Shown here piece by piece: positions 1-64,000 of a stretch of 64,000 nt of DNA (the first letter of the stretch is position 1; each line of letters begins with the position of its first letter). Below the pieces are notes generated by a model, which was given only the letters and a program-made list of their open reading frames with translations, was not told the DNA's origin and ran no database searches. This DNA is from Formosa sediminum (GTDB lineage Bacteria > Bacteroidota > Bacteroidia > Flavobacteriales > Flavobacteriaceae): positions 3,195,001 through 3,259,000 of the forward strand of contig NZ_CP041637.1 in assembly GCF_007197735.1 (NCBI RefSeq), in the 5' to 3' direction. The position numbers and the translations under genes are program-made.

Positions 1-394
1 ATCCAAATGCTAAAGCTCCTAGAGCAGCAAGTTTAAAATCTACTTTTAAAGTCAGTAATAGAACATAAAACCCGATGAGATATAAAAATAGATAATCGGC
101 TGGTCTTGGTAAAAACCGAATTGCTAAATCTAAAGACTTAATGTAATTATGAGGATATTTTGCCCCTAATTGGTAAGTAGGCATACCACCAAACGCACTA
201 TTAGTCCAATACGTTTCTTCACCCGTTTGCGCTTTAAAATCTTTCTGTTGCTTAGACATGCCAATATAATGCATGATGTCGCTTTGAAAAATTTCTTTTC
301 CTTTTAAAACTGGACTAAAATAAGCTAATGAAAGAATTACAAAGCCTATAAAAACTAATAAATGTGGTAGAAATCGTTTAATTGAAAATGACAT
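1..394 (-). CDS. YfhO-like large membrane protein, N-terminal part (cut by window edge)
   Basis: The reading frame starts at ATG 394-392 on the minus strand and runs off the left edge, so only about 131 residues are visible. They begin with a basic N-terminus (MSFSIKRFLPHLLVFIGF) that leads into a membrane segment at about residues 8-28. A soluble stretch follows with the motif YWTNSAFGGMPTYQLGAKYP, and then hydrophobic segments near residues 100-130. This N-terminal pattern matches the YfhO-like membrane proteins of flavobacteria, which are large multi-spanning proteins related to GT-C type glycosyltransferases; their substrate in Bacteroidota is not established. The gene lies 29 bases downstream of the DUF4834 gene on the same strand and is probably co-transcribed with it. 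The family call is from recognition of this N-terminal pattern only. Confidence 0.7.
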   Translation of the reverse strand, partial: MSFSIKRFLPHLLVFIGFVILSLAYFSPVLKGKEIFQSDIMHYIGMSKQQKDFKAQTGEETYWTNSAFGGMPTYQLGAKYPHNYIKSLDLAIRFLPRPADYLFLYLIGFYVLLLTLKVDFKLAALGALAFG

Positions 395-423
395 GAATAT
401 GTATTAATCTATGATTGCGAAAA

Positions 424-702
424 TTAATCAATTTCTTCGTAATCTACATATTCACCTACATTTTTATTTGAAGTTTCTTGTTTTGGCATCTTATCAATAA
501 CGACTTCTCCTTCTGGCTGAGAGTGTTGTCGTTTTTGTTGATTAGAATTAAATTGAGATCCAAATTTTTCTTCAACTTTTCTTGCAAAAAACTGCATGAT
601 TAAAGGGGAGAAAAGTCTTAATAGTATCTTTCCGCCAAACCAAATCAATAAAATTATTAATATCGTTCTCATTAAACCTGGCGCCGAAGCGTATTGAAGC
701 AT
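424..702 (-). CDS. DUF4834 family membrane protein
   Basis: This is a small protein of 92 residues if translation starts at ATG 702. A longer frame would need a TTG at 720, which I consider less likely. It has one hydrophobic segment (MRTILIILLIWFGGKILLRL) near the N-terminus, then an amphipathic region and a charged, disordered acidic C-terminus ending VDYEEID. This arrangement is typical of the DUF4834 family of Bacteroidota, whose function is unknown. It lies upstream of the YfhO-like gene and divergent from the outer-membrane protein gene at 817. It is probably a single-pass inner-membrane protein. Confidence 0.7.
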   Translation of the reverse strand: MLQYASAPGLMRTILIILLIWFGGKILLRLFSPLIMQFFARKVEEKFGSQFNSNQQKRQHSQPEGEVVIDKMPKQETSNKNVGEYVDYEEID

Positions 703-754
703 AATTATTATTTTAAGCAAAAATACAATTCTTATGCTTTAAAAAGAATTGTAA

Positions 755-787
755 ATTGATAAAAAAAATATAAAATCTCTATATTTG
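755..787 (+). promoter_or_regulatory. Bacteroidota-type promoter for the gene at 817
   Basis: TATATTTG at 780-787 fits the Bacteroidota -7 consensus TAnnTTTG, and ATTG at 755-758 sits 21 bases upstream where the -33 TTTG element is expected. The ATG of the next gene is 30 bases downstream. This is a motif match only. Confidence 0.5.
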
Positions 788-816
788 GAGGCTAAGATCT
801 CAAAAGTACTTAACCA

Positions 817-1821
817 ATGAAAATCTATATTACTATTATTTTATGTGCCATCCCACTTTTAAGCATGGCACAATATACAGATGTTATTAATTCAAATCGT
901 CCTGGTGTGTCTAAAAGCGCATATGCTGTAGGAGTAAATGTTATTCAGGTAGAAGCTGGTCCTTATTATATTAAGGAAAAACACGATCCGTTAAATTATG
1001 ACGTTAGTGGGGCTGGTGTAGATTTTGCTGCACGTTATGGATTACTGTGGGAACCTTTAGAAATTATTGTAGATGGTACATTTCAAGCCGATACACAAAC
1101 TTATCACAGTTCTATAATAGATGATGAAATTTCACGCTCTAACATGAAATACTTTTCTATGGGAGCAAAATATTTAGTTTACGATCCAAATAAAAAAGCA
1201 GGAGAAGACAAACCAAACCTGTACAGTTGGAAAGCGAATAGAAAGTTTAAATGGAGCCGTTTAATTCCGGCTGTTTCAATTTATGCTGGAGCAAATTACG
1301 ATACAGAATTTAATCCTTATACACCATACGGAATTGAAGGTTTTAGTCCTAAAATAGGAATTAATACTCAACATAACTTTACTAATGGCTGGGTTTTTAT
1401 AATGAACTTATATAAAAACCGTATTGGTATGGAAGATAGTTATGGTACTGACGCTTCAGATTTACAATACATTTTTACATTAACACATAGTTTTGGGCAA
1501 AAATGGGTGGCTTTTGGTGAATATCAAGGCATTAAAAATGATTTTTATGCTGATGATTTATTTCGTTTAGGTGGTGCCTATTTATTTAGTAAAGATTTAC
1601 AATTTGATACAGCTTTAACATTTAATGTAAAAGATACCCCTTCTGTATTTAGCCTAAATTTTGGTGCATCTTACCGTCTAGATTTACATAAAGATAAAGT
1701 TATAGATAATAATGAAAACGGGACATCGGCACAAAAAGAAGCTGAACGCTTAAATAATAAAGATTATTATAAGTTTGGTGAAGATGAAGACGCAGCACCA
1801 ACAGAATATAAAATGGATTAA
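817..1821 (+). CDS. Outer-membrane transporter-like beta-barrel protein
   Basis: The 334-residue product starts with a clear signal peptide ending ...LLSMAQ at about residue 19. It continues with NSNRPGVSKSAYAVG and a series of alternating aromatic and polar strands (for example QVEAGPYYI and YSMGAKYLVY), as expected of an outer-membrane beta-barrel. The family resembles the proteins annotated as transporters in flavobacteria (MetA-pathway of phenol degradation domain type). No substrate can be named. The C-terminus ends in a charged non-barrel tail (DEDAAPTEYKMD), so the last strand is internal, near residue 290. The gene has its own promoter and lies 46 bases before the GNAT-like gene on the same strand. 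Confidence 0.65.
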   Translation: MKIYITIILCAIPLLSMAQYTDVINSNRPGVSKSAYAVGVNVIQVEAGPYYIKEKHDPLNYDVSGAGVDFAARYGLLWEPLEIIVDGTFQADTQTYHSSIIDDEISRSNMKYFSMGAKYLVYDPNKKAGEDKPNLYSWKANRKFKWSRLIPAVSIYAGANYDTEFNPYTPYGIEGFSPKIGINTQHNFTNGWVFIMNLYKNRIGMEDSYGTDASDLQYIFTLTHSFGQKWVAFGEYQGIKNDFYADDLFRLGGAYLFSKDLQFDTALTFNVKDTPSVFSLNFGASYRLDLHKDKVIDNNENGTSAQKEAERLNNKDYYKFGEDEDAAPTEYKMD

Positions 1822-1867
1822 TATCCTAACATTATTATTAAATATTTGAATACGTAGAAATCATTAA

Positions 1868-2986
1868 ATGATTATATTAAAAGAAGTACAAACTAAGAAA
1901 GAATTAAAAGATTTCGTGAAATTTCCATTCGAATTATATAAAGGATCCCCGTATTGGGTTCCGCCTATAATTTCTCAAGAAATGGAAGTCTTTAACAAAG
2001 ACAAAAATCCAATATTTAATGATGCTTCTGCTACGCTATATGTTGCTTTAAAAGACCATAAAATAGTAGGGAGAATTGCTATAATTATTAATAAATTAGA
2101 TTTAAAACAATCACATAATAAAATTAGATTTGGCTGGTTTGATGTTATAGACGATATAGAAGTTACCAAAGCATTACTAGATAAAGTAAACGAAATTGGA
2201 AAAGCGAATAATTTAGAATATATGGAAGGTCCTATAGGATTTTCTAACTTAGATAAAGTAGGAGTATTAACAGAAGGATACGACCATATTGGATCTATGA
2301 TTACGTGGTACAATTACCCGTATTATGTAGAACATCTTGTTAAATTAGGCTTAGTACAAGAAAAAGAATATCAGGAAAATAAATTTCCATTTTCAAATGT
2401 GAAACCAGAATTCTTTAAAAGAATGAATGAATTGGTAAAAAAGCGCTACGGTTTACGGCCTTTAAATTTTACAAAAACAGAAGATTTAATGCCTTACGTA
2501 GATCAAATGTTTGATTTATTCAATACTAGTTATTCTGAATTGGCTTCTTTTGTCGAAATTACAGAAATCCAAAAAGCTTATTTTAAGAAAAAATTTATTT
2601 CATTTATCAATCCAGAATTTATCAAATTTGTTATGGATGAAAATGATAATATGATTGCCTTTGCAGTGGTTATGCCCTCTTTTGCTGAAGCATTACAAAA
2701 GGCTAATGGTAAATTATTCCCTTTTGGATTTCTACATTTATTAAAAGCTAAAAAAGAATGTAAAACTGTTTCTTTTTATTTAATTGGTGTAGAACCTAAG
2801 TATAAAAATAAAGGAGTAACCGCAATTATATTTAACGAATATTACGAAACACTAAAACCTTTAGGTGTAAAATACTGTATTCGTACTCCAGAATTGGAAG
2901 AAAATTTTGCATCTCACCAAATTTGGAAACATTTTAAAGCCACAACATATAAGCGTAGAAAAACATATCGCAAAAATTTAGAATAA
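1868..2986 (+). CDS. GNAT-like conserved hypothetical protein
   Basis: The 372-residue protein is soluble, with no signal peptide. It starts MIILKEVQTKKELKDFVKFPF and contains YWVPPI near residue 30, typical of a Bacteroidota family often placed near the GNAT acyl-transferase superfamily. The C-terminal half (about residues 240-350) has the GNAT-like pattern of a strand, then FYLIGVEPKYKNKGVTAIIF, which resembles the acetyl-CoA binding segment (Q/RxxGxG/A) in a degenerate form. Its substrate is unknown and a true acetyltransferase activity is uncertain. It follows the outer-membrane protein gene and is closed by a strong terminator just after its stop codon. Confidence 0.6.
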   Translation: MIILKEVQTKKELKDFVKFPFELYKGSPYWVPPIISQEMEVFNKDKNPIFNDASATLYVALKDHKIVGRIAIIINKLDLKQSHNKIRFGWFDVIDDIEVTKALLDKVNEIGKANNLEYMEGPIGFSNLDKVGVLTEGYDHIGSMITWYNYPYYVEHLVKLGLVQEKEYQENKFPFSNVKPEFFKRMNELVKKRYGLRPLNFTKTEDLMPYVDQMFDLFNTSYSELASFVEITEIQKAYFKKKFISFINPEFIKFVMDENDNMIAFAVVMPSFAEALQKANGKLFPFGFLHLLKAKKECKTVSFYLIGVEPKYKNKGVTAIIFNEYYETLKPLGVKYCIRTPELEENFASHQIWKHFKATTYKRRKTYRKNLE

Positions 2987-2995
2987 ATAATCCAA

Positions 2996-3032
2996 AAAAA
3001 ATCCGAAACTTAAAGAGTTTCGGATTTTTTTA
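2996..3032. terminator. Bidirectional terminator between convergent genes
   Basis: The arms ATCCGAAACT and AGTTTCGGAT pair perfectly around a TAAAG loop and are flanked by A-runs and T-runs on both sides. It separates the GNAT-like gene from the convergent alpha-oxoamine synthase gene. Confidence 0.85.
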
Positions 3033-3049
3033 TAATAATAACGTATTTA

Positions 3050-4306
3050 TTATTCCATTGCTGCCGCAACAGATGCAGATAAACGTTTATAAGTTCCGTT
3101 TTCTAATCGTGAACGAATAGCTTCAAAAGCATCTAAAGTTTCTCTTACATCTTCTAGATCGTGTGTTGCAGTTGGTATTAATCTTAAAAGAATTAATCCT
3201 TTAGGAATCACAGGATATACAACTATAGAACAAAATATACCATAATTTTCACGTAAGTCTTTCACTAATGCCATAGCTTCAGGAATACTTCCTTTTAAGT
3301 ACACAGGCGTTACACAACTTTGTGTAGTTCCTATATCAAAACCACGTTCTTTTAAACCAGATTGTAAAGCGTTAGTGTTTTCCCAAAGTTTAGCTTTAAG
3401 TTCTGGCATTGTTCTAAGCATATCTAAACGCTTTAAAGCACCAACAACTAATTGCATTTGCAATGATTTTGCAAACATTTGAGAGCGTAAATTATATTTT
3501 AAATAATCTATAATTTCTTGATCGGCTGCTATAAATGCTCCTGTACTAGCTAAAGATTTTGCGAAAGTTGCAAAATAAACATCAATTCCATCTTGCACTC
3601 CTTGCTCCTCACCTGCTCCTGCACCAGTTTTACCTAAAGTACCAAAACCATGTGCATCATCTACCAAAAATCTAAAGTTGTACTTTTCTTTTAAGGCAAC
3701 AATTTCTTTTAAACGTCCTTGTTCTCCACGCATACCAAAAACTCCTTCAGAGATTACTAAAATTCCTCCTCCAGTATGTTCTGCCATTTTTGTAGCACGC
3801 TCTAGATTTTTTTCTAAGCTTTCAATATCGTTATGTTTATAAGTAAAACGCTTACCCATATGTAAACGTACTCCATCAATTATACATGCATGAGCATCTA
3901 CATCGTAAACAATAATATCGTCCTTTGAAACTAAGGCATCAATAGTAGATAACATACCTTGATAACCAAAGTTTAATAAATAAGCGGCCTCTTTACTAAC
4001 AAATTCAGCTAACTCATTTTGTAACTTTTCATGAAGATCTGTATGACCAGACATCATCCTTGCTCCCATTGGATAAGCAGATCCGTAAGCTACTCCAGCT
4101 TCTGCATCAACTTTTCTTACTTCAGGATGGTTTGCTAATCCTAAATAATCATTAATACTCCAAGTCACTACATCTTTCCCTTGGAATTTCATTCTGTTAG
4201 ATATCTCACCTTCAATTTTAGGAAATACAAAATACCCTTCTGCTTGAGACGCCCATTTTCCTAAAGGTCCTTTATCCTTATATATTTTTTCAAATAAATC
4301 TTTCAT
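3050..4306 (-). CDS. Alpha-oxoamine synthase family PLP enzyme (serine palmitoyltransferase or cysteate acyltransferase type)
   Basis: The 418-residue protein is a fold-type I PLP enzyme of the 8-amino-7-oxononanoate synthase / glycine acetyltransferase / serine palmitoyltransferase family. The motif LVDDAHGFGTLG (about 214-225) provides the Asp and His that hold the cofactor, and the Schiff-base lysine is Lys250 in FATFAKSLASTGAF. Members condense an amino acid with an acyl-CoA or acyl-ACP and release CO2. In Bacteroidota, relatives make 3-ketosphinganine from serine or 3-ketocapnine from cysteate (SulB-type sulfonolipid enzymes). The next gene upstream on the same strand is a cysteine-synthase-like protein, the kind of partner that makes cysteate in sulfonolipid-producing strains. 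The substrate therefore could be cysteate or serine; sequence alone does not decide it. The extended N-terminus (GPLGKWASQAEGYFVFPKIEG) is typical of this Bacteroidota clade. Confidence 0.8.
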   Translation of the reverse strand: MKDLFEKIYKDKGPLGKWASQAEGYFVFPKIEGEISNRMKFQGKDVVTWSINDYLGLANHPEVRKVDAEAGVAYGSAYPMGARMMSGHTDLHEKLQNELAEFVSKEAAYLLNFGYQGMLSTIDALVSKDDIIVYDVDAHACIIDGVRLHMGKRFTYKHNDIESLEKNLERATKMAEHTGGGILVISEGVFGMRGEQGRLKEIVALKEKYNFRFLVDDAHGFGTLGKTGAGAGEEQGVQDGIDVYFATFAKSLASTGAFIAADQEIIDYLKYNLRSQMFAKSLQMQLVVGALKRLDMLRTMPELKAKLWENTNALQSGLKERGFDIGTTQSCVTPVYLKGSIPEAMALVKDLRENYGIFCSIVVYPVIPKGLILLRLIPTATHDLEDVRETLDAFEAIRSRLENGTYKRLSASVAAAME

Positions 4307-4398
4307 TTAAGCTACTAATATTATTTGGGCAAAATTAGCCATTTTTGACATTATGACATAATAAATTTAACCCCTCTTGTTAACAAACTTAATAACAA

Positions 4399-4431
4399 AG
4401 CACAATACGTCTAAAATCAGTGCATTGTGCT
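4399..4431 (-). terminator. Possible weak terminator or hairpin after the cysteine-synthase-like gene
   Basis: AGCACAAT and ATTGTGCT pair across about 17 bases, ten bases past the stop codon at 4441. The following minus-strand bases (TTGTTATT) are only moderately T-rich, so termination may be partial. Confidence 0.4.
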
Positions 4432-4440
4432 CAATTATCT

Positions 4441-5466
4441 TTACTTTATATATTGATTTTTCTCTATTGTTTCTCTATTCATACTCATTAAATACCTTTG
4501 ATCTTCTCTCCAAGTATCTCCAGACACCCTATTAATATAACGTGTGCTCTGATCTGGAAATATGGCAACCACGACATCTGTTTTAGAAAAACGACCTGCT
4601 TTTCCCAATTGTAATACTGCTTGCATTGCTGCTCCAGAAGTATGGCCTACATAAAGCCCTTCTGTTTCTAAAATGCATTTTGCCGTTTGTGTACTGTCTT
4701 GAGCTGCTACATTTACAAACTCGTCTATAATCTCTAAAGCAGTAACATTTTTACCAATTGTTTTTGCAAAAGTATAATCTTCGTGAGCTTTAGATATTTT
4801 AGTCTTATTTATTACTGAACTAAAAACATCTACTCCTAATATATTAATATTGGGGTTTTGTGCTTTTAAGTACATTGCTGTATTAATCATAGCCTCACCA
4901 AACCAACTACACATTACCAAATGTGTTATTTTACCAGCTGTCTGCTTCCAAATTTCAGGACCAGAAGACTTATATTGCAAGTCTATATTTAACGCCTCTA
5001 AAGATTCATTAATTAGCATAGAATCTTTAATTTCTATTTGTAATTGTTTTGCAACGTTGTAATACGACTTTGGGTGATTTAGACTTAAATGTGCTGCACA
5101 CACATACACTCTAGCTCCCATTGTTTTAAGTAAATTTATTTTACTTTTTGAAAATCTAGAACTTACTACAACTACACAATCATAGCTTTTAATAAGACTA
5201 ACTTTTGCTATATTAAATCCAGAATCTCCAAAACTAGTAACAATTACAGTATTGTTTGGTTTTAAATGTCCTTGCTTTTCGGCTTGCTCTAGGATATATA
5301 AAGCAATACGATCTTTAGATGAATTACTAGGGTTAAATGCTTCTACTTTTACATAAAATTCACCATTAAATTGAGACGTAATTTTGTTTAGTTTTATTAA
5401 AGGAGTTTCTTCAACTAAATGTAATACGTTATCAAAAACTTGATTTTTATGTTCCATAAATCTCAT
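4441..5466 (-). CDS. Diverged cysteine synthase / cystathionine beta-synthase family paralogue
   Basis: The 341-residue protein is a fold-type II PLP enzyme by its layout. ETPLIKLNK leads the N-terminus, the PLP lysine is kept in NPSNSSKDR (Lys51), and later blocks such as SGPEIWKQTAGKITH and GHTSGAAMQAVLQLGK follow cysteine synthases. Two hallmark loops are altered. The substrate loop TSGNTG reads TSFGDSG (about 77-83), and the glycine-rich PLP-phosphate loop GTGGT reads CSWFGEA (about 186-192). The enzyme may therefore have changed substrate or lost activity. ATG codons at 5466 and 5457 are both possible starts; the second fits the family better. It lies upstream of the alpha-oxoamine synthase on the same strand, a setting that recalls cysteate synthase next to cysteate acyltransferase in sulfonolipid synthesis. 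Confidence 0.7.
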   Translation of the reverse strand: MRFMEHKNQVFDNVLHLVEETPLIKLNKITSQFNGEFYVKVEAFNPSNSSKDRIALYILEQAEKQGHLKPNNTVIVTSFGDSGFNIAKVSLIKSYDCVVVVSSRFSKSKINLLKTMGARVYVCAAHLSLNHPKSYYNVAKQLQIEIKDSMLINESLEALNIDLQYKSSGPEIWKQTAGKITHLVMCSWFGEAMINTAMYLKAQNPNINILGVDVFSSVINKTKISKAHEDYTFAKTIGKNVTALEIIDEFVNVAAQDSTQTAKCILETEGLYVGHTSGAAMQAVLQLGKAGRFSKTDVVVAIFPDQSTRYINRVSGDTWREDQRYLMSMNRETIEKNQYIK

Positions 5467-5532
5467 TTATAAGCCACGTCATCTTTCATAAAAAACAACT
5501 AAAACCTAGCAAAAATAGGCATTTTTTTTTAT

Positions 5533-7590
5533 TTAACAGTTTATTCCTTCTAATTCAAATAAAAAAGCATACTCTAAAGCTACTTCTTTTAAACTTTCAA
5601 AACGCCCGGAAGCTCCACCATGCCCTGCATCCATATCAATTTTAAACAACAAGAGGTTATCATCAGTTTTAACATCTCTTAACTTTGCAACCCACTTTGC
5701 AGGCTCCCAATATTGCACTTGAGAATCGTGTAACCCTGTTGTGACTAACATATTTGGATAGGCTTTTGCTTCAACATTATCATATGGCGAATACGATTTC
5801 ATATAATTGTAATATGCTTCTTCATTTGGGTTTCCCCACTCGTCATATTCTCCAGTGGTTAATGGTATGGTATCATCTAACATGGTGGTCACAACATCTA
5901 CAAATGGCACAGCAGCTATAACCCCACGGTATAACTCTGGATTCATATTAATTATTGCTCCCATTAATAAACCACCTGCAGAACCACCATAAGCATACAT
6001 ATGTTTTTCTGATGTATAGTTCTCAGTTATTAAATGCTTAGTACAGTCTATAAAATCGTAAAACGTATTGAGTTTAGTAAGCAATTTTCCATTTTCGTAC
6101 CAATCGCGTCCTAAATATTCACCGCCTCTAATATGTGCTATTGCATATATAAAACCGCGATCTAGTAAACTTAATCTAATACTTGAAAAATAAGGATCGA
6201 TTGTAGATCCATATGATCCATATGCATAAAGTAATAATGGATTTTCACCATTTAGTTTTAAACCTTTTTTATACACTAAAGACACAGGGACTTTAACACC
6301 ATCTCGAGCAGTTGCCCAAATACGTTTGGAGGTATAATTATCTTTATTAAATGTATCGCTTAATACCACTTGTTCTTTTTTTACAACTTTAGTTTTTGTT
6401 TTAAAATTATAGTCTATAACAGAACTTGGTGTGGTTAACGAATTATAACTATAGCGTAAAAATTCGCTATCAAAATCGGGGTTATTTCCTGTATTTGCAG
6501 TATACGTTTCGCTATCAAATGGTAAATAATAATCTTCGGTGCCATCCCAGCTTATTATTCTAATATTATTTAAGCCATTTTCCCGTTCACTAACAACTAA
6601 ATAATCTTTAAAAATCTCGATATCTTCAAGTAATACATCTTTGCGATGTGGTAAAACTTCTACCCAAAACTCTTTTTCTGTTTGAATTTCGTTAGTTTTT
6701 AAAAGTTTAAAATTAGTAGCACCATCTGCGTTTGTAATTATGTAAAAACTGTCTTTATAATGTGCAATCGCATAGTCTAACTCACGAACACGTTCCTGAA
6801 AAATTTTGAATTCTTGATCTGGCGTGTCTGCATTTACAAAGCGATATTCTGAAGTTAATGTGCTAGCAGAGCCAATAACTATAAACTTATTAGATTTTGT
6901 TTTATATACAAATGTATTGTAGGTTTCATCTGTTTCATGAAACACTTCCTCATCTTCTAAATTTGCGTGTAATTTATGTTTGAAAATTTTGTTTGAACGC
7001 AGTGTAACATCATCCTTTCGTGTGTAAAACAAAGTTACATTATCATTAGCCCAAGTCGCACTACCGGTTGTATTTAAAATTTTATCTTCGTAAACTTCAC
7101 CTGTAATTAAATTTTTAATCTGGATAGTATATTGTCTTCTACTTACGGTATCTACAGAAAATGCAGCTAAGGTGTTATCTTGACTAATAGAAATTCCTCC
7201 GAGTTTAAAATAAGAAAAGCCTTTAGCCATTTCGTTACAATCAAAAAGAATTTCTTCTGGCGCTTCTAATGTATCTTTCTTTCTCGTATAAACGGGATAA
7301 TCTTTACCTTTTTCATATCGTGTAATATACCAGTAGCCATTAAGTTTATAAGGTACAGACTCTTCATCTTCTTTAATTCTTGACTTCATTTCTTGGAACA
7401 AATCGTTTTGAAATTGTTCTGTATGGGCCATTTTATGCTTGGTATACTCGTTTTCAGCATTTAGGTACGCAATAACGTCTTCATTTTCTCTATCATTTAA
7501 CCAAAAATAATTATCGATTCTCACATCGTTATGAGCTACTAATTTCTCAGGTATTTTCTTTGCTATTGGGGGGTGAATATTTTTTTTCAA
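5533..7590 (-). CDS. ptrB: Oligopeptidase B (S9 prolyl-oligopeptidase family)
   Basis: The 685-residue serine peptidase cleaves small peptides after basic residues. It has an N-terminal beta-propeller-like region (to about residue 405) and a C-terminal alpha/beta-hydrolase domain. The catalytic triad is visible as Ser537 in YGGSAGGLL, Asp622 in GLHDSQV and His657 in DAGHGGASGR. Unlike many flavobacterial S9 peptidases it lacks a signal peptide (KKNIHPPIAKKIPEKL), so it should be cytoplasmic. The only usable start is TTG at 7590: an in-frame TAA lies nine codons upstream and the next ATG is beyond residue 50. It is divergent from ybaB. The exact subfamily (oligopeptidase B rather than prolyl oligopeptidase) rests on overall similarity. 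Confidence 0.88.
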   Translation of the reverse strand: MKKNIHPPIAKKIPEKLVAHNDVRIDNYFWLNDRENEDVIAYLNAENEYTKHKMAHTEQFQNDLFQEMKSRIKEDEESVPYKLNGYWYITRYEKGKDYPVYTRKKDTLEAPEEILFDCNEMAKGFSYFKLGGISISQDNTLAAFSVDTVSRRQYTIQIKNLITGEVYEDKILNTTGSATWANDNVTLFYTRKDDVTLRSNKIFKHKLHANLEDEEVFHETDETYNTFVYKTKSNKFIVIGSASTLTSEYRFVNADTPDQEFKIFQERVRELDYAIAHYKDSFYIITNADGATNFKLLKTNEIQTEKEFWVEVLPHRKDVLLEDIEIFKDYLVVSERENGLNNIRIISWDGTEDYYLPFDSETYTANTGNNPDFDSEFLRYSYNSLTTPSSVIDYNFKTKTKVVKKEQVVLSDTFNKDNYTSKRIWATARDGVKVPVSLVYKKGLKLNGENPLLLYAYGSYGSTIDPYFSSIRLSLLDRGFIYAIAHIRGGEYLGRDWYENGKLLTKLNTFYDFIDCTKHLITENYTSEKHMYAYGGSAGGLLMGAIINMNPELYRGVIAAVPFVDVVTTMLDDTIPLTTGEYDEWGNPNEEAYYNYMKSYSPYDNVEAKAYPNMLVTTGLHDSQVQYWEPAKWVAKLRDVKTDDNLLLFKIDMDAGHGGASGRFESLKEVALEYAFLFELEGINC

Positions 7591-7641
7591 ATGCTTTATA
7601 TTTATTCTTAAAAATTAACCGTCAAATGTATAAAAATTAAA

Positions 7642-7649
7642 TAATTTTG
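7642..7649 (+). promoter_or_regulatory. Putative promoter -7 element for the ybaB-like gene
   Basis: TAATTTTG matches the TAnnTTTG consensus 24 bases before the ATG at 7674. I see no clear -33 element. Confidence 0.35.
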
Positions 7650-7673
7650 TGCTGAATTTAAAATATTAAAAAT

Positions 7674-7997
7674 ATGTTTGGAGACCTAATGGGTATGATG
7701 GGTAAGTTAAAAGAAACCCAACAGAAAGTGGAAGAAACTAAAAAACGATTAGATACCGTTTTAGTAGATGAGCAAAGTAACGACGGAAAAATAAAAGTTA
7801 CGTTAACAGCAAACAGAAAAATTAAAGCTATTGAAGTAGACCAATCGTTACTTGAAGATAAAGAGGAACTAGAAGATTATTTAATATTGACCTTAAACAA
7901 AGCCATAGATAAAGCGACTAAAATAAATGAAGCAGAATTAGGGGCTGTTGCTAAAGACGGTATGCCAGATATTCCTGGAATGGATATGTTTAAATAA
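7674..7997 (+). CDS. ybaB: YbaB/EbfC family nucleoid-associated protein
   Basis: The 107-residue protein begins [18 protein letters not shown], a helix typical of YbaB/EbfC. A small beta-sheet ([18 protein letters not shown]) and a C-terminal helix ([23 protein letters not shown]) follow. The family forms dimers that bind DNA and help to organise the nucleoid. In many bacteria it sits beside recR or dnaX, but not here. It is a single-gene unit with its own promoter-like box and a strong terminator. Confidence 0.93.
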
Positions 7998-8013
7998 TTT
8001 TATAATAACGCAT

Positions 8014-8051
8014 AAAAAAAGGAAGCTAAAATAATTAGCTTCCTTTTTTTT
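8014..8051. terminator. Terminator after the ybaB-like gene (bidirectional)
   Basis: A-run, GGAAGCTAA, a short loop, TTAGCTTCC and a T-run form a textbook intrinsic terminator. The flanking A-run makes it usable for the minus-strand gene ending at 8066 as well. Confidence 0.9.
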
Positions 8052-8065
8052 TATTGTAATGAAAA

Positions 8066-8242
8066 TTAAAGCGCTTCTCTTTTGGCTTTCTTTTCAGCTT
8101 TTATTTCTTGAAAACGTTCTAATAAAGCTCCACCTAACCAATAAGGAACAACAAAGGTTAATAAAAAAATCATTAACCAAAATCCTATGGTTAAAATAGT
8201 TAAAAACGCTAAAAAGCCTAAATATTGGTCGAATTCGAACAT
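8066..8242 (-). CDS. Small membrane protein (58 residues)
   Basis: An ATG at 8242 opens a 58-codon frame whose product starts MFEFDQYLGFLAFLTILTIG. A long hydrophobic stretch (about residues 8-38) is followed by a basic amphipathic tail (LLERFQEIKAEKKAKREAL). It ends just before the shared terminator, which supports transcription. The hydrophobic-then-charged design is that of a small inner-membrane protein. I do not recognise a named family. Confidence 0.6.
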   Translation of the reverse strand: MFEFDQYLGFLAFLTILTIGFWLMIFLLTFVVPYWLGGALLERFQEIKAEKKAKREAL

Positions 8243-8337
8243 AATTGGTGTGTGTCTATATTATAATTAACGCAAATATATATTAAAAGCTTTTTTTATA
8301 CAATAGGAACTAAAATAATTTTTATAAAGTTTTTTAA

Positions 8338-8979
8338 TTATTTTAAATCCGGTTGCGGTGTCATTCTTAAATATGGTTTTATTTCTGTATACCCTTTAGG
8401 AAAAATACCAGGAATATCTTTAGATTCTATACTTGGAGAAACCACACAATCGTCTCCGCTTTTCCAGTTTGCAGGTGTCGCTACTTTATGATAAGCTGTT
8501 AATTGTAAAGAGTCTATTACTCTTAAAAGTTCCTCAAAATTACGACCTGTAGACGCTGGATAAGTAATAATAAGTTTAACTTTTTTATCTGGGTCTATTA
8601 CAAATACAGAGCGGACAGTTAGTTTATCATTTGCATTTGGATGAATCATATCATACAACTCAGACACTTTACGGTCTTCGTCTGCTATAATTGGAAAATT
8701 AACCGTTGTATCTTGAGTTTCATTAATATCGTTTACCCAACCTTTATGAGATTCTAGTCCATCTACACTTAAAGCAACCACTTTTACATTGCGCTTATCG
8801 AACTGATCTTTATATTTAGCGACGGTTCCTAACTCTGTAGTACAAACTGGTGTATAATCTGCTGGATGAGAAAATAATATCCCCCAACTATGACCTAACC
8901 ATTCATGAAAATTAATTTCTCCTTCTGTAGATTTTGCTGTGAAATTTGGAGCTTCGTCTCCTAATCTTATTGTTGACAT
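8338..8979 (-). CDS. Peroxiredoxin, 1-Cys (Prx6) type
   Basis: The 213-residue protein has the peroxiredoxin active-site motif DYTPVCTTELG with the peroxidatic Cys46 and a thioredoxin fold (FSHPADYTP, FPIIADEDRKVSELYDM). The length of more than 200 residues and the C-terminal extension (VATPANWKSGDDCVVSPSI) place it in the Prx6/1-Cys group, which reduces hydrogen peroxide and lipid hydroperoxides. A second cysteine lies in the C-terminal region (GDDC), but no classical resolving CP motif is seen. The gene is monocistronic and divergent from fumC; the 175-base gap between them must hold both promoters. Confidence 0.92.
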   Translation of the reverse strand: MSTIRLGDEAPNFTAKSTEGEINFHEWLGHSWGILFSHPADYTPVCTTELGTVAKYKDQFDKRNVKVVALSVDGLESHKGWVNDINETQDTTVNFPIIADEDRKVSELYDMIHPNANDKLTVRSVFVIDPDKKVKLIITYPASTGRNFEELLRVIDSLQLTAYHKVATPANWKSGDDCVVSPSIESKDIPGIFPKGYTEIKPYLRMTPQPDLK

Positions 8980-9122
8980 AATATTTTAATATTTACTAGT
9001 TCTTAATGCCTACTAAATTAATAGGTTTATATTAAATAATCAACTTATATCTCTTAAGATTATCTTAAATTCTCATTATAAAAAATATCGTTATTAACCG
9101 ATAAAAACAAAATCAAAATCGT

Positions 9123-9130
9123 TAAATTTG
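9123..9130 (+). promoter_or_regulatory. Putative promoter -7 element for fumC
   Basis: TAAATTTG matches TAnnTTTG 24 bases before the ATG. There is no obvious TTTG -33 element. Confidence 0.35.
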
Positions 9131-9154
9131 TTACTCATAAAACTATAATTTAAA

Positions 9155-10552
9155 ATGGACTATCGAATAGAAAAAGACACCATGGGCGAAGTTAAAGTCC
9201 CAGCAGACAAACTTTGGGGTGCACAAACAGAGCGTTCTCGTAATAATTTTAAAATTGGTGCTCCTGCATCAATGCCAATAGAAATCGTTTATGGTTTTGC
9301 ATATTTAAAAAAAGCTGCGGCTTACTCTAACCATGATTTAGGTGTACTTTCGAAAGAAAAACGCGATTTAATTGCACAAGTTTGTGATGAAATTTTAGAA
9401 GGTAAACACGACGACCAATTTCCATTAGTGGTTTGGCAAACCGGGTCTGGTACTCAGAGTAACATGAATGCTAACGAAGTTATTGCTAACAGAGCTCACC
9501 AACTTGCTGGTAAAGTAATTGGAGAAGGCGAAAAAACCATTCAGCCTAACGACGATGTTAATAAATCGCAATCGTCTAACGACACCTTCCCTACTGGAAT
9601 GCATATTGCTGCTTACAAAAAAGTTGTAGAAAACACCATTCCTGCTGTAACTCAACTTCGCGATACACTTAAGAAAAAATCTGAAGCATTTAAAGATGTT
9701 GTAAAAATTGGACGTACACATTTAATGGATGCAACTCCTTTAACTTTAGGGCAAGAATTTTCTGGTTACGTGTCACAATTAGACCACGGATTAAAAGCTT
9801 TAAAAAACACGCTTCCACATTTAAGCGAATTAGCTTTAGGAGGAACAGCTGTAGGAACAGGTTTAAATACTCCTAAGGGATATTCTGAAAGCGTTGCAGG
9901 TTTTATCGCAGAATTTACAGGTCTTCCATTTATAACAGCTGAAAACAAATTTGAAGCATTAGCAGCACATGATGCTATTGTAGAATCTCACGGTGCTTTA
10001 AAACAATTGGCAGTATCTTTAAATAAAATTGCTAACGATATAAGAATGATGGCTTCTGGACCACGAAGCGGAATTGGTGAAATTATTATCCCAGCAAACG
10101 AACCTGGAAGTTCTATTATGCCGGGTAAAGTAAATCCAACACAATGTGAAGCCTTAACTATGGTATGTGCACAAGTTATTGGTAACGATGTTGCTATATC
10201 TGTTGCTGGAACTCAAGGCCACTACGAGCTTAATGTATTTAAACCTATTATGGCTTTAAACTTCTTACAATCTGCTCAAATTTTAGGTGATGCATGTGTG
10301 AGTTTTGACATTCACTGCGCCTCTGGTATCGAGCCTAACCACTCAAAAATTAATGAATTATTAAATAATTCGTTAATGTTAGTTACGGCATTAAATACTA
10401 AAATAGGTTATTATAAAGCTGCTGAAATTGCAAATACAGCGCATAAAAATGGAACAACTTTAAAAGAAGAAGCTGTAAACTTAGGGTATGTAACCTCTGA
10501 AGAATACGACGAATGGGTTAAACCAGAAGACATGATTGGGTCGCTGTCATAA
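9155..10552 (+). CDS. fumC: Class II fumarate hydratase
   Basis: The 465-residue enzyme interconverts fumarate and malate in the TCA cycle without an iron-sulfur cluster. The start [21 protein letters not shown], the substrate motif [14 protein letters not shown] and the superfamily signature [16 protein letters not shown] (about residues 318-333) are all intact. The length is normal for the family. It is a single gene with its own promoter-like box and a strong terminator. Confidence 0.97.
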
Positions 10553-10576
10553 TCTCACAATTATAATTATAAAACA

Positions 10577-10611
10577 AAATCCCTTGAAAGCGCTTTTCAA
10601 GGGATTTTTTT
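10577..10611. terminator. Bidirectional terminator between fumC and nnr
   Basis: AAATCCCTTGAAA and TTTTCAAGGGATTT pair around GCGC, with T-runs on either strand. It lies between the convergent stops at 10552 and 10621. Confidence 0.9.
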
Positions 10612-10620
10612 GTTTACAAA

Positions 10621-12156
10621 TTATTTTTCTTGAACAGGTGGTTCTGGTTGCCTAAATAAATCCAGGTAAGCTTTACTTAAATTAGAAACCACATCAGAAG
10701 CTATTAAACTTTGGTAGCCTTTAGTTTCTACAGCAATATCTGCCGATTTACCATGTAAATACATTCCAAAACAAACGGCTTCTAAAGCTGTATACCCTTG
10801 CGCGAGAAGTCCTGTTATAACACCCGTAAGGACATCTCCTGTACCTCCTGTAGCTAAACCTGGATTGCCAGTAGAATTTATATAAAATTTATCCCGATAT
10901 ACTGCTATAGAATGTGCTCCTTTAATAAGTACTAAAACATTGTATTTTTTTACAAATGCTTTGGCTTTTTCTAACTTATCAAAATCGTCTTTCCATGGTC
11001 CAATTAAGCGTTCTAATTCTTTTGGATGTGGCGTTAAAATAGTGTCTGGTTTTAAGTACGCTAACAGATTTTTATGTTTTGATAAGATATTTAACGCATC
11101 GGCATCAATAACTAAGGGCACCGTATTTGATTTTAAAAAAGTAGTAAATGCTTGAATTGTTTTTCTTTCTGTACCAATCCCAACACCTATTCCAATTACA
11201 GTTGGTTGTATGTTGTAATTTATATTAGTTATTACTTTTTTATGAGTATCGGTTATTACCATAGCTTCTGGGAAAGCCGTTTGTAACGGAATATAACCAC
11301 ATTTTGGCACATAAGCAGTTACCAAACCTGCTCCGGCTGCTAAAACAGCTCGACTTGCTAATTGTACCGCTCCTATTTTACCATAACTTCCTCCTATAAT
11401 TAATCCATGTCCAAATGTGCCTTTGTGAGAATATCTATGACGCTGTTTATACATTGGTAACACATCAAATTTACCCAAAATTTCTGCTTCCGTTTCTGTG
11501 TGTTGCAAATATTCCGGATCGATACCTATATCTAAAGCTTCCCACTGTTCAATATACTTTGCTGCTTCTGGCAAGAAAAACACCAATTTAGGCGTCTGAA
11601 AACTAAGAATAAAATTAGAGGATACAACTTCATTTTCATTTTCTGGTATTTTATCTGTAAACAATCCTGAAGGCATGTCAATAGAAATTGTTAATGCCCC
11701 TGAAGTCTTAAAATGCTCAAATAAATTAACCACCCAACCGGCAATTGGTCTATTTAAACCAACACCAAAAATAGCATCAACAATAATATCTTTAGTTGTA
11801 ATTTCTGGTAAACTATCGTGTTCATGGAGAGAGGTTGGCCAATCTTTAGTTGTTTCTTTTAAACGTTCGTAGTTCACTAAAAAATCTTTGGAACGACTAT
11901 CACTATAATCTACAATAAATGTTTTTACATTATAACCATGCGTTATTAAATGTCTGGCCAAGACCAAACCATCGCCGCCATTATTTCCAATACCACAGAA
12001 AATTAAAATAGGAACTGGTGCCCCTTGCAATCTAGCATCTAACCAGTTAAATAAACTTATTCCTGCACGCTCCATTAAATCGGCCGAGCTAATATTTTGT
12101 TTTTTTATAGTTAATCTATCGCCTTCGTAGATTTGTTCTTTTGAAAATATTTTCAT
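10621..12156 (-). CDS. nnr: Bifunctional NAD(P)H-hydrate epimerase / ADP-dependent NAD(P)HX dehydratase
   Basis: The 511-residue fusion repairs hydrated NADH and NADPH. The N-terminal domain (about 1-215, YjeF_N/NnrE) has CGIGNNGGDGLVLARHL, which epimerises R and S forms of NAD(P)HX. The C-terminal domain (about 225-500, NnrD) has the ribokinase-like motifs ILTPHPKELERL and ATGGTGDVLTGVITG, where the nucleotide and catalytic Asp reside; it dehydrates S-NAD(P)HX at the expense of ADP. Both domains look complete. The gene is convergent with fumC and divergent from the thr leader region. Confidence 0.95.
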   Translation of the reverse strand: MKIFSKEQIYEGDRLTIKKQNISSADLMERAGISLFNWLDARLQGAPVPILIFCGIGNNGGDGLVLARHLITHGYNVKTFIVDYSDSRSKDFLVNYERLKETTKDWPTSLHEHDSLPEITTKDIIVDAIFGVGLNRPIAGWVVNLFEHFKTSGALTISIDMPSGLFTDKIPENENEVVSSNFILSFQTPKLVFFLPEAAKYIEQWEALDIGIDPEYLQHTETEAEILGKFDVLPMYKQRHRYSHKGTFGHGLIIGGSYGKIGAVQLASRAVLAAGAGLVTAYVPKCGYIPLQTAFPEAMVITDTHKKVITNINYNIQPTVIGIGVGIGTERKTIQAFTTFLKSNTVPLVIDADALNILSKHKNLLAYLKPDTILTPHPKELERLIGPWKDDFDKLEKAKAFVKKYNVLVLIKGAHSIAVYRDKFYINSTGNPGLATGGTGDVLTGVITGLLAQGYTALEAVCFGMYLHGKSADIAVETKGYQSLIASDVVSNLSKAYLDLFRQPEPPVQEK

Positions 12157-12294
12157 TCTTAATAATTTTAGAAAAAAACCATTAGAGATTATTCAGTTAA
12201 ATAGATTTTAATTGATTTTAAATAAAAGAATTCTAGATAACAGTAAATAATCTGCAAAAAATTATAATACATTTTTTTATATCAGTAAAAGTAA

Positions 12295-12302
12295 TACATT
12301 TG
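12295..12302 (+). promoter_or_regulatory. Putative promoter -7 element of the thr leader transcript
   Basis: TACATTTG matches the Bacteroidota -7 consensus TAnnTTTG. It would start transcription about ten bases before the leader ATG at 12322 and about 200 bases before thrA, as expected of an attenuated operon. No clear -33 element is seen. Confidence 0.4.
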
Positions 12303-12321
12303 AGAAGTTTAGTTACAAAAA

Positions 12322-12426
12322 ATGCAAAATACAATATACATTACGCGTTATATTTTAAGACCAACACATGTTGGTGCTATTGCTATTATTTCTATCTTAA
12401 ACATTATTACCCCTTGGGGTAATTAA
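12322..12426 (+). CDS. thrL: Candidate Thr/Ile-rich leader peptide of the threonine operon
   Basis: The frame from ATG 12322 to TAA 12424-12426 encodes 34 residues, of which nine are isoleucine and four threonine. It begins MQNTIYITRYIL and ends IITPWGN. It lies 86 bases upstream of thrA, whose product makes precursors of threonine and isoleucine. Two perfect hairpins lie inside it and a third follows. This is the design of an amino-acid attenuator such as E. coli thrL, although no sequence homology to thrL is claimed. The symbol is used by analogy of position and composition. Confidence 0.55.
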   Translation: MQNTIYITRYILRPTHVGAIAIISILNIITPWGN

Positions 12427-12469
12427 TTATATATCTTCCGTCCACATAATTTGTAATGCTACATTACAA
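12361..12469 (+). promoter_or_regulatory. Hairpin cluster, possible thr operon attenuator
   Basis: Three strong hairpins lie in order. CCAACA-CA-TGTTGG is at 12361-12374. ATTACCCC-TT-GGGGTAAT is at 12406-12423 and covers the Ile-Thr-Pro-Trp-Gly-Asn codons just before the leader stop. TTGTAATG-CTA-CATTACAA is at 12451-12469. None is followed by a long T-run, so a classical rho-independent attenuator is not obvious. The mechanism could be a weak terminator, Rho-dependent or translational. Confidence 0.45.
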
Positions 12470-12512
12470 TTTCAACATATTAAGCTATTAAATTTATACA
12501 ATCTACTTTAAA

Positions 12513-14960
12513 ATGAAAGTATTAAAATTCGGAGGAACATCTGTAGGGTCCTCAAAAAACATAACTAACGTTGTATCCATCTTAACCAAATATGCTCAAA
12601 CAGACAAAGTGATTTGTGTGGTTTCTGCAGTAGGTGGAATCACAGATAAACTACTAGAAGCTGGACAGTTAGCTCAATCTAAAAACAGTGCATATACTGA
12701 TGCATTTACGAACATAAAAAACATTCATATTAATATTGTTAAGGAATTAATTCCTACAGATAATGAGGCCGTTATTAATTATGTAAACACCAAATTAGAA
12801 GCCTTAAAAAACCTGTTAGATGGGATTTACCTAATTAATGAATTATCGCCTAAAACTTCTGATAAATTGGTAAGTTTTGGAGAATTACTTTCGTCTTATA
12901 TTATTGGCGAAACACTTAAAAGTCAAGGCGCTAACGCAGAACGTAAAAATAGTCAGGAATTAATTACTACCAACTCTAATTTTACTAAAGCAGAAGTAAA
13001 TTACACGATTACAAATAGTAATATTCAGGAATACTTTGAAAATAGTACGTTTGATATTACCATCTTACCTGGTTTCATTTCAAAATCTGTAACTGGCGAA
13101 ATCACAACCTTAGGTCGTGGCGGGTCTGATTTTACAGCTGCAATTGTGGCTGCTGCCTTAAAAGTTGAACAATTAGAAATTTGGACAGATGTTAGTGGTA
13201 TGTATACAGCCAATCCTAAAATGGTTAAACAAGCACTTCCTATTAATAAATTATCGTATCAAGAAGCTATGGAATTGTCTCACTTTGGGGCAAAAGTATT
13301 ATATCCGCCTACAGTACAACCTGTGTTAAGTTTACAAATTCCTATACATATAAAGAATACTTTAGAACCTGATGCTGTTGGCACCATTATTTCTAAAGAT
13401 GGTAGCAATGTAAATAATGCTGCTAAAGGAATTACTAATATCAGCAATATTGCATTATTAACTTTACAAGGTAATGGAATGGTTGGTATTCCTGGTTTTT
13501 CTAGACGTTTATTCCAAACCTTAGCACAAGAAAAAATAAATGTTATATTAATTACCCAAGCCTCTTCAGAACACTCTATTTGTTTTGGTATAGATGAAAA
13601 GGACGCCGTTGCAGCAAAATCGGCTATAGATGCCGAGTTTGAAAATGAGATTTCATTAAATAAAATAGACCCTATCTTAGTTGAAAGTAACTTATCTATT
13701 ATTGCGCTTATTGGTGATAGTATGAAAAGTCACCAAGGTATTAGCGGAAAGATGTTTAGTGCTTTAGGAAAAAATAATATTAATATACGTGCTATCGCTC
13801 AAGGTGCATCAGAGCGTAATATCTCTGCAATAATTGCGCAAAACGATGTTAAAAAAGCATTAAATATTTTACACGAAGTATTTTTTGAAGGCAACATAAA
13901 ACAACTAAATGTATTTATTACAGGTGTAGGAAATGTAGGTGAGCGTTTGGTAGAGCAAATTAAACAACAACGTAAATATTTAAAAGACAATTTAAAAATT
14001 AACTTACGCGTTGCTGGACTTTCTAACTCTAGAAAAATGCTGTTTGACACAGATGGTTTATCATTAAAAAACTGGAAAGAACAACTAGAACAAGACGGTG
14101 AAACTGCTACATTAGAAGGTTTTTACGAGTCTGTAAAAAAATTAAACTTACGTAATAGTGTATTTGTAGATGTTACAGCAAATAAAGATGTAGCGGACTT
14201 ATATGCCAAATATTTAAAACAAAGTATTGCTGTTGTAGCATGTAACAAAATTGCATGTTCTAGTAAATTAGAAAAATATAAAGAATTAAAACAATTATCG
14301 TATAAATACAATGCGCCTTATTTATTTGAAACAAATGTTGGTGCAGGTTTACCGGTAATTGATACTTTAAATAATTTAATTGCTTCGGGAGATAAAGTAA
14401 CGTCTATTCAGGCGGTGTTATCTGGAAGTTTAAACTTTGTATTTAATAACTTTAATGATACTACTAAATTTTACGATGTGGTTAAACAAGCTGCGGCCGA
14501 AGGCTATACAGAGCCAGACCCACGTATTGATTTAAGTGGCGTAGATGTAGCTCGAAAAATATTAATTCTTGCGCGAGAAAGTGGTACAGAAATGAATTTG
14601 GAAGATATAGAAAACACACCATTCTTATCAGAATCTGGTTTAAAAAGCGATACGGTAGCCGATTTCTATGAAACTCTAGTTGCAGATGAAGCACATTATC
14701 AAGCTTTATACGCTTCAGCTAAAGCCAATAACAGTCAGTTAAAATACGTCGCCGAATTTAACGAAGGAAAAGCAAAAGTTGGATTAAAAGAAATTCCTGA
14801 AGGACACCCATTCTACAATTTAGAAGGAAAAGATAATATTGTTATGTTTTACACACAACGTTACCCAGAACAACCTATGATTATTAAAGGTGCTGGTGCT
14901 GGTGCAGATGTTACTGCCTCTGGATTATTTGCAGACATTATCCGTATAGGGAACAACTAA
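12513..14960 (+). CDS. thrA: Bifunctional aspartate kinase / homoserine dehydrogenase I
   Basis: The 815-residue fusion phosphorylates aspartate and reduces aspartate semialdehyde to homoserine. The kinase domain starts MKVLKFGGTSVGSSKNI and carries TLGRGGSDFTAA near residues 195-206. Two ACT regulatory modules occupy about residues 305-460 (SEHSICFGID, GKMFSALGKNNINIRAIAQGASE). The dehydrogenase begins with the Rossmann motif VFITGVGNVGERLVEQ near 468 and includes ETNVGAGLPVI and EGYTEPDPRIDLSGVDVARK. The ACT domains suggest allosteric control by threonine, as in the family. It heads thrABC, preceded by the candidate leader. Confidence 0.97.
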   Translation: MKVLKFGGTSVGSSKNITNVVSILTKYAQTDKVICVVSAVGGITDKLLEAGQLAQSKNSAYTDAFTNIKNIHINIVKELIPTDNEAVINYVNTKLEALKNLLDGIYLINELSPKTSDKLVSFGELLSSYIIGETLKSQGANAERKNSQELITTNSNFTKAEVNYTITNSNIQEYFENSTFDITILPGFISKSVTGEITTLGRGGSDFTAAIVAAALKVEQLEIWTDVSGMYTANPKMVKQALPINKLSYQEAMELSHFGAKVLYPPTVQPVLSLQIPIHIKNTLEPDAVGTIISKDGSNVNNAAKGITNISNIALLTLQGNGMVGIPGFSRRLFQTLAQEKINVILITQASSEHSICFGIDEKDAVAAKSAIDAEFENEISLNKIDPILVESNLSIIALIGDSMKSHQGISGKMFSALGKNNINIRAIAQGASERNISAIIAQNDVKKALNILHEVFFEGNIKQLNVFITGVGNVGERLVEQIKQQRKYLKDNLKINLRVAGLSNSRKMLFDTDGLSLKNWKEQLEQDGETATLEGFYESVKKLNLRNSVFVDVTANKDVADLYAKYLKQSIAVVACNKIACSSKLEKYKELKQLSYKYNAPYLFETNVGAGLPVIDTLNNLIASGDKVTSIQAVLSGSLNFVFNNFNDTTKFYDVVKQAAAEGYTEPDPRIDLSGVDVARKILILARESGTEMNLEDIENTPFLSESGLKSDTVADFYETLVADEAHYQALYASAKANNSQLKYVAEFNEGKAKVGLKEIPEGHPFYNLEGKDNIVMFYTQRYPEQPMIIKGAGAGADVTASGLFADIIRIGNN

Positions 14961-15017
14961 TTTTAACTTTAAAAAGACAATTTTTAGATGTAAAATAAAG
15001 TTGTCGCTTTAGAACTC

Positions 15018-15944
15018 ATGAACGAAGTAAAAATATTTTCTCCTGCTACTGTGGCTAATGTCTCTTGCGGATTTGATGTGTTAGGCTTTTGCCTGGATAG
15101 TGTTGGAGATGACATGGTAATACGTAAAACCGATAAAAAAGGGATTTTTATAACTAAAATTGAAGGGTACGATTTACCCTTTGAAGCAGAAAAGAACGTG
15201 GCTGGAGTATCTGCTCTAGCCATGTACGAAGATGCTAAACCAGATTTTGGTTTTGAAATTGAAATCTATAAAAAAATTAAACCAGGAAGTGGTGTTGGTA
15301 GCAGTTCTGCAAGTGCTGCAGGTAGTGTTTTTGGAATGAATGTATTACTTGGTTATCCGTATAATAACACCCAACTCTCTTACTTTGCTATGAAAGGCGA
15401 AGCCTTAGCGAGCCAAAGTGAACATGCCGATAATATTGCTCCTGCCCTATTTGGAGGATTTACGCTTGTAAAAAGTGTCTCGCCTTTAGAGATTCTTGAA
15501 ATCCCTACGCCAAATAATTTATACGCCACTATTATACATCCGCAGATAGAGATTAAAACCTCAGAAGCACGCGCTATATTACCTAAAGAAGTCGCTTTAA
15601 AAGATGCCATTTCGCAATGGGCAAATGTAGGAAGTTTAATTCACGGATTATACACGAGTAATTACGGATTAATTGAACGTTCCTTACACGATGCTATTGT
15701 AGAGCCACACAGAAGTAAACTAATTCCGCTGTACCAAGATGTAAAAACAGCCGCAAAAGCAGCAGGTGCATTAGGCAGTGGTATATCGGGTTCTGGACCA
15801 TCTATATTTTCATTATGCGAAGGTATAGATACTGCAAAAAAAGTAGAACAAGCTATACGTAAAGTATACGCTAACAGCGACATTGCTTTCGACACCTATG
15901 TATCTAAAATTAATGCTGAAGGCATGAAAATACAAAATAACTAA
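15018..15944 (+). CDS. thrB: Homoserine kinase
   Basis: The 308-residue GHMP kinase phosphorylates homoserine for threonine synthesis. It starts MNEVKIFSPATVANVSCGFD, typical of ThrB. The ATP-binding GHMP motif KPGSGVGSSSASAAG lies at about residues 90-105 and the C-terminal motif LGSGISGSGPSIF at about 252-264. It is 57 bases downstream of thrA and 25 bases upstream of thrC, so the three genes form one operon. Confidence 0.96.
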   Translation: MNEVKIFSPATVANVSCGFDVLGFCLDSVGDDMVIRKTDKKGIFITKIEGYDLPFEAEKNVAGVSALAMYEDAKPDFGFEIEIYKKIKPGSGVGSSSASAAGSVFGMNVLLGYPYNNTQLSYFAMKGEALASQSEHADNIAPALFGGFTLVKSVSPLEILEIPTPNNLYATIIHPQIEIKTSEARAILPKEVALKDAISQWANVGSLIHGLYTSNYGLIERSLHDAIVEPHRSKLIPLYQDVKTAAKAAGALGSGISGSGPSIFSLCEGIDTAKKVEQAIRKVYANSDIAFDTYVSKINAEGMKIQNN

Positions 15945-15969
15945 CATAACTAAGACAAAAACAAACGCT

Positions 15970-17268
15970 ATGAATTTTTTTAGTTTAAATAAAGAAGCTG
16001 CAAACACATCATTTAAAGATGCCGTTATTAGAGGACTTGCACCTGACCGTGGTTTATATTTCCCAGAATCTATAACTCCACTACCAGACGATTTTTTCAA
16101 GAATATTGATAAGCTATCGCATTCAGAAATTGCATTCGAGGCCATTAAACAATTTGTGTCTCCAGAAATTCCTGAAGCCGAATTAAAAACAATTGTTGAA
16201 GAAACGTTATCTTTTGATTTCCCTGTTGTAGAGCTAAATAAAAACATTTCGTTTTTAGAATTATTCCATGGGCCAACTATGGCGTTTAAAGATGTTGGCG
16301 CACGTTTTATGGCGCGTTGTCTAGGCCATTTTTCTAAACAGAACGCTAAACAAGATGTAACTGTTTTAGTTGCAACTTCTGGAGACACAGGAGGAGCTGT
16401 TGCTAACGGATTTTTAGGTGTAGAAGGTGTAAAAGTTGTGATTCTTTATCCAAGCGGCAAAGTGAGCGATATACAAGAAAAGCAATTAACAACTTTAAAA
16501 AAGAACATTACCGCTTTAGAAGTAGATGGCACGTTTGACGATTGCCAAGATATGGTAAAAAAAGCTTTCTTAGATGCCGAGTTAACAGACCATATAAAAT
16601 TAACATCAGCAAATTCAATAAATGTTGCGCGTTGGTTACCGCAATTATTCTATTTTATGTTTGCTTATAAACAGCTTCATAACAAGTACGATAATCTTGT
16701 ATTTTCTGTTCCTAGCGGAAATTTCGGAAATGTTTGTGCAGGAATGATGGCACAACAATTAGGTTTACCTATTAAACATTTTATAGCATCAAATAACGAA
16801 AACAACGTGGTTACACGTTATTTAGAATCTGAACATTACGATGTAAAACCATCTATACAAACCATATCTAACGCTATGGATGTTGGGAACCCAAGTAACT
16901 TTGTTAGAATACAAGAAATTTATAAAAACGATTTTAAAACTTTAAAAGAAAATTTATCGTCTTACAGTTTTACAGATAAAGAGACTAAAGTCGCTATGAA
17001 AGAAATTTATAACGATTATAGTTACATTGCAGATCCGCATGGTGCTGTTGGGTATTTAGGAGCAAAAAATTATGTAGAAACACATCCAGATGCACACTGT
17101 GTATGTTTAGAAACAGCTCACCCCACTAAGTTTTTAGATGTTGTAGGCGAAGTTATTCCTGAAAACATAGCATTACCACCTCAAATTGTGGCAGTAATGG
17201 ATAAAAAGAAAAAATCTATAGAAATAAGCACATACAGCGACTTAAAAACATATCTTTTAAATCGTTAA
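15970..17268 (+). CDS. thrC: Threonine synthase
   Basis: The 432-residue PLP enzyme converts O-phosphohomoserine to threonine. The N-terminus has APDRGLYFPE. The PLP lysine is in HGPTMAFKDVGARFM near residue 107, followed by VATSGDTGGAVANGFLG, and the phosphate loop is FSVPSGNFGNVCAGM. The long-form length and the LETAHPTKF motif near the C-terminus fit the family. It is the last gene of thrABC and is followed by a strong terminator. Confidence 0.96.
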   Translation: MNFFSLNKEAANTSFKDAVIRGLAPDRGLYFPESITPLPDDFFKNIDKLSHSEIAFEAIKQFVSPEIPEAELKTIVEETLSFDFPVVELNKNISFLELFHGPTMAFKDVGARFMARCLGHFSKQNAKQDVTVLVATSGDTGGAVANGFLGVEGVKVVILYPSGKVSDIQEKQLTTLKKNITALEVDGTFDDCQDMVKKAFLDAELTDHIKLTSANSINVARWLPQLFYFMFAYKQLHNKYDNLVFSVPSGNFGNVCAGMMAQQLGLPIKHFIASNNENNVVTRYLESEHYDVKPSIQTISNAMDVGNPSNFVRIQEIYKNDFKTLKENLSSYSFTDKETKVAMKEIYNDYSYIADPHGAVGYLGAKNYVETHPDAHCVCLETAHPTKFLDVVGEVIPENIALPPQIVAVMDKKKKSIEISTYSDLKTYLLNR

Positions 17269-17291
17269 TCACATCTAATTTTTAATTTCAG

Positions 17292-17324
17292 AGGTCGTAA
17301 ATGTATTTTTACGACCTTTTTTTT
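17292..17324 (+). terminator. Intrinsic terminator of the thrABC operon
   Basis: AGGTCGTAAA and TTTACGACCT form a ten-pair stem with a short loop, followed by a run of eight T. Confidence 0.92.
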
Positions 17325-17452
17325 ATGTGTATTATGCTAAGTGTTAAAGTATTTAAAACATCTTATTTTCTAACATATTTCACATTATACTTCTCACACC
17401 TATTTAACCATATTTTATAAAGCGCTGTCTCTTCTAAACAGATTAAATTCTC

Positions 17453-17460
17453 TATTTTTG
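17453..17460 (+). promoter_or_regulatory. Putative promoter -7 element for gcvT
   Basis: TATTTTTG matches TAnnTTTG 21 bases before the gcvT ATG. The 150 bases upstream show no riboswitch-like pairing that I can support. Confidence 0.35.
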
Positions 17461-17481
17461 CGCCATATCAATACAAAATAA

Positions 17482-18552
17482 ATGAAAAATACAGCTTTAA
17501 CGACAACTCACGAAGCACTTGGTGCTAAAATGGTTCCTTTTGCAGGTTATAATATGCCTGTCCAATATGATGGTGTAAATATAGAACACGAAACAGTTAG
17601 AACAGCTGTTGGTGTTTTTGATGTTAGCCATATGGGAGAATTCTTAATAGAAGGTCCTAACGCATTAACTTTAATACAAAAAGTAAGTAGTAACGATGCT
17701 ACAAAATTAACTATTGGAAAAGCACAATACAGTTATTTACCTAATGATAATGGCGGTGTGGTAGACGATTTACTTATTTACAAAATTAAAGAGGAAACCT
17801 ATTTATTAGTTGTTAACGCGAGTAATATTGAAAAGGATTGGAATTGGATCTCGTCTAAAAACGATGTGGGTGCAGAAATGCGCAATTTAAGTGATTCATA
17901 TTCTCTTTTAGCCATTCAAGGACCAAAAGCTGTTGAAGCTATGCAACCACTTACTAGTCATGATTTAGCCGGAATTAAATTTTATAATTTTGAAATTGGC
18001 GATTTTGCGGGCATAGAGCATGTAATAATTTCTGCAACAGGTTATACAGGAAGTGGCGGATTTGAAATTTATTGTAAAAACGAGGAAGTAAAGCAGATTT
18101 GGGATAAAGTTATTGAAGCTGGTGCAAAGCCAATCGGGTTAGCAGCTCGTGATACTTTACGTTTAGAAATGGGCTACTGTTTATACGGCAATGATATTGA
18201 TGATGCGACGTCCCCTATTGAAGCAGGATTAGGTTGGGTTACAAAATTCACAAAAACTTTTACTAACTCAGAAGCTTTACTTTCAGAAAAAACTGAAGGT
18301 GTTAAAAATAAATTAGTTGCTTTTACCTTAGACGAACGTGGTATTCCACGACATGGTTATGATATCGTAGATTCCGATGGAAATAAAATTGGAGTAGTAA
18401 CCTCTGGAACTATGTCACCTTCTTTAGGCATAGGGATTGGTTTAGGTTATGTTCCTAAAGAGTTTTCTAATATAGATGGAAAAATACATATTCAAATTCG
18501 TAAAAAAGCAATTCCAGCTACAGTGGTAAAACTACCATTTTATAAAGGATAA
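17482..18552 (+). CDS. gcvT: Glycine cleavage system T protein (aminomethyltransferase)
   Basis: The 356-residue protein transfers the aminomethyl carbon of glycine from lipoyl-H-protein to tetrahydrofolate. It starts [27 protein letters not shown] and has [10 protein letters not shown] near residue 50, both typical. The folate-binding residues lie in [14 protein letters not shown], and [22 protein letters not shown] contains the region around the catalytic Asp. The other glycine cleavage genes are not nearby, which is usual in flavobacteria. It heads a loose plus-strand run with the epimerase, pterin dehydratase and yebC genes. Confidence 0.96.
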
Positions 18553-18585
18553 ATAAATTACAATACTTCTAAGAAGTAGAATATA

Positions 18586-19416
18586 ATGAAGGAGCACAGA
18601 AGTAAACATAGAGTTTTAATTTTAGGAGCAAGTGGCTTTATAGGTCATGCTATTTATAAAGAGCTTTGCTCCTATTTTAACACCTATGGAACCTTCAATA
18701 CAGCAAGACGTGAATTTGAAAATAATCATCATTTTTTTCAATATAATGTTGAAGAAGATGATGTATTCGAAATTCTCACAGCTATTCGTCCTACAATTAT
18801 AATTTCTGCTTTACGTGGCGATTTCTCTGCACAAGTCATTGCTCACAGTCACTTATCAGAATATATTTTAACAACTAATGCTAAATTATTTTTTATTTCT
18901 TCAGCTAATGTGTTCGATGCATACAGTCAATTTCCAAGTTATGAATTAGATAAAACACTTAGCCATAGTGTATACGGACATTTTAAAATAAAAATTGAAA
19001 ATATGCTCATGCGACTGCCTAAACAGCAAGTTGTTATTTTAAGATTACCTATGGTTTTTGGTACTCAATCGCCAAGAATAAAAGAAATAAAGCAACATTT
19101 ACATGAAAAAACACCTATAGAAGTATTTCCAAATCTAATTATAAATGTCACCACAGATTCCAAAATTACCCAACAAATACATTATTTAATTAACAGAAAT
19201 AAATACGGCATCTATCACTTAGGAAGTACAGACTTAGTACACCATAATGAATTTATAGCAGAAATTGTATCTTCAATAGGACTTTACAACCCTATTTTTA
19301 AGCAAGTTTACACTACAAATAATGATAGATATTTAGCTGTTTTACCTAAGGAAAACCTATTACCCAAACACTTACATGTTTTGAGTAAACAAATCTTAAC
19401 AGAATTGGAAGTGTAA
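18586..19416 (+). CDS. NAD(P)-dependent epimerase/reductase-like protein (extended SDR)
   Basis: The 276-residue protein has a Rossmann start (RVLILGASGFIGHAIYKEL), a central FFISSANVFD strand and a YGHFK tetrad (Tyr-x-x-x-Lys) near residue 130. This is the layout of extended short-chain dehydrogenases of the RmlD/sugar-nucleotide type. Such enzymes reduce or epimerise NDP-sugars, but this one is short and its neighbours are not sugar genes, so the substrate is unknown. It lies 33 bases downstream of gcvT and 51 bases upstream of the pterin dehydratase gene. Confidence 0.7.
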   Translation: MKEHRSKHRVLILGASGFIGHAIYKELCSYFNTYGTFNTARREFENNHHFFQYNVEEDDVFEILTAIRPTIIISALRGDFSAQVIAHSHLSEYILTTNAKLFFISSANVFDAYSQFPSYELDKTLSHSVYGHFKIKIENMLMRLPKQQVVILRLPMVFGTQSPRIKEIKQHLHEKTPIEVFPNLIINVTTDSKITQQIHYLINRNKYGIYHLGSTDLVHHNEFIAEIVSSIGLYNPIFKQVYTTNNDRYLAVLPKENLLPKHLHVLSKQILTELEV

Positions 19417-19467
19417 TTGATTTAGAGTTTAAAATTCATTATTTTTAGTAGTCTAAAAAAACATATT

Positions 19468-19761
19468 ATGAATAAATTATCCGAGCAAGACATAGAAAAA
19501 CAATTGTTACAATTTCCTGAATGGGAGTATTATGAAGATGCTTTACATGCAGAATTTGAATTTGAAAATTTTAAAGATTGCTTTAGTGCAATGAGCAGAA
19601 TAGCATTTGAGTGTGAAGCATTAAACCACCATCCAGAATGGACTAATGTTTATAATATTCTAACAATAACTTTAACCACACATAGCGAAAATGGAGTTAC
19701 AGCTAAAGACTTTAAATTAGCCAAAGCTATTGAAGAAATCGTAGAACCAGAAGAAGATTAA
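19468..19761 (+). CDS. phhB: 4a-hydroxytetrahydrobiopterin dehydratase
   Basis: The 97-residue protein is a pterin-4a-carbinolamine dehydratase. The conserved catalytic segment ALNHHPEWTNVYN (His54, His55 and Trp58) and the downstream pattern LTTHSENGVTAKDFKLAKAIE are intact. It recycles the 4a-carbinolamine formed by aromatic amino acid hydroxylases. No hydroxylase is visible in this window, so it may also serve molybdopterin or unknown pterin chemistry. It sits between the epimerase-like gene and yebC. Confidence 0.93.
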   Translation: MNKLSEQDIEKQLLQFPEWEYYEDALHAEFEFENFKDCFSAMSRIAFECEALNHHPEWTNVYNILTITLTTHSENGVTAKDFKLAKAIEEIVEPEED

Positions 19762-19788
19762 ACTTAACACGGTTGGCATATTTTTTTT

Positions 19789-19796
19789 TAAATTTG
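19789..19796 (+). promoter_or_regulatory. Putative promoter -7 element for the yebC-like gene
   Basis: TAAATTTG matches TAnnTTTG 37 bases before the ATG. A TTGG 13 bases upstream is too close for a good -33 element. Confidence 0.3.
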
Positions 19797-19833
19797 TAGC
19801 CAACTTTATACAAAAATTAAATATACATAAGAA

Positions 19834-20553
19834 ATGGGAAGAGCTTTTGAATTTCGTAAAGCACGCAAAATGAAACGTTGGTCTGCCATGAGTAAAGCAT
19901 TTACTCGAATTGGTAAGGATATAGTAATGGCAGTAAAAGAAGGTGGCCCCGACCCAGATAGTAATGCACGATTAAGAGCTGTAATTCAGAATGCAAAGTC
20001 TGTTAACATGCCTAAAGATAATGTAGAACGTGCTATAAAACGTGCTAGCGACAAAAGTTTAGGAGATTTCAAAGAAGTTATTTTTGAAGGTTACGCCCCA
20101 CATGGTATTGCCATTTTAGTTGAAACAGCTACAGATAATAATACACGTACCGTAGCCAATATACGTAGCTATTTTAATAAATGTGATGGTAGTTTAGGAA
20201 CGTCAGGTTCTGTAGTCTTTATGTTTGACCATACTTGTAATTTTAGAATTAATGCAGAAGGATTAGATCCTGAAGAATTAGAATTAGAATTAATTGATTT
20301 TGGTGCTGAAGAAGTTTTTGCAGACGAAGACGGTATTTTAATTTACGCCCCTTTTGAAAGTTTTGGAGCTATACAATCTGAATTAGAGTCTAGAGAGATT
20401 GAAATTTTATCTTCAGGTTTTGAACGTATACCTCAAGTAACTAAAGAACTTACTGCTGAAGAAGCTGCTGATGTAGAAAAACTTTTAGAAAAGATTGAAG
20501 AAGACGACGATGTACAAAACGTATATCATACCATGAAAGAATCTGAAGAGTAA
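19834..20553 (+). CDS. yebC: YebC/PmpR family regulatory protein
   Basis: The 239-residue protein begins MGRAFEFRKARKMKRWSAMSKAFTRIGKDI and has DPDSNARLRAVIQNAKSVNMPKDNV near residue 46, followed by IFEGYAPHGIAILVE. All are core motifs of YebC. The family was named as DNA-binding regulators, and some members are now linked to translation of proline stretches, so the role is best kept open. The acidic C-terminus is normal. A strong terminator follows. Confidence 0.95.
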   Translation: MGRAFEFRKARKMKRWSAMSKAFTRIGKDIVMAVKEGGPDPDSNARLRAVIQNAKSVNMPKDNVERAIKRASDKSLGDFKEVIFEGYAPHGIAILVETATDNNTRTVANIRSYFNKCDGSLGTSGSVVFMFDHTCNFRINAEGLDPEELELELIDFGAEEVFADEDGILIYAPFESFGAIQSELESREIEILSSGFERIPQVTKELTAEEAADVEKLLEKIEEDDDVQNVYHTMKESEE

Positions 20554-20574
20554 ACAGTTGTATATCAAGTATTA

Positions 20575-20603
20575 AAAGAGGACTTTAGCTCCTCTTTTTT
20601 TTT
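20575..20603 (+). terminator. Intrinsic terminator after yebC
   Basis: AAAGAGGA and TCCTCTTT pair around CTTTAGC and are followed by a long T-run. Confidence 0.9.
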
Positions 20604-20676
20604 GATTTTAATCTTTATTATTTATAATAATAGCGAATAAAGAATTTAAACCTATAAATAAGTGAGATTGGTTTTG

Positions 20677-20684
20677 TAAATTTG
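20677..20684 (+). promoter_or_regulatory. Putative promoter -7 element for the DUF3050 gene
   Basis: TAAATTTG matches TAnnTTTG 35 bases before the ATG at 20720. Confidence 0.35.
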
Positions 20685-20719
20685 ACCACTTAAATTATTC
20701 ATTTATCTACAATAATCAT

Positions 20720-21499
20720 ATGCCTTACATTAAGCGTATAGAAGCAGAATTATCTGTATTACAGCACGAACTTCGTCATCATAAACTATATAATGTTCTT
20801 AAAACTACAGAAGATGTAAAACTCTTTACAGAAAACCATGTATATACGACTTGGGATTCCATGTCTTTATTAAAAACCTTAGAATTACAATTTACAACAT
20901 ATAAATTGCCATGGGTACCAAATAAAAACCCTGAAATTTTTAAATTTATAAATCAAATAGTAGCTAGCGAAGAAAGTGATGTAAATGAATTAGGAGAAGT
21001 AAAAAGTCATTTTGAGATGTATGTAGACTGCATGGATGAGATTGGTGCTAATACAACATTAATAACAACCTTTATAGAGCTTATAGAAAATAATATAGAT
21101 GTAAACAAAGCAGCCAATTTAGTTTACATTCCTGAATTTATTAAAGATTTTATAGCTTTTACATTTGATATTATTAAAACAGAAAAACCACATTTAATGG
21201 CTTCTGTATTTATTTTTGGTAGAGAAGATATTATTTCTGAAAAAGTTTTAAATGTTGTAAAAAATCTAGAAACAGATAAAACACCTTGTACTAAACTTGC
21301 GTATTTATTAAATAGATATTTGTTCTTAATTAAAGAAGATCAGCGTGCTTTATCTTACAAAATGCTAACTGAATTATGTGGTGAAGATCAAGAAAAGTGG
21401 GATGAAGTTCTAAGTGTAGCTAAAGAAGCTTTAAAACATAGAAAAATTTTATGGGATAATATTTATGATATTATTCTTGAAAACAAAGAAAATCAGTAA
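20720..21499 (+). CDS. DUF3050 domain protein (heme-oxygenase-like fold)
   Basis: The 259-residue, all-helical soluble protein has HPLY-like and HVYTTWDSMSLLKTLE motifs. The conserved His near residue 39 and the segment SHFEMYVDCMDEIGA are typical of DUF3050, which belongs to the heme-oxygenase / TenA-like structural group. The His and Glu residues of such folds can bind a di-metal site, but the reaction here is unknown. The gene has its own promoter-like box and lies 58 bases upstream of the SMR transporter gene. Confidence 0.8.
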   Translation: MPYIKRIEAELSVLQHELRHHKLYNVLKTTEDVKLFTENHVYTTWDSMSLLKTLELQFTTYKLPWVPNKNPEIFKFINQIVASEESDVNELGEVKSHFEMYVDCMDEIGANTTLITTFIELIENNIDVNKAANLVYIPEFIKDFIAFTFDIIKTEKPHLMASVFIFGREDIISEKVLNVVKNLETDKTPCTKLAYLLNRYLFLIKEDQRALSYKMLTELCGEDQEKWDEVLSVAKEALKHRKILWDNIYDIILENKENQ

Positions 21500-21557
21500 C
21501 TCGGTTTTACTATTGATTTTGCTAACCTATTAATTATTTCCTAAAACCCTTTAAATA

Positions 21558-21887
21558 ATGAATTGGATTACACTTGTGATTGCAGGTTTATTTGAAGTTG
21601 GTTTTGCCGCCTGTTTGGCAAAAGCAAAATATGCTGAAGGTAGTATTGCCACCTATTGGTATATTGGTTTTTTACTATGTTTAATGTGTAGTATGTTATT
21701 ATTAATAAAAGCAACAGAAACTCTACCCATAGGCACTGCATATGCTGTTTGGACTGGGATAGGTGCTGTTGGAACTGTTTTAGTTGGTATTTTTATCTTT
21801 AAAGAACCAGCAGATTTTTGGCGTATATTTTTTATAGCTACATTAATCATTTCAATTATAGGATTAAAATTTGTATCCCATCATTAA
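21558..21887 (+). CDS. Small multidrug resistance family transporter (SugE/Gdx-like)
   Basis: The 109-residue protein has four hydrophobic segments and the essential membrane glutamate Glu13 in AGLFEVGFAACLAKA. The motif GTAYAVWTGIGAVGTVLVGI in the third helix is characteristic of the SMR family. The N-terminal WITLVIAGLFEV favours the SugE (guanidinium exporter) branch over the EmrE multidrug branch, but this is a judgement from general similarity. It works as a dual-topology dimer driven by protons. Its last four bases overlap the convergent acyltransferase gene. Confidence 0.88.
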   Translation: MNWITLVIAGLFEVGFAACLAKAKYAEGSIATYWYIGFLLCLMCSMLLLIKATETLPIGTAYAVWTGIGAVGTVLVGIFIFKEPADFWRIFFIATLIISIIGLKFVSHH

Positions 21888-22438
21888 TCATTATTAAAAC
21901 TATATTCTGGAACTTTACCAACAACATCTTTAAAAAAAGCATGCATAAATTTGAAATCTGCTTCCATATTGTCTGTTGGATAAAATGGCTCTGATATTTT
22001 ATTTTGTTTTTTACCAAAATCAAAAGTTACCATAACTATAGGTACATTAGCTTCTTTTGCAATGTAATAAAATCCGGTTTTCCAAACATCAACCTTTTTA
22101 CGCGTGCCTTCTGGAGCTAAACTTAATCTTAATTCCTCATGAGTATCAAACAACTTCGCAATAGTTTGTACTTTGTTCTGTCCTGGAGTACGGTCTAAAG
22201 ACACTCCTCCAACTTGCCTAAGATACCATCCTAAAACACCTTTAAAAAGCTCTTTTTTACCAATAAAATTTATAGGTGTATTTTTAATTTTTCTGAGTAA
22301 TAACCCAATATAAAAGTCGTGCCAACTAGTATGTGGCACAGCGATTATCATATATTTTTTTAAATCGGCAGGAAAATCTCCTATAATTTTCCATTTCAAT
22401 AATTTAAAATAAATAAACGAATACAGAGATTTCATCAT
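21884..22438 (-). CDS. PlsC-type lysophospholipid acyltransferase family protein
   Basis: The 184-residue protein has the acyltransferase motif HTSWHD (His36 and Asp41) and the later APEGTRKK phosphate-binding motif near residue 110, plus a hydrophobic patch in the first 15 residues. The family transfers acyl chains to lysophosphatidate or related acceptors at the inner membrane. It is shorter than typical PlsC and belongs to the small acyltransferases common in Bacteroidota. It is the last gene of the minus-strand run kdsB-HAD-kdnB, which suggests a role in envelope lipids or lipid A, though this is only context. Confidence 0.85.
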   Translation of the reverse strand: MMKSLYSFIYFKLLKWKIIGDFPADLKKYMIIAVPHTSWHDFYIGLLLRKIKNTPINFIGKKELFKGVLGWYLRQVGGVSLDRTPGQNKVQTIAKLFDTHEELRLSLAPEGTRKKVDVWKTGFYYIAKEANVPIVMVTFDFGKKQNKISEPFYPTDNMEADFKFMHAFFKDVVGKVPEYSFNND

Positions 22439-22461
22439 AACTTTACGTGCGCTTTATACAA

Positions 22462-23544
22462 TTACATAATTTCATAAATAGAACGCAACTTTTCTCTTGT
22501 TATGGTTTTATTCCAATTTTTACCTAAAGCATTTTCCCATAATGGCACCATGCTTAAGGCTACATCAATCATAATATTAAATTCTTTATCACTTAAATCC
22601 TTGCATAATCCTTGAGGTAAGTCAATATTAAATTTTGATTTCATTGCTTTAAATTCCTTGACGCCTTCTGGATAAAATTCTTCTAGACGATCAAAAACAA
22701 TACAGTTACCAATCCCATGTTTTGTTCCTAATAAATAAGATAACCCATAACTCATGGCATGAGCAATTCCTACTTGAGAATAGGCTATACTCATTCCACC
22801 ATGCCAAGATGCCATCATTAATTTATCTTGAGCCGCTTGTGTGTTTAAATGATCTCCTAAAAAAACCTCTCGGCACAATTCAAGAGCCTTTTCACCATAA
22901 CTCTGACTAAAGGCATTTAAATATGTACCATTTAAAGATTCTATACAATGAATATAACAATCCATACCCGTAAAAAACCATTGCGGTGTGGGTACATTAT
23001 CTATTAACTCTGGATCTAATACAACCTGATCAAAAGGGGTATAATCTGAATTTATTCCTAATTTTTTTTCTGGTCCTGTGAGTACCGCTGTTCTAGATAC
23101 TTCTGCTCCAGTTCCAGATATTGTTGGAATACCAACATGATATATAGCCGGATTTTTAACTAAATCCCACCCCTGATAATCCTGAGCTTCTCCTTCATTA
23201 GTTAGCATAATAGACACTGCTTTAGACAAATCTAAAAGCGTACCACCGCCAATACCAATAATACCAGAAGGCCTATCTTTAAATTTTAATATAATATATT
23301 CTACTAAAGCATCTACTTGACATGTTTTAGGCTCTTCTTTTGCTGAAATAAATATAACTTCATCTTCGTAAGCCAAAGGTATTCTAGATGTTATTTTATC
23401 ATTGCCTTGAAACACTTCGTCTACTAAAAATATAAATGGTGCATTTACATTTAAACGTTTTAAAAGTAATATTTCTTCTAATTGATTAAAACTACCTCGT
23501 CCAAATACAACTTTAGACACCATCGGAAAATTCTTGAAATTCAT
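22462..23544 (-). CDS. kdnB: 3-deoxy-alpha-D-manno-octulosonate 8-oxidase (iron-containing alcohol dehydrogenase)
   Basis: The 360-residue protein is an iron-dependent alcohol dehydrogenase and closely follows my recollection of Shewanella KdnB from end to end. Shared blocks include MNFKNFPMVSKVVFGRGSF, YQGWDLVKNPAIYHVGIPT, ISGTGAEVSRTAVLTGP, WFFTGMDCYIHCIESLNGT and MASWHGGMSIAYSQVG. The metal ligands are the Asp and His of DCYIHC and the His residues of GIAHAMSYG and TKHGIGNC. KdnB oxidises C8 of Kdo, and the aminotransferase KdnA then makes 8-amino-Kdo (Kdo8N) for lipopolysaccharide. kdnA is not in this window. The gene lies 32 bases downstream of the HAD gene and two genes from kdsB, which supports the call. 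Confidence 0.9.
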   Translation of the reverse strand: MNFKNFPMVSKVVFGRGSFNQLEEILLLKRLNVNAPFIFLVDEVFQGNDKITSRIPLAYEDEVIFISAKEEPKTCQVDALVEYIILKFKDRPSGIIGIGGGTLLDLSKAVSIMLTNEGEAQDYQGWDLVKNPAIYHVGIPTISGTGAEVSRTAVLTGPEKKLGINSDYTPFDQVVLDPELIDNVPTPQWFFTGMDCYIHCIESLNGTYLNAFSQSYGEKALELCREVFLGDHLNTQAAQDKLMMASWHGGMSIAYSQVGIAHAMSYGLSYLLGTKHGIGNCIVFDRLEEFYPEGVKEFKAMKSKFNIDLPQGLCKDLSDKEFNIMIDVALSMVPLWENALGKNWNKTITREKLRSIYEIM

Positions 23545-23576
23545 TTTAATTTGGATAATAACGTTGTGTTCTATAC

Positions 23577-24281
23577 TTATTTAAAAAACGGTAACAAATC
23601 TGTTATGTTTTGTACTGTTCTGTAAGATTTGCCTTTAATATCTTGATCTGATACTTGCTCGTGTACCCAAGTGGTATGAAAAGGAATATGTATGGCTTGC
23701 GCATTTATGTGAATTAATGGTAAAATATCAGACTTTAAAGAGTTTCCTACCATTAAAAATTCTTCTGGGCTCACTTTTAAATGATTTAATAAATTAGAAT
23801 AGTTTTCTTCTTTTTTATCACTTACCACTTCTATATGATGAAAATAATCTAACAATCCAGATTGTTTTAATTTACGTTCCTGATCTAATAAATCGCCTTT
23901 AGTTATCACAATTAAACGGTGCGTTTTAGAGAGTGTTTCAAGAACAGTTTCTACACCTTCTATTAACTCTACAGGCTTATTAATCATATCCTTTCCTATA
24001 TCTAATATGGCTTTAATTGTACTATTAGATACTGTGTTATTAGATAGTTCTAGAGCCATCTCTACCATAGATAATACAAAGCCTTTTATACCATAACCAT
24101 AAATAGGCAGATTTTGTAGTTCCATTTTAAATAACTCTTGATCAATTTTATTTATCGTTTCAAATTGAGAGAGTAATTTACCAAACTCTACTTCTGCTTC
24201 TCTAAAATAGGTTTCGTTAACCCAAAGGGTATCATCGGCATCAAAGCCAATAACTTTAATTTTACTATAGTCTATTTCCAT
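23577..24281 (-). CDS. HAD family hydrolase
   Basis: The 234-residue protein has the haloacid dehalogenase motif GFDADDTLW with the nucleophile Asp14 and acid Asp16, motif II VITKGD near residue 120 and motif [11 protein letters not shown] near residue 176. A helical cap lies between motifs I and II. It is probably a phosphatase acting on a small phosphorylated compound. Its first 10 bases overlap the end of kdsB and it precedes kdnB, so it might act on an octulosonate or envelope precursor. It does not look like the usual small KdsC, so that idea is inference from position only. Confidence 0.85.
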
Positions 24282-25000
24282 ATTTTTTTAGCACGTTCTA
24301 GATCTTCTGGAGTATCTATTTCTACACCTTGCACATCTGTTTCAACCATTTTAATACGTTTACCATACTCTAAATAACGAATGCATTCTATTTTTTCAGA
24401 AGCTTCTAATGGCTTCATTGGTAAGGTGTAAAAGTCTAAAATGGCATCTTTCCTAAAAGCATAAACTCCTTTGTGTTTAAAATATTTTACAGCTACAGAT
24501 TTATCTCGGGGATAAGGAATTGGACTGCGTGAAAAATACAATGCAAAATTGAAGTTGTCTACAATAACTTTAACTGTATTGGGATTATTAATTTCATCCT
24601 GATCTGTAATATGCACCATTAAAGATGCTAAATCAATTTGCTTTTCGGGATCATTTTTAAAAGCTTCTATTAATTTACTCAACGATTCTACATCTGTAAA
24701 AGGCTCATCTCCTTGAACATTTACTACAATATCCACATCTAAATCAGCTACTGCTTCTGCAATTCTATCACTTCCACATTCATGCTCTTTAATGCTCATC
24801 ATTGCTTTACCTCCATTATTTACAATTTCATTATAAATAATTTCACTATCGGTAACTACAATAACATCGTCAAACAATTGTGTAGCAACAGTGGCTTCAT
24901 ATGTACGTAAAATCACTGTTTTACCACCTAAATCTTGCATTAATTTACCCGGAAATCGAGACGCACTATAACGTGCTGGAATCATTGAAATTATTTTCAT
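24272..25000 (-). CDS. kdsB: 3-deoxy-manno-octulosonate cytidylyltransferase
   Basis: The 242-residue enzyme activates Kdo (or Kdo8N) as CMP-Kdo for lipopolysaccharide core synthesis. It has the nucleotidyltransferase start [16 protein letters not shown], the [11 protein letters not shown] motif near residue 77 and VNVQGDEPF near residue 96. Together these are diagnostic of KdsB. It opens the minus-strand operon kdsB-HAD-kdnB-acyltransferase. In Kdo8N-producing bacteria the KdsB paralogue prefers the amino sugar, and the neighbouring kdnB raises this possibility here. Confidence 0.95.
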
Positions 25001-25180
25001 AAAAAAAAGCTAAATCTTGTTCAAAAATAGGACTTTTAAAACAGATTTATGCTATACGTTCTTACTAATCTTTTTTATACTTTAAAATATTTTAAAACTT
25101 ATCTTTTTTTATATTTTTAAAAGTTTCTCGTAACTATTTCATTTTTTTGTATCTTGAATTATTAACTTTAAACAAGAAAC

Positions 25181-25825
25181 ATGTCTGGTATTTTAGATTT
25201 ATTAAACAGTGATTTAGGAAAAAGTGTTGTAAGTGGTCTTGCAGGACAAACGGGTCAGGATTCTAGCAAAACTAGCGACCTACTTACAATGGCATTACCT
25301 GTACTTACACAAGCAATGACAAGGAATGCTCAAGCATCACCAGAGGGTGCAGATAGCTTATTAAATGCGCTTAGTGGTAAACACGATGGTAGTATTTTAG
25401 ACAATTTAGAAGGATTTTTTAATGGTGGTGTAGATGAAAGTGAAGTTGCTGATGGTGGTAATATTTTAAATCACGTTTTAGGAGACAAACAACAAAACGT
25501 AGAGTTAGCTTTAAGTCAGAAATCAGGAATAGATGCAAGTACTGTTTCTCAAATATTGAAAATGGCTACTCCTTTATTAATGGGATATTTAGCTAAACAA
25601 AAAAATGAAAATAATGTATCTAATTCTAGCGATCTAGGTAGTATGCTTGGCGGGCTCGTACAAGGAAATTCTGCGCAAGGTGAACAAAGTTTTATAGAAT
25701 CTATGTTAGATGCAGATGGCGATGGAAGTATTGTTGATGATGTTGCTGGAATGTTTTTAGACTCAAACAGCAGTAAAAATAATGGTGGCGGAATTGCAGG
25801 TATGTTAGGTGATTTAATGAAATAA
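25181..25825 (+). CDS. DUF937 domain protein
   Basis: The 214-residue soluble protein has two similar halves rich in Gly, Asp, Ser and Leu (LLNSDLGKSVVSGLAGQTG near the start; SQKSGIDASTVSQILKMATPLLMGYLAKQ in the middle). It contains low-complexity runs such as DADGDGSIVDDVAGMF. This is the pattern of DUF937, a family of unknown function. DxDxDG is calcium-binding-like (dockerin/EF-hand style) and may bind a metal. It is a single gene with a strong terminator. Confidence 0.85.
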   Translation: MSGILDLLNSDLGKSVVSGLAGQTGQDSSKTSDLLTMALPVLTQAMTRNAQASPEGADSLLNALSGKHDGSILDNLEGFFNGGVDESEVADGGNILNHVLGDKQQNVELALSQKSGIDASTVSQILKMATPLLMGYLAKQKNENNVSNSSDLGSMLGGLVQGNSAQGEQSFIESMLDADGDGSIVDDVAGMFLDSNSSKNNGGGIAGMLGDLMK

Positions 25826-25844
25826 CTATAATGCATATAAAATT

Positions 25845-25878
25845 AAAAAAGCCAAGCCTATAAGCTTGGCTTTTTTTT
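25845..25878 (+). terminator. Intrinsic terminator after the DUF937 gene
   Basis: GCCAAGC and GCTTGGC pair around a short loop with an A-run before and eight T after. Confidence 0.92.
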
Positions 25879-25937
25879 CTAAATATCTTTTTAAAGCCAA
25901 CAAAATAATGTATATTAAATATATACATCTATTTATT

Positions 25938-26378
25938 ATGAAAAATATATTTTACATCTTACTTATTACAATATGTTGTATTGGCTGTAATACTAGTAAA
26001 AAAAACATACAAAAGGCGACCAATAGCGAAACGCTTAATTTAACAAAAAACGATACTGTAAGGATAGAGAATGATAGTTTAGAATATGAAATTATAATCA
26101 TTGAACCTGGCTTTAACAGTTGGTTAAAAAGTACTGCTAAACCTGAAGGTTATTATACGCAACAGTATTTAGAGACTAAAAACTATATGCTGGTAACGGA
26201 GTGGAATAATAGAGTTTCTAATCCACAACGATTTGATCCAAACTTATACGAATTACGCATAGATTACAGACCAAATATAGATTATGGCTACGAAGTAAAT
26301 TATAAAATGTACAATTACTTTATTTATTTCCAGTTAAAATACAAACAAAGATTGTCTAGTTCTATTCCTAGAATTTAA
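25938..26378 (+). CDS. DUF6146 family lipoprotein
   Basis: The start is taken at ATG 25938, which gives 146 residues with a lipoprotein signal (KNIFYILLITICCIGC, then NTSKK). Earlier starts would overlap the terminator of the DUF937 gene. The mature part has EYEIIIIEPGFNSWL and TEWNNRVSNPQRF followed by a Tyr-rich end (IDYGYEVNYKMYNYFIYFQLKYKQ). This matches DUF6146, an uncharacterised Bacteroidota lipoprotein family. It precedes the DUF6787 gene by 25 bases. Confidence 0.8.
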   Translation: MKNIFYILLITICCIGCNTSKKNIQKATNSETLNLTKNDTVRIENDSLEYEIIIIEPGFNSWLKSTAKPEGYYTQQYLETKNYMLVTEWNNRVSNPQRFDPNLYELRIDYRPNIDYGYEVNYKMYNYFIYFQLKYKQRLSSSIPRI

Positions 26379-26380
26379 TT

Positions 26381-26388
26381 TATATTTG
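26381..26388 (+). promoter_or_regulatory. Putative promoter -7 element for the DUF6787 gene
   Basis: TATATTTG matches TAnnTTTG. An ATTG lies 26 bases upstream, a little farther than the optimum. The start codon is 16 bases downstream. Confidence 0.35.
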
Positions 26389-26403
26389 CAGTTGTAAATA
26401 TTT

Positions 26404-26898
26404 ATGAAAAAATTTAAACAACATTGGGAAATCACTAAAAATAGGCAACTCTTGTTTCCTGTATTTGGGATTTTAATACTTATATATAGTGCTTTTAAAA
26501 TTGGGCGTTCATTTATAGGGAACGACCAAATTCTTCTGCTTATCTTATCAACAGCAATTCTAACATTTTTGCTTTTAAAAGTTTTTCTATTTTTATTTAA
26601 GAAACTCGAAGATAAATGGGTTTTAAATTACAGATGGGAAATAATTAGAGTGTTTATGGTCTTTGCAGTAACAGGATCGTCTTCTGTTTTTGTTGGTAGA
26701 CCAATTATTACTTGGTTAGGAATTACTAAAGATAATTTAAACCCTGTTTTATATTGGACTTTATATATATTGGTAGGTATTATATTTTATCAAATCTTAC
26801 TTGTATTCTTTGGTTGGCTATTTGGTCAATTTGAATTTTTCTGGAAGTTTGAAAAGAAAATGTTACGTCGTTTTGGTTTTAAACGCTTCGTAGATTAA
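26404..26898 (+). CDS. DUF6787 family membrane protein
   Basis: The 164-residue protein has hydrophobic segments at about residues 18-35, 43-65, 85-100 and 117-140. The second half carries KWVLNYRWEIIRVFMVFAVTGSSSVFVGRP, then FGWLFGQFEFFWKFEKKMLRRFGF, the typical DUF6787 ending. The first two membrane segments look like an added N-terminal hairpin. The function is unknown. It ends before a bidirectional terminator shared with the next, convergent gene. Confidence 0.75.
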   Translation: MKKFKQHWEITKNRQLLFPVFGILILIYSAFKIGRSFIGNDQILLLILSTAILTFLLLKVFLFLFKKLEDKWVLNYRWEIIRVFMVFAVTGSSSVFVGRPIITWLGITKDNLNPVLYWTLYILVGIIFYQILLVFFGWLFGQFEFFWKFEKKMLRRFGFKRFVD

Positions 26899-26969
26899 TT
26901 GAAACATTTTCCCAACTTTATATAGAGAGTAACGACCTCTGCTTAACTACAAGCTTTAATTTAAAAACT

Positions 26970-26998
26970 AAAAAAGCCTCTTAAGTAAGAGACTTTTT
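26970..26998. terminator. Bidirectional terminator overlapping the stop codon of the minus-strand gene
   Basis: CTCTTA and TAAGAG pair around AG, extended by A-run and T-run arms with one mismatch. The stem includes the TAA of the gene that ends at 26981. Confidence 0.7.
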
Positions 26999-27292
26999 AG
27001 ATTTTATTTTTATAGTTTCTGTGGTAGGTGTACTAAAAACATAAGTGTAAATCCACATTAAAGTAAATGTTGGTATAATATCTAACCCAGGCATGGCTTC
27101 TTCTAAAAATGAAATTCCTGCAGCAATTTTACCTTGTTGTCCACGATAAAGTTTAGTCATAATCCAAGCCGATGCTGGAGCCCAAATAATATCTGAAAAT
27201 TCTCCTATTCCTGGAATTGCAAAACTAACATAACCTACAGCATCTAACAGTAAACATAACGCTAGTTTTTTATAATTTTTAGTCTTTGGCAT
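26981..27292 (-). CDS. Small hypothetical membrane protein
   Basis: The 103-residue protein starts MPKTKNYKKLALCLLLDAVGYVSF and has three hydrophobic stretches (about residues 10-30, 34-46 and 70-88), separated by short loops (IPGIGEFSDIIWAPASAWIM and FLEEAMPGLDIIPTFTLMWIY). The two Gly/Pro-rich loops with Asp-Ile-Ile suggest an internal duplication. I do not recognise a family name. It lies 53 bases downstream of folE on the same strand and may be co-transcribed. Confidence 0.6.
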   Translation of the reverse strand: MPKTKNYKKLALCLLLDAVGYVSFAIPGIGEFSDIIWAPASAWIMTKLYRGQQGKIAAGISFLEEAMPGLDIIPTFTLMWIYTYVFSTPTTETIKIKSKKSLT

Positions 27293-27345
27293 ATTTGTGT
27301 TTTTAGTTATAAAATACTAATAGCAAGAAACATACCAAAATTTTG

Positions 27346-27942
27346 TTACGACAAATCTTGACTAATTAGTTTTAGAAATTCGTTTCTAGTTTCAATTTTT
27401 TCAAATTGCCCTCTAAAACCAGAAGTTGTAGTTACAGAATTTTGTTTTTGTACACCGCGCATCATCATACACATATGGCTTGCTTCTATTACAACAGCTA
27501 CACCTTGAGGCTTTAAAGTATCGTTTATACAATCTAAAATTTGTTTAGTTAAACGTTCTTGAACCTGTAATCGTCTAGCAAAAACATCTACAATTCGCGG
27601 TAATTTACTTAACCCTACAATATGTCCATTTGGGATATAAGCAATATGTGCTTTCCCAAAAAAAGGTAATAAATGGTGCTCACAAAGTGAGTACAACTCT
27701 ATATTTTTAACGATAACCATCTCGTTATATGCTTCTTCAAACATAGCGCCTTTTAATATTTCTGCAGCATCTAAATCATAACCCTGGGTTAAAAATTGCA
27801 TAGCTTTAGACGCACGTTCAGGAGTTTTTTGCAAACCTTCGCGACTTACATCTTCTCCTATATTATTAATAATATTTTTATACTGAGATTTAATCTCATC
27901 GGTAATTTCTAAATTGTATTCTTCGTAATGCTTATAAGACAT
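27346..27942 (-). CDS. folE: GTP cyclohydrolase I
   Basis: The 198-residue enzyme converts GTP to dihydroneopterin triphosphate, the first step of folate and tetrahydropterin synthesis. Zinc-binding and catalytic residues are present as Cys87 and His90 in [12 protein letters not shown] and Cys158 in [10 protein letters not shown]. The motif [24 protein letters not shown] is typical. The gene is divergent from lolD, and the 186-base gap between them holds a strong promoter for lolD. Confidence 0.97.
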
Positions 27943-28052
27943 AATGTGTCTGTTTTTTTATAACGCCAAAGATAAAGATTTTAAATTCAATCAAATCGAA
28001 TATATTAGTTACAGCTAGTATAATAGCATCTCATGTGAATATCATCTATTAT

Positions 28053-28083
28053 TTTGATTAGCATCAATATCGATTTAATTTTG
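28053..28083 (+). promoter_or_regulatory. Bacteroidota-type promoter for the lolD operon
   Basis: TTTG at 28053-28056 and TAATTTTG at 28076-28083 are separated by 19 bases, a close fit to the TTTG-N17-23-TAnnTTTG consensus. The ATG is 45 bases downstream. Confidence 0.55.
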
Positions 28084-28128
28084 TGAGATTACTATTAAAG
28101 TATTACTTTACCCTCTTAATTACAATGC

Positions 28129-28791
28129 ATGATTCAAGCTAAAAACATTCATAAATATTACGACGATTTTCATGTTTTAAAAGGTGTAAATCTTCATATA
28201 AAAAAAGGAGAAATCGTATCTATTGTTGGAGCTTCTGGAGCAGGAAAAACTACACTTCTCCAAATACTAGGAACATTAGATTCACCTTCAAAAAAAGACC
28301 AATCTGAACTCATTATTAATGGTATAGATATACAACGTTTAAAGGAAAAGGGGTTGGCTCAATTTAGAAATGAACATATTGGTTTTATATTTCAGTTTCA
28401 TCAATTACTACCCGAATTTACAGCTTTAGAGAATGTGTGTATCCCCGCATATATAAAAGGGACTAATACTAAAGAAGCAGAACCTCGTGCCAAGGAACTT
28501 TTAGATTTTTTAGGCTTATCCCACCGGTATCACCATAAACCAAATGAACTCTCTGGAGGAGAGCAACAGCGTGTTGCTGTAGCTCGGGCTTTAATTAATA
28601 ATCCAAGCTTAATCTTTGCCGATGAACCTTCAGGAAACTTAGATAGTGAGTCTGCAGAACAATTACACAATTTATTTTTTAAATTACGGGAACAATTTGG
28701 ACAAACATTTGTAATTGTTACTCATAATGAAGAGTTAGCCGATTTAGCCGATAGAAAACTAGTAATGGTAGATGGAAATATTACAATCTAA
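28129..28791 (+). CDS. lolD: ABC transporter ATPase, LolD-like
   Basis: The 220-residue protein has Walker [10 protein letters not shown] (34-42), the signature [15 protein letters not shown] near residue 144 and Walker [13 protein letters not shown] near residue 164. The close LolD/MacB-type features ([24 protein letters not shown]) suggest the ATPase of lipoprotein release, which pairs with LolC/LolE permeases. No permease gene is adjacent. The gene overlaps the CPBP protease gene by 20 bases, which points to translational coupling. Confidence 0.88.
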
Positions 28792-29350
28792 AGTAGAGAC
28801 TTATACTGAAATTTTAAAACGGTATATTGCCTTTTTAAGGCAGCCGGAACTTAAAGAAGACAAACTACTGTTTTATGGATTCTCTAAAATAAATGTATTT
28901 ATTACAGCTTTGGGTTGTGCGTTTATCCTTAATTTTGGTTTTACCATTATCTTTTCAATACTTGAAACTTTAAAATTGGTAAACTTAGACAACCACGCCT
29001 CGACAAAACTTTTTGAAGACTTCCCGCCTTACGCCATTTTTATTCTAGGAGTAATTGCAGCTCCTATTTTAGAAGAGTTATTTTTTAGAGGGCCTTTAAC
29101 CTTATTCCATACTAAACATTATAAATATGTGTTTTATTTTTTTGCTTTAGCTTTTGGTTTTGTACACATTACCAATTTTGATATCACACAAAATGTTTTA
29201 TTATTATCCCCAATACTTGTGGCTCCGCAAATTATAATTGGCTTGTTTTTAGGTGTAATTCGTTTACAATATGGCCTTATATATTCAATGCTATTTCATG
29301 CCATTTATAATGGTATAATAATTGTTCCTGCTTTATTATTCCTTACATAA
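28772..29350 (+). CDS. CPBP family intramembrane metalloprotease
   Basis: The 192-residue protein has about five membrane segments and the three CPBP/Abi motifs: EELFFRG (Glu101, Glu102 and Arg106), FGFVH (His132) and HAIYN (His176, Asn180). These place it in the CAAX protease and bacteriocin-processing family of membrane glutamic/metalloproteases. The substrate is unknown. The ATG at 28772 lies inside the end of lolD, so this start relies on coupling, and the next gene follows two bases after the stop. Confidence 0.85.
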
Positions 29351-29352
29351 TA

Positions 29353-30117
29353 ATGACTAAAAAAGAACTTAAAGATTTTCTAGACACAAAAGTTTTAGAA
29401 TACAATAATCCTAAATTTATTGACAGCGATCCAATACAAATTCCGCATTTATTTACCGTTAAAGAAGATATCGAAATTTCTGCTTTTCTAACTGCAACCA
29501 TTTCTTGGGGAAATAGAAAAAGTATTATTAAGAATGCTACCCAAATGATGGAATTACTAGATCAGGCGCCGTATGATTTTGTAATGCACCATTCTGACAA
29601 AGATTTAGAAGCTCTAAAATTATTTGTTCACCGTACTTTTAATGGCGACGATTTTGTACAATTTATAAAAAGTATAAAACATATCTATACCCAACATAAC
29701 GGATTAGAATCGCTCTTTGCAAAACATGCAGAATCCAATACTTTACAACCCACTATACATCAATTTAAAAAGATCTTTTTTGAAAACGAGCATTTGCAAC
29801 GCACACAAAAACACATTAGCGATCCATATAAAAACTCTGCAGCTAAACGTATTAACATGTTTTTACGTTGGATGGTAAGAAACGATAATACAGGAGTAGA
29901 TTTTGGTATATGGAAACAACTAAACCCCTCACAATTATCTTGTCCGTTAGATGTACATTCTGGTAATGTTGCTAGAAAATTAGGTCTACTTAATAGAAAA
30001 CAAAACGACGGAAAAGCCTTATTTGAATTAGATACAGCGTTACGTAAATTAGACAAAACAGATCCTGTAAAATACGATTTTGCACTTTTTGGATTAGGTG
30101 TTTTTGAAGGTTTTTAA
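29353..30117 (+). CDS. TIGR02757 family protein
   Basis: The 254-residue soluble protein starts MTKKELKDFLDTKVLEYNNPKFIDSDPIQIPH and has the hallmark SWGNRKSIIKNATQMM (near residue 51) and DVHSGNVARKLGLLNRKQND (near residue 200). The conserved core is FLRWMVRNDNTGVDFGIW. This is the TIGR02757 family, found in Bacteroidota and a few others, with no known function; the helical pattern recalls the HhH-GPD DNA-glycosylase fold. It is the third gene of the lolD operon. Confidence 0.85.
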   Translation: MTKKELKDFLDTKVLEYNNPKFIDSDPIQIPHLFTVKEDIEISAFLTATISWGNRKSIIKNATQMMELLDQAPYDFVMHHSDKDLEALKLFVHRTFNGDDFVQFIKSIKHIYTQHNGLESLFAKHAESNTLQPTIHQFKKIFFENEHLQRTQKHISDPYKNSAAKRINMFLRWMVRNDNTGVDFGIWKQLNPSQLSCPLDVHSGNVARKLGLLNRKQNDGKALFELDTALRKLDKTDPVKYDFALFGLGVFEGF

Positions 30118-30174
30118 GTTCTATTTGCTATATTTATAACATCATTTCCCCTAATATTTTATAATTTTTTTAAT

Positions 30175-31671
30175 ATGAAACACTACTCCTTTTTATTTTT
30201 TATGCTCTTTACCACATATGCTTTTTCACAAGCCTTGAGCATTCCAACAGATACTATGGTTGTAACCACACACACTACAACTATTAAAAACAAAAGTATA
30301 TCGTATACAGCTACAACAGGAACTCAACCTGTTTGGGATAAAAAAGGGAACCCGATTGCAGCTTTATACTACACTTATTATGAACGCAATAATATAAAAG
30401 ACAAAGCAAACAGACCTTTAGTAATCTCTTTTAATGGAGGTCCGGGTTCTGCTTCTGTTTGGATGCATATCGCTTATACAGGTCCTAAAGTTTTAAATAT
30501 AGATGATGAAGGTTACCCTATTCAACCTTATGGTGTTAAAGACAACCCCAATTCCATTTTAGACATTGCAGATATTGTATACGTTAATCCCGTTAATACT
30601 GGGTATTCTAGGATGATTCCCGATAAAGAAGGAAAACTTCCCGAACGCGATACTTTTTTTGGGATTAATGCAGATATTAAATATTTAGCCGAATGGATTA
30701 ACACTTTTGTAACTAGAAAAAATCGTTGGGAATCTCCTAAATATATTATTGGAGAAAGTTACGGAGGTACGCGAGTTATGGGATTAGCCAAAGAATTACA
30801 ATCCAAACAATGGATGTATTTAAACGGAGTAATTATGGTTTCTCCTGCAGATTATAAATTATATAGTACAGGACAACCTATATACTCTGCTTTAAACTTA
30901 CCTTATTTTACAGCAACTGCTTGGTACCATAAAGTATTATCACCTGAATTACAGAAACAAGATTTATTAGACATACTTCCCGAAGTAGAAGATTATACAA
31001 TAAATAAATATATGCCAGCCATTGCTAAAGGCGGATTTATTTCGGAAGCAGAGAAACAAGATGTTGCTAAAAAAGTTGCTTTTTATTCTGGTTTATCAGA
31101 AAAAGAAATTCTACAAAGCAATTTAGAAGTTCCTACTAAATATTTTTGGAAATCATTACTCCGCGATAAAACGGGACAAACAATTGGCCGATTAGATTCT
31201 AGATACTTGGGTATTGATAAAACTGATACAGGGACTTCACCAGATTATAATGCTGAAATCAGTTCTTGGTCACACTCCTTTGCGCCTGCTATAAATTATT
31301 ACATTAGAGAGGAATTAAATTTTAAAACAGATTTAAAATATAATATGTTTGGTAATGTTCATCCTTGGGACCGATCGGATAATAATGTAAGAGAAGAATT
31401 AAGAGAAGCCTTAGCTGAAAATCCATATTTAAAAGTATTAGTTCAATCTGGATATTATGATGGTGCTACAACATATTTTGCAGCTAAATATACCGTCGGG
31501 CAAATTGATCCTAGCGGAAAATTAAAAGATCGCTTTTCAATTAAAGGTTACAGAAGTGGACATATGATGTATTTAAGAAAAGACGATTTAATTTCTGCAA
31601 ACGATGATATCCGAGAATTCATAAAAAGTGCATCTAGTAACGGAAAAGCTGCAAAATATACTAAAGAATAG
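30175..31671 (+). CDS. Secreted serine carboxypeptidase-like peptidase (S10 family)
   Basis: The 498-residue protein begins with a signal peptide (HYSFLFFMLFTTYAFSQA). It has the S10 oxyanion motif FNGGPGSASVWMH near residues 87-98 and the nucleophile Ser195 in IIGESYGGTR. The C-terminal part includes SGYYDGATTYFAAKY (likely Asp of the triad) and GYRSGHMMYLRKDD (likely catalytic His). S10 peptidases remove C-terminal residues and work in acid conditions. The protein is predicted to be periplasmic or secreted. It is followed by its own terminator. Confidence 0.9.
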   Translation: MKHYSFLFFMLFTTYAFSQALSIPTDTMVVTTHTTTIKNKSISYTATTGTQPVWDKKGNPIAALYYTYYERNNIKDKANRPLVISFNGGPGSASVWMHIAYTGPKVLNIDDEGYPIQPYGVKDNPNSILDIADIVYVNPVNTGYSRMIPDKEGKLPERDTFFGINADIKYLAEWINTFVTRKNRWESPKYIIGESYGGTRVMGLAKELQSKQWMYLNGVIMVSPADYKLYSTGQPIYSALNLPYFTATAWYHKVLSPELQKQDLLDILPEVEDYTINKYMPAIAKGGFISEAEKQDVAKKVAFYSGLSEKEILQSNLEVPTKYFWKSLLRDKTGQTIGRLDSRYLGIDKTDTGTSPDYNAEISSWSHSFAPAINYYIREELNFKTDLKYNMFGNVHPWDRSDNNVREELREALAENPYLKVLVQSGYYDGATTYFAAKYTVGQIDPSGKLKDRFSIKGYRSGHMMYLRKDDLISANDDIREFIKSASSNGKAAKYTKE

Positions 31672-31697
31672 GTTTTTATAAATTCACATAACAATTA

Positions 31698-31731
31698 AAG
31701 TATTTGGTTTTATAACCAGATACTTTTTTTT
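31698..31731 (+). terminator. Intrinsic terminator after the S10 peptidase gene
   Basis: AAGTATTTGG and CCAGATACTT pair with one G-T pair, with a TTTTATAA loop and a run of eight T. Confidence 0.85.
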
Positions 31732-31857
31732 ATCAAAGTAGAATATTATAATAAGCTACACTTTATAATAGACATGATATAATACCTTTAAATTACACTT
31801 TATTAGAAAACAAAACTCTTGATATTTTATTACAAAATCACCAACAAGTTTTAAACT

Positions 31858-31888
31858 AAAAAATCCAGCTAAAAAGCTGGATTTTTTA
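31858..31888. terminator. Terminator downstream of rny (bidirectional)
   Basis: AAATCCAGCT and AGCTGGATTT pair perfectly around AAAA with A-runs and T-runs on both sides. It lies 22 bases past the rny stop on the minus strand. Confidence 0.9.
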
Positions 31889-31909
31889 ATTCGGTATTAT
31901 ATATAAATA

Positions 31910-33484
31910 TTACTTCGCAATATTTACGGCTCTAGTTTCTCTAATTACAGTCACTTTTACTTGACCTGGATACGTCATATCTGTTTGTATTTTTTGTGAA
32001 ATATTAAATGATAAATCCGATGCATTTTGATCGGTCACTTTTTCACTTTCAACAATCACACGTAACTCTCTACCTGCTTGAATAGCATAGGCTTTCTTTA
32101 CTCCTGTAAATCCAAAAGCAATATCTTCAAGATCTTTTAAACGTTGTATATAACTATCTAACACTTGACGTCTTGCGCCAGGTCTTGCACCAGAAATAGC
32201 ATCACAAACCTGAATAATCGGAGCCAATAACGATTTCATTTCTATCTCGTCGTGGTGAGCTCCAATAGCATTAATTACGTCGTCTTTCTCTCCATATTTC
32301 TCTGCCCACTGCATTCCTAAAATAGCGTGAGGTGTTTCCATATCTGCTTCTGCATCTGGCACTTTACCAATATCGTGTAATAATCCAGCACGCTTAGCTA
32401 ATTTTGGGTTTAACCCTAATTCTGCTGCCATTATACCACAAAGTTTAGCCACTTCTCGCGAGTGTTGCAGTAAGTTTTGACCGTAAGACGAACGGTATTT
32501 CATACGTCCTACCATTTTTATAAGCTCTGGGTGTAAATTATGAATTCCAAGATCGATTACAGTACGTTTACCAACCTCGATAATTTCTTGTTCAATTTGT
32601 TTTCTAGTTTTCTTAACAATTTCCTCAATACGTGCTGGGTGAATACGACCGTCTGTTACTAATTTATGTAAGGATAAACGAGCGACCTCACGTCTCACAG
32701 AGTCAAAACACGATAAGATAATCGCTTCTGGCGTATCATCAACAATAATTTCTACTCCAGTTGCAGCTTCGATAGCGCGAATGTTTCTACCCTCACGACC
32801 AATAATTCGTCCTTTAACATCATCACTTTCAATATTAAATACAGATACACAGTTATCTACTGCTTCTTCAGTACCAATACGCTGAATGGTATTAATAATT
32901 ATTTTTCTAGCCTCTTGTTGAGCTGTAAGTTTAGACTCTTCAATAGTACTTTGTATAAATGCTAATGCATCATTTTTAGCCTCTCCTTTTAAAGATTCAA
33001 TTAATTGAGATTTCGCTTCTTCTGCAGACAGACTAGAGATAACTTCTAGTTGTTCAACTTGACTCTTATGCAAGCGCTCTATTTCTTGTTCTTTCTTGTC
33101 TAAAAAATCTAACCTATAATTGTAATCTTTTAATTTAGCTTCAAATTCTGCGTTTAATTTTTTATTTTTAGAGAGTTCGTTAGAGACTTGAGATTCTTTA
33201 TCTCTAGTACGTTTTTCGGCTTCTGCCATCTTTTTATCTCGTCCTAAAATCACTTTTTCGTGTTCTGATTTTAGCTCAATAAATTTTTCTTTTGCTTGTA
33301 ATATTTTATCTTTTTTAATGGCTTCACCATCTATATTGGCATCTTTAATAATTTTTTGAGCTTCTGCTTTCGCGTCAGACACTATTTTTGATGCGTTATT
33401 CTTTTCTAAAATCCTGGCTATTACAAAGCCAATTATTACGCCTAAAAGCGTTCCTCCTGCAATTAATAAAATTGAGTTATCCAT
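31910..33484 (-). CDS. rny: Ribonuclease Y
   Basis: The 524-residue protein is the endoribonuclease that starts mRNA decay at the membrane. It has an N-terminal membrane anchor ([21 protein letters not shown]), a long coiled coil (about residues 30-205), a KH domain with [19 protein letters not shown] near residue 225 and an HD domain with [20 protein letters not shown] near residue 370. The length is usual. It is transcribed in the same direction as zapA and the 6S RNA, a conserved arrangement in Bacteroidota. Confidence 0.97.
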
Positions 33485-33512
33485 GGGTTCTGGTTAGTAA
33501 TTATTTATATAT

Positions 33513-33701
33513 AAAAAAAGCCTGTATTGGTGCTATGTTTTGTATAAACTCCCTAAAAATAAGTTTAGGGTTAACAAGCTGATCAAGGATCTGCCCAAAT
33601 ATTGAACAGGTTCAATATTAGCAGCATGCTTTTACAACTTAAACTCACCCTTTTTAAAGAATTAACGTTGAGTTTATCAAAAAAAAATGACCAATACAGG
33701 C
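33513..33701 (-). ncRNA. ssrS: Candidate 6S RNA
   Basis: The region between zapA and rny has no gene but forms one long rod. The minus-strand 5' end GCCTGTATTGGT (33701-33690) pairs perfectly with ACCAATACAGGC (33531-33520), and seven T residues follow at 33519-33513, as in a terminator. Inside, ATAAACTC and GAGTTTAT pair again. An apical hairpin with AATATTGAA and TTCAATATT lies at about 33599-33620, with unpaired material between. A closing stem, a large central bubble and an apical hairpin in about 189 bases next to zapA are what 6S RNA, the RNA polymerase regulator, looks like. I could not fold it or run a covariance model. Confidence 0.75.
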
Positions 33702-33727
33702 AGTAACTTTGTTTATTTTAATGAACG

Positions 33728-34021
33728 TTAAGAATTCAATTGATTTTGTAATAAGCGATTTAAAGCATTTAACTTTTCCTCGACATGTTCACTAATTGAT
33801 TCCGTATCTATTTGTTTTTGTTCTACTTGAGACGCAAATTGTAAAGCACACATGGCTAATACATCCTGTTTATCTCTTACAGAATAACTTTGCTCAAATT
33901 GCGCAATCATAGCTTCAATTTCTTTTGCCGCTTTACGTAACCCCTCTTCTTGCTCTGGAGCAATGGTTAATGGGTATACTCTATTAGCTATAGAAAGTTT
34001 AATTTTTAGCATCTCTGACAT
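33728..34021 (-). CDS. zapA: Cell division protein ZapA
   Basis: The 97-residue protein starts MSEMLKIKLSIANRVYPLTIAPEQEEGLRKAAKEI and continues with a coiled-coil helix (QFEQSYSVRDKQDVLAMCALQFASQVEQKQ). This is ZapA, which cross-links FtsZ filaments at the division ring. The length and the globular-plus-coil layout match the family. It lies between the coiled-coil gene upstream and the 6S RNA downstream, all on the minus strand. Confidence 0.93.
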   Translation of the reverse strand: MSEMLKIKLSIANRVYPLTIAPEQEEGLRKAAKEIEAMIAQFEQSYSVRDKQDVLAMCALQFASQVEQKQIDTESISEHVEEKLNALNRLLQNQLNS

Positions 34022-34041
34022 AAAATCAAGTTATGATTACA

Positions 34042-34332
34042 TTATTCTGAGAGTTGCGAAATACAATAATCTATCTCTCTAACTAATGCATTTATTTTAA
34101 GCTTTGTTTCTTTTTTATTCTCGTCACTGCCAAGCATACTTTTTGCTATTTTGAGTGCTTCATATTTCTCTGCCCAAGCCTCAATTTCTTGTTTCTGATT
34201 TTGAAGGTTGCGCTGCGAATAATGTAAATCCTCTTTCAACTTAGCATTTTCTAGCCTTAATGCATCAACGTTGTGTAGCATCTTGCTAATTTTATCTTCT
34301 AGAGCATCTACAATTTCTTCAATATTACTCAT
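34042..34332 (-). CDS. Small coiled-coil protein upstream of zapA
   Basis: The 96-residue protein is an almost continuous coiled coil (IEEIVDALEDKISKMLHNVDALRLENAKLKEDL and so on), with no signal or membrane segment. It sits 20 bases upstream of zapA on the same strand. The design resembles ZapB-like coiled coils, but I do not see family-level motifs, so a division role is inferred from position only. Confidence 0.7.
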   Translation of the reverse strand: MSNIEEIVDALEDKISKMLHNVDALRLENAKLKEDLHYSQRNLQNQKQEIEAWAEKYEALKIAKSMLGSDENKKETKLKINALVREIDYCISQLSE

Positions 34333-34511
34333 TTACAATCAGTATACTTATCTCACAAAGTTAACATACCTAGTTAAAAATAACAATTGTTTTGGATATA
34401 AAATTTAAAATAGTTGGTAGTATCTCATTTTCAATATGATGTAAAGCTTATCTCATTTTATACTTTGCATATTAACTTCAAATAATTACATTAGTGGCTC
34501 AATACTAATAT

Positions 34512-36200
34512 ATGCGAATTCCCTTTTTTTTATTCTTTTTTATACCTGTTATTCTTTTTTCTCAAAACCCTTATCCACAAGATTATTTTAGTAATCCGTT
34601 AGAGATTCCTATTGTTTTAGCTGGGACTTTTGCCGAATTAAGATCTAATCATTTTCACTCGGGAATGGATATTAAAACTCAACAGCGTGAAGGCTTAAAT
34701 GTCTTAGCTGCTGCAGATGGTTTTGTAAGCAGAATTAAAATTTCATCCTTTGGTTACGGTAAAACCTTATATGTAACTCACCCTAACGGATATACAACCG
34801 TATATGCACACTTATCTAAATTAGCCCCAAAAATTGAAGCTTATTTAAAAGAACGTCAGTATCAAGAAGAATCTTATGAGATAGAATTATTTCCCCCTAT
34901 TAAAGCCTTACTAGTAGAAAAAGGAGAACGTATTGCTTATAGCGGAAACACGGGGAGTTCTGGTGGACCACATTTACATTTTGAGATTCGAGATAAAAAT
35001 GAACACCCTTTAAATCCTATGTTATTTGGCATCACTACAAAAGACACCAAAGCTCCTTTAATAAGTAGTTTATATGCCTATCCAATTAGTGAAAATGCTC
35101 ATGTAAATAAATCTGATAGCAAACAAAAAATACGATTAATAAAACAAGCTGATGGCAATTTTATTGCTGAACCTATTAAAGCTTATGGTAAAATTGGTTT
35201 TGGTATAGAAACTGTAGATCAGCAAGATCTTGCATATAATAAAAACGGTGTATACAATATACAAACGCAATTTAATGGTCTTATTAATTTTGAAATCGAT
35301 TTTAAATCTTTTTCATTTCTAGAAACCAATGACATTAATAGATTAATAGATTACGACATTTACAAAAATGAAAAAGACCGCATTCAGAAATTATTTGTAG
35401 CTAGTAATAACACCTTAAGTTTATATAAAAACACGGTAGATAATGGCTATTTAACTATTGCCGATAGCACTTCTGGAGTATATAAAATTAAAGTGAGTGA
35501 TTTTGAAGGCAATGCCTCTTGGATTACCGTTTCTATAGATGGAAAACAAAACGATAAGGTTATAAAAACAGCTCCTAAAGTAACACCCTACTATATATTC
35601 GAAAATAAAGCTACAGCTTTAACTGAAGAAAATGTTACTGTAAACTTCTTTAAAAATACTTTTTACGAAGATTTTTTCCTAGATTTTAAAGTCTCTAACG
35701 ATACATTACAATTATTGCCTATTGGGCAAGCTGCAAGAAAAAACTTTAGTATTGCTTTTGATATTTCTAAATACAACGATGCAGACAAAAACCAATTATT
35801 TATTGCAGAATTAGTAGGTTATAAAAAATACCCGAGTTACTCTAAAACCACACGCACGGCTAACACCCTTGTAACATACACCAAAGATTTAGGTTATTAC
35901 ACCTTAGTTTCAGATACCGTTGCACCTACCATTACAGCTGTTAATTTTAAAAATAACCAATGGATTAGTAGTGCCAAGACACTTCGGGTAAAAATTTCAG
36001 ATGATTTATCCGGAATATCCAATTATAGAGCGACCCTTAATGGCAAATGGATTTTAATGGAATACGAATACAAAAAAGATATGCTAACTTATGAGTTTAG
36101 TGATAACATAAGTGCAACTGGACAAAATGATTTTAAATTAATAGTAACAGATAACGTAGGAAATAGTGCTACTTTTGAAACCAGGTTTTACAGAAAATAA
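34512..36200 (+). CDS. M23 family metallopeptidase (LytM-type peptidoglycan endopeptidase)
   Basis: The 562-residue protein has a signal peptide (RIPFFLFFFIPVILFSQ) and an N-terminal M23 domain. Zinc ligands are visible as His49 and Asp53 in FHSGMD and as His156 in HLHFEIR, with His100 near the VYAHLS motif. The domain occupies roughly residues 40-165, with an insert (YLKERQYQEESYEIELFPPI) typical of Bacteroidota members. The rest (about 190-560) is a long beta-rich region of unclear role. M23 enzymes cut peptidoglycan cross-bridges in the periplasm. The stop codon is directly followed by the ATG of the TonB receptor, so the two genes are coupled. Confidence 0.92.
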   Translation: MRIPFFLFFFIPVILFSQNPYPQDYFSNPLEIPIVLAGTFAELRSNHFHSGMDIKTQQREGLNVLAAADGFVSRIKISSFGYGKTLYVTHPNGYTTVYAHLSKLAPKIEAYLKERQYQEESYEIELFPPIKALLVEKGERIAYSGNTGSSGGPHLHFEIRDKNEHPLNPMLFGITTKDTKAPLISSLYAYPISENAHVNKSDSKQKIRLIKQADGNFIAEPIKAYGKIGFGIETVDQQDLAYNKNGVYNIQTQFNGLINFEIDFKSFSFLETNDINRLIDYDIYKNEKDRIQKLFVASNNTLSLYKNTVDNGYLTIADSTSGVYKIKVSDFEGNASWITVSIDGKQNDKVIKTAPKVTPYYIFENKATALTEENVTVNFFKNTFYEDFFLDFKVSNDTLQLLPIGQAARKNFSIAFDISKYNDADKNQLFIAELVGYKKYPSYSKTTRTANTLVTYTKDLGYYTLVSDTVAPTITAVNFKNNQWISSAKTLRVKISDDLSGISNYRATLNGKWILMEYEYKKDMLTYEFSDNISATGQNDFKLIVTDNVGNSATFETRFYRK

Positions 36201-38675
36201 ATGAACACAAACAGAAAAAACAGACGTTATTTACTAAACGTACTCTATTTTTTAATTCCTTTAATTTCGGCTGCACAAAGCGGAACGTTACAAGGCGTTA
36301 TATTAGACGAACAAAACCAACCTATAGCTAACGTAAATATAAAAGCGGGAACAGAAGGGACACAAACTAACGAAAACGGATTTTATTTAATAAAAATTCC
36401 TAATAATACAGATATTAAAACCCGATTTACTCATATTAGTTTTAAATCTGTTACTGCTAGTTTTAATTTAAAAGATGGGGAAGTCTTTGAGTTTAACCCT
36501 GTAATGAATACCAAGGTAGAGCAAATTGCTACAGTAGTACTTTCTGGTAATAAACGCAAAGACGTTCAAGGTATAGTAACTTTAAATCCTACAGTAATTC
36601 GTAAAATTCCAGGCGCTAATCCCGGAATAGAAAACCTACTTAAAACACTTCCTGGTGTAAGTAGTAATAACGAATTAAGTACACAATATTCGGTTAGAGG
36701 TGGTAACTACGACGAAAATTTAGTTTATGTAAATGGTATTGAAGTTTACAGACCTTTTTTAGTACGATCTGGACAACAAGAAGGACTTAGTTTTGTAAAC
36801 ACAGATATGGTACAAAATGTAGATTTCTCTGCAGGTGGTTTTCAAGCAAAATATGGCGATAAATTATCTTCTGTTTTAGATATTACATATAAAAAACCTG
36901 TAGATTTTGGTATAAATGCCGATTTAAGTTTACTTGGCGGAAGTGTATCTGCAGAAGGTATTAGTAAAGATTCAAAATTTACAGGGCTTGTAGGATTACG
37001 TTATAGAGATAATAGTTTACTAGTAAATGCCAAAGAAACCGAAACAAATTACGATCCAAAATTTGCAGATATACAAGCCTATTTAACCTATCAGTTTACG
37101 GATAAATTCAGTTTAAATTTCTTAGGAAATGCATCCATAAATAAATATAACTACGAACCCGAAACACGACAAACTAACTTTGGAACATTAGACGATGCTC
37201 AAGCTTTACTTGTTTATTATGAAGGCGAAGAAAAAGATGCCTACCAAACACTTTTTGGTGCATTACAAGCCACTTATACTGTTAACGACAACTTACATTT
37301 ACATTTAGTAGGATCTACTTATCATACTACAGAAGAAGAATATTTTGATATTTTAGCTGAATATCGTTTAGGTGAAGTAAATAGCAATATTGGTGATGAA
37401 AATTTAGGTGAAGTAGAATATAGCGAAGGTATTGGTGGACAACTTAATCACGGAAGAAACGATTTAGATGCGCTTATTACCACGCTAGAACACAAAGGTA
37501 ATTATACAACTAATGGTAACGATTTTAATTGGTCTGTAAAATTTACCAATGAAGATATTAGAGACAGATTAGTAGAATGGGAAGTTATAGACTCTGCTGG
37601 ATTTTCTATAAATGCACCCGATTTTTACACACCTAACAATCAGCCATACGAGCCTTACGAAGGACCTCTTGTAGCCTACCAAAATGTTAGAGCAACCAAT
37701 AATACTACAATTAATAGAATTCAAGCGTATTTACAATGGAGTCGTCGTTTTGAATTGGGCGAGCACGAAGTCTGGGCAAATGCAGGAATTCGATCTCATT
37801 CCTGGACGGTAGATGGTGAGGACATTGAAAAAAATTCGCAAACTGTTATCAGTCCCAGAGCTCAATTTGCCATTAAACCTAACTGGAAACACGATATGCT
37901 GTTTAGAGTCTCTGGAGGTTTATATTATCAGCCGCCTTTTTATAGAGAATTAAGAGATGCAACAGGAACTGTAAATCCAGATGTTAAAGCTCAGAAATCT
38001 GTACATTTAGTATTAGGTAACGATTACAGTTTTCAAATATGGGAACGTCCTTTTAAGTTAACTACTGAAGCCTATTACAAAAACTTAACAGATGTAAACC
38101 CATACACTGTTGAAAATGTACGTATAAGATATGCCGCCAACAATAATGCTGTTGCTTACGCTTACGGCTTAGACTTAAGGTTAAATGGAGAGTTTGTACC
38201 TGGTACAGAATCTTGGTTTAGTTTTGGATATCTAAAAACAGAAGAGAACATAGACAATCGAGGGTATATTGCAAGACCCACAGATCAACGTTTAAAATTT
38301 GGAGCCTTATTTCAAGACTATGTTCCCAATATGCCTGCTATGAAAATGTACTTAAATTTAGTGTATAACACTGGACTGCCAGGAGGTTCTCCTAGCTATG
38401 CAGATCCTTATATTTACCAAACACGATTACAAGACTACAAACGTGCAGATTTAGGTTTGCAATACGTTATTGTAGATGAAAATAAAGGCTTTGATAGTGG
38501 CTGGAGAAAACCTTTTAGATACTTATCTTTTGGGTTTGAAATCTTTAATGTTTTTGATGTACAAAACTCCATTACCAATACTTGGGTTAGAGATGTATAC
38601 AGTAAAAAACAATATGCAATTCCCAATTATTTAACTCCTAGAGTGTTTAATATTAGAACTACAATGAAATTTTAA
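36201..38675 (+). CDS. TonB-dependent outer-membrane receptor
   Basis: The 824-residue protein has a signal peptide, then a carboxypeptidase-regulatory-like domain (QGVILDEQNQPIANVNIKAGTEGTQTNENGFYL) near residues 30-105 and a plug domain with GIENLLKTLPGVSSNNELSTQYSVRGGNYDENLVYVNGIEVYRPF. The rest is a beta-barrel of about 600 residues ending in Phe (RVFNIRTTMKF). The substrate is unknown; no SusD partner gene is present, so it is not a classical glycan-uptake SusC pair. It starts immediately after the M23 peptidase stop, so the two may act together at the envelope. Confidence 0.93.
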   Translation: MNTNRKNRRYLLNVLYFLIPLISAAQSGTLQGVILDEQNQPIANVNIKAGTEGTQTNENGFYLIKIPNNTDIKTRFTHISFKSVTASFNLKDGEVFEFNPVMNTKVEQIATVVLSGNKRKDVQGIVTLNPTVIRKIPGANPGIENLLKTLPGVSSNNELSTQYSVRGGNYDENLVYVNGIEVYRPFLVRSGQQEGLSFVNTDMVQNVDFSAGGFQAKYGDKLSSVLDITYKKPVDFGINADLSLLGGSVSAEGISKDSKFTGLVGLRYRDNSLLVNAKETETNYDPKFADIQAYLTYQFTDKFSLNFLGNASINKYNYEPETRQTNFGTLDDAQALLVYYEGEEKDAYQTLFGALQATYTVNDNLHLHLVGSTYHTTEEEYFDILAEYRLGEVNSNIGDENLGEVEYSEGIGGQLNHGRNDLDALITTLEHKGNYTTNGNDFNWSVKFTNEDIRDRLVEWEVIDSAGFSINAPDFYTPNNQPYEPYEGPLVAYQNVRATNNTTINRIQAYLQWSRRFELGEHEVWANAGIRSHSWTVDGEDIEKNSQTVISPRAQFAIKPNWKHDMLFRVSGGLYYQPPFYRELRDATGTVNPDVKAQKSVHLVLGNDYSFQIWERPFKLTTEAYYKNLTDVNPYTVENVRIRYAANNNAVAYAYGLDLRLNGEFVPGTESWFSFGYLKTEENIDNRGYIARPTDQRLKFGALFQDYVPNMPAMKMYLNLVYNTGLPGGSPSYADPYIYQTRLQDYKRADLGLQYVIVDENKGFDSGWRKPFRYLSFGFEIFNVFDVQNSITNTWVRDVYSKKQYAIPNYLTPRVFNIRTTMKF

Positions 38676-38749
38676 AAACGTAATTTTAATAATTACATAT
38701 CGTGTAATAAATTAGATTATTAATTAAAATTAAGATAAAAACTTAGAAT

Positions 38750-39265
38750 TTGAATTATACATTTAGGTTAGCCGAGTTGTCTGAAGTCCCTATAATATGG
38801 GAAATTTTAAAGCATGCTATAAAACGTAGAAAAGAAGATGGTAGTAACCAATGGCAAGACGGTTATCCAAACCCAGAAGTTATAACCAACGATATTAAAA
38901 AAAGAGTCGGTTTTGTACTTACAATAAACAACCACATTGTAGGATATACAGCAATACTTATAAACGACGAACCCGAATATAACAACATTAAGGGAAGTTG
39001 GCTTACTAATACAGATTTTGTGGTTTTTCATAGAATAGCTATAGCTAACACACATTTAAATAAAGGTTATGCCAAACTCATCTTAAAAAACATAGAAACC
39101 TATGCTATTAAAAATAAAATTTATAGCATAAAAGCAGACACAAATTTTGATAATAATGGCATGCTAAAACTATTTGAAACACATAATTATATTTATTGTG
39201 GTGAAGTTTATTTTAGAGGCAGCCCAAGAAAAGCTTTCGAGAAAGTCTTACATATATCGTCTTAG
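38750..39265 (+). CDS. GNAT family N-acetyltransferase
   Basis: The 171-residue protein starts with TTG at 38750. A TAG stop lies two codons upstream in frame, and no early ATG would keep the N-terminal YTFRLAELSEVPIIWEIL strand and helix. The acetyl-CoA motif is VFHRIAIANTHLNKGYAKLILKNIE (around residues 89-113), a GNAT motif A with the RxxGxG-like loop partly degenerate (NTHLNKGYAK). The substrate is unknown. The gene stands alone 74 bases after the TonB receptor gene. Confidence 0.8.
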   Translation: MNYTFRLAELSEVPIIWEILKHAIKRRKEDGSNQWQDGYPNPEVITNDIKKRVGFVLTINNHIVGYTAILINDEPEYNNIKGSWLTNTDFVVFHRIAIANTHLNKGYAKLILKNIETYAIKNKIYSIKADTNFDNNGMLKLFETHNYIYCGEVYFRGSPRKAFEKVLHISS

Positions 39266-39484
39266 ATTAAATGGCTATAATTGCTATTTAATTAACTCAT
39301 ACAACAACCTGTCTTTCAATAAGATTAATTACAAATAAAATTTAATTTTTAAACGACAATAGAAGAGTTTATACAGTACAACAACCTAACTTTACAACGA
39401 TTAAGTAAAATTTACATAAAATTAACAGGTAATTGAGCATATAAACATATCAATTTTAATGTACTTTTTAATGATGTTGCAACA

Positions 39485-39492
39485 TATATTTG
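39485..39492 (+). promoter_or_regulatory. Putative promoter -7 element for the orphan 56-residue ORF
   Basis: TATATTTG fits TAnnTTTG 22 bases upstream of the ATG at 39515. The -33 region shows no clean TTTG. Confidence 0.4.
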
Positions 39493-39514
39493 CACTTTAA
39501 AATGTTATAAAATC

Positions 39515-39685
39515 ATGTTTATATCACAAGGATACTACTGTTATCAAGTACATCAAGAAAAGAGTTTAAACTCTAAAACAAAAGACGCTAAAATAGCTAA
39601 GCCGGCTCCTGCTGAGTTCAATATTTTTAAAACTTTAAAACAAATTTTCAGTTATAAAAAACACACATACCAATCTTGTAAATAA
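39515..39685 (+). CDS. Orphan small protein (56 residues)
   Basis: The frame from ATG 39515 to TAA 39683-39685 encodes a 56-residue soluble, basic peptide. It starts MFISQGYYCYQVHQEKSLNS, has KIAKPAPAEFNIFKTLKQIF in the middle and ends in Cys-Lys. There is no signal peptide, membrane segment or family motif that I recognise. It is flanked by a promoter-like box and a strong terminator 30 bases after the stop, which argues that the region is a real transcript. It could be a small protein gene or a leader or regulatory RNA that happens to contain an ORF. Confidence 0.5.
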   Translation: MFISQGYYCYQVHQEKSLNSKTKDAKIAKPAPAEFNIFKTLKQIFSYKKHTYQSCK

Positions 39686-39714
39686 TTTACGTTTACATTT
39701 TTGATTTAAATTAT

Positions 39715-39756
39715 ACCATACGTTTAATTAGTATTAAGCGTATGGTGTTTTTTTTT
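39715..39756 (+). terminator. Strong intrinsic terminator after the orphan small ORF
   Basis: ACCATACG(TTTAAT) and (ATTAAG)CGTATGGT form a 14-pair stem with one G-T pair and a TAGT loop, followed by a run of nine T. No annotated gene other than the 56-codon ORF lies upstream for more than 400 bases on this strand. Confidence 0.92.
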
Positions 39757-40007
39757 ATAGCTACTTTCTTGCTTTTATATAAGCACCTTTTATAGCTTTT
39801 TATTAAACTTAATTTTAATACTCTACCCTATTCTTTATTTGTTTTAAAATTATTTAAAAACTCCCAATCTTAATACCTACAAATTTATAATTATTTAAAT
39901 ATTTTATTATTTGGCAGGTTTTAAAGTTATTTCATTAAATATTAAATCACAAAATAGTATATTGACTTGCATTATAACATCTCACTCTTATACTTTTAAA
40001 TAAAATT
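39757..40007. other. AT-rich intergenic region without recognisable genes
   Basis: I see no ORF of note and no strong hairpin between the terminator and the penicillin-acylase gene. The promoter of that gene should be here, but no clear TAnnTTTG pair is obvious near its ATG. Confidence 0.5.
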
Positions 40008-42197
40008 ATGTATCGACACCTTTTTATTGTTTTTCTTATAACTTTAATAGGCTGTAAGAAAGTTGAAAAAACACTCACAGCAGAAGAAATGCGTTGGCAA
40101 CATCATACCAAGAATATAGAAATTATAAGAGATGATTACGGTGTGCCTCATATTTACGGGCAAACAGATGCAGATGCTGTGTTTGGTCTATTATATGCCC
40201 AATGTGAAGACGATTTTAATCGTGTAGAGCGGAATTATATTTGGGCTATAGGCAGACTTGCAGAAGTTGAAGGGGAACAAGCGCTTTATAGTGATTTGCG
40301 AGCTAATTTATACATGACCAAAGACGAGGCTATTGCAAACTATAATAATAGTCCGATATGGTTACAAAAATTATGTATTGCTTTTGCAGATGGTATAAAT
40401 TACTATCTAAAAACGCATCCAGATGTACAACCTAAACTATTAACTCATTTTGAACCTTGGATGCCCATGTATTTTAGTGAAGGCTCTATTGGTGGAGATA
40501 TAGAACGAATTTCTACTAAAAAAATAAAGTCTTTTTACGCGCCTGATTCAGACGATAAATTAGCCGTAAACGAAGGATTAATCAGACTTAAAGACGATGA
40601 ACCTCGAGGTTCTAATGGCTTTGCTATTTCTGGTAGTAAAACAAAATCAGGAAATGCCATGCTACTCATTAATCCGCATACATCGTTTTTTTTCCGTGGC
40701 GAAGTACATGTAGTAAGTGAAGAAGGTTTAAATGCTTATGGCGCGGTAACCTGGGGACAGTTTTTTGTATACCAAGGATTTAACGAAAAAACAGGTTGGA
40801 TGCATACTTCTACAGGAACAGACATTATTGATGAATTTGAAGAAACTATAGTTAAGGATGGTACTAAAACGTCCTATCAATACGGTGAAAATTTGCGTTC
40901 AGTAGATTCTTTAAAAGTTACACTAAATTACAAATTGGCTGATGGAAATACCACTGATAAAACCTTTACAATATATAGAACACATCACGGACCTATAACT
41001 CATGCAAATGCTGATAAGTGGGTAGCTACAGCATTAATGTGGAGTCCTATAAAAGCATTAGAACAATCTTTTACACGAACAAAAAAATCTAATCACGAAG
41101 GGTTTTATAATATGATGAAAATGCGAACTAATTCATCTAACAATACGGTATATGCAGACGCCGATGGAACCATTGCGTATTATCACGGTAACTTTATACC
41201 GAAACGAAATGAAAAATTTGATTACACAAAAGCTGTAGACGGTAGTAACCCGGAGACAGATTGGAAGGGAATTCATGATTTGGAAGACAATATTTTTGTT
41301 TTAAATCCACCTAATGGTTGGATACAAAACTGTAACTCTACGCCTTTTACAAGTGCCGCAGAATATAGTCCAAAACCAGAAGCATACCCAAAATACATGA
41401 CCTCTTTTCCAGAGAATTTTAGAGGCATACATGCTATTCCGTTACTTACAGAAGCGAAAGAGTTAACTTTAGATGGATTAATTAATTTAACCTACGACTC
41501 CTATTTACCAGGCGCAGAACTTCTAATTAATGGTTTACTTGAAGCTGCAAAACAAGCAGCACCTGAAAATCAAGATACAAAAGATGCTCTAGAACTTTTA
41601 ACACAATGGGACTTTAGAGTTTCAACCGAATCGGTACAAATGACTCTAGCACAATTTTATTTGAATGCTTATTTAGCATCTGATATTATAAAACAAAATC
41701 GTTTAAAACGAATGGATGCCTTTAATTATATGAGTAATGAAGCACCAGTAAGCGAACGTATTAAAATATTTGAGCTGGCTTTAGAAGAATTAAAATTAGA
41801 TTTTGGTACTTGGAAAACACCTTGGGGAGAATTTAATAGATACCAAAGAAATGACGGAGCTATCGTACAAAAATTTGATGATAAAAAGCCTAGTATTCCT
41901 GTAGGTATGGCCTCGGGAACCTGGGGCGCTCTAGCTTCTTTTGGTACTAAATTTGGAGCAGATACCAAACGCCAATATGGTACATCTGGAAATAGTTTTG
42001 TAGCTGTTGTAGAGTTTGGAACTAAAGTAAAAGCAAAAAGTTTATTAGCAGGTGGACAAAGTAGTAATCCAAAATCATCACATTTTAGTGACCAATCGCA
42101 ACGCTATGCTGATGCAAAATTTAAGGATGTAGCTTTTTATAGGAGTGATGTTGAAAAACGAGCTGAAACTATTTATCATCCAGGTGATCAACATTAA
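40008..42197 (+). CDS. Penicillin acylase family lipoprotein (Ntn hydrolase)
   Basis: The 729-residue protein has a lipoprotein signal (FLITLIGC, Cys16). It has the N-terminal-nucleophile hydrolase layout: an alpha-chain region to about residue 200, then the processing site in EPRGSNGFAISGSKT with Ser202 as the predicted new N-terminus of the beta chain. Conserved features include DDYGVPHIYGQTDADAVFG near residue 42, LLINPHTSF and GTDIIDEFEET. The family cleaves amides such as penicillins and acyl-homoserine lactones. It is exported and lipid-anchored, so the substrate should be outside the cytoplasm, but it is not known. The gene stands alone. Confidence 0.92.
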   Translation: MYRHLFIVFLITLIGCKKVEKTLTAEEMRWQHHTKNIEIIRDDYGVPHIYGQTDADAVFGLLYAQCEDDFNRVERNYIWAIGRLAEVEGEQALYSDLRANLYMTKDEAIANYNNSPIWLQKLCIAFADGINYYLKTHPDVQPKLLTHFEPWMPMYFSEGSIGGDIERISTKKIKSFYAPDSDDKLAVNEGLIRLKDDEPRGSNGFAISGSKTKSGNAMLLINPHTSFFFRGEVHVVSEEGLNAYGAVTWGQFFVYQGFNEKTGWMHTSTGTDIIDEFEETIVKDGTKTSYQYGENLRSVDSLKVTLNYKLADGNTTDKTFTIYRTHHGPITHANADKWVATALMWSPIKALEQSFTRTKKSNHEGFYNMMKMRTNSSNNTVYADADGTIAYYHGNFIPKRNEKFDYTKAVDGSNPETDWKGIHDLEDNIFVLNPPNGWIQNCNSTPFTSAAEYSPKPEAYPKYMTSFPENFRGIHAIPLLTEAKELTLDGLINLTYDSYLPGAELLINGLLEAAKQAAPENQDTKDALELLTQWDFRVSTESVQMTLAQFYLNAYLASDIIKQNRLKRMDAFNYMSNEAPVSERIKIFELALEELKLDFGTWKTPWGEFNRYQRNDGAIVQKFDDKKPSIPVGMASGTWGALASFGTKFGADTKRQYGTSGNSFVAVVEFGTKVKAKSLLAGGQSSNPKSSHFSDQSQRYADAKFKDVAFYRSDVEKRAETIYHPGDQH

Positions 42198-42491
42198 ATC
42201 TAGTGATACTGTTTTTACCTTAAAAAGAATAGAAGTCGCTTAAATTAGAAATCCAGTTTTTTTAAACGATTAATTTATGTTTTATAATTTACTATATCCC
42301 TAACTTCTGTGTACCGATCTTGGTCAAAACTATTAATAATGTATGTTAGAATTAATTACTTATACAGTGTTGGATATCCCAAAAACTAACAACAAAACAT
42401 ATAAATCTTTAAATTTTAATAAAGCTTGTACTAACCTTTACTTAAAAAGATAAGCAATTAAAGTAAACACAAATACATTAAAATAATCAAT
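42198..42491. other. Intergenic region without recognisable genes
   Basis: The stretch between the penicillin acylase and the terminator of the next, convergent gene is AT-rich. I see no ORF above 40 codons, no repeat and no hairpin worth naming. Confidence 0.5.
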
Positions 42492-42527
42492 AAAAAACCA
42501 GTAACTCTAATATAAATTACTGGTTTT
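42492..42527 (-). terminator. Terminator of the orphan lipoprotein gene at 42548
   Basis: AAAACCAGTAA and TTACTGGTTTT pair perfectly with a 12-base loop, and T residues follow on the minus strand. Confidence 0.85.
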
Positions 42528-42547
42528 AGATTTATTTAAGATGTATA

Positions 42548-43393
42548 TTAATCTATAATAGTTCCTGACATATTTAATTGAGCGGGTTTATAGCCAATAT
42601 CCTTTATATATTCACTGGTAGACACATCTTCGTACACTATGTATCTTAAATTTTCTTGAAAATACATATTAAATAATGCTGTTGCAGTATAGGTTCCTGT
42701 AACACTTGCTCCGGCATAGACATTAACATATCCTTGCTGCTTAGGATTTAAATTAGCTGCTTCGGGTATGCTCAAAGTAGTACTAAAAATATTAGCACCT
42801 GCTGCTTCTGGTGTTGTTATATTTATATAATTATTAGTTCGTAAAGTAAGTCTAATAGGATAATTTCCAACATTAGTCCACGTATCTACTTCTAAACCTG
42901 CATAAGTTTTGTTAACTGGTGAATCTGGGATTGTTATGACTGAATTATTAAACAATATGGGCTGCTGTGTATCTACTATAATTCGATATACTTTAGCATT
43001 TGTTTGATCGGAGTTAGAGACTTTAAAATCGACTGTATTAGGATAACTAAAATCTATAGGTTCGCCAACGCTAGCTGTATAAGGTTTAAATTCTTCTTCG
43101 TTTACCCTATAAGATAATGAGGTCCCTTCAAATTCTATTGTTGGTGTAAGACTTGAATAATTTACTGGTGATGGAAATAAGCAAACCACTAAAGAATCTA
43201 CTGTATATACTTTAGATGCTAAAACTGAAAATGTGTGATCTTTAGATAACATATTAAAACTCGATATGGCTAATTTTTCATCAGTAGTTTCTGCTTCTTC
43301 TTTTTGATCGTCATCATTAGAAGTACAATTTGAGAATAAAACAGTAACTGTTAGTAAAAGATAAATTTGAAAATGCTTTTTTAGGTGTTTCAT
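42548..43393 (-). CDS. Hypothetical lipoprotein with Ig-like beta-rich body
   Basis: The start is set at ATG 43393, which gives 281 residues; a TTG at 43441 would add a non-signal extension. The N-terminus (KHLKKHFQIYLLLTVTVLFSNC, then TSNDDDQKEE) is a lipoprotein signal followed by an acidic linker, as in surface-exposed Bacteroidota lipoproteins. The mature region has repeating beta-strand patterns (SSLTPTIEFEGTSLSYRV, KVYRIIVDTQQPI) recalling DUF5018-like domains. No enzyme motif is visible. A terminator follows. Confidence 0.6.
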   Translation of the reverse strand: MKHLKKHFQIYLLLTVTVLFSNCTSNDDDQKEEAETTDEKLAISSFNMLSKDHTFSVLASKVYTVDSLVVCLFPSPVNYSSLTPTIEFEGTSLSYRVNEEEFKPYTASVGEPIDFSYPNTVDFKVSNSDQTNAKVYRIIVDTQQPILFNNSVITIPDSPVNKTYAGLEVDTWTNVGNYPIRLTLRTNNYINITTPEAAGANIFSTTLSIPEAANLNPKQQGYVNVYAGASVTGTYTATALFNMYFQENLRYIVYEDVSTSEYIKDIGYKPAQLNMSGTIID

Positions 43394-43572
43394 AAATAGA
43401 CAGTAAATTAGTTTATATTCTCTTAGCAATAGTCCTGCCAAAACAAAAGGTTTATTTTTAAAATTGAATTTAAATTAGTTGTTACTCTGTATTAGCCCTG
43501 ATTGCAACGGCATCCTTTTTTATTTTTCTTAAAAAAGATATAGTGAAAAGCAGGTTTCCGCTTCTAAATCAC

Positions 43573-44493
43573 TTAAATAAGTTTTAAAATTTTATCTATA
43601 TTTTCTTTGTGTGCAAGATCGGATCCTTCACTTAAAGTGGCGGCTACACCACATGCAACACCCCAACGCAGCATATTTTTAGGCGTTTTTTCTTGAGTAA
43701 TAGCATATATTAGGCCTGCTACCATACTATCTCCTGCTCCTATGGTACTATTTACAGAAATTACTGGAGCTGCAACATATTCTATACCATGATTATGAGC
43801 TATAAATGCGCCATCTTTACCTAATGAGACTACAACATACTGTGCAATCTGGTCTGCTACCATTTTTAAAGCAAATGCTTCGCGTTCAGACTTAGTTAAA
43901 CTTTCTTTACCGGCTAAACGTGCCAATTCTTTTTGGTTAGGTTTAATTAAAAACAATTGATTTTTTAAAACTTCATGAAAAACCGGTCCAGAAGTATCTA
44001 CAATAACTTTAACTTCTTGTGCTTTTAAATTTTGAATTAATTTTGAGTAATAATGCGTTGGTAAACCTACAGGTAAACTCCCACTTATTACAAATATATC
44101 TCCTGCTGATAAGTGTTTATTTATTAATTGTTCTATGGGTTCTAATTCTGTTTCTGAAAACGGACTTGTAGGCATTCCAAACCGATATTGCAGTTTAGTT
44201 TTGGTATTAAATACTGCGAAATTTTCTCTAGTTAAATTTGAAATTGGAGTGCTTATCACATTAACATGTTGTTCTTTAAGCAGCTCGACTAAATGTTCTC
44301 CGGTTTTACCTCCAAAAGGAAATAAACAGTCACTTTCTATACCTAAACGATGCAATACTCTAGAAATATTAACACCTCCACCACCAGGATGATAGGTAAT
44401 GTCGTAACATTCTAATTTATCGAATGGTGTAATATCATCTACTTTTGCACTTTTATCTAAGGCCGGATTTATGGTAAGTGTTATAACTTTCAT
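43573..44493 (-). CDS. pfkB: PfkB-type 6-phosphofructokinase / hexose-phosphate kinase
   Basis: The 306-residue protein is a ribokinase-family sugar-phosphate kinase, closest to E. coli PfkB and 1-phosphofructokinase. Shared blocks are TLTINPALDKS at the N-terminus, HPGGGGVNISRVLHRLG near residue 35, VISGSLPVGLP near residue 134, LIKPNQKEL near residue 183 and the catalytic GAGDSMVAGL (252-261, Asp255 as base). It phosphorylates fructose-6-phosphate or a related hexose phosphate. A PfkA-type gene also lies in the window (51383), so this one may serve another sugar phosphate or the gluconeogenic balance. It is 28 bases upstream of the ABM protein gene's end on the same strand. Confidence 0.88.
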   Translation of the reverse strand: MKVITLTINPALDKSAKVDDITPFDKLECYDITYHPGGGGVNISRVLHRLGIESDCLFPFGGKTGEHLVELLKEQHVNVISTPISNLTRENFAVFNTKTKLQYRFGMPTSPFSETELEPIEQLINKHLSAGDIFVISGSLPVGLPTHYYSKLIQNLKAQEVKVIVDTSGPVFHEVLKNQLFLIKPNQKELARLAGKESLTKSEREAFALKMVADQIAQYVVVSLGKDGAFIAHNHGIEYVAAPVISVNSTIGAGDSMVAGLIYAITQEKTPKNMLRWGVACGVAATLSEGSDLAHKENIDKILKLI

Positions 44494-44521
44494 AGATTAA
44501 ATTTACTTTTATATTAAAGTT

Positions 44522-44812
44522 TTAAATTAATGTTTCGTAATGCTCTACTGTTGGAAATGGGCTATAATAATGGTGTAGTAATGCTTTCCATTTTAAATAT
44601 TCTGGAGCTGTTCTAAACCCAATATTATGATGCGCTACAGTTTCCCAATTTACTAGTAAAATATATTTATAATCTGTTTCTATACATTTTTTTAAAGTAT
44701 GGTTTACATAGCCTTCTATAGCACTTATGTATTGACCTGCTAAGCGAAAATCGTTTTCAAACCGCTCCTGCTGTCCTGCTTTTATATTTAAAATAGCTAC
44801 TTCTAAAATCAT
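44522..44812 (-). CDS. Antibiotic biosynthesis monooxygenase (ABM) domain protein
   Basis: The 96-residue protein is a single ferredoxin-like ABM domain (MILEVAILNIKAGQQERFENDF, then YILLVNWETVAHHNIGFR). The family includes cofactor-free monooxygenases and heme-degrading proteins, but many members have no known reaction. A conserved His pair (HH in VAHHNIGF) is kept. The gene is 28 bases upstream of pfkB and co-directional with it. Confidence 0.85.
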   Translation of the reverse strand: MILEVAILNIKAGQQERFENDFRLAGQYISAIEGYVNHTLKKCIETDYKYILLVNWETVAHHNIGFRTAPEYLKWKALLHHYYSPFPTVEHYETLI

Positions 44813-44983
44813 TTTTTTGTTCTATTTTTCAGTTTTTATTTCACTAAACTTAAACTGTTTACACCTATAAATTCTTACGAATTAAAGTACTCTACATACT
44901 CTTTTTTATTCTTAAATTAATTATATATTTTAATTTTCCTTTTAAAAAAAACAAGGATAAAAAAACAACTGATTTTTATTTTG

Positions 44984-46192
44984 TTAGGGAGTAGCTAAGG
45001 TTAATAATTTACTCTTGGTTAGTAATTGTTTCTCTACTGTAATATTAAATATATTACCATTAACAGATTTAATTTTTAGGTTAACTTTTTGTTGGCTATC
45101 AGTTTCTGAATCTTTGTTAATTAAATCGCAGAGCACTATATCATTACCATTTATTTGTAAAATTTCATCGCCGTAATGTAAAATATTTTGAAGCTCTTTA
45201 TCCCAAACAAACCCAACAATTAACTTATGATCTTTAAGTGTTTTACTAAAATTAAATTCTGGAACTTCTACATTAATCTTATTTGATTTTGCGTTAAAAT
45301 AAAACTTTTTATGTATAAAATCTAAAGTTACAATACCATGTTTTAATAGTTCTGAACCTATCCTAGAATTACGATCGTTAGTTGTTGTGGTTATAATATT
45401 ATTAAGCGCTATATTATTTATTTCTAGCGTAGGCAAATGTAATCTATAATGTTTTTTAACAGGAACATCTCCAAACAGACTTATTGATGATGCTCCTTCA
45501 CTTTCCCCAAGAGCATTGAAAATTGGGTCTTTTGAAAAAATTTTAAAATGTGTTTTAGATAAATCATACAAACCATTGGCTCCTGTATCTACTAAAACTT
45601 GTTCTCTACCACTCGCCTCACCTTTTAATTTAACCCAAATATAGGGACTACTTTGCACGCCAACTAGTTTCATTTTACTGGCGTTTTTCCTGTCTAATTG
45701 TAATAACTTTTTATTATTTGTGAGGTATATTTTTTTTTGATCTACATCAATTTGTATAATTGATTTTCTTAACATATTACTACCAATAAAACCATCGACT
45801 CCAAAACACTCAAAAATTGGATTTTGTTTTTTATCGAATACTAAAGTGGCTGTATTTTCAAAAACCAGATCCCCAAATTTTAATTGATTCACAGAGACAA
45901 CATCTAAATTTTCTTTTATACCACTAGCATCGGTTATAGGAATTGTATTTAAAAATTTAGGAGCAATTACATTACTAATGTCTTTAGTAATTATATTTGG
46001 TGCACCTGTATCAAGAATAAATTTATAGGTAACACCTTCTATTTCTACAGGAACAATAATTTTTTCCGTTTCAAATTCAAAATCTATAGTTTCAAAATAG
46101 TCATCGGCCGGAATTTCTCCAATATTTAGGTCAATTTTTTGAGCGTAAATTTGAGTCACTAAAAAAATCAAATAATAAGGTAGGTTTTTCAT
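44984..46192 (-). CDS. Secreted retropepsin-like aspartic protease with tandem domains and PDZ-like tail
   Basis: The 402-residue protein has a signal peptide (KNLPYYLIFLVTQIYAQ). Two aspartic-protease half-domains follow, each with its own active-site motif: LDTGAPNIITKD with Asp61 and LVDTGANGLYDLSK with Asp202. Each is followed by a hydrophobic-hydrophobic-Gly element (GVDGFIGSNML near 131-141 and RIGSELLKHG near 286). Two lobes in one chain could form an internal pseudo-dimer. The C-terminus (about 305-400, including DEILQINGNDIVLCDL) resembles a PDZ domain. It is predicted to be periplasmic or secreted. The gene is divergent from the methyltransferase gene. Confidence 0.85.
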   Translation of the reverse strand: MKNLPYYLIFLVTQIYAQKIDLNIGEIPADDYFETIDFEFETEKIIVPVEIEGVTYKFILDTGAPNIITKDISNVIAPKFLNTIPITDASGIKENLDVVSVNQLKFGDLVFENTATLVFDKKQNPIFECFGVDGFIGSNMLRKSIIQIDVDQKKIYLTNNKKLLQLDRKNASKMKLVGVQSSPYIWVKLKGEASGREQVLVDTGANGLYDLSKTHFKIFSKDPIFNALGESEGASSISLFGDVPVKKHYRLHLPTLEINNIALNNIITTTTNDRNSRIGSELLKHGIVTLDFIHKKFYFNAKSNKINVEVPEFNFSKTLKDHKLIVGFVWDKELQNILHYGDEILQINGNDIVLCDLINKDSETDSQQKVNLKIKSVNGNIFNITVEKQLLTKSKLLTLATP

Positions 46193-46320
46193 TTTCAGGA
46201 TTTGAGCTCATTAAAAATACATGATTTAAATTTAAAACCTAGTGTATAATTTATAATAAAACTTCAATTATATCTGGTTTCATTTTTAAAATCTTTAATC
46301 ATTTAATTAATATTGTAGGT

Positions 46321-46977
46321 ATGAAGCAAAAAACAAAAAAACCTTGGCCTACTAAAGCTGCAATGGAACAGGTTTATGACATGAAACTTTGGGGAGATAA
46401 TCACACTAAATTTTATTCCGGAGAGGGCTCGCACCATCCAGACCTTGTTTGGCCTTATTTAGAAAATATAAAAACGTTTTTAAACCATTTTTCTTCTCCT
46501 ATAGTAGTTTGCGATTTAGGTTGTGGCGATTTTAATATTGGAAGACATTTAGTAAAACACAGCAAAAAATATATTGCTGTAGATATAGTGCCCAGTTTAA
46601 TTGCCTACAATATAAACACATTTAATTATGAAAATTTAGAATTTAAATGTTTAGATATTGCTAAAGATGCTTTACCCTCTGGAGATTGTGCGATATTAAG
46701 ACAAGTATTACAGCATTTATCTAATACGGAAATACAATGTATTTTAAATAAACTTACAGCATTTAAATATGTAATTATAACAGAACATATTCCTGAAGGT
46801 GATTTTATTCCTAATTTAGATATTATTTCTGGGCAAGGTATTAGGTTAAAAAAAGGTAGTGGTGTAAATATTTTAGAAGCTCCGTTTAATTTTAAGGTTA
46901 AAAAAGTAACAGAACTACTCAGTGTAACCTCAAAACAATTTCAAGGCAAAATTGTAACAACTTGCTATATGATTTAA
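46321..46977 (+). CDS. Class I SAM-dependent methyltransferase
   Basis: The 218-residue protein has the SAM-binding motif VVCDLGCGDFNIGRHL near residue 61, the acidic motif AVDIVPSLIAYN near residue 84, and CLDIAKDALPSGDCAILRQVLQHLSN as post-motif. This is the standard Rossmann methyltransferase layout. The acceptor is unknown. It is a single gene between divergent and convergent neighbours. Confidence 0.83.
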   Translation: MKQKTKKPWPTKAAMEQVYDMKLWGDNHTKFYSGEGSHHPDLVWPYLENIKTFLNHFSSPIVVCDLGCGDFNIGRHLVKHSKKYIAVDIVPSLIAYNINTFNYENLEFKCLDIAKDALPSGDCAILRQVLQHLSNTEIQCILNKLTAFKYVIITEHIPEGDFIPNLDIISGQGIRLKKGSGVNILEAPFNFKVKKVTELLSVTSKQFQGKIVTTCYMI

Positions 46978-47346
46978 ACATACCCGAACAGAGCTATAAC
47001 TCATTTTTTGTTTTAAACTTATTGCCAAGCGCTGTTTCTACATTCTAGAAAATTAAAAATTACTATAGAAAAGACAAATACAATTTCAAATAGAATTCCT
47101 GCTGACGCCGCAATAGTAAATAAAGGATTATCTGCAACTGCTATATTTGAAATTATATTTTATAGACCTCTTAATTAATGAGATTAACAACTAAACTTAA
47201 GGCTAATATTTTGAATATAAACGGATTAAATTAAAGCGTTTAACACTTAAATAGAATACGTTACAACTCAAATAAAAAGACTAAACTATTAGTAACATAA
47301 AATTTAACGGTATAAAAAATTAAAATAAAACTGATACCATTAAAAA
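46978..47346. other. Intergenic region with a possible membrane-protein gene remnant
   Basis: No intact gene is present. On the minus strand 47159-47019, 46 sense codons follow an in-frame TAA without any start codon. They encode a hydrophobic stretch (SNIAVADNPLFTIAASAGI, then LFEIVFVFSIVIFNFLEC) that resembles the loop and helix of DUF4386-like membrane proteins. It may be a gene relic; confidence is low. The rest is AT-rich and shows nothing. Confidence 0.35.
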
Positions 47347-48051
47347 TTAATTTTCTGTGTACTTATAGAATGTTAGCTTCTTATCGATTAGATTTAACTT
47401 TACAAATCCGCTTCTTATTCCCATATAAACATGGTCATAATCTATTACTGCTAAAGAATTAGGGTACAAATCAGACCAAAATGCATTTCTAAAGATTAGT
47501 TTTTGTTTAAAATCTTCAACTACATAGAAGTGTTTATGTGTCGCAATTAAAAATGTGTTTTTAAAACATGTAAAAGCCTCTGGCGTGTCTTTAAACTCTA
47601 AGCGCTTGTTAAAAGTAAAATGGTCTCCATCTTGTATTAATTCATATATGGCTCCGCCTGTATAAGATAAATGAGCAAGAGCTTCTATAAAATAGATACG
47701 CTCCTTGAATTTAAAAATGAATTTAATGTTTCCTGATTTTATTTCAATTTGCTTTGTAGAGTCCTGAGATGGGACAAATATTAATTTGCCACTCGCGCCA
47801 TGGGTAATACCTTTTAAGGTGCCATTTTCTAATTTCAACTCAGCAGCCTCACGCCCTGTATTTTGAGTAATTTTTAGAGATTGATCTTCAATACTTACAC
47901 TAAAATTATGTGTTGAATGATTCAGTTGAAACCAATCATCTGTATATAATTTTGGAATATCTGTTTTAATAAATTCTTTATGGATATTAACGTTTACATC
48001 TTGACACGTGAATACACTTAATAATAGAAAACAAAAAAAAACTCTTTTCAT
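47347..48051 (-). CDS. Hypothetical exported protein
   Basis: The 234-residue protein starts with a hydrophobic signal (KRVFFCFLLLSVFTCQ) whose Cys could be a lipidation site, though Thr at -1 is unusual. The mature region is beta-rich, with repeating short strands such as SVSIEDQSLKIT, GKLIFVPSQD and HFYVVEDFKQK, as in small beta-propeller-like proteins. No enzymatic motif is seen, and I do not recognise a family. Confidence 0.55.
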   Translation of the reverse strand: MKRVFFCFLLLSVFTCQDVNVNIHKEFIKTDIPKLYTDDWFQLNHSTHNFSVSIEDQSLKITQNTGREAAELKLENGTLKGITHGASGKLIFVPSQDSTKQIEIKSGNIKFIFKFKERIYFIEALAHLSYTGGAIYELIQDGDHFTFNKRLEFKDTPEAFTCFKNTFLIATHKHFYVVEDFKQKLIFRNAFWSDLYPNSLAVIDYDHVYMGIRSGFVKLNLIDKKLTFYKYTEN

Positions 48052-48182
48052 TTTTTAAAAGCTTACTTGGTATTTGAGTACATTTTTAAACATAAATTAA
48101 AGGTGCAATTTAAAATCTAATGTAATAAATCAATAACAGATTTCAAAAGCACTTAAACCACTAAATTTAGTGATATTAAAAT

Positions 48183-48941
48183 CTATAAATTTAAATTTGG
48201 TTTAACGATAGTTCTTCGGGTATATTTACGTTTAGTTTTTATGATTTTAAACCTAAAATCGTCAAAAAACAAACTGACAATTAATATAATTGCAGCTATA
48301 AGTAATGTATTTAATTTAAATTGAAGTTCTGAATACATAAAGCCACCTATTAAACCGCCTGAGAAAAAGAATAAAATAATAAATATTCGCAATTTAATAT
48401 TCGATTTTAATTTTTCTCTATTATGATGTAGCTTCGGGAAAAATAATTGAGATAGATCTATACCTAAATCTGTAAAAAGGCCTGTTAAATGCGTTGTTCT
48501 TACTACTGCATTAGAAATTTTAGTTACAAAAGAATTTTGAATTCCCATAGCTAAAAGCAATAAACACACAATAATATTGGGTGATGTAAACGTTACAAAA
48601 TTACTTAATGCTCCAATTGAAATTAAAATTAAACATTCTAAAAGTGTAGGCCATACAAAAACATTAAGTTGTTTGTTGGCTTTAAAATTTTCTATTAACA
48701 CACTAGATATAAACGAACCACACAGAAAAGAAAATATATAAATAAAATATATAGTCCCTCTCCAAAACTCTAAATGCTCTACATCTTTAATAAATAATGC
48801 AAAATGGCCTGTTACATTAGTTGTTAATTGTTTAAAGGCTAAATATCCTGAAACGTTTACGACTCCTGCAACAAAAGACAATATCGTTGCAATACGTAGA
48901 TTATGCTTTAATGTCCGGCTCTTACCTTGATGTCTAAACAT
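48183..48941 (-). CDS. DUF1275 / YoaK family membrane protein
   Basis: The 252-residue protein has about six hydrophobic segments and the YoaK-type motifs ILSFVAGVVNVSGYLAF at the N-terminus, TTNVTGHFALF near residue 36 and AMGIQNSFVTKISNAVVRTTHLTG near residue 130. DUF1275 is an uncharacterised transporter-like family. The C-terminus is basic (KIIKTKRKYTRRTIVKPN). It is a single minus-strand gene. Confidence 0.85.
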   Translation of the reverse strand: MFRHQGKSRTLKHNLRIATILSFVAGVVNVSGYLAFKQLTTNVTGHFALFIKDVEHLEFWRGTIYFIYIFSFLCGSFISSVLIENFKANKQLNVFVWPTLLECLILISIGALSNFVTFTSPNIIVCLLLLAMGIQNSFVTKISNAVVRTTHLTGLFTDLGIDLSQLFFPKLHHNREKLKSNIKLRIFIILFFFSGGLIGGFMYSELQFKLNTLLIAAIILIVSLFFDDFRFKIIKTKRKYTRRTIVKPNLNL

Positions 48942-49011
48942 TAGATTTTTTATTTATTGTAACATTTAAATTTTAAACTCGCATTTAAATAGCCTTTCAA
49001 TTGTCACAAAA

Positions 49012-49035
49012 AAAAATCTCTAAACAGAGATTTTT
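49012..49035 (-). terminator. Terminator after mgsA
   Basis: AAAAATCTCT and AGAGATTTTT pair around AAAC and lie ten bases after the mgsA stop, with a T-run on the minus strand. Confidence 0.85.
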
Positions 49036-49044
49036 ATTATTTTA

Positions 49045-49407
49045 TTATAAGCCTTTCATAAGTAAACTTGCTGTAGCAGGATTAGTTGCTAAAGGTACAT
49101 CGTGTACATCGCAAATACGCATAAGCATAAAAATATCTGGTTCATGAGGGTGCTTTTCTAGTGGATCTCTAAAAAAAAGTACCATATTACATAAACCTTC
49201 GGCTACACGTGCAGCTATTTGAGCATCTCCACCTAGAGGACCAGATAAATAAGGTGTAACCTTAAACCCAGCTTTTTCTACTTTAGTTCCTGTAGTTCCT
49301 GTAGAAATTAATGCTATTTGTTTTTGATCTAATACTTCACGATGTTCATTTAAAAACTGAACCATTTCAGCTTTTTTACCATCGTGAGCTATAATTGCTA
49401 TCTCCAT
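49045..49407 (-). CDS. mgsA: Methylglyoxal synthase
   Basis: The 120-residue enzyme converts dihydroxyacetone phosphate to methylglyoxal and phosphate, a bypass of lower glycolysis under phosphate stress. The active-site Asp61 lies in SGPLGGDAQIAARV, the phosphate loop is ISTGTTGTKVE near residue 35, and FRDPLEKHPHEPDI near residue 80 is typical. It is shorter than E. coli MgsA (152) because the N- and C-terminal extensions are absent, which is common in this phylum. Its first base overlaps the stop of the upstream sugar-kinase-like gene, so translation is coupled. Confidence 0.95.
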   Translation of the reverse strand: MEIAIIAHDGKKAEMVQFLNEHREVLDQKQIALISTGTTGTKVEKAGFKVTPYLSGPLGGDAQIAARVAEGLCNMVLFFRDPLEKHPHEPDIFMLMRICDVHDVPLATNPATASLLMKGL

Positions 49408-50270
49408 TATTCTATATTATCTGTATGAAATTTTGCTAAACCTTCAATAGGGCGTCTTACAAAATTACCCACTTTAAAGTTTAATTCTTCTGCAACTGCT
49501 AATATTTCGTCTTTAGCAAAGTAAGCTATAGATCCAGCAAAATGAACCGGTACTGTTTTGATTTCTTCTTTAAATTGTAATATTTGATTCTTAGCAAATA
49601 ATCTTATACCTTCTTTAATTAAATTTTGAATGTACTCAGAATCTTTATTTAAAAACATAAATTCTGCAAAAGATGCTAAAAAGGCATTTGGATTAGGTTG
49701 TTTATAAATATTGTATTTAATATAATCGGCCTCTAAATTATATTTATCTGCCATGGCCACGCGAATCGTTTCTGGCATTTTATTAAAATAATAATCACGT
49801 ATTAATTGTTTTCCGAAGTAATTTCCACTAGCATCATCCATAAGGCTCCATCCAAGCGATTTTACACGTTGATGTAATTGTGTACCATCAAAATAACTAC
49901 AATTAGATCCTGTTCCTAAAATACAAACTACAGCAGCTTCTGTAGGTGTATTTATTGTTGAACATACAGCTGCCATAGTGTCTTCATCTACAGTGACCTC
50001 TGCATTAGAAAAAAACTCTTCTAAAATAAGTTTTAATTGTGCTTTTGGTTTTTCTGTTCCACAACCTGCTCCATAAAAAAAGACATGAGTAACATCTTTT
50101 TTATATTCTTTTAAGACTTCACTTCCTTTTATAATTTTTTTTAATTTCTTTTCAGAAAGAATTGCTGGATTAAGTCCGCTTGTTCTAATTTTTTCGAGAA
50201 GTTGTTTCCCATTTTTATCTACAGCCATCCAGTCGGATTTTGTAGAACCACTATCAACTATTAAAATCAT
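49407..50270 (-). CDS. BadF/BadG-type ATPase, probable N-acetylglucosamine kinase-like
   Basis: The 287-residue protein has an ASKHA actin-like fold. The phosphate-1 loop is VDSGSTKSDWMAV at the N-terminus, CILGTGSNCSYFDG near residue 117 is the phosphate-2 loop, and GWSLMDDASGNYFGKQLIRDYY follows. This matches N-acetylglucosamine kinase-like members of the BadF/BadG/BcrA/BcrD family, which probably phosphorylate amino sugars, for example those recovered from cell wall. It overlaps mgsA by one base. It sits downstream of the gap terminator and may have its own promoter. Confidence 0.83.
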   Translation of the reverse strand: MILIVDSGSTKSDWMAVDKNGKQLLEKIRTSGLNPAILSEKKLKKIIKGSEVLKEYKKDVTHVFFYGAGCGTEKPKAQLKLILEEFFSNAEVTVDEDTMAAVCSTINTPTEAAVVCILGTGSNCSYFDGTQLHQRVKSLGWSLMDDASGNYFGKQLIRDYYFNKMPETIRVAMADKYNLEADYIKYNIYKQPNPNAFLASFAEFMFLNKDSEYIQNLIKEGIRLFAKNQILQFKEEIKTVPVHFAGSIAYFAKDEILAVAEELNFKVGNFVRRPIEGLAKFHTDNIE

Positions 50271-50291
50271 GAGTTAGTTTTGATATAAAAA

Positions 50292-50337
50292 AACTCCACA
50301 GAATACTGTGCTTATAACACAATAACTCTGTGGAGTT
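50292..50337 (-). terminator. Terminator after gap (pfkA-gap unit)
   Basis: AACTCCACAGA and TCTGTGGAGTT pair with eleven bases each, with an inner CTGTG/CACA pairing. A run of seven T follows on the minus strand. Confidence 0.85.
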
Positions 50338-50355
50338 ATTATTAATTAATACAAA

Positions 50356-51369
<1,014 letters not shown>

Positions 51370-51382
51370 CTAAATTTAATGT

Positions 51383-52369
51383 TTAAGTGGTCATGATATC
51401 TGACACACGTAATAATTCTAAGTTAATTTTTGATTGTCCTTTTATGGCTTGATCTAAAGGTGTTAAATCCATAATATCGTTTAACAATCCAACCATAAAA
51501 GTTGATTTTCCTTCTAACAAGCTTTCTACTGCTTTTACTCCCATACGGCTAGCCAAAACTCGGTCGAAGCACGATGGTGAACCACCACGTTGCATATGCC
51601 CTAATACTGATACACGTACTTCATATTCCGACATATGCTCATCTACATAGTCCTTTAATTCAAATACGTTTTTACCAATTTTATCGCCTTCTGCAACGAC
51701 TACTATACTCGACGATTTCCCAGAAGCTTTACTTCTATGTAAAGATTCTAGTAATCGATCTAATCCTAAATTTTCTTCTGGTATTAACACCTCTTCTGCA
51801 CCACCGGCAACACCTACATTTAATGCGATGTGCCCTACGTCACGCCCCATAACCTCTATAAAGAATAATCGGTCGTGAGAACTGGCGGTATCTCTAATTT
51901 TGTCGATAACTTCTACAACTGTATTTAAGGCCGTATCGTAACCTAAAGTATGTGTGGTTCCGTAAATATCATTATCTATAGTTCCAGGTATCCCCATTAC
52001 AGGGATATCAAATTCTTGGTTAAACACCATTGCACCTGTAAAACTACCGTCTCCACCAATTACTACGATAGCATCTATATTTTCTTTTTGAAGATTAGCG
52101 TAAGCTTTCTTACGTCCCGCTTCAGTCATAAATTCTTTAGACCGAGCCGATTTTAAAATGGTACCACCTTTATTTATAATTCCTTTAACACTACGTGCGT
52201 CCATGGTCTCAAAATCGCCTTCAATCATCCCTTGATATCCACGATAGATACCAACACATTCTATTTCGTGATAGGCACATGTTCTTACCACAGAACGAAT
52301 AGCGGCATTCATTCCAGGAGCATCTCCTCCTGATGTTAAAACACCTATTTTTTTAATGGTTTTTGACAT
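51383..52369 (-). CDS. pfkA: ATP-dependent 6-phosphofructokinase
   Basis: The 328-residue enzyme phosphorylates fructose-6-phosphate in glycolysis. It has the PfkA nucleotide-binding GGDAPGMNAAIR (14-25), IGGDGSFTGA (104-113) and catalytic PGTIDND (128-134), and the substrate loop EVMGRDVG near residue 168. Gly at the position of GGDGS favours ATP rather than pyrophosphate as donor. It heads the pfkA-gap unit. Confidence 0.97.
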   Translation of the reverse strand: MSKTIKKIGVLTSGGDAPGMNAAIRSVVRTCAYHEIECVGIYRGYQGMIEGDFETMDARSVKGIINKGGTILKSARSKEFMTEAGRKKAYANLQKENIDAIVVIGGDGSFTGAMVFNQEFDIPVMGIPGTIDNDIYGTTHTLGYDTALNTVVEVIDKIRDTASSHDRLFFIEVMGRDVGHIALNVGVAGGAEEVLIPEENLGLDRLLESLHRSKASGKSSSIVVVAEGDKIGKNVFELKDYVDEHMSEYEVRVSVLGHMQRGGSPSCFDRVLASRMGVKAVESLLEGKSTFMVGLLNDIMDLTPLDQAIKGQSKINLELLRVSDIMTT

Positions 52370-52523
52370 CTTGCATTGATTTATTAGCTAATTTACTAAA
52401 GAAAATCAATATACAAAACCCCTTTTAATACTTTTTAACACCCCTCATTAAACTATAACGTTTGAATTAAAAAAAAGTTAAAAACTTATTTATTAATTAA
52501 TTAAAAGATGAATTTTAGAAGAA

Positions 52524-55500
52524 TTATTCGTCTGAATTTTCGGGTTTCACAAAGATAAGTTCAGGAGTAACTGTATTTGAATTTGGAGATTCATTTTCAG
52601 GATTTTGCTCTAAATTTTTAATCTTTTCTCCTTTAAATATTTTTTGAAGTAGCTCTTTAAAAGTATCAAAATCTACATTGTAAGAAATTCCTACACCTTG
52701 GGTGTATCCTGTTTCTTCACCAAAGTCTTGAATGCTATTTTCACGATTAAAAACACTTGCTGTTAATGACCCGTCTACATTTAAAAGAAAACGCACTTCA
52801 ATATCTCCTGCAATAACCGTCTGACTTACACCGCCAACAGGGACATCTACGTTACCATTAATCATAACACGATCGCTAATTTGGGTTTGTAGTGTTACTC
52901 CGAATCTGTCATCTGTTTCGTAATTGGGATTGTTCTCTCCCAATTCGTAATTTAAACCAATATTAAGTTTATTGTTACTGTCTGAAAATAGTCCGTTAAC
53001 TATACCATTTAAACGCTCTGTTAATGTACCATATGGATTTATACCTGTTAAGCCACTAGAAAAAGATCCTGTTGTTAATAAATATAATGCTTGGTTGTCT
53101 TTATCTTCTTTAGATTCTAATCTATAATTAAGTTCTGATTTTACTGTTGAATTTACTGTTGGAAACGAAAAGCCAAAATTAATTTCTGGCTGCTCTAACT
53201 TTTCGGTTAAGTCTATTTCTACATTTACAGGAATACTTTGGTTAATAGGGTTATCTAGTAATGGTGAAGGATTTGCTTGGGTAGTATAAATGGCTTTAAG
53301 ATTTATTCGGGCTCCTAATGGATCTCCATCCCATGCTAAAGTTCCTCCTGGTTGCACATTAAATTCTTTTTGTACTAAGCCACCATACATAAAATTGTAC
53401 ACACCTTTAAACACAGAAAAGTCACCATATATATTAAATTTACCATTGGTATTAATTTCTATTAATAAAGCGCCTACTCCATGTCCTTTTATGGTACTGC
53501 CAGAATCCCGATCCATTACAATTTCAATCTCTGCATTATTATTTACTTCCAAATCAAAATCTAATTCTAAACCTCTAATATCTTTTAATACTAATTCTTT
53601 ACCTTCCAGCTTAGCTTGTTTTTCTTCTGGAGTTAAAAAATGTATAAATGTATTGTCTCCAAAGGATTCTGAATCGCTCATTGGAATTTTAAAAACTGTA
53701 CCTGCTTTTGTTTCGCCCACTACAGAGATTACTAATTCTTCTGTAGGGCCGTAAATTGTAGCACTACCTCCAATAAATCCGGTACCATAATATAGGGCAT
53801 CTTCAGAGTCGTCTGTATTTAAAACAAGTAATTTATCTGTTTTAATATCTAAACCAAGTTCCCATTCAGAAAAATTATTATGGCGTATAAAACCGCCTAA
53901 AACACCTTTAGTATTATATACATTATCTGAGATCTGAATTGTATTGAAAATAAATTCTTGATTTTTTAAAATAACTTGAGAGTTATTTGCAAAATTATAA
54001 TTAGTATTTAATAACGGGATTAATAACCCGGCATCACGGAGTCGTAAATCGCCTTCTAAAGCGGGCTTTTTTAAATTCCCTATCACTTTAGCATCCCCAG
54101 ATACAAAACCTCTAATATCGCTTATTACATCTTTTCCTAACGGACTAAAAGGCTTTAAATTAAAATCTTCAAATTTTAAATCTATGTCTATATACGATTC
54201 ATTATTTAAAGCATCGATGTAACCTATTGCTAAAAAAGAATTGGTTTCATCGTCTTTAATTTTAGAATTTACAAAATAACGTGTTAAATTTTCATTTCCA
54301 GTAATGTTTCCACTAAACGAACCTAATTTAAAATTATTTACACTTAGGGAATCTATAGTAACATCTGCACTTGGTAAATATTGACCGTTTTGCTGAAACA
54401 CATCTACTTTACCATTTAATAAACCTCCTAATTCTAAACTATCTAATTCTGGGGAAATTTTTGCTAAATCGACATTTTTAAAATTAAGTTCTAAATCTTT
54501 TTGAGTAGAATCTTTTAAGAATCCTGATAAAGAAATCTCCTCATTATCTAGAGACATCACGAGCTTATCAATATTTATTTCTTTTAAATCTTTAGAAAAC
54601 TCAATTTTATTTAAGGTGTCTCTAGATTCGTTTACTAACCACTTACTATTTTTAAATGTAACATCGGACTTTTTGAAGCCAAGTACAGAATTATTATCTG
54701 TATTTATAGTATGATAAAAATTTAAGTTAAACACATCGTTATTTCGCTTACCACCTTGAAATTCTGAACGCATAAACAAAGTGTCGTTTATGGTTTTGTT
54801 TACGAGATTAAAACGTGATAAATTATAAAACTTAGTCTTAATACTATCTACTTCTATAAACGTGTTAAATAAAGGATTGTTATTATCTATATCTATAGAA
54901 ATATTACTAGCAAAATAATCGTATAATCTAATTTCTGGAGACCTAAACATAACATCTAATAACTGATCGTTACTTTGTACATGTCCTTTTATAAAAGTAT
55001 TTTTTCCTAGTCTTATATTGGGATAAAATACTTCAACTATTTTATTGTAAATAGTAAAGTTGAAATCTACAAATTGATTTTCTGGAACTTTTACAGGATC
55101 AAAATTTCTATAAATACTACCAATAGCATTTTCAAACATTATCCCGAGATCTCTAAATCTGAAGTTTCCATTCATTTCTCCTTCAATTATATCTGGAGAA
55201 TTTACACTTACATATCTTATGGAATCTCTAAATACAGATGTTATTGTAAAAGCATCGAACACATAGTTGTCGTGCTCATTCTTATAATTAGCATTTGTGA
55301 TTGCAAATAGACCTTCTACATCGTTAATGGTAGTCCCTAATGCTTTAACTTCTACTAAACCTTTAAATTGAGATAATGTATCGTTTTTTACAAAGTTTAG
55401 TAATCTTAAATCTGCATACTTAACATCTGCAACAAAATCTACCTTTTTTGTAACTTTAGAAAAATCTGCAATCCCATTAAATTCTAATTTAAAATTTGGA

Positions 55501-56921
55501 TCGTTGCTAATTAAATTCCCGTTATAAACACTACTTTTAAAATTTCCTAAAACATCAATATTTTTATATGAGTAGTTATTAAAATCCATATAAAATATTT
55601 CGCCATTCACTTTTGTATTTACATTGTCTTCTTTAAACCCACTTCCATCAACATCTATATCTAAAGACGTTTTATTAAAATTATCATTCTCTAAAAACGA
55701 TCCTAGATCAAAATCTGTAACTACAAGATTACCTTTATAAGTAGCTTTATCTATATTATCTATATTGGTTAAAACCAAATCAGATTCTATTAGACCTAAT
55801 GAAGTATTAATACGTAAGTCTGCATCAATTCGTGAGGTAGTTAATTGTGTTGTTCCGGTAATATTAAATTCTCCGAATCTCTCAAAATTAGAAGGTATAG
55901 TTTGACCTAATAAATTAGGTAATAGTGTAATTAAATCTTTATATGTAGAAGAGAGTCTGTTAAACTGTCCATTCATGTAAAACGTATTCTCTGTTCTATT
56001 AAACAAGTTTTTAAAATTAATATCTCCTATTATCCTAGACCCTCTGTTTGTTGTTAAGTTTAATGCATTAAAGTCTAAATCGTTTAATGTTCCTGTTAAT
56101 AATACTGAAAATTTAGCACGCTGATTAACACCAAACTCATTATAAAAATAATTAAGATCGCTTAAGACTAAATCTGCAGCTGTTATGTTTGCATTTACTT
56201 GAACTTTTTCTGTAAACAAACTTAAGTCTTCGCGTTCAAATTCAAACTTCACATCTCCTTTTAAAGTAGACTCTTTGGTTTTAAGATCTAAATTGGCAAA
56301 CGTAATATCGTTTAAAGTATAGGCAAAATTAGTACTCATGTTTTCCACATGAAGTCCATGACTATCTGTAAATTCTAGAGTATTAACGCGTGTAGACACA
56401 TTTGGACCATGAATTAAAAAGTTAGAGGCATTAATTTTAAGATCATTAAACTTCATGACTTGAGGCGTCTCTAGGTTTTCATTTACAAAAGTAAATCGTC
56501 CATTATAGATTGACACATCACTAGATGACAACAAAAAATTGCTAGGTGTATCTTCATTATTATCATCATCAAATTTAGCAACAAACACATCTAAATTGGT
56601 ATCTGTTTCTCCTTTGTAAGTCTTAATATTAAAGTCTAAATCTGTTGCTTCAATTTCAGAAAACACCAATCTGCCATTATATAAGTTTCTAAAATTAACA
56701 ATATGTGTTTCAAGCAGTTTAGCATTAATTAAAGTATCTTGCATATAGTCTTCTATATACACGTTTTTAATCTGGACATCTCCATTAAAATGCAGCCCTA
56801 CCGCACCAATATTAATATTAGTATTATAAGTCTCGTTTAGTTTAGTAGTCGCATATTTTCCTAATCGTGTTTGTACGCCTGGAATAGCTAAAATCACGAT
56901 TAATATAAAAAACAGCAGCAA
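52524..56921 (-). CDS. tamB: TamB-like translocation and assembly module protein
   Basis: The product of at least 1465 residues is a very long, beta-rich TamB/DUF490 protein. An N-terminal membrane anchor is followed by a long series of AsmA-like and beta-taco-like repeats, and a C-terminal DUF490 region lies at about 1040-1420. That region includes NINGKF-like turns, FSFPTVNSTVKSELNYRLES and GIGISYNV-type strands. TamB spans the periplasm and is linked to lipid transport and outer-membrane assembly. The start is odd. The frame begins at TTG 56921, but a coding-like basic segment (KRIKKFLKILSKLVAII) continues upstream for about 25 codons with no ATG, GTG or TTG before an in-frame TAG at 57011-57009. 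It is divergent from tsaD. Confidence 0.88.
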   Translation of the reverse strand: MLLFFILIVILAIPGVQTRLGKYATTKLNETYNTNINIGAVGLHFNGDVQIKNVYIEDYMQDTLINAKLLETHIVNFRNLYNGRLVFSEIEATDLDFNIKTYKGETDTNLDVFVAKFDDDNNEDTPSNFLLSSSDVSIYNGRFTFVNENLETPQVMKFNDLKINASNFLIHGPNVSTRVNTLEFTDSHGLHVENMSTNFAYTLNDITFANLDLKTKESTLKGDVKFEFEREDLSLFTEKVQVNANITAADLVLSDLNYFYNEFGVNQRAKFSVLLTGTLNDLDFNALNLTTNRGSRIIGDINFKNLFNRTENTFYMNGQFNRLSSTYKDLITLLPNLLGQTIPSNFERFGEFNITGTTQLTTSRIDADLRINTSLGLIESDLVLTNIDNIDKATYKGNLVVTDFDLGSFLENDNFNKTSLDIDVDGSGFKEDNVNTKVNGEIFYMDFNNYSYKNIDVLGNFKSSVYNGNLISNDPNFKLEFNGIADFSKVTKKVDFVADVKYADLRLLNFVKNDTLSQFKGLVEVKALGTTINDVEGLFAITNANYKNEHDNYVFDAFTITSVFRDSIRYVSVNSPDIIEGEMNGNFRFRDLGIMFENAIGSIYRNFDPVKVPENQFVDFNFTIYNKIVEVFYPNIRLGKNTFIKGHVQSNDQLLDVMFRSPEIRLYDYFASNISIDIDNNNPLFNTFIEVDSIKTKFYNLSRFNLVNKTINDTLFMRSEFQGGKRNNDVFNLNFYHTINTDNNSVLGFKKSDVTFKNSKWLVNESRDTLNKIEFSKDLKEINIDKLVMSLDNEEISLSGFLKDSTQKDLELNFKNVDLAKISPELDSLELGGLLNGKVDVFQQNGQYLPSADVTIDSLSVNNFKLGSFSGNITGNENLTRYFVNSKIKDDETNSFLAIGYIDALNNESYIDIDLKFEDFNLKPFSPLGKDVISDIRGFVSGDAKVIGNLKKPALEGDLRLRDAGLLIPLLNTNYNFANNSQVILKNQEFIFNTIQISDNVYNTKGVLGGFIRHNNFSEWELGLDIKTDKLLVLNTDDSEDALYYGTGFIGGSATIYGPTEELVISVVGETKAGTVFKIPMSDSESFGDNTFIHFLTPEEKQAKLEGKELVLKDIRGLELDFDLEVNNNAEIEIVMDRDSGSTIKGHGVGALLIEINTNGKFNIYGDFSVFKGVYNFMYGGLVQKEFNVQPGGTLAWDGDPLGARINLKAIYTTQANPSPLLDNPINQSIPVNVEIDLTEKLEQPEINFGFSFPTVNSTVKSELNYRLESKEDKDNQALYLLTTGSFSSGLTGINPYGTLTERLNGIVNGLFSDSNNKLNIGLNYELGENNPNYETDDRFGVTLQTQISDRVMINGNVDVPVGGVSQTVIAGDIEVRFLLNVDGSLTASVFNRENSIQDFGEETGYTQGVGISYNVDFDTFKELLQKIFKGEKIKNLEQNPENESPNSNTVTPELIFVKPENSDE

Positions 56922-57021
56922 AATTATGGCTACTAGCTTAGATAGTATTTTTAAAAATTTTTTGATACGTTTTAAAGTTATAACTTTGAACCAAAAATAA
57001 CAATACTTCTAATACATTCTA

Positions 57022-58044
57022 ATGCATTCAGAAAATATTTACATTTTAGGAATTGAGTCTTCATGCGATGATACTGCGGCTTCAATTATACATAACGGAA
57101 AAATTCTTAGTAATGTTATTGCTAATCAAAGCATACACGAAGAATTTGGTGGTGTTGTACCCGAATTAGCTTCAAGAGCACACCAACAAAATATTGTTCC
57201 AGTTGTACATCAAGCATTAGCTAAAGCCAATATTAGTAAAGATCAATTACATGCAATAGCATTTACCCGTGGTCCTGGTTTAATGGGGTCGCTTCTTGTA
57301 GGTACGTCTTTTGCTAAATCTCTTGCCTTTGGTTTAAATATTCCATTAATAGATGTAAATCATATGCAAGGCCATATTCTTGCTCACTTTATAGATGTAG
57401 AAGGATTTAAAAAACCTCCTTTTCCTTTTATAGCCATGACCATTTCTGGTGGACACACGCAAATTGTTAAAGTAAAAAACTACTTTGACATGGACGTTAT
57501 TGGTGAAACTATAGACGATGCTGTGGGCGAAGCCTACGATAAAAGCGGAAAAATATTAGGTTTAGGATATCCTGCAGGGCCAGAAATAGACAAACGTGCA
57601 CAATTAGGAAATCCAAAAGCTTTTAAATTTACAAAACCTAAAGTAGACGGATTGAATTTTAGTTTTTCAGGGTTAAAAACAGCTATTTTATATTTTATAC
57701 AAAAAGAAACTAAAGCTAACCCTAATTTTATTGCAGAAAACATTAACGACATCTGTGCATCTATTCAATACACTATTATAGGTATTTTAATTGATAAATT
57801 AAAACTAGCCACCAAACAAACTGGCATTAAACACATAGCAATTGGTGGTGGTGTATCTGCAAATTCAGGCATTAGAAAAGCACTTAAAGACGGTGAACAG
57901 AAATTTGGATGGACCACTTATGTCCCCAAATTTGAATTTACCACAGATAATGCCGCAATGATTGCTATTGTAGGATATTTAAAATATCTAGAACAAGATT
58001 TTTCTGAAGCAAATGTAACCGCTTCTGCCCGTTTAAGAATCTAA
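57022..58044 (+). CDS. tsaD: tRNA N6-adenosine threonylcarbamoyltransferase
   Basis: The 340-residue enzyme makes the t6A modification of tRNAs that read ANN codons. The metal site HMQGH (His114 and His118), ILGIESSCDDTAAS at the N-terminus, ISGGHTQIVKVK near residue 141 and IGGGVSANSGIRKAL near residue 275 are diagnostic. The length is normal. It starts a plus-strand run of seven genes with short spacings that continues to 62938. Confidence 0.97.
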   Translation: MHSENIYILGIESSCDDTAASIIHNGKILSNVIANQSIHEEFGGVVPELASRAHQQNIVPVVHQALAKANISKDQLHAIAFTRGPGLMGSLLVGTSFAKSLAFGLNIPLIDVNHMQGHILAHFIDVEGFKKPPFPFIAMTISGGHTQIVKVKNYFDMDVIGETIDDAVGEAYDKSGKILGLGYPAGPEIDKRAQLGNPKAFKFTKPKVDGLNFSFSGLKTAILYFIQKETKANPNFIAENINDICASIQYTIIGILIDKLKLATKQTGIKHIAIGGGVSANSGIRKALKDGEQKFGWTTYVPKFEFTTDNAAMIAIVGYLKYLEQDFSEANVTASARLRI

Positions 58045-58130
58045 TAAAAGCCCTTTATTTTTAAGTAAAATTGTAGTATAATTGTAATCCAAATACAAAT
58101 CAATTTTAACCCCAACTATTAACCTACCTT

Positions 58131-58772
58131 ATGTTAAGAAACCTACTTCTTACAGGAGCCATTATAAGCTCTGTATTTTGTTATGGACAAAAATCTATAG
58201 ACAAATCTTTAGAAAATATAACTTCTGAAGAACAAGCCAAGCTTTTTATAAAAGAGCACAAAGAACTCAAAGGAAAATATTTTGTTTTTAATAAAGAAAA
58301 ACACAACACAACTTTAACTAGAGAGTTGTTTGAAATGCCTATAGGTAACTCTAAAGTTTATGAAAGCGAATACAATAAAACTATATATAAAGTTATAGAT
58401 AAAACAGAAACTATTTACTACCGTGCAAGCTACATTTTTATAAATAGTGATAACTTAAATGAATCTGATTTAAAACGATTAAAACAAACTATTTACTCTA
58501 AATATAATCAAGGCGTAGATTTTAGTAATTTAATAAAACGCTATTCTATGGATGTTAACGCCTCTCGTGGCGGAGATACAGGTTGGTTTATTGAAGGTAA
58601 AATGCCAGTTGAAGTTGAAGACGAATTAATAAGAAATAATAAAAATCATTACTTAAATAAATTATTTACTGTAGATATTCCAGGAAAAAATTGGCATTAT
58701 ATCATTTTAAAAACAGAAGAACCTAAACCAATTGAAGAAATTAAGGTTTTAAAAATTACACAAGCTATTTAA
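58131..58772 (+). CDS. Parvulin-type peptidyl-prolyl isomerase (PPIC-like), exported
   Basis: The 213-residue protein has a signal peptide (LRNLLLTGAIISSVFCYGQ). The C-terminal part carries the parvulin-like motifs YRASYIFINSD, FSNLIKRYSMDVNASRGGDTGWFIEGKMPVEVEDELI and IPGKNWHYIILKTEE, which match PpiC/SurA-type isomerase domains. It is probably a periplasmic folding helper; it is shorter than SurA and has no chaperone domain. It lies 86 bases after tsaD and only three bases before rsmE. Confidence 0.8.
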   Translation: MLRNLLLTGAIISSVFCYGQKSIDKSLENITSEEQAKLFIKEHKELKGKYFVFNKEKHNTTLTRELFEMPIGNSKVYESEYNKTIYKVIDKTETIYYRASYIFINSDNLNESDLKRLKQTIYSKYNQGVDFSNLIKRYSMDVNASRGGDTGWFIEGKMPVEVEDELIRNNKNHYLNKLFTVDIPGKNWHYIILKTEEPKPIEEIKVLKITQAI

Positions 58773-58775
58773 ACC

Positions 58776-59480
58776 ATGCAATTATTTTACAACCCAGACA
58801 TTACCGAAAACACTACGCAACTTGTTTTTTCTAAAGAAGAAAGCAGACATATTGTAAAAGTGTTACGAAAAAGTAACGGAGACACTGTACACGTTACAAA
58901 CGGTAAAGGTTGGTTGTTTACTGCACAATTAAATTTAGCAGACATAAAAAATTGCCTAGCCACAATTACAGACAAAACCTTTCAAAACAGTAAAAATTAC
59001 ACCATACATTTAGCAGTTGCTCCTACTAAAATGAACGACCGCTACGAGTGGTTTTTAGAAAAAGCTACAGAAATAGGTATAGATAGCATAACGCCAATTA
59101 TTTGTGATCATAGTGAGCGTAAAGTAGTAAAATTAGAGCGTTACGATAAAATTTTACAGGCTGCCATGAAACAATCATTACATTACTATATGCCTGTTTT
59201 AAATCCACCTACACCATTTAAAACCTTTATAAGCCAACAACACACTGGAGATTGTTTTATTGCACATTGTGAAGACACCAATAAAAAATCTTTAAAACAA
59301 TTAATAAAACCAAATACCAATATCACTATTTTAATTGGTCCAGAAGGTGATTTTAGTATAAAAGAAATAGAATTAGCATTAAAAAACAATTTCATTCCTG
59401 TAACTTTGGGACACACAAGATTGCGTACAGAGACAGCTGCTATTGTAGCTTGCCATACTGCAGCTTTAATAAATGAATAG
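58776..59480 (+). CDS. rsmE: 16S rRNA (uracil-1498-N3)-methyltransferase
   Basis: The 234-residue enzyme methylates U1498 of 16S rRNA. It is a SPOUT methyltransferase with the knot motifs IGPEGDFSIKEIELA near residue 186 and LGHTRLRTETAAIVACHTAAL at the C-terminus, plus the N-terminal PUA-like part (SKEESRHIVKVLRKSNGDTVHV). The AVAPTKMNDRYEWFLEKATEIGID segment is also characteristic. It is the third gene of the tsaD run. Confidence 0.96.
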   Translation: MQLFYNPDITENTTQLVFSKEESRHIVKVLRKSNGDTVHVTNGKGWLFTAQLNLADIKNCLATITDKTFQNSKNYTIHLAVAPTKMNDRYEWFLEKATEIGIDSITPIICDHSERKVVKLERYDKILQAAMKQSLHYYMPVLNPPTPFKTFISQQHTGDCFIAHCEDTNKKSLKQLIKPNTNITILIGPEGDFSIKEIELALKNNFIPVTLGHTRLRTETAAIVACHTAALINE

Positions 59481-59486
59481 GTATCT

Positions 59487-60128
59487 ATGAAATGGTTTTG
59501 GATTTTATGCTTTGTGTTTACAAGCTCTTACATGTCTGCACAAGATGTTGCTGTTTTACATTATAAAGGAGGTGGCGATTGGTATGGAAACCCTACCTCA
59601 CTCCCAAACTTAGTTGCTTATTGCAATACCCACATACATACCAGAATACACACCAATGTACCCGCTGTAGAAACATCAAGTCCAGACTTATTTCAGTACC
59701 CGTTTATACACATGACTGGACATGGAAATGTGTTTTTTGATGAAACGGATAAAGAAAATTTAAAAAACTATTTAATCTCCGGTGGTTTTTTGCATATAGA
59801 CGATAATTACGGCCTTAAGCCTTATATTACAAAAGCCCTAAAAGATGTTTTTCCTGATCAAGAATTGGTAGAACTTCCTGCCTCTCACGAAATTTTTCAA
59901 GAGCCCTATCCGTTCCCTGAAGGCTTACCAAAAATACACGAACATGATGGAAAACGTCCGCAAGCTTTTGCCTTGTTTTACGAAGGTAGGATAATTGTTT
60001 TGTTTACTGTTGAAAGCGATTTAGGAGACGGCTGGGAAGATCCAGAAGTACATAACGATCCGGAAGAAGTTCGTGAAAAAGCTTTAAAAATGGGCGCAAA
60101 TATTATATATTACGTATTCAATCACTAA
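59487..60128 (+). CDS. DUF4159 domain protein, exported
   Basis: The 213-residue protein has a signal peptide (WFWILCFVFTSSYMSAQ). The DUF4159 core is FIHMTGHGNVFFDETDKENLKNYLISGGFLHIDDNYGLKP near residues 74-113 and a C-terminal EDPEVHNDPEEVREKALKMGAN. The family resembles glutamine-amidotransferase-like folds but lacks a clear catalytic triad here. It is probably periplasmic, with unknown function. It lies six bases after rsmE and seven before the next gene. Confidence 0.85.
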   Translation: MKWFWILCFVFTSSYMSAQDVAVLHYKGGGDWYGNPTSLPNLVAYCNTHIHTRIHTNVPAVETSSPDLFQYPFIHMTGHGNVFFDETDKENLKNYLISGGFLHIDDNYGLKPYITKALKDVFPDQELVELPASHEIFQEPYPFPEGLPKIHEHDGKRPQAFALFYEGRIIVLFTVESDLGDGWEDPEVHNDPEEVREKALKMGANIIYYVFNH

Positions 60129-60135
60129 CAGCTAA

Positions 60136-60639
60136 ATGGCTCAACTCAATCATTATAACACCCCTTTTAGTAAGCGAACATTTCCCATAACATTAGTTTG
60201 TGATAATGTAACAAATGCTCCAAATATTGGAAGTTTGTTTAGAACAGCAGATGCATTTGGTGTAGAAAAATTAATCCTCTGTGGTACCCATATTACGTTA
60301 GGTAGAAAAATGACCAAAACGTCTCGTGCAACAGAAAAAGTTGTGCCATTTGAAAGGCATGATAGTACAGAAGAAGTTATCGCTCAATTAAAATCTAATG
60401 GGTACCAAATTATTGCTTTAGAAATAACCGACACGAGTAAATCGCTTCGTGAAATTACTTTTTCTCCTCAACAACCTATTGCCTTACTTATTGGAGATGA
60501 GAATTTTGGCATCTCAGAACCTTTACTAAGCGTTTCTGACATTGTTGTACATATTGATATGTTTGGACAAAATAGCAGCATGAATGTTGTACAAGCTACT
60601 AACATTATTTTATACGAAATAACTAAACAAACTCTATAA
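60136..60639 (+). CDS. TrmH/SpoU family RNA 2'-O-methyltransferase
   Basis: The 167-residue protein is a SPOUT RNA methyltransferase. Motif 1 is LVCDNVTNAPNIGSLFRTADAFGVEKL near residue 20, motif 2 is ALLIGDENFGISEPLL near residue 117 and motif 3 is FGQNSSMNVVQATNIILYE near residue 144. It lacks extra N-terminal RNA-binding domains. The RNA target is unknown. It lies seven bases after the DUF4159 gene and 21 bases before the AI-2E family gene. Confidence 0.9.
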   Translation: MAQLNHYNTPFSKRTFPITLVCDNVTNAPNIGSLFRTADAFGVEKLILCGTHITLGRKMTKTSRATEKVVPFERHDSTEEVIAQLKSNGYQIIALEITDTSKSLREITFSPQQPIALLIGDENFGISEPLLSVSDIVVHIDMFGQNSSMNVVQATNIILYEITKQTL

Positions 60640-60660
60640 AGGTTTATATATATTTGTTTT

Positions 60661-61746
60661 ATGAATTCTAAAACTATAGCTAACGGTATTTTAAGAGCAA
60701 TATTTACATTATTATTTATTGCCCTTACTTTGTATTTTTTATATCAAATTCAATCAGTAATAATATACATTGTAATATCAGCTATAATTTCATTAACAGG
60801 TTCTCCTTTAGTTCAACTATTCAGAAACCGTTTTAAATTTAACGATTCGTTTTCTGTAGTACTTGCCATGCTTTTAATTGTTGGGTCTTTAGTTGGTATG
60901 GTATTACTTTTTATTCCTTTAGTACTTGAACAAGGCCACAATTTATCGCTTTTAAACATCGAAAAACTTCAAGGAAATTTAAACAATGTATATTTAGACG
61001 TCGCTAAATATCTAGAAGGAAGACATATTTATTTAGAAAATTCTCTTGAAGATTATCATTTACTATCAAAAATAGACTACTCGGCTATACCTGATTTTTT
61101 GAATTCAATCTTAAGCGGATTTGGATCGTTTAGTATCGCATTCTTTTCTGTACTTTTTATCTCCTTTTTTTTTCTGAAAGACAGAAAATTACTAGAAAAC
61201 AGTCTTATGATTGTTGTTCCTGAGAGCAAAAAACACCGTGTTAGAAAATCTATTTTCACGATTAAACATTTACTTTCAAGATATTTTTTAGGATTACTTA
61301 TACAAATTTTAATCCTCTTTATTATTTATGCCATTGTACTCACTGTATTCGGAATTAAAAACTCTATAGTGATCGCTTTCTTATGTGCCCTTTTAAATTT
61401 AATTCCCTATATCGGCCCCTTAATTAGTGCGTTATTAATGATTGTGCTTACACTATCTAGTAATATGCATAACGACTTTAGTGAGACCTTACCAACCACT
61501 ATTTATGTGTTAATCGGGTTTTGTTTTGCACAATTAATAGACAATTTCTTTAGTCAGCCTATCATATTTTCAAGAAGTGTAAAATCGCATCCCTTAGAAA
61601 TATTTTTAGTTATTATCATTACAGGTATTCTTTTTGGTATTGTAGGAATGGTTATAGCTGTACCTGCATATACGGCTTTAAAAGTTATTTTAAAGGAGTT
61701 TCTTTCTGAAAATGCAATCGTAAAACATTTAACCAAAGACCTTTAG
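60661..61746 (+). CDS. AI-2E transporter family membrane protein
   Basis: The 361-residue protein has about eight hydrophobic segments, including pairs at residues 12-50 and 60-90 and a C-terminal cluster at 210-345. Conserved features are LLIQILILFIIYAIVLTVFGIKNSIVIAFLCALLNLIPYIGPLISALLM (split motif PYIGP). The family includes exporters such as TqsA, but substrates of most members are unknown. It is the sixth gene of the tsaD run. Confidence 0.9.
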   Translation: MNSKTIANGILRAIFTLLFIALTLYFLYQIQSVIIYIVISAIISLTGSPLVQLFRNRFKFNDSFSVVLAMLLIVGSLVGMVLLFIPLVLEQGHNLSLLNIEKLQGNLNNVYLDVAKYLEGRHIYLENSLEDYHLLSKIDYSAIPDFLNSILSGFGSFSIAFFSVLFISFFFLKDRKLLENSLMIVVPESKKHRVRKSIFTIKHLLSRYFLGLLIQILILFIIYAIVLTVFGIKNSIVIAFLCALLNLIPYIGPLISALLMIVLTLSSNMHNDFSETLPTTIYVLIGFCFAQLIDNFFSQPIIFSRSVKSHPLEIFLVIIITGILFGIVGMVIAVPAYTALKVILKEFLSENAIVKHLTKDL

Positions 61747-61753
61747 TTTTATA

Positions 61754-62938
61754 TTGAATGCACTTATATTAAATACTGAAATTCAGAAATTTATAATAAA
61801 CAATTTAAATTCTAACACCACCACACTACTTCTAAAAGGTACTGCTTTTGATGGCGTTGAAACCCGAGAAATTGTAGAACAAATTGAAGCAAAAGTTAAA
61901 TGTATAGCCAAATTAAAAACGTGGTATAATACACCAAATATTTATTATCCTAATAAATTAAATATAGAACAAACATCGTCTGAACAAACTGCTAATTACA
62001 AGGGTCATTTAATTTATGGAGAGTCTATTATTGATATTACAGGTGGTTTTGGAGTAGATTGTTATGCGTTTTCTAAACATTTTAAAAGCGTTACGCATTG
62101 TGAAATTAATAAGAACTTAAGTGATATTGTTAGTTATAACTTTAAACAATTACAAGTCTCTAATATAAAAACTATACCTGAAGATGGGATTGAATTTTTA
62201 AAAAAGACTCCAAACATTTACGATTGGATTTATGTAGATCCTTCTCGAAGACATGATAGTAAGGGAAAGGTATTCTTTTTAAACGATTGCCTTCCTAATG
62301 TACCTGAACATCTAGATTTACTTTTTAATCATTCTCCAAATATTCTAATTAAAACTTCACCGTTATTAGATCTTTCTATTGGATTACAGGAATTAAAATT
62401 TGTAAGTGCAATACATATTGTTGCATTACATAATGATGTTAAAGAATTATTATGGGTTTTAAATAAAAACACCACATCAACATGTACCGTTAATACTGTA
62501 AATATTACAAAAACTAATATTGAAACATTCAATTTCGCATTAGCATCTGAAAACGCTTTAGATATAAAATACAGTAAACCTTTAACATACCTATACGAAC
62601 CTAATTCTGCTATTCTCAAAGCTGGAGCGTTTAACGCATTAGCACATCAATTAAGTATATATAAACTCCATAAGCACTCTCATTTATATACTGCCGATAC
62701 AAAAATAGATTTTCCTGGACGGGCATTTAAAATTGAAAAAATAATACCGTACCATAAAAAAACAATACAAAAAGAACGAATAGAGAAAGCCAATATTACC
62801 ACAAGAAATTTTCCAGAATCGGTATCAAAACTCAGAAAAACATTAAAAATTAAAGATGGCGGCGATATCTATCTATTTTTCACCACAGATGTAAACGAAG
62901 CTAAAATTGTAATAATTTGCTCTAAAACAAAATATTAA
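61754..62938 (+). CDS. SAM-dependent methyltransferase with THUMP-like domain
   Basis: The 394-residue protein starts with TTG at 61754 (NALILNTEIQKFIINNLNSN, typical for the family). The SAM-binding motif is IIDITGGFGVDCYAFSKHF near residue 94, and the active-site-like motif is DWIYVDPSRRHDSKGKVFFLNDC near residue 157, which resembles the DPPY/NPPY motif. The C-terminal part from about residue 295 resembles the THUMP-like domain found in Bacteroidota members (PDG-type beta pattern, GDIYLFFTTD). It probably modifies an RNA or a small metabolite. It is the last gene of the tsaD run. Confidence 0.82.
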   Translation: MNALILNTEIQKFIINNLNSNTTTLLLKGTAFDGVETREIVEQIEAKVKCIAKLKTWYNTPNIYYPNKLNIEQTSSEQTANYKGHLIYGESIIDITGGFGVDCYAFSKHFKSVTHCEINKNLSDIVSYNFKQLQVSNIKTIPEDGIEFLKKTPNIYDWIYVDPSRRHDSKGKVFFLNDCLPNVPEHLDLLFNHSPNILIKTSPLLDLSIGLQELKFVSAIHIVALHNDVKELLWVLNKNTTSTCTVNTVNITKTNIETFNFALASENALDIKYSKPLTYLYEPNSAILKAGAFNALAHQLSIYKLHKHSHLYTADTKIDFPGRAFKIEKIIPYHKKTIQKERIEKANITTRNFPESVSKLRKTLKIKDGGDIYLFFTTDVNEAKIVIICSKTKY

Positions 62939-63000
62939 ACACTAAATGAGTTAGGTTTTAAATTAATACACGACTTTACATTAAACCAACCTACTCTAAT

Positions 63001-63399
63001 ATGAAATTTAGATTTATAATTTTATTACTTCTAAGCAGTTGTTCTTCTAACGATGATTCTGCTGATATTGTTGAAGAGGATACTGTTTTAGAAAACGAAG
63101 ACAATTTTACAGGTATCTTTATAGATGTTACACATCCTACTTCTGGTACAGCAACAGTTAATGCAGAAAAAACGACCTTAGAACTTACAAATTTTAAATC
63201 TGACGATGGTCCGCTCTTAGAATTATACTTAACTACCGGACTAGATGTTAGCAATTATGTATCATTGGGCGTTTTAAAAGGATTAGATGGTAATTATTCT
63301 TATACTTTACCTACAGATATTGACTTAGAAACCTATAATCACGTTATAGTATGGTGCGTAGAATTTTCTGTAAATTTTGGATATGCAATTTTAAAGTAA
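63001..63399 (+). CDS. DM13-domain lipoprotein
   Basis: The 132-residue protein has a lipoprotein signal (RFIILLLLSSC, then SSNDDS). The mature part is a single DM13-type domain with ATVNAEKTTLELTNFKSDDGPLLELYLTT and TYNHVIVWCVEFSVNFGYA, including the conserved Cys near the C-terminus. DM13 domains have been proposed to bind a redox cofactor or heme, but this is not shown for this protein. It stands alone and converges on the YchJ-like gene nine bases later. Confidence 0.83.
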   Translation: MKFRFIILLLLSSCSSNDDSADIVEEDTVLENEDNFTGIFIDVTHPTSGTATVNAEKTTLELTNFKSDDGPLLELYLTTGLDVSNYVSLGVLKGLDGNYSYTLPTDIDLETYNHVIVWCVEFSVNFGYAILK

Positions 63400-63408
63400 T
63401 TACAGGCA

Positions 63409-63792
63409 TTAAAGAGCTTCTACATAATACCAGCACCCATTTTCTTTAATAAATCGAGAGTTTTCATGAATCATTTGTAACTCCCCTTCTTCTTGAAAAA
63501 TAGCTTTAAACTCTACAGTACCTTCAGTATCGTCCTCCATTCCTTTAGTGGTATTTAAAATATCGAGCTTAATCCAATCTACAGATTTAGCCCATTTCAC
63601 TATTGCTTTTTTTTCTTTTACAGGACGGGTACTTTTATGATGACTTTGCATTAAATAATCGCCATTGGCAAAAACAAAAGCTGAATATCTAGAGCGCATT
63701 AAGACTACAGCAGTTTTAACCTGCTTTAAATCGTTATGAGCAATTTCACAACAATCTTTATATAATTTGTCACTACAACACGGACATTTCAT
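63409..63792 (-). CDS. YchJ-like protein with SEC-C type zinc motif
   Basis: The 127-residue protein starts with the metal-binding motif MKCPCCSDKLYKDCCEI (four Cys plus further Cys), typical of SEC-C/YchJ. The body is NTF2-like (SRYSAFVFANGDYLMQSHHKSTRP, FKAIFQEEGELQMIHENSRFIKENGCWYYV). Its function is unknown; some relatives act in protein quality control. It lies six bases downstream of the small Lys-rich gene. Confidence 0.87.
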   Translation of the reverse strand: MKCPCCSDKLYKDCCEIAHNDLKQVKTAVVLMRSRYSAFVFANGDYLMQSHHKSTRPVKEKKAIVKWAKSVDWIKLDILNTTKGMEDDTEGTVEFKAIFQEEGELQMIHENSRFIKENGCWYYVEAL

Positions 63793-63798
63793 TTTTAA

Positions 63799-63957
63799 TT
63801 ATAGATTAGATTTATTTTCTTGAGATTTTTTAATAATAGCCTTTAAGCGTTCCTTTCGCAATTCTTTTTCAGATCGTGTTTTGTTTTTCTTACGATCCAT
63901 TAATTTAGTATGCTTAGCTTTATTTTTAGTATTTTTCTCTTTTCCTATCTTGGCCAT
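63799..63957 (-). CDS. Small lysine-rich basic protein (52 residues)
   Basis: ATG 63957 opens a 52-codon frame whose product is strongly basic (MAKIGKEKNTKNKAKHTKLM, then DRKKNKTRSEKELRKERLKA). It has no hydrophobic segment. It ends six bases upstream of the YchJ-like gene and is co-directional with it. It could be a nucleic-acid or ribosome-associated peptide, but I do not recognise a family. Confidence 0.55.
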   Translation of the reverse strand: MAKIGKEKNTKNKAKHTKLMDRKKNKTRSEKELRKERLKAIIKKSQENKSNL

Positions 63958-64000
63958 AATTCTCAATTATAATTCAAAATTACAATTTTTAATAGCTGAA

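Follow-up and report, generated by a model that had tools for sequence, protein, structure and literature searches.

The enterobacterial thr operon leader thrL, in which a Thr/Ile leader peptide is encoded upstream of thrABC, represents classical ribosome-mediated attenuation, and attenuation in proteobacteria was reportedly treated by Vitreschak et al. in 2004. Leader-peptide regulators of the tnaC and mgtL kind are Rho-dependent. The thrABC operon of Formosa sediminum (Flavobacteriaceae) analyzed here is likewise preceded by a Thr/Ile peptide; it differs from thrL in that the leader lacks a detectable intrinsic terminator and that a hairpin, P2, is placed at the final codons and the stop of the leader itself. 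The likeness to tnaC and mgtL is that a stall in a short ORF would set termination without an intrinsic terminator, the involvement of Rho being proposed here from base composition.

Closer relatives of this leader are found in the same phylum. The Bacteroid-trp leader RNA (RF01692), which also includes a leader peptide and is present in this genome (G000:C1:273925-274047), differs from the thr leader in its Trp codons and in an intrinsic terminator (AAGGCTTGTC..GACAAGCCTT followed by a T-run), which is found in this genome as well. The his leader of the same genus encodes a peptide with four consecutive His codons upstream of hisG and, unlike the thr leader, carries a strong terminator with a T-run, at about -18 kcal/mol, in all 6 of 6 genomes. 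Within the class Bacteroidia, one family (f53) has Thr/Ile-rich leaders in front of thrA that differ from the Formosa leader in that nine loci possess intrinsic terminators and P2 was not seen by eye; in several of these loci, again by eye, a GGAGGAAG-like leader end matches a CTTCCTCC-like terminator arm.

The idea of leader-peptide control in flavobacteria is already known: the available text of a 2021 paper on the Flavobacterium psychrophilum transcriptome (PMC9723704) speaks of "strong clues" that attenuation by leader peptides operates upstream of amino-acid operons, and its conserved 5' elements include those of pheA and hisG, with that of hisG in Flavobacteriaceae. In the literature searched, to which subscription papers do not belong, we found no description of the thr element, nor of a stop-codon hairpin, its spread and inversion, or the lack of a terminator; a thr entry may be among the 64 structured 5' regions in the supplement of PMC9723704.

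The thrABC leader of Formosa sediminum

The window, a stretch of 64,000 nucleotides from contig NZ_CP041637.1, encodes on its forward strand the bifunctional aspartate kinase/homoserine dehydrogenase I ThrA (12513-14960; NF006959, 1039 bits against a cut-off of 726), followed by the homoserine kinase ThrB (15018-15944) and the threonine synthase ThrC (15970-17268), which score above the cut-offs of TIGR00191 and TIGR00260, respectively. The leader region, on the same strand, is bounded by thrA and by an opposite-strand ORF that starts at 12156. The frame of 34 codons, nine of them Ile and four Thr, that was claimed in the original prediction to end 86 bases before thrA is found exactly as described (MQNTIYITRYILRPTHVGAIAIISILNIITPWGN; 12322-12426), and the promoter box TAnnTTTG that was placed about 20 bases before it can be read from the sequence as TACATTTG (12295-12302), 19 nt upstream of the ATG. 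The TAnnTTTG promoter consensus is stated in the available text of PMC9723704. Dinucleotide shuffles contain on average 7.1 Ile and Thr codons, compared to 13 in the leader, a number reached by 7 out of 2000 shuffles.

The two hairpins predicted within the frame are both present. P1 (12360-12375; ACCAAC/GTTGGT) lies 5' of the Ile/Thr-rich end and is stronger than in 40 of 40 codon shuffles, and P2 (12406-12423; ATTACCC/GGGTAAT) is formed on the last codons, its ACC being the last Thr codon. The arms originally assigned to P2 (ATTACCCC/GGGGTAAT) are too long, four bases being needed as the loop. The third hairpin, P3 (12451-12469; TTGTAATG/CATTACAA), lies, as claimed, between the leader stop and thrA, without a U-tract (p = 0.016 against 60 shuffles), and is separated from P2 by a conserved stretch that is AU-rich and then pyrimidine-rich (12428-12443). 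Absence of a T-run had been claimed as well, and a scan of both strands of 12160-12700 detected no terminator-like site. Given that the stability of the whole 241-nt leader is unremarkable (z = -1.6; 15 of 200 shuffles as good), the case for the element rests on conservation. A search of 12280-12560 against the Rfam families, RF01692 included, yielded only three matches, with E values of 0.39-3.4 and all far under the gathering scores, and five leader peptides matched 0 NCBIfam families at E<=1.

Conservation of the leader peptide and its hairpins

We examined the closest 80 of the 413 named thrA loci that encode a relative, a choice that leaves distant species under-represented; among the 413, the nearest ThrA proteins are those of Formosa (93-95% identical). 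The P2 pattern ACCC-N4-GGGT was found no more than 215 nt upstream of thrA in 67 of the 80 loci, and the 68 rows out of 81 that result when the window is added (ACCC-loop-GGGT within 215 nt) are the leader set used below. In two further loci (L009 and L014), P2 is located further upstream, and the thrA start there is apparently annotated too far downstream, so that the arrangement of a leader with P2 at its stop codon occurs in 69 of the 80 loci and is missing from 11. The leader peptide itself was matched in all six genomes that represent the genus, with a weakest E value of 0.05. A covariance model of P2 and P3 matched 36 of 120 Flavobacteriaceae genomes, each at a single place (E<=0.05, with search filters that lose weak matches); the ten matches inspected and the window's own all precede thrA, and among these the element was not found before another operon.

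The first triplet of P2 is an ACC codon of an open frame that is Thr/Ile-rich in most loci. Over the last 11 codons ending at this ACC, the 68 leaders have 43% Thr and 63% Thr plus Ile in frame compared to 3% Thr plus Ile when the same DNA is read in its two other frames; the conservation of Ile/Thr codons, which had been proposed as a check, is thus specific to the frame. Upstream of P2, ACA, ACT, ACG and ACC are all used for Thr; the Thr codon inside P2 is ACC in 68 of 68 leaders, a uniformity partly built in because ACC is in the search pattern. The distance from stop to thrA is 70-94 nt (mode 82), and in 64 of the 68 leaders an in-frame ATG is preceded, at 8-45 nt, by a TAnnTTTG box, compared to 15% at random anchors. 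The other feature proposed for checking, the TPWGN end, is not kept: peptides end in TPWGN, TLWGC, TLLGY, TRLGC or shorter sequences, and the stop codon falls within the P2 loop in L021 and L072. Given this variation and the stop codons in the loop, selection appears to act on the RNA hairpin rather than on the end of the peptide. Downstream of P2, the equivalent of 12428-12443 is mostly TATATATTCTTC in Flavobacteriaceae, with ACATATAATCC in several other loci.

Covariation was analyzed in an alignment of P2 and P3 that comprises 44 of the 68 rows, selected by us. In this alignment, 82.7% of the cells are paired, and cells changed on both sides number 31 compared to 16.9 in shuffles, none of 500 being as high; nine pairs show both-side changes, a number reached by 6 of 500 shuffles. 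When the partners are slid against each other, every measure falls, except for the number of both-side-changed pairs at +1, which is also nine. The four central pairs of P2 are invariant in these 44 loci, and both-side changes are found in 7 of the 9 pairs of P3. The latter hairpin has p<=0.05 in 36 of 68 loci. In six loci, four of which are Gelidibacter, none was found; in 57 of the other 62, it begins 27-31 nt downstream of P2. P1 is located inside the ORF, about 35-55 nt 5' of P2 in most loci; its sequence changes between species while the pairing is kept (ACCAAC/GTTGGT, TTACCATT/AATGGTAA, TTTCGTCT/AGACGAAA), and its best stem has a mean of -4.6 compared to -1.0 kcal/mol in codon shuffles (p<=0.05 in 33 of 68 loci). 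The covarying stems that were to be looked for in relatives are thus present. Consensus folding of the 68 sequences recovered P2 alone because gaps scatter P3; energy z-scores of the stretch after P2 are unremarkable (mean -0.5; below -1.64 in 6 of 68), so that stability by itself is no proof.

The regulatory codons adjoin P2, and P2 covaries; alongside, switch pairing tests in the 68 loci found no well-conserved alternative pairing to P2. Two pairings compared by eye, of the Thr-codon region with the 5' arm of P3 and of the 3' arm of P2 with the 3' arm of P3, were dropped because P3 changes without matching changes in the proposed partners.

The leader has one mark of an amino-acid leader-peptide attenuator, a short ORF upstream of a biosynthetic operon that is rich in codons for the product amino acids. 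Given the frame-specific Thr/Ile codons and the covarying hairpins of relatives, the original inference that the leader peptide exerts ribosome-mediated control over thrABC is strongly supported, and we consider it very likely that 12295-12512 is a Thr/Ile leader-peptide regulator of thrABC. The leader with its hairpins very probably turns the thr genes on when threonine is short. With too little charged tRNA-Thr or tRNA-Ile, a ribosome would stall in the Ile/Thr codons and, because the last Thr codon is within the 5' arm of P2, would cover this arm, so that P2 would stay unfolded and the operon would be read. With sufficient Thr and Ile, the ribosome would reach the stop and depart, P2 would fold, and most transcripts would end before thrA.

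Intrinsic terminators, Rho and alternative output steps

Intrinsic terminators were scored as a hairpin followed by a T-run over positions -200 to +15, with a cut-off of dG<=-8. None of the 68 Flavobacteriaceae thr leaders passes this score, compared to 11 of 12 trp leaders (the miss being L094) and 6 of 6 his leaders of relatives, which have -12.8 kcal/mol or better; the only one of the 81 Flavobacteriaceae thrA rows that passes -8 is leaderless (L064). The scan that detected no site in 12160-12700 finds the terminator in the trp leader of the window's own genome, and the his leader of this genome (L101) has a terminator by score, so that within one genome the trp and his leaders use predicted intrinsic terminators, and the thr leader is without one. 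The caution that this may not be classical intrinsic attenuation is borne out by these numbers. It is highly likely that the thr regulator works without an intrinsic terminator, and leader-peptide control together with this absence remains likely as a joint statement.

The 86 nt between the leader stop and thrA (12427-12512; 15 C and 4 G), inside which P3 sits, are C-rich and G-poor, with the highest C:G ratio of the 28 upstream regions in the window, that of thrA included; the next-highest ratios are 2.7 and 2.4. The spacer has more C than G in 68 of 68 Flavobacteriaceae leaders, and the median C:G ratio is 2.17 compared to 0.87 in the family's 11 loci without a leader (p = 2e-7 with kinship ignored, the leaderless controls including promoter and upstream DNA). 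YC dinucleotides in the spacer are not above shuffles (higher in 35 of 68). The genome has a rho gene. Given the lack of an intrinsic terminator and the C-rich, G-poor spacer, a candidate Rho-loading region, we tentatively consider Rho-dependent premature termination within 12427-12512 the likeliest output step, a judgment made from base composition.

Other output steps can be envisaged. Termination or pausing could be the task of P2 itself, with a ribosome on the adjoining Thr codons covering the 5' arm and the polymerase continuing, so that no antiterminator would be needed. P2 is the most constant part of the element and adjoins the regulatory codons, an AU-rich stretch follows it in most Flavobacteriaceae and many other loci, and two class-level loci of family f27 (L131 and L134) just pass the terminator score (-8.1) because there P2 itself is followed by a T-rich tail. 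However, the stem is short and no T-run follows P2 in Flavobacteriaceae, where neither the 68 leaders nor the window have a passing site; we consider this reading unlikely. A conventional arrangement of the trp/his type, with P3 or another weak hairpin as the intrinsic terminator, agrees with the covariation and near-fixed position of P3 and with at least 6 T in the next 8 nt at 6 of 62 loci, but the mean there is 3.1 T of 8 compared to a background of 3.4, the stems are mostly AU, and the window has no such site. P3 was rejected as a terminator on the T content after the stem, and this arrangement appears very improbable. The ORF could also be without regulatory function, either a chance frame or one bypassed by transcription of thrA from its own start in the spacer. 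A TAnnTTTG box is indeed located 23-25 nt after P2 in 15 of the 68 leaders (4.3 expected), 12 of the 15 with TTG 17-23 nt upstream, and might give a leader-independent transcript in those loci; it is, however, absent from all four Formosa-type rows checked (the window, L002, L011 and L020), and the frame-specific Thr/Ile codons contradict a chance frame. Moreover, in 6 of the 11 leaderless loci (L046, L063, L066, L071, L078 and L079), a box whose sequence and flank resemble the leader promoter (GTAAAWGTAATACWTTT) is located 40-55 nt upstream of thrA, a pattern that deletion of the intervening leader would leave. A non-regulatory ORF is therefore hardly credible.

A translational switch, in which the leader structure would mask or expose the thrA start, was the alternative contained in the original prediction. 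Bacteroidota mRNAs lack classical Shine-Dalgarno sequences according to the available text of PMC7366714. In the minimum-energy fold predicted from the window, the CUUCC stretch is joined to codons 6-9 of thrA. Across 34 of the 68 loci (every second one), however, this pairing does not exceed that of a shuffled stretch (higher in 15 of 34, p = 0.93) and falls below the pairing obtained when synonymous codons are substituted (higher in 10 of 34, p = 0.007), and swapping thrA between species is without effect (32 of 68), so that a pairing between the pyrimidine stretch and codons of thrA was rejected. Hiding of the start codon was rejected as well, given that its predicted openness is nearly equal with P2 open (0.487) or closed (0.494), a small difference (p = 0.0016) that contradicts the model, and matches that of 26 other genes in the window (0.491). 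These folding tests give no support to a translational switch, which we regard as quite improbable. The simplest structural switch, masking of the pyrimidine stretch by a G-run freed from P2, has only modest support: 2.41 compared to 1.71 are paired (43 of 68), and the stretch is less open in 49 of 68 loci, with the opposite direction in the window; by its logic, such masking is impossible in family f30 because the P2 arms are exchanged there.

Spread of the element in Bacteroidia

A ThrA search across the class Bacteroidia matched 73 of 256 genomes, and 67 thrA-like loci (L112-L178) taken from these matches were sorted by eye, not blind. A Thr-containing frame that ends in a P2-like hairpin is present in 26 of the 67, of which L147 is a weak case, and P2 was not seen in the other 41. 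The 26 loci belong to eleven families, five of them being in the window's own family (f1), and in many of them the stop codon falls in the hairpin loop. In family f30, the P2 stem is inverted to ACGGG-loop-CCCGT (L136, L138, L145 and L150, and L157 with a longer loop), which amounts to three P2 pairs changed on both sides. A scored terminator was found in nine class-level loci, all of family f53 (-8.5 to -22.5 kcal/mol), which L163 resembles. Neither P2 nor a terminator was detected in 31 loci, 27 of which serve as no-P2 controls and four represent another paralogue (L175-L178). More C than G was found in 20 of the 26 P2 loci, the six without C excess being L113, L119, L131, L156, L158 and L166, compared to 17 of 38 loci without P2.

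We suggest, as a proposal that falls somewhat short of probable, a class of threonine attenuators without terminators in eleven Bacteroidia families, the window's included. In this class, P2, formed on the last Thr codon and at or near the stop of the leader, would report whether the ribosome stalled or finished, and the decision would fall to Rho, or else to pausing of the polymerase, in place of an intrinsic terminator. Few descriptions of leader-peptide control exist for Bacteroidota, and the thr element is small and present in many families of the class. Natural controls exist in the trp and his leaders of the same genome and the thr leaders of family f53, both with terminators, and in the leaderless thrA loci, and the element makes attenuation without an intrinsic terminator directly testable.

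Amino acid leaders and structured RNAs

The genome that contains the window also carries a his leader (L101) ahead of hisG, on the minus strand upstream of G000:C1 position 3134745, with four His codons in a row (MNFIQFHHHHFHTCT) and a strong terminator before hisG. A Bacteroid-trp leader (RF01692; L190), scoring 49.6 bits, barely above the cut-off, is located in the same genome at G000:C1:273925-274047 and is followed downstream by an intrinsic terminator. Thr leaders of a different architecture, with an intrinsic terminator, were found at loci L143, L144, L146, L148, L153, L159, L160, L162 and L170, all from one Bacteroidia family (f53).

Two structured RNAs were identified inside the window, namely 6S-Flavo RNA (RF01685; 33546-33673, minus strand, 98 bits) and Flavo-1 RNA (RF01705; 43490-43561, plus strand, 66 bits), the latter described as of unclear function in PMC9723704.

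Aspartate kinase relatives

Two further aspartate kinase relatives (35-36% identity to ThrA) are encoded in the window's own genome at G000:C1:476406-478805 and G000:C1:1246096-1247412; inspection by eye of the region upstream of the former (L178) revealed no Thr/Ile leader of the thrA type.

Sequences 3' of the P2 hairpin

Downstream of P2, the small hairpin at the leader stop codon, a ACATATAATCC-like stretch is present in L113-L119, L122, L124 and L126, followed in several of these loci by GGGCTT/GGGTTATC.

A TAnnTTTG box is located 23-25 nt 3' of P2, in the spacer preceding thrA, in L004, L007, L018, L019, L022, L025, L033, L035, L044, L047, L048, L049, L052, L054 and L068. This box is possibly a second thrA promoter, independent of the leader.
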